Part shown: positions 1-34,329 of the stretch, piece after piece
Layout of the letters: each line of letters begins with the position of its first letter
Position numbering within the stretch: position 1 is the stretch's first letter
Assembly (NCBI GenBank): GCA_016793245.1
Contig: JAEUHW010000008.1
Span: 1-34,329 of the forward strand
Source of the DNA: Planctomycetota bacterium
GTDB taxonomy: Bacteria > Planctomycetota > UBA1135 > JADKAF01
Reading direction: 5' to 3'
DNA: 34,329 nucleotides
The notes under the pieces: generated by a model
What the model saw: the letters and a program-made list of their open reading frames with translations, nothing else
Database searches by the model: none
What the model was told of the DNA's origin: nothing
Made by a program: the position numbers and the translations under genes

Positions 1-1835
1 GTCACGAGCCGCGCCTCCGCCGGCAGCTCGCGCGCCGCGCGCGCCGCGTAGCTCGCCACCATCGGATCCCAACGCGGGGCGAGTGAGAAGCTCGCGAGCT
101 CCGGAGCCGGGAGGCGCCGCGCTCGACCCTCCGTTTCGCGCGCGCGCACCCACGCGAGCGCCTCTTCGTCGCGCGCCGCGACGAGCGGGGCGAAGAGGTC
201 GGGCGGGAAGAGCAGGCGCGCGTTCGGGTGCTCGGCGTCGAGCGCCGCGCGCGCGGCGCGGGCGGCCTCGTCGCCGAGGCCGTAGGCGCGCGTCGGCAAG
301 AAGAGCGTGCGCCCTCGACCGACGATGCGCTCGAGGATCGCGCGCGCGTTCTCCGTCGGCTCGACGCCGACGAGGAGGTAGCCCGAGTGATGGCCGTGGA
401 ACCGCGTGAAGTCGCGCCCGAAGGCCGCGAGCTCGCTCTGATCGCGCGAAGGCGAACGCAGCAGGCTGCCGTGCACCGCGAGCGCCTGCAACGCGACGCA
501 GAAGGCGAGCGCGGCGAGACCTCCGCCGCTCGCGCGCCGCGCGGGGCGAGATCGTTCGGCCAGGGCGCGGCCCGCGAGCAGTGCCAACCCGGCGCTCGCG
601 ACGAAGAGCGCTGCGTCGCTCCCCGCCGGAAGCCTGAGCTCGGAGGCGAGCGACGCGCACCACGCGTGGAGCCCGGCATCCCCGGCGGCGAGATCGCCCC
701 GCGGCAGCGCTTGCGAGCTGGCCCAAGCGCAGCGCGCGGCGAGATCGAGCGCGAGCGCGAGGAGCAGGAGCGCACGCGCCGCCGGGCGCGCGCGCGCGAG
801 CTCGCGCAGTGCTAGGACCGCGAGCCAGATCACCGCTGGCAGGCCAGGCAGGAGATAAGCCCCGGATTCGTAGGCGCCAATCGAGAGCGCGAGCAGCGGC
901 CCGGGGCAGAGCGCGAGCGAGAGACCCGCGGCCCCTCGAGCGCCTCGCCGCAGCGCGAGAGCTGCGCCGCAGAGCGCGAGCGGGAGGAGCGGTCCGAGCG
1001 CGCCCGAGACCTCGGTGATCCAGCGCTCCGAGAGGGAGAAGGCGCGCGGCCGCGCCGCGCCGCTCAGCCAGTCCCGCAGATAGCTCCGCAGGGGCGAGAG
1101 CTCTTCGCCCGGCAGCGGCGTCGCCCACCAGCCGCAGAGGAAGACGAACGCGAGCCCCGCGGCCCCGCCGGCGAAGCAGGCGCCGGCGCGGCGCCATCGC
1201 TGCGCGGCGCGCTCGCCGTCGGAGCGCACCTCCGAAGGCGGCGGCGCGTCGGCGGCGATCCACGCGATGGCCGGGAGCCAGAGCGCGCTGGAGAGATGGC
1301 CGAGCACGAGCGCGAAGCCGGCCAGCGCCGCGTAGCGCGTGCGGCCGGCGCGCGACCCCCGGCGCAGGACGAGAGCGAACGCCGCCGCCGCCAGCGCGAA
1401 GGCCGCGGCGTGGACCTCGACGGTCGTGCTCTGCAGGAGGAAGGCCGGACAGAGCCCGAGCAGGAGGAGCGCCAGCCCGAAGGCGCCGGAGCCCAGCCGG
1501 CGGCCGAGGGCATGCGTCAGCACTTCGGCGCCCGCGATGCCGGCGCCCAAGCTGGCCCCGAGTCCGGCGGCGTGTGCCGAAGAGAAGAGGGCGAAGACCG
1601 CCGCCAGTGGGAGGAACGCGAAGTGCGGGCCCGCGAGGGCGCCGTGTTCGATCAATCGTTCGTAGCGCCCGCCATCGCTCCGCAGACCGTCGCTCGCGAG
1701 GTAGAGCAACCCGAGCGAAAGCGCGGTGAGCAGGAGCTGCCACCAGACGGCCGGCGGATTTCGGCGCAGAAGGGGCCGGGACCGATCTCTAGAATCCGAC
1801 CAGGCGAGGCTCCTCGGAGGCGATTCGTTCGGCAT
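1..1835 (-). CDS. Polytopic membrane protein, possibly GT-C glycosyltransferase-like (partial)
   Basis: An uninterrupted minus-strand frame of 611 codons runs from an ATG at 1835 off the left edge with no stop. I translated it by hand. After a polar N-terminus of about 30 residues there are many hydrophobic stretches rich in Leu, Ala and Phe (first around residues 31-47), separated by Arg-rich loops. The last 150 or so visible residues are more soluble. A segment near residue 120, STTVEVHAAAFAL, loosely resembles the region around the conserved Glu in GT-C/DUF2723-type membrane glycosyltransferases, but this is weak and no family is assigned. The start codon overlaps that of the divergent S1-domain gene by two bases (CATG, 1833-1836). 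No Shine-Dalgarno is visible, so the start is uncertain. The other frames here give Arg/Ser-rich translations and are shadows. Confidence 0.72.
   Translation of the reverse strand, partial: MPNESPPRSLAWSDSRDRSRPLLRRNPPAVWWQLLLTALSLGLLYLASDGLRSDGGRYERLIEHGALAGPHFAFLPLAAVFALFSSAHAAGLGASLGAGIAGAEVLTHALGRRLGSGAFGLALLLLGLCPAFLLQSTTVEVHAAAFALAAAAFALVLRRGSRAGRTRYAALAGFALVLGHLSSALWLPAIAWIAADAPPPSEVRSDGERAAQRWRRAGACFAGGAAGLAFVFLCGWWATPLPGEELSPLRSYLRDWLSGAARPRAFSLSERWITEVSGALGPLLPLALCGAALALRRGARGAAGLSLALCPGPLLALSIGAYESGAYLLPGLPAVIWLAVLALRELARARPAARALLLLALALDLAARCAWASSQALPRGDLAAGDAGLHAWCASLASELRLPAGSDAALFVASAGLALLAGRALAERSRPARRASGGGLAALAFCVALQALAVHGSLLRSPSRDQSELAAFGRDFTRFHGHHSGYLLVGVEPTENARAILERIVGRGRTLFLPTRAYGLGDEAARAARAALDAEHPNARLLFPPDLFAPLVAARDEEALAWVRARETEGRARRLPAPELASFSLAPRWDPMVASYAARAARELPAEARLV
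1790..1795 (+). promoter_or_regulatory. Possible -10 element for the S1-domain gene
   Basis: TAGAAT at 1790-1795 is five of six matches to the sigma-70 -10 consensus, in an otherwise very GC-rich context, 38 bases before the ATG at 1834. I see no good -35 at the proper spacing. The same TAGAATCCG string occurs upstream of the CHAD gene on the minus strand (19842-19847), which lends slight support. It lies inside the coding sequence of the divergent membrane protein. Confidence 0.3.
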
Positions 1836-3627
1836 GGCGCTCGATGACGATGTTTGGCCGGGCATCGGCGCCGCGGACCTCGACAACTTCTATCGCGAGC
1901 TCCGCCGCGGTATTCACGACCTCGAGAAGTCGTATGCCTCGGGGCGCCTCGCGGAGCTCGTCGACGATCCCTTGGTCGAGTGGCGCGTGGGCGCGCGCAT
2001 CCTCGATCGCTATCGCGCGTTGCTCAAGGGCCCGCGCTTGCCCGATCCGGAGCGCAAGCGCCTGGAGACCGTCTTCGAGCTCCTCGACCATGCGAAGGCC
2101 GAGACCCTGGAGATCGAGACTTGGTACAACGCGCGCCTCGTCTTCCTGAGCTGCCCCTGGGTCGGCGCGCAGCCGAGCCTGCAGCAGCTCGCCGGCGCGC
2201 GTCCGGCGAACGCGCGCGCTCTGCCTCGCGGCGAGGCCGCGCCGCCCCGCGGTCTGCGGGTCCTCGTCGAGACGCCGGACGGCGAGGACATCGTGCTGCG
2301 TGTCGACCAGGTCGTGAACCTGCGCTTCTGGGGGATCGGCCTCGTCTTCGATGACGAGTCGATCACCGACGCGTTCGCGAACCTCCAGGCCGCGGGCACG
2401 GCGGCGCGCTTCGCGCTGGATCTCACCGACCTGCAGCAGATCCTCCAGCGCATCCTGCTCATCGAGGGCACGCGCTTCCCGCGCCTCGTCCCCGATCGCG
2501 CGGGCGAGCACTTCGAGCAGCTCATCACCGACATCCTGAACGAGGAGTGCGCGTGCGCGCGCGCGGCGCGCCTGATCGAGGACTACTCGCAGAAGACCGA
2601 TCTCCGCGTGCGGCTGCCGTGGCTCGGAAGACCGCGCGGTGCGCGCGTGCAGCTCACGCAGATCGCCGATCGCGAACGCCATCGCCGCAAGCTGGACGAG
2701 ATCCGCGAGCCCGAGCACTTGGTCTTCTTCTCGCCGCTCACGGTGGCGGAGTTCCTCGATCGGCAGATGCACGTGCGCGACGCCGCGCAACGCGTGCTCT
2801 CGGCGTCCGAGCTGCACGAGTTCTGGGCCGCGTTCCGCCCGCAGCCGCTCGACATCGACGAGCTCGCGCACGCGCTGCGCGAGCAGTGGGTGGGCTCGCT
2901 CTCGCACGCGGCGAAGCACCCTCTCGGTCCGCTGCATCGCATCCCGCCGGTCGTGCGCAAGGTGATCCGCATCTTCGTCGCCGCCGATGCCGCGCGCGCG
3001 ACGATCACCTTTCGCGAGACGGAGCGCGAAGAAGTGGAGCGCGGATTGCCGCGGCGCGGCCGGCGAGGGAACACCGCGGTGGCCTTGGTGGGCGGCGAGG
3101 CGCCGATGCCGGACGCGCCGCGGCCGTGGCGGAACCTCGAGCTCGAGTACTCGATCGGACAGCGCGTGAGCGCGTGGGTGAAGCGCTCCTTCCAGGACGG
3201 TGTGCAGGTCGTCGTAAGCGACGCGACCGAGGGCTTCGTGCCGAAGGAAGAGCTCGGCTTCGGCGAAGCGCGCACGGCCTACGGTTACTTCGAAGCCGGC
3301 GCACCGCTCGAGCTCGAAGTGGTCGCGATCGAGATGCTCGCGCAACGCCTGGTGCTCAGCCGGCGCGCGCTGCTTCCGGATCCTTGGGCGGGGGCCGCGA
3401 TCTCCGGGCTCGCGCTCGGGCGCGTGCTGCATCTCGCCGTGCGCGACGTGCACGACGGCGGCGTGCGTCTCGAAGTGCTGCCCGGCCTCGATGTCTGGGT
3501 CCACGTCGGAACGGCGACGGTGCTGCGCGGCGACGAGGTGCAGGTCCACGTCGCGGAGCTCGATCGCGAGGCGCGCCGCGTGGAGCTGGTGCTGGAGCAG
3601 GTCTTCTCGCGCGCGCCGGAGGAATGA
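1834..3627 (+). CDS. Protein with two C-terminal S1-like RNA-binding domains, unknown N-terminus
   Basis: The protein has 597 residues if started at the ATG at 1834 (MALDDDVW). I prefer this start because the upstream extension of the frame is Arg-rich and antisense-like. GGAGG lies 13 bases before the ATG, which is rather far. Residues 436-515 form an S1-like beta-barrel unit: a YSIGQRVSAWV opening, a GFVPKEELG strand, and closure at QRLVLSRRAL. A second, more diverged S1-like unit covers about 523-590 (LALGRVLHLAV to ARRVELVLEQ). S1 domains bind single-stranded RNA in ribosomal protein S1, PNPase, Tex and related proteins. Residues 1-430 are acidic and helical-looking, and I recognise no family in them. 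The protein is soluble with no signal peptide. The role is presumably RNA binding or translation; nothing more can be said from sequence. A 41-base gap separates it from the next gene. Confidence 0.82.
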   Translation: MALDDDVWPGIGAADLDNFYRELRRGIHDLEKSYASGRLAELVDDPLVEWRVGARILDRYRALLKGPRLPDPERKRLETVFELLDHAKAETLEIETWYNARLVFLSCPWVGAQPSLQQLAGARPANARALPRGEAAPPRGLRVLVETPDGEDIVLRVDQVVNLRFWGIGLVFDDESITDAFANLQAAGTAARFALDLTDLQQILQRILLIEGTRFPRLVPDRAGEHFEQLITDILNEECACARAARLIEDYSQKTDLRVRLPWLGRPRGARVQLTQIADRERHRRKLDEIREPEHLVFFSPLTVAEFLDRQMHVRDAAQRVLSASELHEFWAAFRPQPLDIDELAHALREQWVGSLSHAAKHPLGPLHRIPPVVRKVIRIFVAADAARATITFRETEREEVERGLPRRGRRGNTAVALVGGEAPMPDAPRPWRNLELEYSIGQRVSAWVKRSFQDGVQVVVSDATEGFVPKEELGFGEARTAYGYFEAGAPLELEVVAIEMLAQRLVLSRRALLPDPWAGAAISGLALGRVLHLAVRDVHDGGVRLEVLPGLDVWVHVGTATVLRGDEVQVHVAELDREARRVELVLEQVFSRAPEE

Positions 3628-3668
3628 CCGCGCTTCTCTCCGGTGCTTCGACTGGTTAGGTTCAGCGC

Positions 3669-5963
3669 ATGACGCCTGGCCTCCGTTCCGCGGCGTTGCT
3701 CGTCGCCTTCACGCCTCTCGGCGCCTTGGCGCAGGATCGCGCCGCGCTCGACGCGCGCTTCGATAGCGAGCTGCGGCCGCTCCTCGAGCAGCGCTGCCTC
3801 GAGTGCCACGGCGATCGCGCGAAGAAGGGCGGGCTCGACCTCCGCGCGTGGACGAGCGGCGCCTTCGCGCGCGGCGAGCTGGGTGCCCTGGCCGAGATGC
3901 AGCGGCGCCTCGAGGCAGGCGAGATGCCGCCGCCGGAGCGCGAGCGGCCCGCGCGAGAGGAGCTCGAGCGCGCGCTGGCGTGGATCGGGGCGGCTCTGCG
4001 CGACGGCGCGGCGATCGACCCGGGTCGCGTCAGCTTGCGGCGGCTGACGCGCCTCGAGTATCGCAACACCGTGCGCGACCTCTTCGGGCTCGCGCTCGAC
4101 TTAGAGGAGCGGCTCCCGGCCGATCCCGTGGGCGCCGGCTTCGACACGCTGGGCGATCTCCAGCTCCTCTCGCCCTTGCTGCTCGAGCGCTACCTGGAGC
4201 TCGCCGAGGAGATCGCCGCGCGCGCGGTGCCCTCCGCCGCGACGATCGACTTGCTCCGTCCCGCGAGCGCGTTCGTCGGCGGCGACGAGCTCGAGGTCGG
4301 CGGCGTCGAGGCGCGCGGGCTCTACTCACACGGGGAGTTCGAGCTCGAGGTCTCGCTGCCGCGAGCCGGGCGCTATCGCTTGGAGCTCCGCGGATCCGGG
4401 GATCAAGCCGGCCCCGAGGCCCCGCGCCTCGAGCTCCGCGCCGCGCAGCGCGCGCTGGGCGCGGTCTCGTTCGCCTCGCGGCGCGCCGAGCTCGAGACGC
4501 AGACGCTCGAAGTCGAGCTGCCGGCCGGCCCCGTGCGGCTCGCGGCCGAGTTCGCGAACGACTACTACAGACCCGAAGAACCCGATCGCGGTGCGCGCGA
4601 TCGCAACGTCTACCTCGCGTCGTGGCACCTCCGCGGGCCGCTCGATGCGCCGCCGCGCAGCGCGTTCCAGCGCTCCTGCGTCGATCGAGCGGACGGCGGG
4701 GGAGAACGAGCTCGCGAGGAGGTCGTGCGCGATCTGCTGGAGCGCGCTTGGCGGCGTCCGCCGGAGCGCGCGGACGTGGAGCGCGTGCTCTCGCTCGCTC
4801 CCGCGGACGCGACGGCGGACGAGGCGCTGCGGCGCGCGATCGAAGCGGCGCTCGTCTCGCCGCGCTTCCTCTTCCGGCCGGAAGGTCTCGCCGAGAGCGC
4901 GGTCGCGGAAGACGGTGGTGTCGGCCTCGCGCTCGATGGCTACGAGCTCGCGACGCGGCTCTCGTACTTCGTCTGGGCCAGCGCGCCCGACGATGCGCTG
5001 CGTGCGGCGGCCGCACGCGGGGAGCTCGCGACGGCGGACGGATTGCGGCGCGAGCTGCGGCGCTTGCTGCGCGACGTGCGCGCGAGCGCTCTGGTCGAGG
5101 GCTTCGCCGCGCAATGGCTGCAGCTCGGGCGCCTCGAGGAGGCCGCGCCGGACGAGGAGCGCTTCCCGCACTTCGACCGCGCGTTGCGCCGCTCGATGCG
5201 CCAGGAGACCGAGCTCTTCTTCGAGGCGCTCCTGCGCGAGGACCGGCCACTCGAGGAGCTCGTCGCGGCGGAGTTCGGCTTCGTCGACGAGCGCCTCGCG
5301 CGACACTACGGCCTGGAGGGCGTGCGCGGGCCGCAGTTCCGCCGCGTCGCGCTGCCGAGCGGAGAGCGCGGCGGGATCCTGGCCCACGCTTCGATCCTCA
5401 CGCTGACCAGCAATCCGGCGCGCACCTCGCCCGTGAAGCGCGGCAAGTGGATCCTCGAGGTCCTGCTCGACGCGCCTCCGCCGCCGCCGCCGCCCGAAGC
5501 GGGGGCGCTGGCCGAAGACCCGGAGAGCGCGCTCTTGCCGCTGCGCGAGCGCCTCGCGCGCCATCGGCGCGATCCCTCGTGCGCGAGCTGTCACGTGCGC
5601 ATGGATGCGCTCGGCTTCGCCCTCGAGGCCTACGGGCCGACGGGCCAGCGCCGCGCACGCGACGAGGCCGGACCGATCGATCCCAAGGGCGAGCTCCCCG
5701 ACGGCCGGGCGGTCGTCGACCTCGCGGGACTTCGCGCCGTGCTGCTAGAGGGCGTCTCACTCGAGCGCGCGGCGCTGCGCGCGCTCTTCGTCTACGCTCT
5801 GGGGCGCGAGCTCACCGCGACCGACGAGCCGCTGCTCGCGCGCGCGCTGGAGACCCTCGCCACGCGGCGCGCGGCGGGCGAGGAGCGGACGCTGCGCACC
5901 TTGATCGAAGTCGTCGCGACGTCGGAGGCCTTCCGCCGACGCAGCGCGGAGGATCGCCGATGA
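3669..5963 (+). CDS. DUF1592-family secreted multiheme-type protein (PSCyt1/DUF1587/1595/1592/1588/1585)
   Basis: This is a 764-residue exported protein. Residues 1-21 are a Sec signal peptide ending GALA. A cytochrome-c-like domain carries CxxCH at 43-47 (RCLECHG). Then follow DUF1587 (about 121-185, RLTRLEYRNTVRDLFGL), a beta-rich segment (about 200-330), DUF1595 (about 350-400), DUF1592 (about 400-535, ELATRLSYFVW), DUF1588 (about 550-640, GGILAHASILTLTSNP) ending in a proline run, a second CxxCH at 638-642, and DUF1585 (about 680-755). The domain order is the full canonical one seen in Planctomycetota, Verrucomicrobiota and Myxococcota. Family function is unknown. The two CxxCH motifs suggest covalent c-type heme in the periplasm. 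The stop overlaps the next gene's start (ATGA, 5960-5963), so the two are translationally coupled. Confidence 0.95.
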   Translation: MTPGLRSAALLVAFTPLGALAQDRAALDARFDSELRPLLEQRCLECHGDRAKKGGLDLRAWTSGAFARGELGALAEMQRRLEAGEMPPPERERPAREELERALAWIGAALRDGAAIDPGRVSLRRLTRLEYRNTVRDLFGLALDLEERLPADPVGAGFDTLGDLQLLSPLLLERYLELAEEIAARAVPSAATIDLLRPASAFVGGDELEVGGVEARGLYSHGEFELEVSLPRAGRYRLELRGSGDQAGPEAPRLELRAAQRALGAVSFASRRAELETQTLEVELPAGPVRLAAEFANDYYRPEEPDRGARDRNVYLASWHLRGPLDAPPRSAFQRSCVDRADGGGERAREEVVRDLLERAWRRPPERADVERVLSLAPADATADEALRRAIEAALVSPRFLFRPEGLAESAVAEDGGVGLALDGYELATRLSYFVWASAPDDALRAAAARGELATADGLRRELRRLLRDVRASALVEGFAAQWLQLGRLEEAAPDEERFPHFDRALRRSMRQETELFFEALLREDRPLEELVAAEFGFVDERLARHYGLEGVRGPQFRRVALPSGERGGILAHASILTLTSNPARTSPVKRGKWILEVLLDAPPPPPPPEAGALAEDPESALLPLRERLARHRRDPSCASCHVRMDALGFALEAYGPTGQRRARDEAGPIDPKGELPDGRAVVDLAGLRAVLLEGVSLERAALRALFVYALGRELTATDEPLLARALETLATRRAAGEERTLRTLIEVVATSEAFRRRSAEDRR

Positions 5964-7306
5964 ACGTCGAAGATCGTGTTCGAGGCCCGGGTCGCCGCGC
6001 GTTCCTGCGCGGAGCCTGCGGTGCGTTGGCGCTGCCGTGGCTCGAGCGCTACGCGCCGCGGAGGGAACGCGCCGCTGCGCGACAGCGCTTCGTCGTGGTC
6101 TACGTGCCGAACGGCATGCACATGGCGGCATGGACGCCCGCGGAGCCGGGGGCCTTGCCCGAGGATCTCCCGCCGATCCTGCGCCCGCTCGCGCGCTGGC
6201 GGGAGCGGATGCTGGTGCTCTCGGGGCTCGCGCACGACAAGGCCCGCGCCAACGGCGACGGTCCCGGCGATCACGCGCGCGCCGCGGCGGCGTTCCTGAC
6301 GGCGGCGCAGCCGCGGAAGACCTCCGGTCGAGATCTCCGCGCCGGCACCTCGATCGATCAGGTGCTCGCGGCCTCGATCGGCGCGACGACGCCGTTCGCC
6401 TCGCTCGAGCTCGCGGGTGAGCGCGGGCGTCAGAGCGGCGAATGCGACTCCGGTTACGCGTGCGTCTACTCGCACAATCTCGCCTGGCGCACTCCGGAGC
6501 TCCCGCTGCCGCCGGAGACCGATCCGAGGCAGCTCTTCGATCGGCTCTTCGCCGGCGGCGATCGCGCGGAAGAGCGCGCACAGCGCGCCGAGGTCGCGGC
6601 GCAGCGCAGGAGCTTGCTCGACTACCTGCGCGACGACGCGCGCTCGCTCTCGCAGCAGCTCGGCGCCGCCGATCGACGGAAGCTCGAGCTCTACCTCGAC
6701 TCCGTGCGGGAGCTCGAGCGGAAGATCGCCTCGCTCGACGCGGAGGACGATGCGGTGGGGGCGGCGTTCGCAGGGCGGCGTCCCGAGCGCGCCGATGGCT
6801 TCGAGGCGCGCTCCCTTGCTCTGGCCGAAGTGCTCGCGCTGGCCCTCGCGGCGGATCGCACGCGCGTCGCGACCTGGATGGTCGCGAACGAGGGCTCGAA
6901 TCGCAGCTACCCGTCCCTGGGCGTGAAGGACGGGCACCACGAGATCTCGCATCACGGCGGCGACGAAGCGAAGCAGCGCGCGATCGAGCGCATCAACGTC
7001 TTCCAGGCCGGCTTGGTCGCGCATCTCCTGCGCGCGCTGGAGCGGCACGAAGAGGAAGGTGCTTCGCTGCTCGAGCACACCACCGTGCTCTACGGCAGCG
7101 GCATCGCCGACGGCAACAGCCACGCTCACCACGGGCTGCCGCTCGCGCTCTTCGGTGGCACCGCGCTCCGGCTCCGCGGGGGGCGGCATCTCCGCTTCTC
7201 CGGCGAGACGCCCGTCGCGAATCTCTTCCTCGCGCTCGCCGAGCGCTACGGCGTCGAGCTCGAGCGCTTCGGGGACAGCACCGGGCGACTCCCCGAGCTC
7301 GGCTGA
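5960..7306 (+). CDS. DUF1552 family protein, Tat-exported
   Basis: The protein has 448 residues. The ATG at 5960 overlaps the TGA of the DUF1592 gene by ATGA. The same frame stays open far upstream, but that part is an Arg/Ala-rich shadow of the DUF1592 gene. The N-terminus has a twin-arginine signal, GRRAFLRGACGALALPW, pointing to export as a folded protein. The body has DUF1552 hallmarks: FVVVYVPNGMHM near residue 45, the LVLSGLAHDKA segment, a DGPGDHARAAAAFLT stretch, the CDSGYACVYSHNLAW segment, the HHEISHHGG histidine cluster and a C-terminal SGIADGNSHAHHGLP. The histidine- and aspartate-rich motifs resemble the alkaline-phosphatase/sulfatase-like fold of DUF1501/DUF1552 proteins, but no substrate is known. 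DUF1552 genes routinely follow DUF1592 genes, and the pair probably works together in the periplasm. Confidence 0.95.
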   Translation: MNVEDRVRGPGRRAFLRGACGALALPWLERYAPRRERAAARQRFVVVYVPNGMHMAAWTPAEPGALPEDLPPILRPLARWRERMLVLSGLAHDKARANGDGPGDHARAAAAFLTAAQPRKTSGRDLRAGTSIDQVLAASIGATTPFASLELAGERGRQSGECDSGYACVYSHNLAWRTPELPLPPETDPRQLFDRLFAGGDRAEERAQRAEVAAQRRSLLDYLRDDARSLSQQLGAADRRKLELYLDSVRELERKIASLDAEDDAVGAAFAGRRPERADGFEARSLALAEVLALALAADRTRVATWMVANEGSNRSYPSLGVKDGHHEISHHGGDEAKQRAIERINVFQAGLVAHLLRALERHEEEGASLLEHTTVLYGSGIADGNSHAHHGLPLALFGGTALRLRGGRHLRFSGETPVANLFLALAERYGVELERFGDSTGRLPELG

Positions 7307-7349
7307 ATCCAGCGCTGAGGCGCGCTCCGGATACGAAGACGCGCGCGTT

Positions 7350-7369
7350 CGCTCTCGCTGCGGAGAGCG
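7350..7369. terminator. Hairpin downstream of the DUF1552 gene
   Basis: CGCTCTC and GAGAGCG form a perfect 7-bp stem with a 6-base loop, 44 bases after the DUF1552 stop and between convergent genes. No T-tract follows, as is usual for terminators in such GC-rich genomes. A second hairpin (GAGCGGC/GCCGCTC, 7461-7467 with 7480-7486) lies just beyond the rpsN stop and could serve the minus strand. Confidence 0.35.
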
Positions 7370-7498
7370 CTCGCGCGCGACGCGTCGATCTTCGCCCCCG
7401 AGCTCAGCGAATCGCGGGAGGCTCGCCGACCGCGCGGCAGCCCGCGGGATCGACGTACGAGAGCGGCTCTCTCGCGAGGGCCGCTCCCGGAGCCTCTC

Positions 7499-7804
7499 TC
7501 ACCAGCTCGCCTTCATCACACCCGGCAGCTCGCCGAGGTGCGCGAGCTCGCGCAGCATGATGCGCGAGATCCCGAACTTGCGGTAATAGGCGTGGCCGCG
7601 ACCCGTGAGCATGCAGCGGTTCTTCACGCGGCAGGGGTTGGAGTTGCGCGGCATCTTCTGCAGGGCGACGCGCGCGGCTTCGCGCTCATCGTCGCTCTTG
7701 GTCGGATCGATGGCGGCCTTCTTCAGCGCGGCGCGCTTCGAGGCGGTCTTGATGCCCGCCTCACGGCGGCGTTCGTTGCGGACGAGGAGAGAGGTCTTGA
7801 CCAT
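7499..7804 (-). CDS. rpsN: 30S ribosomal protein uS14, zinc-independent form
   Basis: The protein has 101 residues, the length of the long zinc-free (C-minus) uS14 of E. coli; the zinc-binding form has about 61. The C-terminus matches the family closely: [21 protein letters not shown], then ending PGVMKASW. The two CxxC pairs of zinc-binding uS14 are absent. There are only isolated cysteines in NPCRVKNRC, and ISRI replaces the second pair. It is a component of the 30S head near the decoding site. It lies downstream of bL31 type B, also a zinc-free form; such pairs often belong to Zur (zinc-starvation) regulons, although I found no Zur operator by eye. No Shine-Dalgarno precedes the ATG at 7804; instead a 15-bp tandem repeat runs right up to it. 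Confidence 0.97.
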
Positions 7805-7805
7805 G

Positions 7806-7874
7806 TTCTGTAGGGGCGCGTTCTGTAGGGGCGCGTTCGGTAAGGGCGCGTTCGGTAGGGGCGACGTTCGGTAG
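7806..7874. repeat. 15-bp tandem repeat between rpmE2 and rpsN
   Basis: Four consecutive 15-bp units occur at 7806-7820, 7821-7835, 7836-7850 and 7851-7865 (plus strand TTCTGTAGGGGCGCG twice, TTCGGTAAGGGCGCG, TTCGGTAGGGGCGAC), then a partial fifth (GTTCGGTAG). The array ends one base before the rpsN start codon on the minus strand, so it forms the whole rpsN leader, where a ribosome binding site would be expected. Because 15 is a multiple of three it keeps a frame open, but the resulting peptide looks meaningless. Confidence 0.9.
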
Positions 7875-7939
7875 CCTCGGCGCGGGATGCGCGAGGGATG
7901 CGGAGAGAGGAACCGGCGTCGTTCCGACGCCTGCGAAGC

Positions 7940-8185
7940 TCAACTGCGGCGGTAGCGCTTGTTGAACTTCTCGATGCGGCCGGCGGCGTCGACCAGCTTC
8001 TGCGTGCCGGTGAAGAACGGGTGCGAGGCGCTCGAGATGTCCAGGTAGATCAGCGGGTACTCGTTGCCGTCCTTCCACTTGATCTTCTTGTCGGAGCCCA
8101 AGGTGGAGCGGGTCAGCAGCTCGAAGTTCGCACCCTCGTCGCGGAAGACGACGAGGTGATAGCGAGGATGGATACCCTCTTTCAC
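7940..8185 (-). CDS. rpmE2: 50S ribosomal protein bL31 type B
   Basis: The protein has 81 residues, the typical length of type B bL31. It begins [19 protein letters not shown] and contains the family signature [28 protein letters not shown]. It has no cysteine, so it lacks the CxxC zinc site of type A bL31. It starts with GTG at 8185; GAGGAA sits about 5 bases upstream as a good Shine-Dalgarno. It is the promoter-proximal gene of a two-gene minus-strand unit with rpsN, separated by 135 bases that hold the tandem repeat. The zinc-free pairing suggests a zinc-sparing ribosome set. Whether zinc-binding paralogues exist elsewhere cannot be seen here. Confidence 0.97.
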
Positions 8186-8438
8186 GGCGGTTCCTCTACG
8201 GCCGGCCCGAGCCGGCGTTCACATGTTCGGGTAGATCCGGGACGCAGTCGTCGGGGATCGTGTGGATCGGATCGACGCGCCGGGGCAGAGCTCGCTCGGG
8301 AGCCCTCCGGCCGGTCGGGAAGACGGAACAGAATGCCGTCTCGCGCGCGCGGGTCAAGGGGCCGGGGAGAGCTTTTCGCCGCGGTCTCGCCGGATCCGCG
8401 CTCTTGAGCTTCCGCGGAGCGGCTTCCAGAAGAGAGGT

Positions 8439-8858
8439 ATGGCGGACCCTCGGCATCTCCAGCTCGCGCGAACCGGCGCCGACGCGCTGCGCTCGCTCTC
8501 GAGCGGTCTCTGGCGACAGCGGGCCGATCTGTCTCGCGCCGATCTCCGCGGAGCCCTCCTGCGCGGCGCGGAGCTGCCCTTCGCCGATCTCCGCGGTGCG
8601 GACCTGCGCTGGGCGGATCTGCGCGAGGCGGATCTGCGTTGGGCGGACCTCGAGGGCGCCGACCTGCGCGAGGCGCAGCTCGACGGGGTTCGCGCCGAAG
8701 GGGCCTCGTTCGTCGACGCCGATCTCTCCGGCGCTTCGCTCGCGGGTGCGCTCTGCCCCCTCGCGGATCTGAGCGGAGCCAAGCTCGCCGGGGCGCGGCT
8801 GGTCGGCGCGGATCTGAGCGACGTCGACCTCAGCGGCGCGACCTTCCTCGGCGGGTGA
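8439..8858 (+). CDS. Pentapeptide-repeat protein
   Basis: The protein has 139 residues. From about residue 30 nearly the whole length is tandem A(D/N)LxX pentapeptides (RADLS, RADLR, GADLR, WADLR, EADLR, GADLR, DADLS, GAKLA, GADLS and so on), predicting a right-handed quadrilateral beta-helix of about five to six turns. No signal peptide or membrane segment is present. I chose the ATG at 8439 because the repeat domain follows shortly after and AGAGAGG lies immediately upstream, although that spacing is very short. The frame is open upstream to 8262 but that part is compositionally shadow-like. Pentapeptide proteins include gyrase-protecting DNA mimics (Qnr, MfpA), but most have no known role and no such assignment is made. 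Its end is 18 bases from the convergent nqrM end. Confidence 0.85.
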   Translation: MADPRHLQLARTGADALRSLSSGLWRQRADLSRADLRGALLRGAELPFADLRGADLRWADLREADLRWADLEGADLREAQLDGVRAEGASFVDADLSGASLAGALCPLADLSGAKLAGARLVGADLSDVDLSGATFLGG

Positions 8859-8876
8859 GCGCGAGGTTCGGAGAGG

Positions 8877-9101
8877 TCAGCGCGAGCCGGAGCTCGACTC
8901 GAGCGTTTCACCGCAAGGCTCGGTCTTCGTGCGCGGGTCCTCTCCGCAGATCTCGCAGAGCGGCCCGCTGCCGGTCCGATCGGCCAACGCGCTGAGCCCG
9001 CCGCAGCTCCCCTTCAGGGGTTTCCGCGCGAAGAGGACGCCGACGGCCATCAGGACGGTGAACGCGGCGAAGAAGGCCAAGGTGGCGAGGAAGGTGCCCA
9101 T
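8877..9101 (-). CDS. nqrM: Na+-NQR maturation protein NqrM (DUF539)
   Basis: The protein has 74 residues with one N-terminal membrane helix (about residues 3-24, FLATLAFFAAFTVLMAVGVLF) followed by a cysteine-bearing tail: GSCGGL (C33), LCEIC (C49, C52) and EPCG (C63). This matches NqrM, which is needed in Vibrio to deliver iron to the cysteine-ligated iron centre between NqrD and NqrE. It is the last gene of the nqr cluster. A longer open frame continues upstream but is a shadow of apbE. The start at 9101 (MGTFLATLAFF) is the natural family start. No strong Shine-Dalgarno is visible. Between apbE and this gene lies an inverted repeat (9138-9178). Confidence 0.93.
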   Translation of the reverse strand: MGTFLATLAFFAAFTVLMAVGVLFARKPLKGSCGGLSALADRTGSGPLCEICGEDPRTKTEPCGETLESSSGSR

Positions 9102-9137
9102 GGGAGGGAATCCGGATCGGTGGAGCGCCGCGCGATC

Positions 9138-9178
9138 CATTGCACAGTGGAGGTGCCTGGCAACTTTACTGTGCAGTG
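9138..9178. repeat. Inverted repeat between apbE and nqrM
   Basis: CATTGCACAGT (9138-9148) and ACTGTGCAGTG (9168-9178) are inverted copies with one mismatch, spaced by 19 bases, in the short gap after the apbE stop. It could be an mRNA hairpin or terminator that lowers nqrM expression, or an operator. It is more AT-rich than its surroundings. The function is unknown. Confidence 0.6.
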
Positions 9179-9184
9179 AGAGGG

Positions 9185-10252
9185 TCAGCGGACGGGTCGG
9201 CCGAAGCGATGATAGGCCGAGGTCGGCTTCTCTTCGAAGCCGCCATTCGCGCCGGGGAGGAGGAAGAGGGCGGCGATCTGCTCGCGCTCGGCGATCTCGA
9301 AGCCGCGCGCGGCGCCGAGGGCCATGAGCGCGGTGGCCCAGGCATCGGCCTCGGCGCAGGTCGAGGCGAAGACGCTCACCGAGGCCGGAGAGCTCGCGGC
9401 GGGACGACCGGTGCGGGGATCGAGAGTGTGCGCGAAGCGCTGGCCGCCGGATTCGAAGAAGTTCCGGTAGTTGCCCGAGGTCGCGACCGCGGCCTCTCGC
9501 AGCTCGACCAGGCGCTGCACGGCGCGCTCTCCCGAGCTCGGGCGTTCGATGCCGAGGCGCCACGGCTGGCCCTTCGTCTTCTCGCCGCGCGTGCGGACCT
9601 CGCCGCCGATCTCGACGAACCAGGCCGCGAAGCCGGCGGAATCGAGCTTCGCCGCCAAGCGATCCACCCCGTGGCCCTTCGCGATGGAGGAGAGGTCGAC
9701 CTTCAGGTCCGCGACGCTCTTCTTCAGAGCGGGCGGAGTGGCCCGCACCGCGAGCTTGGCTTGGCCGACGACCGCGAGCACCGCGGTGATCTCGGCGTCG
9801 CTCGGCACGGTGGTCCGTCCCTTGTTCGGCCCCGGCCCGAAGCCCCACAGCTCGACGAGGGGACCCACGGTCACGTCGTAGAGCCCGTCGCTCTTGGCGC
9901 CGATCTCGAGCGCCTGGGCGCAAATCTGCGCCAAGGGCGCGGAGACCGGCTGCCAATCCGTCGAGCTCGAGGCGTTGAAGCGCGCGAGCTCCGAGGTCTC
10001 GAGATAGGTCGACATCTCCGCGTTGACCTGATCGAGCTCGGCCTGCAGCGCCGCGTGCAGCGCGACGAGCTCGGCTTTCTCCAGGTGGCGATTCGCTTCC
10101 AGCGCGAGCTGCACGCTCCACGTGGTCCCCATGCTCTCGCCGCGCAGGAGCAGGAGCTCTTGCTCGGGACCCGAGCAGCTCGCGAGCAGCAGGGCGAGGA
10201 GCGCTGGGACTGCGGCGCCTCGACGCAGCTGCTGAGGTGCGGTGGAAAGCAC
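9185..10252 (-). CDS. apbE: FAD:protein FMN transferase ApbE, lipoprotein
   Basis: The enzyme attaches FMN covalently to threonine in S/T-G-A-T motifs of NqrB and NqrC, in the periplasm and with Mg2+. The product is about 355 residues if started at the GTG at 10252. That start gives an ideal lipoprotein signal, about 25 residues ending LLASC with Cys26. Starts at 10330 (ATG) or 10357 (GTG) are also in frame and would overlap nqrF, but give an overlong n-region. Family motifs are clear: MGTTWSVQL near the mature N-terminus, GLYDVTVGPL, VDLSSIAKGHGVD, EIGGEVRTRG, TSGNYRNFF, and the metal-binding HTLDPRTGRPA near the C-terminus. It lies directly after nqrF, whose complex it flavinylates. A perfect 19-bp hairpin (10251-10292) separates it from nqrF and touches this start codon. 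Confidence 0.95.
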   Translation of the reverse strand: MLSTAPQQLRRGAAVPALLALLLASCSGPEQELLLLRGESMGTTWSVQLALEANRHLEKAELVALHAALQAELDQVNAEMSTYLETSELARFNASSSTDWQPVSAPLAQICAQALEIGAKSDGLYDVTVGPLVELWGFGPGPNKGRTTVPSDAEITAVLAVVGQAKLAVRATPPALKKSVADLKVDLSSIAKGHGVDRLAAKLDSAGFAAWFVEIGGEVRTRGEKTKGQPWRLGIERPSSGERAVQRLVELREAAVATSGNYRNFFESGGQRFAHTLDPRTGRPAASSPASVSVFASTCAEADAWATALMALGAARGFEIAEREQIAALFLLPGANGGFEEKPTSAYHRFGRPVR

Positions 10253-10292
10253 GCGATCGATCGCGCGGCCGAAGCCGCGCGATCGATCGCGT
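10251..10292 (-). terminator. Perfect 19-bp hairpin with TTCG tetraloop between nqrF and apbE
   Basis: ACGCGATCGATCGCGCGGC (10251-10269) and its exact complement (10274-10292) flank CGAA. On the minus-strand transcript the loop is UUCG closed by C-G, the exceptionally stable tetraloop. The stem starts 22 bases after the nqrF stop (10314) and its far end overlaps the preferred apbE GTG by two bases. No T-tract follows, so it may be a partial terminator, an mRNA stabiliser for the nqr message, or a translational block on apbE. Confidence 0.8.
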
Positions 10293-10313
10293 GTGGGATG
10301 ACCGACGCTCTGG

Positions 10314-11537
10314 TTAGCTGCCGAAGTCATCGAAGGCGATGTTGTCCTTCTCGACACCGAGGGAGTCGAGCATCTTGAAGCAGGCCTGCAGCATCATGGG
10401 CGGGCCGCAGAGGTAGTACTCGATGTCCTCGGGCGCCGGGTGGTTCTTCAGGTAGTTCTCGAAGAGCACCTGGTGGATGAAGCCCTTGTAGCCGGTCCAG
10501 TTGTCCTCCGGCAGCGGCTCGGACAGCGCGATGTTGTACTTGAAGTTCGGGAACTCCGCTTCGATGCCGCGGAAGTGCTCGGTGTAGAAGAGCTCGCGCA
10601 GGGAGCGACCGCCGTACCAGTACGAGACCTTGCGGTTCGACTTCCGGTTCTTGAAGAGCTCGAAGATGTGGGAGCGGAGCGGGGCCATGCCGGCGCCGCC
10701 GCCGATGTAGATCATCTCGTTCTGCGTGTCCTTGATGAAGAACTCGCCGAAGGGACCCGAGATCGTGACCTTGTCGCCCTTCTTCAGGTTGAAGATGAAG
10801 GACGACATCTTGCCGGGCTCGACGTCGGGCAGGCGCGGCGGCGGCGTCGCGACGCGGACGTTCAGCATGATGATGCCTTTCTCGCCCGGGTAGTTCGCCA
10901 TCGAGTAGGCGCGGATCACCTGCTCGTCCGTCGTCGACTTGTAGCGCCAGAGGTTGAACTTGTCCCAGTCGTCGCGGAAGCGCTGCGGGACGTCGAAGTC
11001 CTTGTACTCGACGGTGCACGGCGGGCGCTCGATCTGGATGTAGCCGCCAGCCTTGAAGTCGACCGCCTCGCCGACGGGGAGCTCGAGCACGAGCTCCTTG
11101 ATGAAGGTCGCGACGTTGTCGTTCGAGCGGACGGTGCAATGCCACTTCCGCGAATCGAAGGCCTCGTGAGGCACTTCGATCTTCATGTTCTGCTTCACCG
11201 CCACCTGGCAAGAGAGGCGAGTGCCGCAGGCCGCGTCGCGCTTGTTGATGTGGTTCAGCTCGGTGGGGAGGATGTCGCCGCCGCCCTCGAAGACCTTCAC
11301 CTTGCACTGCGCGCAGGTGCCGCCGCCGCCGCAGGCGGACGAGACGAAGATGCCCTGGTCCGCGAGGACGTTCAGGAGCTTCCCGCCGGCGGAGACCTCC
11401 ACGGTCTTCTGATCGTTGATCAGGATCTTGACCGGGCCGCTCGCCACGAGCTTCGTGCGCGCCGCCAGAATCATCACCACGAGCGCCAGCACCACGACGG
11501 TGAACATCGCGACGCCGACGAAGATGTCGAAGATCAT
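10314..11537 (-). CDS. nqrF: Na+-translocating NADH:quinone reductase subunit F
   Basis: This is the NADH-oxidising entry subunit of Na+-NQR. The product is 407 residues with the ATG at 11537, matching the family length. An upstream GTG at 11567 falls within an intergenic hairpin and is rejected. AGAGGT lies about 9 bases upstream. It has one N-terminal membrane helix (about 4-26) and a ferredoxin-type 2Fe-2S domain with C69, C75, C78 and C110 ([17 protein letters not shown]). The FAD-binding motif is RAYSMANYP, and the ferredoxin-reductase NADH domain has [12 protein letters not shown] and [12 protein letters not shown] near the C-terminus. Electrons pass NADH to FAD to 2Fe-2S and then on to the NqrD/E iron site. 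It is the last structural gene of nqrA-F. Confidence 0.98.
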
Positions 11538-11560
11538 CTGAAGTCGACCTCTAACGCGCT

Positions 11561-11580
11561 CCAACACCGTCAGGTGTTGG
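11561..11580. repeat. Hairpin in the nqrE-nqrF gap
   Basis: CCAACACC and GGTGTTGG form a perfect 8-bp stem with the 4-base loop GTCA, inside the 52-base gap between nqrE and nqrF. This is the only sizeable gap among nqrA-F. It lies just upstream of the nqrF ribosome binding site and may tune processing or translation of nqrF. Confidence 0.55.
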
Positions 11581-11589
11581 GCGGCGTAT

Positions 11590-12201
11590 TCACAGACTGA
11601 TTCCGCCGAAGAGCATGAAGGCCAGCGCCATCAGGCCCGCGGTGATGAAGGTGATGCCGAGGCCCTTCAGGCCGTCCGGCACGTCGCTGTACTTCAGCTT
11701 CTCGCGCACGCCGGCCAGGGCCACGATTGCGAGCGCCCAGCCCGCGCCGGAGCCGACGCCGTAGACCACGCTTTCGCCGAAGTTGTAGTCGCGCTCGACC
11801 ATGAGCAGCGTGCCGCCCAGGATCGCGCAGTTCACGGTGATGAGCGGGAGGAAGATCCCCAGCGCGTTGTAGAGCGTCGGCACGTAGCGATCGAGACCCA
11901 TCTCGAGGATCTGCACGATCGCCGCGACGATGCCGATGTAGGTGATGAGGCCCAAGAACGTCAGGTCCGACTTCTCGAGGCCCATCCAGGCCAGCGCGCC
12001 CGGCTTCAGGAGGTGATTGAAGACCAGGTTGTTCGCCGGGACCGTGATCGCCTGGACGAAGGTCACGGCGATGCCGAGCGACAGCGCGGTCTCCACCTTC
12101 TTCGACACGGCGAGGAAGGTGCACATCCCGAGGAAGAAGGCGAGGGCCATGTTCTCGATGAAGACCGACTTCACGAAGAGGCCCAGGTAGTGCTCGAGCA
12201 T
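11590..12201 (-). CDS. nqrE: Na+-NQR subunit E
   Basis: This is a 203-residue integral membrane protein with about six transmembrane segments. It contains the conserved [21 protein letters not shown] segment in its first helices and the paired VNCAILGG helix. The two cysteines (MCTF and VNCAI) correspond to the residues that, with two from NqrD, ligate the intramembrane iron centre. NqrE and NqrD are inverted-topology homologues, also related to RnfA/RnfE. The start at 12201 lies 4 bases after the nqrD stop. Confidence 0.98.
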
Positions 12202-12205
12202 CGGG

Positions 12206-12832
12206 CTAGCCCTCCTTCTCGACCTGGTTCGGGTACACGGTGCGCACGATCCAGATGAAGATCGCGATGAGGAAGAAGGCGCTCGGCGGCATCAGCATCA
12301 AGCCGTTCGGCACGTACCAGCCGCCCTCGGTGGCGGGCTGCAGGATCGAGTAGCCGAAGAGCTTCCCCGAGCCGGTGAGCTCGCGGACCACGGCGACCGA
12401 GATCAGCACCGCGCTATAGCCGAGGGTGTTGCCGATGCCGTCCAAGAACGACAACCCGACCGGGTTCTTCATCGCGAACGCCTCGGCGCGGCCCATCACG
12501 ATGCAGTTCGTGATGATGAGACCCACGAACACCGACATGCTCTTGTAGATGTCGTAGACGAAGGCCTTCAGCACCTGCTCGATCACGATCACGAGCGACG
12601 CGATCACCGTCATCTGCACGATGATGCGGATGCTGCTCGGGATGTGGGCTCGAATCGCCGCGACCGCCGCGTTGGAGAGCGCCACGGTGATGATCACCGA
12701 GATGCACATGACCAGCGTCGGTGCCATCTTCGAGGTCACCGCGAGCGCCGAGCAGATCCCGAGGACCTGCAGGGCGATCGGGTTGTTGCGGAAGATCGGC
12801 TGGACCAGGACTTCTTTCGTGTGCTTATCCAC
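12206..12832 (-). CDS. nqrD: Na+-NQR subunit D
   Basis: This is a 208-residue integral membrane protein with about six helices, homologous to RnfE. It has the family's [20 protein letters not shown] segment with a cysteine in the half-helix, and the second cysteine in [16 protein letters not shown]. Both are expected ligands of the NqrD/E iron centre. It ends with a charged tail (NQVEKEG). The start at 12832 overlaps the end of nqrC by 8 bases. Confidence 0.98.
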
Positions 12833-13616
12833 GTCGTGCCCCCTGCTCGCGGAGCTTCTCGAGGAACGGACCGTAGCCTTCGGGGCCCATCCAGTACTCG
12901 ATGGTCCCGTTCACGCCGTTGGTCGTGATCGTGGCGCCGCTCAGGCCGTCCGCCTGATGCTTCGCCTTCGGCGAGCCCGGTTGGACGCGCCCTTTCAGGA
13001 TCTTGAAGTCGTAGTTGCTCTGCTCGTCGAAGAGCTCCTTCCCCGGCCACTGCGCGCGCCAGAGCGGATTGTCGACTTCGCCGCCGAGGCCCGGGGTCTC
13101 GGCGTGCTTGTAGAAGACGAGGTTCTTCACGGTGCGGAGGTCGGACTCGAGCGCCAGGAACGCGTACATCGTCGACCAGAGGCCCTTGCCGTGGATCGGC
13201 AGGACCACGGTCTCGACGCCGCCGCTCGCGCTGCGCTTCACGTAGACCTTCATGCGCGTCGCGTGCGAGCGAATGCCGACCTTCGAGAGCTTCGCCGCGG
13301 GGACGCTGAACGTCGTCGCCGCGACCTTCTCCGCTTCGGCGGGATCGAAGGTCTTGGGATCGATGCCCTGCGCGATCTCGCCGGTCTTCAGCTCGATGAC
13401 CAACGTCTCCATCTGGCCGAAGAGCTGGTCCAGATCGTAGGAGCCGCTCTCGGGCAGCATGCCGGCAGCACCCAGGATGTTGCGCTTGATCTCCTTCACC
13501 GCGTTCTCTTCCTGGAGCGGGCGGAGGCCGAGGGCCGCCGTCGACACCAGGACGGAGCAGACGACGCAGAGCGCCGTGGCTACGAAGAGGACTTTGCCAG
13601 TGCGCTCATTGGACAT
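12825..13616 (-). CDS. nqrC: Na+-NQR subunit C, covalent FMN subunit
   Basis: The protein has 263 residues with an N-terminal membrane helix (about 8-30) and a periplasmic FMN-binding domain. The flavinylation motif DGLSGATIT places the phosphoester-linked FMN on about Thr229. Other conserved patches are KGLWSTM (about 144-150) and [11 protein letters not shown] (about 171-181). ApbE, encoded downstream, would attach the FMN. The start overlaps the nqrB end by 11 bases, implying translational coupling. Confidence 0.98.
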
Positions 13617-14820
13617 GACGCAGCATCCTCCGCTTGATGTTGGCCTTGATCACGAAGTGATCGATGGTGGGGGCGAAGACGTTGCCGAAGAGGATCGCGA
13701 GCATCACGCCTTCGGGGAACGCCGGGTTCACGACGCGGATCAAGATCGTCATCACGCCGATGAGCCCGCCGTAGAACCAGCGCCCGCGGTCGGTCATCGA
13801 CGCCGACACCGGATCGGTGGCCATGAAGACCAGGCCGAAGGCGAAGCCGCCCGAGACGAGGTGCCAATGCGGCGGCATGCCGAACATCGGGTTCGTGGAG
13901 CTGCCCATCGAATAGAAGAGCGAGGAGAGCGCCAGCGCGCCGATCAGCATGCCCGCCATCACCCGCCACGAGCCGACGCCCGTGAGGATCAGGAAGATCG
14001 CACCGAGGATGCAGGCGAAGGTCGAGGTCTCGCCCATGGAGCCTTGGATCGTGCCCCAGAACGCGGCGCTCCAGGTGACCCCGGTATCCGCGACGGCCTG
14101 CATGCCGCCGAGCTTCGCGGCGCCGAGCACGGTAGCGCCGGTGAAGCCATCCACCGCCGTCCATACCGCGTCACCGCTGATCTGGATCGGATAAGCGAAG
14201 TAGAGGAACGCGCGCGCGGTGAGCGCCGGGTTCAGGAAGTTCTTGCCGGTGCCGCCGAACACTTCCTTGCCGAAGACCACGCCGAAGGCGATGCCCACGG
14301 CGACCTGCCAGAGCGGGATGGTCGGCGGCAGCGTCAGCGGGAAGAGCATCCCGGTGACGAGGAAGCCCTCGTTGATCTCGTGGCCGCGGATCGTGGAGAA
14401 GATCATCTCGCACGTGCCGCCGACGATGTTGCAGACGAGGAAGATCGGGACGAAGTAGAGCGCGCCGTGCAGGACGCAGGCGAAGAGGCTCTCGGGCGAG
14501 AAGCCCACACCCAGCGCTTCCAACAGCGCGCCGCGCCAGCCTTCCGGAGCCGCGATGCCCATCTTGGCGAGCGCCAAGTTGGCTTGCAGGCCGGTGTTGT
14601 ACATCGCCATGAAGATGCACGGGATCAGGGCCCAGACGACCGTGATCATCATGCGTTTCAGGTCGATGCCGTCGCGCACGTGCGTCGGACCGGTGGTCAC
14701 CGTGTCCGGCGTGTAGGCGAAGGTGTCGATGGCCTCGTAGACCGGGTAGTACTTCTCCAGCTTGCCGCCCTTGTGGAACGGCTTACCCAGCTTGTCGAGG
14801 ACGTTGCGCAGGGCTTTCAT
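13606..14820 (-). CDS. nqrB: Na+-NQR subunit B, Na+ channel and FMN/riboflavin subunit
   Basis: The protein has 404 residues and about ten membrane segments, and is related to RnfD. The covalent FMN motif [10 protein letters not shown] gives Thr230, close to Thr236 of Vibrio NqrB. The conserved N-terminal [15 protein letters not shown] and the [22 protein letters not shown] segment are present. NqrB holds the Na+ path and the quinone-site region and receives ApbE-delivered FMN. It begins 6 bases after the nqrA stop. Confidence 0.98.
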
Positions 14821-14826
14821 CCGTGC

Positions 14827-16188
14827 CTAGCCGTCCTTCTCGATGGTGTTCAAGCATGCGCGCAAGAGCGGCGCGTAGTCGGTCTTGCCCGGGCAGACGT
14901 AGCTCAGCAGGCCGAGGTCTTCCTCGGCGAGCTCCAGAGCTCCGAGCCCTTGGGCCAAGTCGGTGTCGTTGGTCAGCAGAGCGCGCAGGAGCTGCGTCGG
15001 CAGGATGTCGAGCGGCATCACGCTCTCGAAGCTGCCGATCGGCACCATGGCGCGCGGGCTGCCGTTGGTGTTGGTGGTGAAGGCGAAGAGCTTCTTGCCG
15101 CGCTGCAGCGCCGAGGCGTACACGTTCTTCACCGAGAACTTGTCGCCGCCCGGCATGTGCCAGCCCAGGAACTCGCGATCGCGGCCCTCGCGCAGGATCG
15201 AGATCTGCAGCGCGTGGCGCGAGAGGAACCCGCTCAGGGCGGCGTCCTGCTCGGAGAGCGCGCGACCTTGCAGCACCGAGCCCACGATGCGGCGCACTTC
15301 GCCGGCGTTCGGGGCGACCTCGCTCGAGAGGAGCTCGAGGAGGTTCGCGCCGAGGCGCGTGCGCACGAGGCGCGGCTTCGCGGCGGCGGGGCCGGCGATC
15401 GAGACGACGCGCGTCGGATCGACCTTGCCGCTGCGCGCCAGACGCCCGATCGCGAGCGCGTCCTGGTAGTCGAGGTGCCAGACCGAGGACTGCGGGCCCG
15501 CCGGACGGAGGAAGTGGATGTGCGTGCCGACCAGGCCGGCGGGGTGCGGGCCCGCGAAGGTCGCGTGCTTCACCGCGTCGAGGTCGGTTCCGGGGATCGC
15601 CGCATTCGGCGCCGTGCAGAGATAGGTCTGTCCAGGGCAGAGCGAAGCGACGACGCGCAGACCGGCGACGAAGTCGGCGTCCTGCCCGCGCAGCACGACC
15701 GCGGGATCGGCCGCCAGCGGGTTCGTGTCCATCGCGTTGACGAAGATCGCCTTCGGCTCCGCGGTGATCGGCGGGATGCGCGAGAAGGGCCGCGTGCGGA
15801 AGCTGGTCCAGAGCCCCGAGCGCGAGAGGATCTCGCGCACCTTCGCCGCGTTCGGCTTCGGAGCATCGAGCTTCTCGAACGCGATCGCCTCGTCGCCATC
15901 GACGCGGATCACGACCGAGACCAGCACGCGCTTGTCGCCGCGGTTCACCGCGATGACCTCACCGCCGGCGGGCGAAGTGAAGTGCACGCCTTCGCGCTGC
16001 TTGTCCGAGAACAGGATCTGGCCGAGCTTCACGCGCTCGCCGGCCTGCACCGCCATCGTAGGCTTCAGGCCCAAGGTATCGGCCCCGAGGAGCGCGACCG
16101 TTCGCACGGCGGCTCCGACCTCGATCTCCTGGCGCGGCGCGCCCTGGATGGGCAAGTCGAGGCCCTTCTTCAACTCAAAGCGCAACAC
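14827..16188 (-). CDS. nqrA: Na+-NQR subunit A
   Basis: The protein has 453 residues, soluble, and similar to RnfC. Its N-terminus KKGLDLPIQGAP and the PTMAVQAGERVKLGQILFSDKQREGVHFTSPAGGEV barrel-sandwich segment are typical. The C-terminus ends with a short LLRACLNTIEKDG motif. The start is GTG at 16188, with GAAGGGGAA about 6 bases upstream as ribosome binding site. It is the first gene of the nqrABCDEF-apbE-nqrM run. About 150 bases separate it from a good -10/-35 pair. Confidence 0.98.
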   Translation of the reverse strand: MLRFELKKGLDLPIQGAPRQEIEVGAAVRTVALLGADTLGLKPTMAVQAGERVKLGQILFSDKQREGVHFTSPAGGEVIAVNRGDKRVLVSVVIRVDGDEAIAFEKLDAPKPNAAKVREILSRSGLWTSFRTRPFSRIPPITAEPKAIFVNAMDTNPLAADPAVVLRGQDADFVAGLRVVASLCPGQTYLCTAPNAAIPGTDLDAVKHATFAGPHPAGLVGTHIHFLRPAGPQSSVWHLDYQDALAIGRLARSGKVDPTRVVSIAGPAAAKPRLVRTRLGANLLELLSSEVAPNAGEVRRIVGSVLQGRALSEQDAALSGFLSRHALQISILREGRDREFLGWHMPGGDKFSVKNVYASALQRGKKLFAFTTNTNGSPRAMVPIGSFESVMPLDILPTQLLRALLTNDTDLAQGLGALELAEEDLGLLSYVCPGKTDYAPLLRACLNTIEKDG

Positions 16189-16336
16189 GGCGTTCCCCTT
16201 CCGAAGGAAGCGCGAGGCGCGAGCGCCGCGCGCGTACCACCAGCTCGCGGATGCGCGCCGCCGACCATCGCGCGCGCTTCACGAACCCCATCTCCGGGGC
16301 CGCGGTGGAGCCGCGTTCCCGAAAAATGAACGGGGG

Positions 16337-16365
16337 ATAATAGCGATCGACATCGCGCGACTGAA
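16337..16365 (-). promoter_or_regulatory. Promoter candidate for the nqr operon
   Basis: On the minus strand TATTAT (16342-16337) is five of six matches to the -10 consensus and stands out in a GC-rich region. TTCAGT (16365-16360) lies 17 bases upstream as a weak -35. Transcription would start near 16330, giving a leader of about 140 bases before nqrA. Confidence 0.5.
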
Positions 16366-16380
16366 GCTCCGGGACGGATT

Positions 16381-16410
16381 GCCGCACACTGCCGCACTTC
16401 GCCGCACGCC
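16381..16410. repeat. Three 10-bp tandem repeats upstream of the nqr promoter
   Basis: GCCGCACACT, GCCGCACTTC and GCCGCACGCC are contiguous 10-bp units sharing the GCCGCAC core. The 10-bp period places each core on the same face of the DNA helix. The array lies 16-45 bases upstream of the predicted nqr -35, a position typical of activator sites, and before the HAD gene stop at 16428. Confidence 0.7.
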
Positions 16411-16427
16411 GCGGTACGGCACGGGCA

Positions 16428-17015
16428 TCAGCGCGCGAACACTTCGGACCACGAGCGGATCGCGTGGTCGGCATGCGCGCGATGAGGGAACGCTCCGCTC
16501 TCATCGAAGTAGAGCGTGCGGATGCCCGCGGCTCGCCCGGCCTGGAGATCGAACAGATAGTCCCCCGCGATCAGCGCTTCTCGCGGAGGTGCCTCCCAGC
16601 GGCGGAGGAGGTGATTCACTCCATCTGGTGATGGTTTTGCGGCGGCGGCTTCGCGACCGAGCACCTCGCTCGGCGCGAAGAACGCGGCGATTCCGCACGC
16701 CTCGAGCGTGAGGCAGGCGTTGGCGTGGGTGTTGCGCGTGAGGATGCCGCGCCGCGCGCCGCGTCGCGCGAGCTCTGCCAGCAGCTCCGCGGCTCCGGGC
16801 TGCGGCCGCGCTCGCTCGGCGTGCCGGCGCTCCCAGAGCACGAGTCGCTGATGCCGTTCGGCGGCGATCTCGGCCGGCAGCTCGGACAGCGCCTCCAGGA
16901 TCCCTCGTCCGGCCGGCAGCTCGAGCTCCGCGCGCAGCTCGTCGAAGTCGTGGGTGGGCACGGTCAGCGTGCCGTCGAGGTCGAAGATCCAGAAGCGCAG
17001 CTCGAGCAGGTTCAT
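16428..17015 (-). CDS. HAD-superfamily phosphatase (phosphoglycolate phosphatase-like)
   Basis: The product is 195 residues from the ATG at 17015 (MNLLELRFW); an ATG at 17033 is an alternative, and the frame further upstream is shadow-like. All four HAD motifs are visible. Motif I is FDLDGT with nucleophile Asp12 and acid/base Asp14; motif II is the Thr in GILTRNT; motif III is the Lys in AAKPSPDG; motif IV is AGDYLFDLQAG. The helical cap between motifs I and II is about 70 residues. The family hydrolyses small phosphate esters; the substrate is unknown. It is transcribed in the same direction as nqr but separated from it by 239 bases with a separate promoter candidate. It is divergent from the B12-binding gene. 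Confidence 0.9.
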   Translation of the reverse strand: MNLLELRFWIFDLDGTLTVPTHDFDELRAELELPAGRGILEALSELPAEIAAERHQRLVLWERRHAERARPQPGAAELLAELARRGARRGILTRNTHANACLTLEACGIAAFFAPSEVLGREAAAAKPSPDGVNHLLRRWEAPPREALIAGDYLFDLQAGRAAGIRTLYFDESGAFPHRAHADHAIRSWSEVFAR

Positions 17016-17187
17016 CGCGGGACGCGGGGGCATGAGAGGGGCGTTCGTTCGCCGCGAGGGTCGGGGGATGCATCCGGCCTCTTTCATGAGATCGAAGGCG
17101 TCGGGCATGATCTTCGCCGGGAGCGCTCGGCCCCGTCCCGAGAGTTCTTTTGGCCTGCTCCATCCCCTCGCGACCCCCGATGCCGAG

Positions 17188-18279
17188 ATGAACTCCCGCG
17201 GAAGATTCGCCGCCGAGCTGCTCACGTCGACGCCTCGCGCGCTCGCCGCTGCCGCCGCGGAGCGCCAGATCTCCGCCTCCGAGCGCTCCGTCGAGTGCTT
17301 CGGAGCGGACGCCTTCACGCGGGTGCTCGACGACACCGAGCTCCGCCTGCGCTACCTCGCGGAGGCCGTGGCCGTCGAGAAGCCCGCGCTCTTCGAGCAC
17401 CACATTCGCTGGGCGCTCGAAGCGCATCTCGGGCGCGAGATCCCGAACAGCTATCTCGTCGCGAATCTGGAAGCCCTCGAGCACGCGTGCCGCGAGCACC
17501 TGCCGGAGGAGGCTCTGCGCTGCATCGAGCCCGTCCTGCGGGCCGGTCGCGCGCGGGCGCAGGAAGGCGCTTCTCCCTCTTGCTCCGCGCTGAGCGGCGC
17601 CGCCGCGGAGACCAAGCTCGCGCGGCAGTTCCTGGTGGCGGTGCTCGAAGGCGACGGTGAGCGTGCGCTGGAGCTCGTGCTCGCGCCGGCGCGAGCCGGA
17701 ACCATGTCGACCTCGCGCCTCGCCGAGGCGGTGGTCGGACGTGCGCTCGAAGAGATCGGGCGCCTCTGGCAGGTCGGAGACGCCTCGGTCGCCGACGAGC
17801 ATCTCTGCTCGCGCGTCGCGGAGCGCGCGCTCGCCGCCCTGGCCGCACTCGGCGATCGAGCTCCCCGCAACGGTCTGCGCGTCGCGACGCTCTCGGTCGG
17901 CGGGGAGATGCACGACATCGGCCTCCGCCTCGTCGCCGACGCGTTCGCTGCCGCGGGTTGGAACGTGCTGCACCTCGGCGCGAATATGCCGGGAGAGCAC
18001 CTGATGCAGATCTTGCGCGACCCCGGCGTCGATCTGCTCGCGGTCGCCACTACGATCAGCTTGCACCTGCGCAACACGGCCCGGCTGATCGAGCTCGTGC
18101 GCCTGGACGAGGAGTTCGACTCCGTGCCGATCCTGGTGGGTGGCGCGCCGTTCCGCATCGCTCCCGATCTCTGGCGCGAGATCGGGGCCGACGGCACCGC
18201 CAGCACGGCCGCCGAGGCCGTGACGGTGGGGACCCGCCTGGTCGAGGAGCGCCGCGAGCGCGCGGCGCGCTCGCGCTGA
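17188..18279 (+). CDS. Cobalamin-binding protein with CarH/LitR-like cap, no DNA-binding domain
   Basis: The product is 363 residues from the ATG at 17188; the longer open frame upstream is antisense to the HAD gene. Residues 1-140 form an unrecognised helical domain (SVECFGADAFTRVL, EIPNSYLVANLEALE). Residues about 143-225 are a B12-binding_2 helical cap with W194-x9-E204-H205 (LWQVGDASVADEH), the motif that in CarH contacts the adenosyl group and the light-labile upper ligand. Residues about 228-355 are a Rossmann B12-binding fold with E240-M-H242-D-I-G245, a variant of DxHxxG that keeps the axial His. No MerR-type helix-turn-helix or methyltransferase domain is present. A corrinoid carrier protein or an AerR-like light/B12 sensor that works by protein contact are both possible. 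Confidence 0.85.
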   Translation: MNSRGRFAAELLTSTPRALAAAAAERQISASERSVECFGADAFTRVLDDTELRLRYLAEAVAVEKPALFEHHIRWALEAHLGREIPNSYLVANLEALEHACREHLPEEALRCIEPVLRAGRARAQEGASPSCSALSGAAAETKLARQFLVAVLEGDGERALELVLAPARAGTMSTSRLAEAVVGRALEEIGRLWQVGDASVADEHLCSRVAERALAALAALGDRAPRNGLRVATLSVGGEMHDIGLRLVADAFAAAGWNVLHLGANMPGEHLMQILRDPGVDLLAVATTISLHLRNTARLIELVRLDEEFDSVPILVGGAPFRIAPDLWREIGADGTASTAAEAVTVGTRLVEERRERAARSR

Positions 18280-18313
18280 AGCGCGCGTTCCCGGCGCCGG
18301 CCTCTCACGCCTC

Positions 18314-18332
18314 GCGGGGCGTCTCGCCCCGC
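18314..18332. terminator. Bidirectional hairpin between convergent genes
   Basis: GCGGGGCG and CGCCCCGC form a perfect 8-bp stem with a 3-base loop, centred in the 61-base gap between the convergent B12-binding and CHAD genes. No T-tract is present. Being symmetric, it could end transcription from both sides. Confidence 0.5.
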
Positions 18333-18340
18333 TCTCGATC

Positions 18341-19813
18341 TCAGAGCCGCGGGCGCGGCAAGAGTCGCGCGACGCGCTTGCGGCGCAAGGCGCGGCCGAG
18401 CTGCCGCAGGCGTTTCGCGAGGGGCGGGTCGATCCCGCGCTGCGAGCGCTCGAGGCAGTCGCGCTGCCAGGCGGCCACTTGGAGCTCGCTCTCCGCCGCA
18501 GGGGCCAAGGTCCGCAGAAGCTGTTCCTGGACCGCGGCGTCGTTGCGCGCGCCGAGCTCCTCCTGCACGCGGCGCAGCGCGCGCAGCAGCCGCTCGGCGG
18601 GCTTGCTTCGCAAGAGCGCTCCGAAGGACTCCAGCACGTAGCGCAGCTTCTTCGCCGCGATGCGCAGATCGTGCAGCTCCGCGACACCGGCCGTCGCGGG
18701 GAGCGCGCGGATCGCACGCCGCAGCCTCTGCGCGCGGCTCCGCAGGCGCGCCGAGATGAGCGGCGCGAGCGGCGCGCTCGCGAGAGGAGAGAGGCGCTCG
18801 GGAGAGCGCGCGAGCAACGCGTCCCAGCGATCGAAGAAGCGCTGCGCCCGCGGGCTCTCGACAGTCGTCCGGAGCTCTTCGCGCGCGAGCCGGCGCGCAG
18901 CGTCGACGGACTCGAGCGCGCGGGGCGCACGGTCCGGCAGGGCGGCGATCTGCTGGTAGAGCACGTCGAGGTCGCGCGCGCGACCGCTCGCGCCGTGCAG
19001 CCACGCGAACTCGCGCGCGAAGCGTTCCCCGGTCTGCGCCGGCAGCACCGGTCGGAAATTCGAGAGCAGCGCGCGCGTGCGACGCAGCGCGATGCGCGTC
19101 TGGTGCAGATCCTCCGGAGAGCCGGTCTCGAGAGCCAACGGCAAGGTGCGCCGCAGCGCCGCGCGCTCTTCGCGGAGGGCGTCCAGCAGCGCGGCTCCGG
19201 CGGGCTTCTCCCCGGCGCTCCGGCGATCGATGGCCGGAGTGGCGCGGCGCATCGCGGCCTCGAGCTCGTCCTCGGCGATGGGGCGGAAGCCGTGCTCGGA
19301 GGCGACGACTTCGACGCGGCGCAGCACTTCGGCGCCCGCGCCCGGCTGCACGACCAGGACCGCGGGCATGCGCTGCGTCGCGCCGCCCCGGCGCGCGCGG
19401 CGCTCTTCCACCAGCAGCTCGTCCTGTCCGGGCTCGTTCTCGAGCGCCGCGAAGCGGAGGCGCCAATCGACGACGGCCAGGATCTCCAGCGCGACGTCGT
19501 CCGGCGCGGTGCGCAGGGCGCCGCGGCGGAACTCGAGCGGGAGGGCGCCGACCTGCCGAGGGACCTCGGGGATCGCCGCGTGACGCGGCCGGCGTCCGCG
19601 TCGCTTGCGGAGGAAGAGCAGGAGCTTCGAGCCCTGTCGGCTCGCCCAGAGGCGCTCCCCGCGGGCGGTGAGCCGGCGCTCCGGCGTGTCGAGATAGATG
19701 CGCCTTCCTTCGCCGCGCCCTTCGTCCCGCAGACCGAAATGCCGATCGAGCTCGGCGAGCAGTCCGCCGGAGCTTCCCGACGGTCCGATCAGCGCTGGGG
19801 AATGGGTCTGCAC
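18341..19813 (-). CDS. CYTH-like/CHAD domain protein
   Basis: The product is about 490 residues from the GTG at 19813. This start is uncertain: there is no Shine-Dalgarno, and the frame is open further upstream into the divergent pfk gene. Residues about 15-200 look like a degenerate CYTH domain (RRIYLDTPERRLTARGERLW), with no clear ExExK signature at the front. Residues about 215-490 are a CHAD domain with both internal-repeat motifs, LHQTRIALRRTRALLSNF and LHDLRIAAKKLRYVLESF, and many surface Arg/Lys. CHAD domains bind inorganic polyphosphate through these basic helices, and CYTH domains act on or bind triphosphates. It is divergent from pfk-ppk2, so a role in polyphosphate binding or localisation is inferred. 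TAGAAT on the minus strand at 19847-19842 may be its -10. Confidence 0.92.
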   Translation of the reverse strand: MQTHSPALIGPSGSSGGLLAELDRHFGLRDEGRGEGRRIYLDTPERRLTARGERLWASRQGSKLLLFLRKRRGRRPRHAAIPEVPRQVGALPLEFRRGALRTAPDDVALEILAVVDWRLRFAALENEPGQDELLVEERRARRGGATQRMPAVLVVQPGAGAEVLRRVEVVASEHGFRPIAEDELEAAMRRATPAIDRRSAGEKPAGAALLDALREERAALRRTLPLALETGSPEDLHQTRIALRRTRALLSNFRPVLPAQTGERFAREFAWLHGASGRARDLDVLYQQIAALPDRAPRALESVDAARRLAREELRTTVESPRAQRFFDRWDALLARSPERLSPLASAPLAPLISARLRSRAQRLRRAIRALPATAGVAELHDLRIAAKKLRYVLESFGALLRSKPAERLLRALRRVQEELGARNDAAVQEQLLRTLAPAAESELQVAAWQRDCLERSQRGIDPPLAKRLRQLGRALRRKRVARLLPRPRL

Positions 19814-19945
19814 GGTGGGGCGGGGCGAGGGGGCGGCGCGGATTCTACTCCGCGCTCGATTGCACGCCGCACGGCCGGCGCGAGACTCTGCGCTCCGCGC
19901 CGCGACTCTCCGCGGCGGGCGAACGCGACGCGAACGAAGAGCCCC

Positions 19946-21247
19946 ATGTCTGCCCTGCCCTCCACGGAGATCCGCCGCCTCGGTCCGGCCCGCTATGACT
20001 CGCCGTTCGTCGCGCGCCTCGGCGAGCGCGGCGAGCGCTACTTCCTCGACGAGTCCCGGCGGATGCTCTTCGACGACGAGGTTCCGAGCGCGAACGACGC
20101 GGGCGGAGCCACCTTGGAGCTCGCCGGGCCGCGCCGGCGCATCTTCTTCGAGCCGCAGCGCACGAGCGCGGCGATCCTCTGCTCGGGCGGGCTCTGCCCG
20201 GGCCTGAACGATGTCGTGCACGGCTTGGTGCAGGTGCTGCGCGGGCGCTACGGCGTGCGCCGCGTGCTCGGCGTGCGCTACGGCTACGAAGGTCTCCAGC
20301 GCGGACTGTCGCCGATCGCGCTCTACGAGGACCAAGTGAGCCGCGTGCACGAGCAGGGCGGGTGTTTCCTCGGGACGTCGCGCTGCAAGCTAGACATCGA
20401 CGCCTGCGTCGCGCGCTTGATCGCCGAGGAGATCGACATCCTCTTCGTCATCGGCGGCGACGGCTCGATGCGCGGCGCGATCTCGATCGCGGACGAGCTC
20501 GCGCGCCGCGGGCGGATGCTGGCGGTGGTCGGCGTGCCGAAGACGATCGACAACGACCTGCAGGTGATCGACCAGAGCTTCGGCTTCGACACCGCCTTCT
20601 CCACGGCGATGCGCGTGATCCGCTCGGCGCACGCGGAGGCCTTCTCGGCGCCGCGCGGTGTCGGGCTGGTGAAGCTGATGGGGCGTCACTCGGGCTTCAT
20701 CGCTTGTTGGGCGACGCTGGCTTCGAGCGATGTCAGCTTCTGCCTGATCCCCGAGGTGCGCTTTGCCCTCGGTCGCGAAGGCGAGCGCGGGCTCCTGCCT
20801 GCGCTGACGCGCCGGCTGGACGAGAAGGACCACGCCGTCGTGGTCGTCGCCGAAGGCGCGGGCCAGGAGCACTTCGACGCGGCGTCGCTGGGCCGCGATG
20901 CTTCGGGCAATCAGAAGCTCGGCGACATCGGGCGCTTCCTCGCGCGCGAGATCGAAGAGCACTTCGCGCGCCGCGGCGAGCCGGTGGTCCAGAAGTACAT
21001 CGATCCCAGCTACATCCTGCGCAGCGTGCCGGCGAACGCGACCGACAGCGCTTACTGCCTGCGCTTGGCGCAGCTCGCGGCGCACGGCGCGATGGCGGGT
21101 CTCACGCGCTTCGTCGTCGGCCAGCGCCATGGGCGATTCGTGTACTTGCCCATGGAGCTCGTCGTGAGCGGGCGCCGCCAAGTCGATCCCGACGGCGATC
21201 TCTGGCTCAGCGTGCTCGAGTCCACCGGCCAGCCTTCCTTGGTCTGA
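19946..21247 (+). CDS. pfkA: 6-phosphofructokinase (ATP-dependent type predicted)
   Basis: This 433-residue protein phosphorylates fructose 6-phosphate to the 1,6-bisphosphate. It is longer than E. coli PfkA (320) and has an N-terminal extension of about 75 residues, as in the plant/spirochaete-type long PFKs. Key motifs: CSGGLCPGLND (about 79-89), GGDGS (170-174), PKTIDND (198-204), MGRHSGF, PEVRF. Gly in GGDGS predicts ATP as donor (PPi enzymes have GGDD), while Lys in PKTIDND is shared with PPi and plant-type ATP enzymes. I chose ATG 19946 because the upstream frame is antisense to the CHAD gene; GAAGAG lies 5 bases upstream. It is 17 bases from ppk2, so the two are probably co-transcribed. 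Confidence 0.95.
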   Translation: MSALPSTEIRRLGPARYDSPFVARLGERGERYFLDESRRMLFDDEVPSANDAGGATLELAGPRRRIFFEPQRTSAAILCSGGLCPGLNDVVHGLVQVLRGRYGVRRVLGVRYGYEGLQRGLSPIALYEDQVSRVHEQGGCFLGTSRCKLDIDACVARLIAEEIDILFVIGGDGSMRGAISIADELARRGRMLAVVGVPKTIDNDLQVIDQSFGFDTAFSTAMRVIRSAHAEAFSAPRGVGLVKLMGRHSGFIACWATLASSDVSFCLIPEVRFALGREGERGLLPALTRRLDEKDHAVVVVAEGAGQEHFDAASLGRDASGNQKLGDIGRFLAREIEEHFARRGEPVVQKYIDPSYILRSVPANATDSAYCLRLAQLAAHGAMAGLTRFVVGQRHGRFVYLPMELVVSGRRQVDPDGDLWLSVLESTGQPSLV

Positions 21248-21264
21248 AGAAGAGGACGTTCCCG

Positions 21265-22254
21265 ATGAAGACGCGCGAGAAGCTGATCGCCAAGCTGGCG
21301 TTGCCTCCCGGCCGCAAGGTCCGCCTGGCGCGCATCGACCCCGAGGGTGCCCTCCCGCCGGATCTCGCCGAGCTCGCCGAGGACGAGCTGAAGGAGCACG
21401 CCCGCGAAGTGCTCGCGCACTACCTCGAGAGGCTCGCCGAAGCGCAGGAGCAGCTGTGGGCCGACGATCGTCGTTCCGTCTTGGTCGTCCTGCAGGCGAT
21501 GGACGCCGCAGGCAAGGACGGGACGATCAAGCACGTGATGTCGGGAGTGAATCCGCAGGGCTGCCAGGTGCACTCCTTCAAGAAGCCCTCCGCGGAGGAG
21601 CTCGACCACGACTTCCTCTGGCGCTACGTGAAGGCGCTGCCCGAGCGCGGGCGCATCGGCATCTTCAATCGCTCCTACTACGAGGATGTCCTCGTCGTGA
21701 AGGTGCACCCCGAGCTCTTGGACACCGGCAAGCTGCCCGCGGGCAAGCGCGGCAAGGCGTTCTGGCGCGCGCGCTACGAGGCGATCAACGCGCTGGAGAA
21801 GCACTTGGTCGAGAGCGGCACGCTCGTGCTCAAGTTCTTCCTCCACATCTCGAAGGAAGAGCAGCGCCGGCGCTTGCTCGATCGATTGGAGGATCCTTCG
21901 AAGCACTGGAAGTTCTCGACCGCGGACGTCGTGGAACGCGGCCACTGGGAGGAGTACCAAGAGGCGTACGAAGACGCTCTCCAGGCCACGGGCACGCCGT
22001 GGGCCCCGTGGCATGTGATCCCCGCCAATCGCAAGCACGTCGCACGCACCTTGGTCGCGGCGCTGATCACGCGGGCGATCGAAGGTCTCGATCTGGCTTG
22101 GCCGCGGGTCTCGGAGGCCGCGGAGGAGGAGCTGCGCGTCGCCCGTGAGCAGCTCCTCGGCGAGGCACCGAGCGCGGGCGGTCGCCGCGCGAAGAAGGGC
22201 GGGAAGCAGCGCAAGAAGGTCCGCCGGGGCGCGCGCGTCGAGGACGCGCGCTGA
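21265..22254 (+). CDS. ppk2: Polyphosphate kinase 2 family protein
   Basis: This 329-residue PPK2 enzyme transfers phosphate between polyphosphate and nucleotides. The Walker A motif is DAAGKDGTIKH (about 80-90), followed by SGVNPQGCQVHSFKKPS, DFLWRYVKALPERGRIGIFNRSYYED (Walker B region) and KHWKFSTAD. It has a single PPK2 domain, as in class I and III enzymes; whether it uses AMP, ADP or GDP cannot be settled by eye. The last 25 or so residues (about 302-329) are an unusual Lys/Arg-rich tail beyond the catalytic domain. AGAGGA lies about 9 bases before the ATG. Its neighbours are pfk upstream and a divergent CHAD polyphosphate-binding protein. Confidence 0.95.
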   Translation: MKTREKLIAKLALPPGRKVRLARIDPEGALPPDLAELAEDELKEHAREVLAHYLERLAEAQEQLWADDRRSVLVVLQAMDAAGKDGTIKHVMSGVNPQGCQVHSFKKPSAEELDHDFLWRYVKALPERGRIGIFNRSYYEDVLVVKVHPELLDTGKLPAGKRGKAFWRARYEAINALEKHLVESGTLVLKFFLHISKEEQRRRLLDRLEDPSKHWKFSTADVVERGHWEEYQEAYEDALQATGTPWAPWHVIPANRKHVARTLVAALITRAIEGLDLAWPRVSEAAEEELRVAREQLLGEAPSAGGRRAKKGGKQRKKVRRGARVEDAR

Positions 22255-22276
22255 CGCGCGCGCGCACCGCAGCACC

Positions 22277-23722
22277 ATGCGCCAGCGCCTCTGCTTCTGG
22301 GCCGGTCCACTCGCCGCCGCGCTGATCGCGTTCGCGCTGCCGATCGACGCGCTGAGCGACGCCGGACGCGCCACGCTCGCCCTCATGGCGTGGATGGCGC
22401 TCTGGTGGATCAGCGAAGCGGTCGATCTGCACGCCACCGCGCTGCTGCCGCTCGTCGTGCTCCCGCTCGCCGATGCCTCGACCTTCGGGCAGGCCGCGGC
22501 GCCCTACGCCGAGCGCATCGTGTTCCTCTTCCTCGGCGGCTTCTTGCTGGCGCAGGCGATGCAGCGCTGGGAGCTGGATCGGCGCTTCGCGCTGCGCACG
22601 CTGGAGCGCGTCGGCACCAAGCCGACGCGCATCCTGCTCGGGCTCATGCTAGCGACGGGAGCCATCTCCGCTTTCGTTTCGAACACCGCCACGGCGGCGA
22701 TGATGTTGCCCATCGCGCTCGGCGTCGTGCGCTGGGCCGAGCAAGCGCGCGAGAGCCGCGCGACGATCACGGAGCGCGAGTTCGGCGACTTCCGCGTGGC
22801 GCTCATGTTGGGTGTCGCCTATGCCGCGACGATCGGCGGCTTCACGACGCTCGTCGGCTCGCCGCCGAACGGCATCCTCGCGCAGTTCTGCCGCACGAGC
22901 CTCGGCCGCGAGCTCGACTTCGCTTCGTGGCTATGGGTCGGCGTGCCGTGCGCATTCGTGCTGCTCCCCGCGGCGTGGTGGCTTCTCGCGCATCGGCTCT
23001 TCCGCTTGCCGCGTGTCGAGCTCGGCGCGGGCGCCGCGAGCCTGCGAGAGGAGCTCGCGGCGATGGGACCCCTCGGCCCAGCCGCGCGCCGCACGATCGC
23101 GGTCTTCGCCGCGACGGTGGGGCTCTGGCTCTTCCAGCCTTTGCTCCCCGCGGGGATCGCGCGCCTCGGCGACGCCGGCGTCGCCATCGCCGCGGGGATC
23201 GCGCTCTTCGCCGTCCCGAGCGGTGGCGCGGATGGATCCGCGCTGCTGCGTTGGCGCGACGCGGAACGCATTCCTTGGGGAGTCCTGATCCTCTTCGGCG
23301 GGGGGCTTTCGCTCGCCGCCGCGGTGGAGCGCAATGGCGTCGCCGATCTGCTCGGGCGCGCCGCGCAGGGACTCGATGGACTGCCGCCGTTGCTCCTGAT
23401 CTTCCTGGTCGCGACCGCGGTCTCCTTCCTGACCGAGCTCGCCTCCAACGTCGCCGTGACCGCGACCCTGCTGCCGATCCTCGCGGCGATGGCGCCGGGG
23501 CTCGGCGTCGATGAAGAGACGTTGATCCTCCCGGCGACCTTGGCCGCGAGCTGCGCCTTCATGATGCCGGCGGGCACACCGCCGAACGCGATCGTCTTCG
23601 CCTCCGGTCACCTCACCATTCCGCAGATGGCCCGGGCCGGTTTCTGGCTGAATTGGATCTCGGTCGTGGTTATCTCGCTCGTGGTCGGAGCTATGGCGGG
23701 GCGCGGCTTCGTGATTCGATGA
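22277..23722 (+). CDS. DASS-family sodium:dicarboxylate/anion symporter
   Basis: This is a 481-residue inner-membrane transporter with about eleven to twelve hydrophobic segments. It has both pseudo-symmetric SNT-type motifs of the DASS (SLC13/VcINDY) family: SNTATAAMMLPIA in the first half and SNVAVTATLLPILAA in the second. They are paired with GGFTTLVGSPPN and MMPAGTPPNAIVFAS, the Na+- and carboxylate-binding loops. It probably imports C4-dicarboxylates or similar anions with Na+; the substrate is not certain. The start at 22277 is 22 bases after ppk2; no clear Shine-Dalgarno. It could draw on the Na+ gradient made by the nearby Na+-NQR (inference). Confidence 0.93.
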   Translation: MRQRLCFWAGPLAAALIAFALPIDALSDAGRATLALMAWMALWWISEAVDLHATALLPLVVLPLADASTFGQAAAPYAERIVFLFLGGFLLAQAMQRWELDRRFALRTLERVGTKPTRILLGLMLATGAISAFVSNTATAAMMLPIALGVVRWAEQARESRATITEREFGDFRVALMLGVAYAATIGGFTTLVGSPPNGILAQFCRTSLGRELDFASWLWVGVPCAFVLLPAAWWLLAHRLFRLPRVELGAGAASLREELAAMGPLGPAARRTIAVFAATVGLWLFQPLLPAGIARLGDAGVAIAAGIALFAVPSGGADGSALLRWRDAERIPWGVLILFGGGLSLAAAVERNGVADLLGRAAQGLDGLPPLLLIFLVATAVSFLTELASNVAVTATLLPILAAMAPGLGVDEETLILPATLAASCAFMMPAGTPPNAIVFASGHLTIPQMARAGFWLNWISVVVISLVVGAMAGRGFVIR

Positions 23723-23792
23723 AGTCCGCTCGGCATTGCCTTCCCTGCAGGCTTGCCGGATCCTCCTCCCTTCCAGATTCGCAGGAGCCTCC

Positions 23793-24893
23793 ATGCTTCG
23801 CTCTCTATCCTCGCTCCGGTTCTCGCCCTCGCGCCGTCTCGTCGGTGCCGTGCTGGGGGTGCTCGCCTCCACGGTCGGAGCTTCCGCTCAGTCGATCTAC
23901 GCGCTCGAAGACCAGGCCCAACTGGTGCATCACATTCGCTTCGATGCGCGGCTCCTGCGCTTCGAGCGCGATCCGAGCCAGGCGCGGAGCGTCGGGAATC
24001 TCGATTGGGAAGCTCCGCGCTTGCGCGGCAGCCTCGGGGCCTCGAGCGACGGTCGCTGGATCTTCGTCGGTAGGGAGAACGGGCTCGTCGTGCTCTCGCG
24101 CGCGGCCGACGGCAGCCTCGAGCCCGTCGCGGGCTCGCCGCTCGGAGGCATCGGTAGAGTCCTCGGCGTCGCGAGCCGCACGCGCCTCGGAAGAACCGCG
24201 ATCTTCGCCACGGAGCAGATCTTCGGGGTCGTGCGCACCTTCGATGCCGACGCTCGTACGGGTGTGGTCGCGATGCGGGAGGGTTGGGTGCCGGCGGGCA
24301 CGCCGGGCGGCGCGACCTGTCTGGCGCTCTCGCGGCGCTTGCTCTGCGTGTTGAACACCGTCGACCGCGCGATCTACGTGTTCGACATCGATCCCTTCAA
24401 CGCGACGCTCACGGCGTGGCCCCTGAATCCCTTCCCTCTGCCGGTCTGGACCAGCGCGCCGACGCAGCTCATCGTCGATGCGCAGGAGACCAGCGTGCTC
24501 GTGAACGACGCGTCGAGCTCGCGCTGCGGCGTGCTCGACATCGATGTGCGCGCGCGCGAGCTGCGCTATCCGCGCGAAGTGCCGACGCTGCATGCGGCGC
24601 CGGCGCAGCTCGTCGACTTCCGCCGCAACGGGCGCACGCTCTTCGTGGCGGGGAGCGCGGGGCTCCAGCTCTTCGATGGTGAGCTGCGCTCGAATGGAGC
24701 CGCTCCGCTGCCGTTTGCCGCGCTGGAGGACTTGGCGCTGGATCCGCGAGAACGCGGGCTCTTCGTCGCCAGTGCGCGCAGCCTGAGCTACGTGCCGCTC
24801 GATCGGCGGAGCTCGATGCCCTCGCCGGATCTGGGGCGCATGCTTCGCGATGCGTTCACGACGCAGGCGATGGCGCTCGTCGTCGTGCGCTGA
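23793..24893 (+). CDS. Secreted beta-propeller-like protein of unknown function
   Basis: The product is 366 residues from ATG 23793, which has an excellent GCAGGAG ribosome binding site and is followed by a Sec signal peptide (Arg-rich n-region, hydrophobic LVGAVLGVLASTVG, cleavage near ASAQ). The mature part has recurring propeller-style blades: LGASSDGRWIFVGRENGLVVLSR, AIYVFDIDPFNATLTAWPL, FRRNGRTLFVAGSAGLQLFD, LALDPRERGLFVAS. These resemble YVTN/lactonase-type seven-blade folds. No catalytic residues are recognised. An upstream ATG at 23736 is less likely. It is probably periplasmic or extracellular. Confidence 0.8.
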   Translation: MLRSLSSLRFSPSRRLVGAVLGVLASTVGASAQSIYALEDQAQLVHHIRFDARLLRFERDPSQARSVGNLDWEAPRLRGSLGASSDGRWIFVGRENGLVVLSRAADGSLEPVAGSPLGGIGRVLGVASRTRLGRTAIFATEQIFGVVRTFDADARTGVVAMREGWVPAGTPGGATCLALSRRLLCVLNTVDRAIYVFDIDPFNATLTAWPLNPFPLPVWTSAPTQLIVDAQETSVLVNDASSSRCGVLDIDVRARELRYPREVPTLHAAPAQLVDFRRNGRTLFVAGSAGLQLFDGELRSNGAAPLPFAALEDLALDPRERGLFVASARSLSYVPLDRRSSMPSPDLGRMLRDAFTTQAMALVVVR

Positions 24894-24939
24894 GAAGCGG
24901 AGCGGACATCGCGCACGAGGTTCTCGGATCCTTCCCGGT

Positions 24940-24994
24940 GCAGCGCCTGACGGCGCTGCGGCGTGCTTGCTGGCGCATCGCCTGACGGCGCTGC
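24940..24994. terminator. Two tandem hairpins between convergent genes
   Basis: GCAGCGCC-TGAC-GGCGCTGC (24940-24959) is a perfect 8-bp hairpin. A second copy (24975-24994) has the same loop and right arm with one stem mismatch. CGCCTGACGGCGCTGC is thus a 16-bp direct repeat. They lie in the 161-base gap between the beta-propeller gene (plus) and the AhpD-like gene (minus) and could terminate both. Confidence 0.5.
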
Positions 24995-25054
24995 AGCGCG
25001 GTGGCGTGTGCCGTTCGTGAGCCGTGATCGCTTGCGCTCGGAGCGCGCGGTGGT

Positions 25055-25594
25055 TCAGTGCGGCTCGGGATCGACGCCGAGCGCATCGGCGACGCGATTG
25101 ATGTAGGCGAAGTACGCGGCCACCTGCGCGGCATCGTGCAGCGCCGCGTCACTGAAGCCTCGCGCACGCAGCGCTTCCACGTCGGCGCGCGTGCAGGCCG
25201 CGGGGGTGCGGGCGATCTTCTCGCACCACGCGAGCAGCGCGCGTTCGTCCTCGCTCCACGTCGTGGCGCTCGCGTAGCCGGCCTCGATCTCGGCCGCTCG
25301 CTCCGGTTGTTCGACCTCGGCACGGAGGTCTTCCAGGTGGGCTGCGATTCAGTAATGGCAGTCGTTGGCCTGGCTCACGACCACGGCGATCGCTTCGCGC
25401 AGCGCACGCGAGAGCGGCGACGGCGCGTGCATCGCGGCGGCGTAGAGGCCCATCGAGGCTCGGAGCGTTCCGGGCGAGAGGCTCATCAAGCGCACGATGT
25501 TCCAGACCTTGCCGGCGCTCGCTGCGCGCGCGTCGTAGAGCTGCTTCAGGGCGCCGGTGGCATCGGCGGGTGCGATCGTGTGGATGTAGGCCAT
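25055..25594 (-). CDS. AhpD-like (carboxymuconolactone decarboxylase family) selenoprotein with in-frame UGA
   Basis: The product is 179 residues read through one in-frame TGA (25351-25349, codon 82). The start is ATG 25594 with a strong GAGGAG ribosome binding site, 23 bases after the epimerase stop. Residues 1-81 match peroxidase-related CMD/AhpD proteins (YDARAASAGKVWNIVRLMSLSPGTLRASMGLY, LREAIAVVVSQANDCHY). The family's redox motif is CxxC-x3-H. Here the sequence reads C79-H-Y-TGA-I-A-A-H86, so TGA stands exactly where the second Cys belongs. After it the same frame continues in family-like sequence (EDERALLAWCEKIARTPAACTRADVEALRARGFSDAALHDAAQVAAYFAYINRVADALG) to a normal stop. A SECIS-like hairpin follows the TGA. 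Predicted role: thiol/selenol peroxidase or reductase in the cytoplasm. A nonsense mutation or sequencing error is the alternative. Confidence 0.88.
25303..25336 (-). promoter_or_regulatory. SECIS-like hairpin downstream of the in-frame UGA
   Basis: Minus strand: 18 bases after the TGA, GACCTC (25330-25325) and GAGGTC (25318-25313) form a perfect 6-bp stem with loop CGTGCC. A lower 4-bp helix, CTGG (25336-25333) with CCGG (25306-25303), is separated by an internal loop. The apical loop begins 24 bases after the UGA and has G as its second base. This agrees with the published general model of bacterial SECIS elements (loop about 16-37 bases from the UGA, G within the first two loop bases). It would be bound by SelB. 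Confidence 0.7.
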
Positions 25595-25617
25595 GCGAGC
25601 TCCTCGCGGGTTCGTCG

Positions 25618-26571
25618 CTATCCTGCGCCCGCGCGATGCGAGGTGAAAGCGGCGCAGAGCGCCGTCGCCGGATCCCAGCGCGGGCGATAGCTCAGCAGCT
25701 CGCGCGCGCGGGCAGAGGAGAGCGTGCGCTCCTCCGTGGCGAAGCGCAGCAGGACGGGCTCGATCGCGCTCGCGTCGGCGGAGTCGATCGGTGTCCAGCG
25801 GGGGCTGCAGGCGAGCTCTGTCGCGACGAGCTCCAAGAGCTCGCGATAGCGCAAGCGCCCCGGAGCGGTGAAGTGGAACGCTCCCGTGGCTCGCGTCACT
25901 TCCGCGAGCGCGCGGATGCCGGCGGCGGCGTCGTTCACGTGCACCAGCTCGATCGCGACGCCGTCGTCCACGAGTCGCGGCACGCGATGGTGGAGCACCG
26001 CGCCCGCGATCTGTTCGAGGCAGCGCGAGCGGCCGTTCGCGATCAAGGAGGGGAGCCGCGCGATCGCGAGGCGCTCGCCGAACGCGCTCGCCGCGGCGCG
26101 CTCGGCGGCGAGCTTGCTCGCGCCGTAGGGCTCCTCCGGACCGAGCGCCTGGGTCTCGTCCGCGTCGCGGAAGGCACCCGATGCGTAGACCGCCGCCGTC
26201 GAGACGAGCACGAAGCGCGCGACGCCGGCGCGCGCCGCGGCCGTCGCGAGGCGCTCCGTGCCGCGCGCGTTCACCTCCTCGAGCTCGGCGGGGGAACCCT
26301 CGAGCCGCGCGGCGGCGTGGATGATCCCGTGCACGCCTTCCACGGCGCGCGCGATCCCCGCCTCGTCGCCTAGCGAGCTGCGCAAGATCTCCGCAGAGAA
26401 CCCGGTGCACGCGCGGCGATGCTCGAGCACGCGAACGTGCAGGCCGGCGCCCAGGAGCTCGGCAACGAGGGCGCGGCCGAGGAGACCGGAGGCGCCGGTC
26501 AGCAACCAGCGCTCTGGATCCTGGGAGCCCGCCCTTGGCTGGCTTCGCTCCGCCGGGCAAGCTCTGCCCAA
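25618..26571 (-). CDS. NAD-dependent epimerase/dehydratase (extended SDR)
   Basis: The product is about 317 residues. The Rossmann motif TGASGLLG comes near residue 25, the extended-SDR catalytic motif is VSTAAVYASG with YGASK (Tyr-x3-Lys), and HAAARLEG occupies the usual position after beta4. The substrate is unknown (nucleotide sugar, or a 3-beta-hydroxysteroid/dihydroflavonol-type ketone). The start is unclear: there is no ATG or GTG close to the Rossmann strand, so TTG 26571 is proposed and TTG 26589 is possible. The latter would overlap the divergent radical SAM start at 26584. The frame is open for another 1.5 kb upstream as a shadow of that gene. It lies 23 bases before the AhpD-like selenoprotein gene, so both are probably one transcript. 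Confidence 0.88.
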   Translation of the reverse strand: MGRACPAERSQPRAGSQDPERWLLTGASGLLGRALVAELLGAGLHVRVLEHRRACTGFSAEILRSSLGDEAGIARAVEGVHGIIHAAARLEGSPAELEEVNARGTERLATAAARAGVARFVLVSTAAVYASGAFRDADETQALGPEEPYGASKLAAERAAASAFGERLAIARLPSLIANGRSRCLEQIAGAVLHHRVPRLVDDGVAIELVHVNDAAAGIRALAEVTRATGAFHFTAPGRLRYRELLELVATELACSPRWTPIDSADASAIEPVLLRFATEERTLSSARARELLSYRPRWDPATALCAAFTSHRAGAG

Positions 26572-26583
26572 GGCGTTCTCGCT

Positions 26584-28119
26584 ATGCAAGTCCTCACTCC
26601 TGCTGCGGCGCGCTCGCGCCTCGCGTTCGTCGTTCCGGCCTGGACTCCCGAGGGCAATCTCGCGGAGCAGGGGACGCCGTTCCGCTCGCTCACCGTCGCT
26701 TCGGCGCTCCACGGCGCGGGCTTCGAGCTGCTCTGGTTCGACCAGGCCGTCGATCTCCCGCACGCGGAGCGCGTGCAGCGCTTCTTGCGCGAGCTCGCAT
26801 CCTGCCGCCTCGCGGTACTCTGGCTGAACGAACTCTACCCCGCGGTGCAGCTCCAGCACGTGCTCGCGCTCGCTCGCGCGATCCGCGAGCACGCGCCGCA
26901 GGTGCCGATCGCGGTCGGCGGTCCGGCGATCGCGTTGCTCCCGACCGAGTGGATGCAGCGCACGCGCGGCTGGCCGATCGATTACTACTTGAAGGACTAC
27001 GGCGAGCACAGCGCGCCGGCGCTCGCGCGCGCGCTCCACGGCGAAGGGGAGCTCGCCGCCGTGCCCGGCCTCGTCACGGCGGACCTCGCCGTGCCGCCGG
27101 CCAAGGTCGCGCGCCTCGGCGCGGAGCACTTCACGCTCTTTCGCGAGGTCGATCTCGCGCCGTACATCCAGCCTCACGGTGGCATCTTCGGGAATGGCGT
27201 CCCCACGCTCTCTTTCGCCTCGAGCCGCGGCTGCGCCAAGGGCTGCTCGTTCTGCTACTGGACGGGCTTCGCTCCTTCGCTGCTGCGGGCCGGCGAGATC
27301 GTCGAGCTCGTCGCGGACCTCCGCGCGAAGTACGGCGTGCGGCAGTTCCACATCGCCGAGCTCGACTTCTTCGCCGCGCGCGGCCGGCCCCTCGAGCTCG
27401 CGCGCGCGTGGCGCGAGAAGCTCGCGGATTGCACCTGGTTCGCGCTGGCCTCGCCGATCGACTGCGCGCGCTACGAGGAAGCGGATTGGGACCTCCTCGC
27501 GAGCGGTGGCCTCGCGAAGCTCGAGCTCGGCACCGAGACCGGCTCCGCGCGCATGCTCGCGCGCATCGGCAAGCGTCACGAGCCGCGCTGGCCGCTCGAG
27601 CTGACGAAGGTGCTGCTGCGGCGCGGCATCGCTTCGATGCACAACTTCCTCTTCGGTCTGGTCGGCGAAGAAGCCGCGGATCGCCGCGCGAGCTTCGAGC
27701 TGATCCGCGAGCTGCACGCCCTCGATCCCCGGCGCGTGGGCTTCACCTTCCGCATCTTCCAGCCGGCGCCGGACGTACCGATGGGCGACGAGGCGATCGC
27801 CCTGCTGGGGCGGAGCTTCCCGCGCGATCTCGACGAAGTGCTGAGCTATCGCGGGGCCTACGGCGCGCGGGAGGAGCGCACGATGCCGTGGCTCACGGCG
27901 CGCGACGAGCAGCACGTGAAGGCCCTCGCGGAGTACTTCCTGCCGATGGTGACCTCGCAGCGCCACTTCGCTCCGCGTTGGAAGCAGTGGCTCTATCGCG
28001 GACTGCGCCGAACGGCTCGTTGGCGTCTGACGCGCGGGAAGTTCGCGCTGCCGCTGGATCGAGCGCTGTTCCAGCGCTGCTTCGGCGGCGGCTGGCTCGA
28101 CCATACCTACGTCTCGTGA
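26584..28119 (+). CDS. B12-binding-domain radical SAM protein
   Basis: The product is 511 residues. Residues about 10-180 form a cobalamin-binding-like Rossmann domain (GTPFRSLTVASALHGAGFELLWFD, VGGPAIALLP) without DxHxxG, as is usual for class B enzymes. The radical SAM core follows, with the 4Fe-4S motif C217-AKG-C221-SF-C224 (SSRGCAKGCSFCYWTG), a HIAELDFFA strand and LELGTETGSARML. The C-terminal 100 residues are Arg-rich. The family includes methyltransferases and ring-forming enzymes (BchE-type); the reaction is not predictable. ATG 26584 gives the natural start; no Shine-Dalgarno is seen. It is divergent from the epimerase with essentially no intergenic space. The stop falls inside a short repeat shared with the convergent GNAT gene. 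Confidence 0.9.
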   Translation: MQVLTPAAARSRLAFVVPAWTPEGNLAEQGTPFRSLTVASALHGAGFELLWFDQAVDLPHAERVQRFLRELASCRLAVLWLNELYPAVQLQHVLALARAIREHAPQVPIAVGGPAIALLPTEWMQRTRGWPIDYYLKDYGEHSAPALARALHGEGELAAVPGLVTADLAVPPAKVARLGAEHFTLFREVDLAPYIQPHGGIFGNGVPTLSFASSRGCAKGCSFCYWTGFAPSLLRAGEIVELVADLRAKYGVRQFHIAELDFFAARGRPLELARAWREKLADCTWFALASPIDCARYEEADWDLLASGGLAKLELGTETGSARMLARIGKRHEPRWPLELTKVLLRRGIASMHNFLFGLVGEEAADRRASFELIRELHALDPRRVGFTFRIFQPAPDVPMGDEAIALLGRSFPRDLDEVLSYRGAYGAREERTMPWLTARDEQHVKALAEYFLPMVTSQRHFAPRWKQWLYRGLRRTARWRLTRGKFALPLDRALFQRCFGGGWLDHTYVS

Positions 28120-28149
28120 GCCGATCTCTCGTGAGCTACGTCTCGTGAG
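28107..28149. repeat. Short tandem repeat spanning both convergent stop codons
   Basis: CTACGTCTCGTGAG occurs at 28107-28120 and again at 28136-28149, with a diverged copy CCGATCTCTCGTGAG (28121-28135) between. The first copy holds the radical SAM TGA stop (28117-28119) and the second holds the GNAT TAG stop on the minus strand (28138-28136). Confidence 0.8.
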
Positions 28150-28744
28150 CGCGCGGCGCGAGGAGCGCGTCCAAGCGCGCGCGCACCGCGGGCCATTCGG
28201 CGGCGATGATCGAGTACATCACGGTGTCTCGAACGAAGCCGTCGCGCGCGATCATGTGCTGGCGCAGCACGCCTTCCTTCGCCGCGCCGAGGCGCTCGAT
28301 CGCGCGTTGCGACGCGAGGTTCCGGGCGTCGGTCTTCAATTGCACGCGCAGCGCGCCGAGCTCCTCGAAGGCGTGCGCCAACAAGAGCCGCTTCGCCTCG
28401 GTGTTGATCGGAGTGCGTCGCGCGGCCGGCGCGAGCCAGGTGTGCCCGATCTCGAGGCCGCGGTGCGCGGCGCGCACATCGAAGTACCGGGTGACCCCGA
28501 CGAGCCGATCGATCGCGCGCTCGCGGATCCCGAAGAGCACGGCGCCGCGCTCGGCCCAAGCACTCGCGACGTAGGCGCGCGCGTCGTCGTCGCCGGCGAT
28601 CGGTCCGCGCGACATGTAGTCCCAGCCGGAAGGATCGCTGGCGACGGCCGCGAGCTCCGGCGCGTCGATCTCGCGGAGAGGAGCGAGACGGGCGCAGGTC
28701 CCGACCAGCTCGATCGGGCGCGGCTCGAAGATGGGCGCGCTCAT
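28136..28744 (-). CDS. GNAT-family N-acetyltransferase (RimJ/RimL-like)
   Basis: The product is 202 residues. It has the RimJ/RimL-type layout: N-terminal ARLAPLREIDAPEL, LVGVTRYFDVRAAHRGLEIGHTWLAP over strands beta2-beta4, the acetyl-CoA loop region ARRTPINTEAKRLLLAHAFEELGALRVQLKTDARNLASQRAIERLGAAKEGVLRQH, and a DTVMYSIIAAEW final strand. Such enzymes acetylate protein N-termini, amino acids or antibiotics; the substrate is unknown. The start is ATG 28744. It ends 17 bases from the convergent radical SAM gene. Confidence 0.93.
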   Translation of the reverse strand: MSAPIFEPRPIELVGTCARLAPLREIDAPELAAVASDPSGWDYMSRGPIAGDDDARAYVASAWAERGAVLFGIRERAIDRLVGVTRYFDVRAAHRGLEIGHTWLAPAARRTPINTEAKRLLLAHAFEELGALRVQLKTDARNLASQRAIERLGAAKEGVLRQHMIARDGFVRDTVMYSIIAAEWPAVRARLDALLAPRAHET

Positions 28745-28800
28745 CCGGCGCTCTCACTCGGGCCGCGTACGCGCGGCGGTGTTCGAACGAGGAGGCAACT

Positions 28801-28826
28801 TCCGCGGCGTCGAGAGGGGCCGCGGA
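28801..28826 (-). terminator. Hairpin downstream of tRNA-Gly
   Basis: TCCGCGGC (28801-28808) and GCCGCGGA (28819-28826) form a perfect 8-bp stem with a 10-base loop, starting 10 bases after the tRNA 3' end on the minus strand. It is a plausible terminator or processing stop without a T-tract. Confidence 0.45.
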
Positions 28827-28835
28827 GAGGGAAAC

Positions 28836-28911
28836 TGGAGCGGGCGAAGGGACTCGAACCCTCGACATTCAGCATGGGAAGCTGACGCTCTACCAACTGA
28901 GCTACGCCCGC
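28836..28911 (-). tRNA. tRNA-Gly (anticodon CCC)
   Basis: This 76-base cloverleaf includes an encoded CCA. The acceptor arms GCGGGCG (5' end at 28911) and CGCCCGC pair fully. The D arm is GCTC-AGTTGGTA-GAGC. The anticodon stem TCAGC/GCTGA encloses the loop TTCCCAT, giving anticodon CCC for GGG codons. The T arm is GAGGG-TTCGAGT-CCCTT with one G-T pair, then discriminator T and CCA. It lies 59 bases after the minus-strand PA0069-like gene, with its own promoter candidate in between. Confidence 0.97.
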
Positions 28912-28925
28912 TCGCTGGGGCGGAG

Positions 28926-28955
28926 GTTCTACCGCTCGGCGCGCCCGCAGCGCAA
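28926..28955 (-). promoter_or_regulatory. Promoter candidate for tRNA-Gly
   Basis: On the minus strand TTGCGC (28955-28950) and TAGAAC (28931-28926) are spaced by 18 bases and end 14 bases before the tRNA 5' end. The -10 is a good match, the -35 only half. Confidence 0.35.
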
Positions 28956-28970
28956 GCGCGCGCTCGCTCC

Positions 28971-30011
28971 TCAGGCCTCCTCGGGGAAGAGCTCGAGCTG
29001 GCGCGGACGCGCTCGCACGCGCGGCGCCGTGTCGATCGGCTCCTCTGCGCTCCGGTAGCCGAGGCGACGGCACTGGAGCTCGAAGAGATCCACCGTGGCC
29101 TGCCAGCGCGGACCGGCGCCCTCGAAGCGCTGTCCGAAGGCGTGGCGGCGACGGCCTTGCGGCGCGCGCAGCGCTTCCAGCGCGCGGAGGATCTTCTCGG
29201 CGCGGAGCGGCATCGCCGAGCGCAGGCGCTCCTCGAAGACCGCGGCCACACTGCCCGGCAGGCGCAGCAGCGCGGTGAACGCGCGCGTGGCCCCCGCTTC
29301 GCGCGCGCGCTCGAGGATCTCCGCGAGCTGGGCGTCCCCGAGCCCGGGGATCAGCGGCGCGACGGCAACGCCCACGGGAACACCGGCGCTCGCGAGACGG
29401 CGGATCGTCTCCAGGCGCGCGCGCGGCGTCGCCGCGTGCGGCTCCAAGGCGCGCGCGTCGTCCTCGTCGAGCAGCGGCAGCGAGACGAAGACCACCGCGC
29501 CCGCGCGTTCCTCGAGCTCGGCGAGCAGCTCGGCGTCGCGGCGCACGAGCGCGCTCTTCGTGATGACGCCGACCGGGTTCTCGAAGTCGCGCGCGAGCTC
29601 CAAGCAGGCGCGCGTCAGGCGATAGCTCGCCTCCAGCGGTTGGTAGGGATCGGTGACGCCCGAGAACGAGATCAGCTCGCGCTTCCACGAGCGCTTCTCG
29701 AAGGCGGCGCGCAGCAGCGCCGCCGCGTTGGTCTTCACGAAGATCTTGGAGTCGAAGTCGGTGCCGGCGCCGAGATCGAAGTACTCGTGGGTGGGGCGGG
29801 CATAGCAATAGGCGCAGGCGTGCTGGCAGCCGCGGTACGGGTTCACGCTCCACCGGAAGGGGAGATCGGGGGAGTCGTTGCGCGAGAGGATCGAGCGCGC
29901 GCGCTCTTCGTAGACCTCGAGCACGACGGGCGGCGGTGGACCGAGCAGCTCCAGGTGCTCGTGGGCCCAGGGGTTCGGAGGATTGGAGAGGCGGCGCGGA
30001 AAGGCGAACAT
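28971..30011 (-). CDS. PA0069-family radical SAM protein (SplB-like)
   Basis: The product is 346 residues. The radical SAM cluster motif is C62-QHA-C66-AY-C69 within NPYRGCQHACAYCYARPTHEYFD, the signature of the PA0069/Rv2578c family related to spore photoproduct lyase. Further conserved stretches are DFDSKIFVKTNAAALLR, ISFSGVTDPYQPLEASYRLTRACLE, NPVGVITKSALVRRDAELL and GVPVGVAVAPLIPGLGD. The exact substrate of this family is not established; SplB itself repairs a thymine dimer. The ATG at 30011 is the natural start. It is divergent from aspS. Confidence 0.93.
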   Translation of the reverse strand: MFAFPRRLSNPPNPWAHEHLELLGPPPPVVLEVYEERARSILSRNDSPDLPFRWSVNPYRGCQHACAYCYARPTHEYFDLGAGTDFDSKIFVKTNAAALLRAAFEKRSWKRELISFSGVTDPYQPLEASYRLTRACLELARDFENPVGVITKSALVRRDAELLAELEERAGAVVFVSLPLLDEDDARALEPHAATPRARLETIRRLASAGVPVGVAVAPLIPGLGDAQLAEILERAREAGATRAFTALLRLPGSVAAVFEERLRSAMPLRAEKILRALEALRAPQGRRRHAFGQRFEGAGPRWQATVDLFELQCRRLGYRSAEEPIDTAPRVRARPRQLELFPEEA

Positions 30012-30054
30012 AAGCCTAACCTACGCCGCGGAGCCGCGATCTTCCAGCGTGCGC

Positions 30055-30083
30055 CTGACGAGGCTCGGGCGCGTCGCTATCCT
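30055..30083 (+). promoter_or_regulatory. Promoter candidate for aspS
   Basis: CTGACG (30055-30060) is four of six matches to -35, then a 17-base spacer and TATCCT (30078-30083, four of six to -10), 44 bases before the aspS ATG. It is in the 116-base divergent gap. Confidence 0.45.
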
Positions 30084-30127
30084 CTGCCGCCTCGCGCGCC
30101 CGGGCAGGGTGCGGAGGACGAGGTTCC

Positions 30128-31909
30128 ATGCTGAAGCGCACTAGATACGGCGGCGAGCTACGCGAGGCGGAGATCGGCTCCACGGTCATCCTGAACGGTT
30201 GGGTGAACACCTACCGCGACCAAGGGAAGGGCCTCTTCTTCCTCGACCTGCGGGACCGCAGCGGTCTCGTGCAGGTGGTCTTCGATCTCGAGGGCGCCGC
30301 TCCCGAGTTGGTCGAGCGCGCGCGCGGGCTGCGGCGCGAGGACGTGATCGGGGTGCGCGGCGTCGTGCGCGCGCGCGTCGCCGGTGCGAATCCGAAGCTC
30401 GAGACGGGGACCATCGAGGTCGCCGCGAGCGAGCTCGAGATCTTCTCGAAGAGCGCGCCGCCGCCGATCCTCCCGGACGATCACGAGGCCGAGAAGATCC
30501 AGGAGGAGAAGCGCCTGCGCTATCGCTACATCGATCTGCGGCGCCCCTCGATGCAGAAGATCCTGCGCACGCGCTTCGAGGTCACGCGCGCGGCGCGCAC
30601 CTACTTCGCGGAGAACGGCTTCCTCGAGATCGAGACGCCGTTCCTCATCCGCTCGACGCCCGAGGGGGCGCGCGACTTCGTCGTGCCTTCGCGCCTCTAT
30701 CCGGGCAGCTGGTACGCGCTGCCGCAGAGCCCGCAGCTCTTCAAGCAGATCCTCATGGTCGCCGGCTGCGATCGCTACGTGCAGATCGTGCGCTGCTTCC
30801 GCGACGAGGATCCGCGCGCGGATCGCCAGGCGGAGTTCTCGCAGATCGACCTGGAGATGAGCTTCGTCGAGCGCGAGGACGTGATGGCCATGATGGGCGG
30901 CTTCGCGAAGCGCATCTGGAAGACGATCCTCGGCTACGAGATCGGGGAGATTCCCCGCATGAGCTACGCCGACGCGATGGAGCGCTACGGCATCGACCGC
31001 CCGGATCTCCGCTTCGGGCTCGAGCTGCGCGACGTCTCCGCGCTGGCGAAGAAGACCGGCTTCGGCGTCTTCGAGCAGGCGCTCGCGAAGCCGCGCGGCG
31101 TCGTGAAGGCGATCGTGGTACCCGGCGGCGCGGAGAAGCTGACGCGCAAGCAGACCGATGCGTACGCCGAGTTCGTGAAGGGCTTCGGTGCGGGCGGTCT
31201 GCCCACGGTGAAGTACGGCGCGGAGGGGTTCACCACGGGCATCGCGAAGTTCCTGGAGCCGATCCAAGCGGAGCTCGTGCGCGAGCTCGCTTTGCAGCCG
31301 GGCGATCAGGTCTTCTTCGGCGCCGACACGTGGAAGGTCGTCACCAAGGCGCTCGGCGAGCTGCGCAACAAGCTCGGCGCGGACTTGGGGCTCACGAAGA
31401 CCGGCGAGTGGAAGTTCCTCTGGGTCGTCGACTTCCCGATGTTCGAGCGCGATGAAGAGCACCAGCGCTGGGTCGCGCTGCACCATCCCTTCACCGCGCC
31501 GCTCCCCGGCGAGGAAAGCAAGCTCGAGAGCGATCCCGAGAACTGCCTCTCGGCGGGCTACGACTTGGTCGTCAACGGCTCGGAGATCGCGGGCGGCTCG
31601 ATCCGCATCCATCGCCAGGACGTGCAGCAGAAGGTGTTCGAGCTGATCGGGCTCACCGCCGAGCAAGCGCGCTCGAAGTTCGGCTTCCTGCTCGACGCGC
31701 TGCAGTACGGCGCGCCCCCGCACGGCGGCATCGCCTTCGGCTTGGATCGCCTGGTCATGTGGCTCTGCGGCACGAACAACATCCGCGACGTGATCGCGTT
31801 CCCGAAGACGCAGACCGGCCAGGACCTGATGACCGAAGCTCCCTCCTCCATCGATCTCGAGCAGATGGAAGAGCTGCACGTCCGCAACACCGTCCCCACG
31901 CAGCCGTGA
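30128..31909 (+). CDS. aspS: Aspartyl-tRNA synthetase
   Basis: This 593-residue protein is the typical bacterial AspRS length. It has an N-terminal OB-fold anticodon-binding domain (GWVNTYRDQGKGLFFLDLRDRSG), a class II core with motif 2 (FRDEDPRADRQAEFSQIDLEMSF), the ALPQSPQLFKQILMVAGCDRY substrate loop, a GAD insertion (about 285-410) and motif 3 (GGIAFGLDRLVMWLCG). It charges tRNA-Asp. The OB-fold position that is His in discriminating and Leu in non-discriminating bacterial AspRS is Gln here (RDQGKG), so Asn-tRNA mischarging specificity cannot be called. GAGG lies 7 bases upstream of the ATG. lhgO follows after 21 bases. Confidence 0.98.
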   Translation: MLKRTRYGGELREAEIGSTVILNGWVNTYRDQGKGLFFLDLRDRSGLVQVVFDLEGAAPELVERARGLRREDVIGVRGVVRARVAGANPKLETGTIEVAASELEIFSKSAPPPILPDDHEAEKIQEEKRLRYRYIDLRRPSMQKILRTRFEVTRAARTYFAENGFLEIETPFLIRSTPEGARDFVVPSRLYPGSWYALPQSPQLFKQILMVAGCDRYVQIVRCFRDEDPRADRQAEFSQIDLEMSFVEREDVMAMMGGFAKRIWKTILGYEIGEIPRMSYADAMERYGIDRPDLRFGLELRDVSALAKKTGFGVFEQALAKPRGVVKAIVVPGGAEKLTRKQTDAYAEFVKGFGAGGLPTVKYGAEGFTTGIAKFLEPIQAELVRELALQPGDQVFFGADTWKVVTKALGELRNKLGADLGLTKTGEWKFLWVVDFPMFERDEEHQRWVALHHPFTAPLPGEESKLESDPENCLSAGYDLVVNGSEIAGGSIRIHRQDVQQKVFELIGLTAEQARSKFGFLLDALQYGAPPHGGIAFGLDRLVMWLCGTNNIRDVIAFPKTQTGQDLMTEAPSSIDLEQMEELHVRNTVPTQP

Positions 31910-31930
31910 CTCCCAGCGAGGGGTGAGGGG

Positions 31931-33130
31931 ATGAGCGGGGGGTACGCGGTCGCCGTCGTCGGTGCCGGATTGGTGGGGCTCGCGACGGCGCGAGCGCTGC
32001 AGATGCGCGGCCTGCGTGAGGTGGTCGTGCTCGAGGCCGAGGAGGGCGTCGCACGGCACCAGACGGGGCACAACTCGGGGGTCATCCACTCGGGGATCTA
32101 CTATCGGCCCGGCTCGCTGAAGGCGCGGCTCTGCGTCTCCGGGCGGCGCTTGATGGAGGATCTCTGCACGCATCACGGCGTCGCGTGGCAGCGCCTCGGC
32201 AAGCTGATCGTGGCGCTCGACGAGAGCGAGCTACCGCGAATCCTGGAGCTCGAGCGGCGCGGGCGCGAGAACGGGCTCGAAGGTCTGCGCCGTCTCGGGC
32301 CCGAGGAGATTCGCGAGCGCGAGCCTTCGATCCGCGGCGTCGCGGCGTTGCTCGTCACGGAGACGGGCATCGTCGATTTCCCGGGCGCGGCGCGCGCGTT
32401 GGTGCGGGAGATCGAGGAGCACGGTGGGCGCGTGATGCTCGGCGCGCGCTTCCAGGCGCTGCGCAAGGAAGGCGAGGGCTTCGTGCTGGAGTCGAGCGCG
32501 GGGGAACTCCGCGCGCAGCGACTCGTGGCGTGCGCGGGCTTGCAGTCGGATCGCATCGCGCGCCTCTGCGGCCTCGTGCCCGAGGTGCGCATCGTGCCGT
32601 TCCGCGGCGAGTACTACGACCTCGTGGCCGAGAAGAGCGCGCTGGTGCGCGGCCTCGTCTATCCGGTGCCCGACCCGCGCTTCCCGTTCCTCGGCGTGCA
32701 CTTCACGCAGAAGATCGGCGGCGGCGTCGAAGCGGGACCGAACGCGGTGCTCGCGTGGCGCCGCGAAGGCTACGCGCGCGGGAGCTTCGCGCTGCGCGAT
32801 GCCCTCGCGACGCTGAGCTGGCCCGGCTTCTGGCGCATGCTGCCGCGGACGATGAAGCACGGGCTCGGCGAAGCGTGGCGCTCGTGGTCGAAGGGCGCGT
32901 TCACTCGCGCGCTGCGCCGGCTCTGCCCGGCGCTCGAAGCCAGCGATCTCGTGCCTGGCCACACGGGTGTTCGCGCACAGGCGCTGCGCCGCGACGGCGC
33001 GCTCGTCGATGACTTCGCGTTCGCGGAAGCGCCGGGCCAAGTGCACGTGTTGAACGCGCCGTCTCCCGCCGCGACGGCCTCGCTCGCGATCGGCCGCCAC
33101 ATCGCCGAGCGCCTGCTCGCGCAGCGCTGA
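31931..33130 (+). CDS. lhgO: L-2-hydroxyglutarate oxidase/dehydrogenase
   Basis: This 399-residue FAD enzyme oxidises L-2-hydroxyglutarate to 2-oxoglutarate and passes electrons to the membrane quinone pool. It has an N-terminal FAD Rossmann motif VVGAGLVGLATARAL. The family signature HQTGHNSGVIHSGIYYRPGSLKARLC is complete, followed by VPFRGEYYDL, VYPVPDPRFPFLGVHFT and the C-terminal GHTGVRAQ. A GAGGGG ribosome binding site lies just before the ATG. The 21-base gap suggests co-transcription with aspS. It converges with the AbiEii-like gene, leaving only 13 bases. Confidence 0.96.
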   Translation: MSGGYAVAVVGAGLVGLATARALQMRGLREVVVLEAEEGVARHQTGHNSGVIHSGIYYRPGSLKARLCVSGRRLMEDLCTHHGVAWQRLGKLIVALDESELPRILELERRGRENGLEGLRRLGPEEIREREPSIRGVAALLVTETGIVDFPGAARALVREIEEHGGRVMLGARFQALRKEGEGFVLESSAGELRAQRLVACAGLQSDRIARLCGLVPEVRIVPFRGEYYDLVAEKSALVRGLVYPVPDPRFPFLGVHFTQKIGGGVEAGPNAVLAWRREGYARGSFALRDALATLSWPGFWRMLPRTMKHGLGEAWRSWSKGAFTRALRRLCPALEASDLVPGHTGVRAQALRRDGALVDDFAFAEAPGQVHVLNAPSPAATASLAIGRHIAERLLAQR

Positions 33131-33143
33131 CGCGGACGCCTCT

Positions 33144-33959
33144 CTACGGATCGAGCCCGCGGATCGTCGGCCAGCAACCGCGTACCGACGGCGCGTGGAT
33201 TCTCAACGTCGGGTCGTCGCCGATCCAGCCGGGGTGGCCGTTGGCATCGACGAAGGCGACGCCGATGGGCAGCTCGGTCTGCTCATCGGCGATGCGCTTC
33301 ATCGCGAGGTGCGCTGCATCGGCGAGCTTCGTCCATTCCTCTTTCATCGCGCGAGGATCCAGAGCGCGAGCTTGGATCTCGGCCAATCCCGCCGGATCGA
33401 TGCGCGCGAAACGCCGCATGAGCTCGAGGAGGGAGAACGGCGTGTAGCCGAGGTCCTTCCCGCACGCCGCCCAGCAAAGCGCGGGAAGCGTGTAGAGCTT
33501 GGCGTACTCGAGGATGTCCACGAAGTCGCGCGTCACGGAGCGCGACGCCAAGGCGAGGGCCTTGTTCGTCGCCGCGTCGAAGCGGTGGATCCTCCAGCCG
33601 AGCTCGGGATCGCGTTCGATCGGAAAGTAGCGATAGGCGGAATCCAGGGCCCAATCGACCTCGACGGAGGCCTCCCCTCGTCGGACGCTGGCCCGGCGGA
33701 AGCTCGTCTCGGCCTTCTCCCAGTTGGCGAGGGGCGCGGCATGCGAGACTTCGAAGCCGGCCTGACGCAACGCTTTGACATCTGCGGCGCTCGAACGCGC
33801 GACCGCACTCTCGGCGTCGTGGAAGATGTCGAAGTCCTTCGAGTAGCGCGCGGAGGCATCTTCGCAGTGGAGGACCACGCTGCCCGCGAAGTGGCTCTCC
33901 TCGCTGCGTTGGCGCGCGAGGACCGCTAGGACATCTCGTTGCAGTGTCGTGAGAGGCAT
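33144..33959 (-). CDS. AbiEii-like nucleotidyltransferase
   Basis: The product is 271 residues from ATG 33959; the frame continues upstream only as shadow. AGGA lies about 9 bases upstream, inside the preceding gene. The polymerase-beta-type nucleotidyltransferase motif is visible as AGSVVLHCEDASARYSKDFDIFHD (Gly-Ser loop and DxD, about residues 26-49), then the third acidic region VEVDWALDS and the family stretch FDAATNKALALASRSVTRDFVDILEYAK. This pattern is shared with the AbiEii/AbiGii toxin family (DUF1814), whose members modify tRNA or act in phage abortive infection. The classical AbiEi antitoxin is absent; instead a 78-residue protein overlaps its start by 34 bases. Confidence 0.88.
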   Translation of the reverse strand: MPLTTLQRDVLAVLARQRSEESHFAGSVVLHCEDASARYSKDFDIFHDAESAVARSSAADVKALRQAGFEVSHAAPLANWEKAETSFRRASVRRGEASVEVDWALDSAYRYFPIERDPELGWRIHRFDAATNKALALASRSVTRDFVDILEYAKLYTLPALCWAACGKDLGYTPFSLLELMRRFARIDPAGLAEIQARALDPRAMKEEWTKLADAAHLAMKRIADEQTELPIGVAFVDANGHPGWIGDDPTLRIHAPSVRGCWPTIRGLDP

Positions 33960-34162
33960 CGCTGCAGTTCCTGCGCCTCGTACCACGCGAGGCGATCGCC
34001 GTAGTTGCGCAAGTTCTCGATCACCTGTCGTACGTCCCCCAAGTCTCGCAGATGGGCGTCGGGGTGGCGGAACCAGAAGCACTCGTGGTGCTTGGCGATC
34101 AAACGCTCAGCCAAAGCCAAGAGCTCCGCCGATGCGGGTGTGTCGGAGGACGATCCACTCAT
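33926..34162 (-). CDS. Small protein coupled to the AbiEii-like gene
   Basis: This 78-residue soluble, His/Arg/Asp-rich protein includes AERLIAKHHECFWFRHPDAHLRDLGDVRQVIENLRNYGDRLAWYEAQELQRCLS, predicted mostly helical. I recognise no family. Its ATG overlaps the stop of the upstream gene (TGATG, 34164-34160) and its own end overlaps the AbiEii-like start by 34 bases, so all three should be translated from one message. By position it could be a partner or antitoxin of the nucleotidyltransferase (inference only). Confidence 0.8.
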   Translation of the reverse strand: MSGSSSDTPASAELLALAERLIAKHHECFWFRHPDAHLRDLGDVRQVIENLRNYGDRLAWYEAQELQRCLSRHCNEMS

Positions 34163-34329
34163 CAGGCTTCCGAATCTACGGCTCTCTTCGCCTCCGCGGA
34201 AGCCGCGACCGGATCAGCCGCCTCCGGCCTCGGCAGGATCGGCACCGGCTTCAGATCCCGCGCGATCACGATCCGCGGGTGGATCGCGCGCGCCTTCTTC
34301 ACCATCTCGCGGATCGCGCGCTCGTCGTA
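34162..34329 (-). CDS. C-terminal end of an unidentified protein (partial)
   Basis: A minus-strand frame of 55 codons enters from the right edge and stops at TGA 34164-34162. It reads YDERAIREMVKKARAIHPRI then an Ala/Pro/Glu-rich tail ending KRAVDSEA. Only the tail is in the window, so no function is proposed. It shares one base with the next gene's start (TGATG). Confidence 0.65.
   Translation of the reverse strand, partial: YDERAIREMVKKARAIHPRIVIARDLKPVPILPRPEAADPVAASAEAKRAVDSEA

Follow-up and report, generated by a model that had tools for sequence, protein, structure and literature searches.

In a 34,329-nt stretch of planctomycete DNA (the window), we identified a minus-strand gene with one internal TGA codon that is very probably decoded as selenocysteine (Sec), yielding a 179-residue protein predicted to be an AhpD-like selenol/thiol peroxidase (Table 1). 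An earlier note, made from the letters of the window, had located one in-frame TGA where the second cysteine of a CxxC motif belongs and had read both sides of it as one frame of 179 residues, and both statements were confirmed. The TGA is the sole internal stop between the ATG at 25594 and the terminal TGA (25057-25055), and it lies in a CxxU motif with a histidine four residues on (C79-H80-Y81-U82-x3-H86). With Cys put for Sec, the protein scored 129.9 bits against the NCBIfam model TIGR01926 (peroxid_rel, 'peroxidase-related enzyme'; cut-off 81.8) in one match that runs across the TGA from residue 4 to residue 178, and the window protein scored 53.6 bits against Pfam CMD (cut-off 23). A probable ribosome-binding site is present, as had been claimed, and so are Cys79 and His86, but the conserved glutamate is Glu67 and not Glu68 as the earlier note had it. 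An epimerase-family gene upstream on the same strand ends 23 bases before the selenoprotein gene, and the two are possibly co-transcribed. The window also holds a tRNA-Gly(ccc) gene (28836-28911, minus strand).

Table 1. Features of the predicted selenoprotein gene and its surroundings (window coordinates)
Feature	Position	Strand	Details
AhpD-like (TIGR01926) selenoprotein gene	25055..25594	-	179 aa, one internal TGA
TGA codon 82, predicted Sec	25349..25351	-	second position of CxxC (CHYU); aligned with solved relatives
Cys79 codon, first position of CxxU	25358..25360	-	Cys in 129/130 class loci, the remaining one N-masked
Glu67 codon, relay glutamate	25394..25396	-	Glu in 130/130 class loci; spacing as Glu118 of M. 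tuberculosis AhpD
His86 codon, relay histidine	25337..25339	-	His in 130/130 class loci; spacing as His137 of M. tuberculosis AhpD
Predicted SECIS hairpin	25313..25330	-	6-bp stem GACCUC/GAGGUC, loop CGUGCC (25324-25319), -8.1 kcal/mol
GAGGAG, probable ribosome-binding site	25600..25605	-	5 bases between its end and the ATG
NAD-dependent epimerase family gene	25618..26529	-	PF01370, 98.3 bits; start codon not settled

The strongest solved relatives by sequence were 6k40, 2oyo, 3c1l, 2prr and 2pfx, and in all four printed alignments (6k40, 2oyo, 3c1l and 2prr) the TGA lies opposite the second CxxC cysteine. An AlphaFold model (Cys for Sec, 19-row alignment) had a pLDDT of 93.5 and its best PDB match was 6k40, described as an alkyl hydroperoxide reductase of D. 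radiodurans R1 (TM 0.92). This Cys-type AhpD-like protein shares the fold, 34% identity (Foldseek), a CxxC that overlies the CxxU and the conserved His and Glu, but it has Cys at the second position where the window protein has predicted Sec. A D. radiodurans strain without its AhpD-like protein, which we infer to be the protein in 6k40, is described in a review as H2O2-sensitive and as poorly complemented by CxxC mutants (PMC8945050). The proton relay residues reported in PMC3141380 are Glu118, Cys130, His132, Cys133 and His137 for M. tuberculosis AhpD, and Glu36, Cys48, Tyr50, Cys51 and His55 for PA0269; as given there, both sets have the same spacing as Glu67, Cys79, Tyr81, Sec82 and His86 of the window protein. 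Compared with M. tuberculosis AhpD, the window protein keeps the five relay positions at the same spacing, His132 being replaced by Tyr and Cys133 by Sec, while the fold match of the model to that protein (1lw1) is weak (TM 0.57).

We then examined how widely the TGA is kept. At E <= 1e-10, the gene was matched in 122 of 154 genomes of the same planctomycete class, representing 74 of 87 genera; 32 of the 154 had no match at this threshold, and so the gene is not universal in the class. Among the 150 class matches listed (130 loci, 19 further loci and L174, which was listed without a stop), the codon in the residue-82 column was TGA in 149 and TGC (Cys) in one, L174. Two weaker class copies outside the listed matches, L182 and L019 (the latter from the window's own genome), also have TGC in this column, and the three class Cys copies are 32-36% identical. 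The alphaproteobacterial loci L020 and L021 have TGT at the Sec column, and the only finds of a contig search with the window protein were two distant Cys forms from alphaproteobacteria. Other residues are kept as well: Glu67, Ser74, Tyr81 and His86 each occur in 130/130 class loci, and Cys79 in all except one where it is hidden by N. Since the TGA coincides with the second CxxC cysteine of solved relatives and recurs in all but one of the listed class matches, its placement is not due to chance.

This pattern bears on whether the TGA could be an ordinary nonsense mutation or a sequencing error in a dying gene. The assembly is a draft, and in the protein record of the nearest public relative found, P0002 (83% identical), the Sec column reads Gly, so the position can differ. 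The earlier note had looked to relatives for the same TGA, an expectation that held for all but one of the listed class matches but not for P0002, in which a real loss of Sec and an assembly error are both possible. Against a decaying gene stand the recurrence of the same codon across the class, the lack of any stop within the 74 codons preceding the Sec site in all 160 TGA rows tested, and the constraint on synonymous sites downstream (see below). We consider this explanation very improbable.

In a phylum-wide sample, the gene was matched in 203 of 392 genomes drawn. The Sec column read TGA in 163, TGC in 7, TGT in 4, CTC in 1 and TTG in 1 of 176 rows, a tally in which some places occur twice and several stopless rows were chosen deliberately, so that it is not a phylum frequency. 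The 13 rows without TGA thus encode Cys (11) or Leu (2) and never Trp. One of the Leu codons (CTC) belongs to L180; the other (TTG) to L183 (G222:C155:90881-96033), from another family of the phylum, where adjacent tandem copies carry TGA and TTG at the Sec column. The first in-frame stop past the Sec site is itself TGA in the window gene and in 93 of the 161 TGA-type rows in which a stop was visible, which means that TGA also terminates these genes. These observations speak to another reading, in which the TGA would be decoded as a different amino acid, through a tryptophan code or leaky read-through. One public homologue, P0003, is indeed written with Trp at the site. However, a codon that also ends the genes, a site at which Trp is never encoded in the rows without TGA, and the presence of Sec machinery and a SECIS-like hairpin leave this reading with hardly any probability. 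Pseudogenisation, sequencing error and TGA as Trp were therefore set aside, on the basis of class-wide conservation and the use of TGA as the terminal stop.

The Sec reading in the earlier note depended on a decoding machinery in the same genome. Indeed, although the window's assembly is a draft (7.57 Mb, 458 contigs, 89.6% complete), selA, selB, selD and tRNA-Sec were all found in it, each over its curated cut-off. The tRNA-Sec (78.8 bits, C163:91904-91996) was also called at the same locus by ARAGORN as tRNA-SeC with anticodon tca; selA (499 bits) and selD (339 bits) lie on the same contig, C163, and selB (319 bits) on contig C79. The SelA protein is 98% identical to a public SelA recorded as from a Planctomycetes bacterium (P0026), which agrees with a source in that phylum. 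The selD gene (L194, C163:90384-91307) has its own in-frame TGA in CSG-TGA-AAKM, presumably the usual Sec site of selD, and is itself a predicted selenoprotein gene. Among 14 control genomes, tRNA-Sec exceeded the cut-off in 5, selA in 1, selB in 2 and selD in 2. Because the tRNA-Sec model gave matches at E <= 0.001 in all 14 controls, only 5 of which were over the cut-off, counting was restricted to matches over the cut-off. By this measure tRNA-Sec was present in 139 of the 154 class genomes and below the cut-off in 15, and one further genome reached just 47.8 bits. Nine of these 16 genomes without a strong tRNA-Sec match (maximum 47.8 bits) carry the TGA gene. SelB was over its cut-off in seven of the nine, with weaker matches only in the other two, and the missing tRNA-Sec is therefore likely due to incomplete assemblies.

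Bacterial Sec insertion would also need a SECIS element, and a predicted hairpin lies just downstream of the TGA. The published bacterial SECIS model, as described in PMC13188914, has a loop of 3-9 nt with a G at its first or second position, an upper stem of 4-16 bp, a UGA-to-loop distance of 16-37 nt and a minimum free energy of at most -7.5 kcal/mol. The window hairpin agrees with these constraints (a 6-nt loop with G at position 2 and U at position 3, a 6-bp stem, a distance of 24 nt and -8.1 kcal/mol), while the N1-N2 pair present in most loops of the model is not formed. For comparison across relatives we used 157 of 163 TGA rows (six identical or N-bearing rows were dropped), divided into group 1 (n = 141) and group 2 (n = 16). 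In group 1, all six stem pairs are formed in 93 rows, five in 36, four in 5 and fewer in 7. The mean was 5.47 pairs at this stem compared with 3.74 at the next best offset tried and a median of 2.29, and 135 of the 141 rows have G as the second loop base.

The stem overlies the conserved residues DLRAEV, and therefore synonymous codon choice is the telling test. In 117 class loci, codons within the hairpin were biased relative to the same amino acids elsewhere in these genes: Leu+8 is CTC in 112/115 (43% elsewhere), Arg+9, in the loop, CGT in 97/114 (9%), Ala+10 GCC in 55/66 (43%), Glu+11 GAG in 112/113 (75%) and Val+12 GTC in 53/69 (46%). The other columns between -12 and +19 are mostly closer to background, exceptions being Ser-8 (AGC in 74/117, against 37% elsewhere) and Glu+14. 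As the rows are related, no P values are given for these biases. The Glu+14 codon, outside the hairpin, is GAA in 30 of the 42 class loci with Glu, compared with 25% elsewhere, a preference that may reflect a need to stay unpaired; the window itself has CAA (Gln) there (25309-25307).

Pair 23-36 occurs as C-G in 98 rows and T-A in 21, and was paired in 125 of 141 group 1 rows against at most 116 in shuffles. Pair 20-39, which is absent in the window itself, occurs as C-G in 44 and G-C in 40 and was paired in 103 of 141 against at most 82. The remaining five of the six stem pairs did not exceed shuffles in the 141 rows; three of these barely vary, and the other two are disrupted in 18 rows (21-38) and 24 rows (22-37). 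Judged from sequence comparison, this putative element is a conserved hairpin with constrained synonymous sites that fits the published bacterial SECIS model.

Group 2 comprises the 16 rows with HH within five residues past the TGA (HHRRGLRR type). These have GGT-CTG at codons +7/+8 in 14/16 and, in 13/16 printed folds, a hairpin with the loop GGUCU, compared with CGUGCC in the group 1 loop of the window. Sixteen of the 19 further class loci are also of the HHRRGLRR type, and no copy of this type was found in the window's own genome at E <= 0.001. A tree was built from 126 of 181 rows, namely 107 Sec rows left from 162 by thinning, 15 Cys rows and 4 others; its bootstrap values had not settled. 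In this tree the HHRRGLRR rows, 10 in number, cluster next to five Cys rows. Besides 95 Sec rows, the main group contains P0004 (Cys), P0003 (Trp) and P0002 (Gly), the last being sister to the window protein. The Sec label requires six changes on the tree, which implies that exchange between Sec and Cys happens, but rarely. P0004, written with Cys in its public record, looks like a late change from Sec to Cys (support 94/77). Taken together, the predicted Sec form is widespread in the phylum and falls into two paralogue groups with different putative SECIS loops.

The earlier note had expected standard annotation to break the gene, and this seems to be so. According to their protein records, 13 of 23 public homologues contain nothing but the part that follows the Sec position, and one stops just short of it. 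That 14 of the 23 resemble half genes suggests that public annotation hides or breaks these selenoproteins.

We take Cys133 of M. tuberculosis AhpD to be the attacking residue, and on this basis Sec82 rather than Cys79 would attack the substrate. In the mechanism that we propose, SelB, loaded with Sec-tRNA-Sec, would recognise the hairpin located 24 bases beyond the UGA and direct the insertion of Sec, which at this codon is very likely. The Sec82 selenol, activated via a Glu67-Tyr81-His86 relay, would then reduce peroxide. The product would be resolved by Cys79 with formation of a Se-S bond, which a dithiol donor of the lipoamide or thioredoxin type would re-reduce. Peroxidase activity is predicted here by analogy with 6k40 and from the relay residues. 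Alternatively, the selenoprotein could have a different main job, as a dithiol/selenol reductase, as an adaptor for another peroxidase or in acting on another substrate such as a halogenated compound, as Bmp8 does. In line with this, the CMD-fold debrominase Bmp8 is among the solved relatives (sequence E 4.2e-5, fold TM 0.83-0.84), AhpD has an adaptor role for AhpC according to PMC3141380 and PMC8945050, and the relative PA0269 is reported to have weak peroxidase activity (PMC3141380). However, the closest solved match by both sequence and fold is D. radiodurans 6k40, the H2O2 sensitivity that follows loss of the D. radiodurans AhpD-like protein (PMC8945050) points to peroxide, and all five AhpD relay positions are kept. 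We regard a different main function as unlikely, though far less so than the two readings of the TGA set aside above, and favour the peroxidase.

The gene neighbourhood did not settle the substrate. We clustered ORFs over 162 TGA loci, some of them overlapping and with flanks of unequal length. ORFs related to M1 aminopeptidases recur in 39 of these loci, and 31 have an ORF for a 171-aa protein that matches no Pfam family; in some members of the class (e.g. L097, L101 and L109), ORFs of both kinds are found upstream with the same orientation. The largest cluster, with 42 loci, runs over peptidase ORFs on the opposite strand; we judged its members to be shadow ORFs and rejected it. Across the 162 loci and the window, no neighbour gene fixes the substrate or gives a firm functional clue.

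AhpD-like CxxU selenoproteins were, as the earlier note stated, already known elsewhere. The family was listed with 27 sequences as COG2128 in the Sargasso Sea data of 2005 (PMC1088965), as AhpD-like 1 with 299 sequences in the GOS data of 2008 (PMC2398784), and as an AhpD-like protein (TIGR01926, CxxU) in a 2026 selenoprotein catalogue (PMC13188914). The catalogued family has the TIGR01926 assignment, the CxxU motif and a single Sec in common with the window protein. Since it has been catalogued since 2005, the window gene adds a member to a known family. The same catalogue lists NF041238, an AhpD-related (seleno)protein (CFYUT), with CxxU. Both proteins have an AhpD-type domain, but the NF041238 model has 357 positions and the window protein scores 74.1 bits against its cut-off of 175, so it is not a member. 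The main texts of PMC13188914, PMC1088965 and PMC2398784 all lack the string 'Planctomycet', and PMC4807772 describes planctomycete selenoproteins with no mention of AhpD in its main text. In the part of the literature covered by our searches, we found neither class-wide dominance of Sec nor two SECIS types for this family. What is new here is that the predicted Sec form dominates a planctomycete class and occurs in two paralogue groups with different candidate SECIS loops.

The broader proposal, to which we give an even chance, is that the class has a near-obligate Sec-dependent AhpD-like peroxidase with its SECIS within DLRAEV, alongside a second Sec paralogue with GGUCU in place of CGUGCC. 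One SelB would then have to recognise both loops. If this is true, selenium supply would limit peroxide defence across the whole class, and the proteins of the class would mostly be listed in databases as broken halves. The alignment of these genes offers a large natural data set on the way in which one stretch of bases can serve both as a SECIS and as protein-coding sequence. In most selenoprotein families Cys forms exist as well; the near-constant TGA here (149 of 150 listed class matches) suggests a site at which sulphur may be inadequate.
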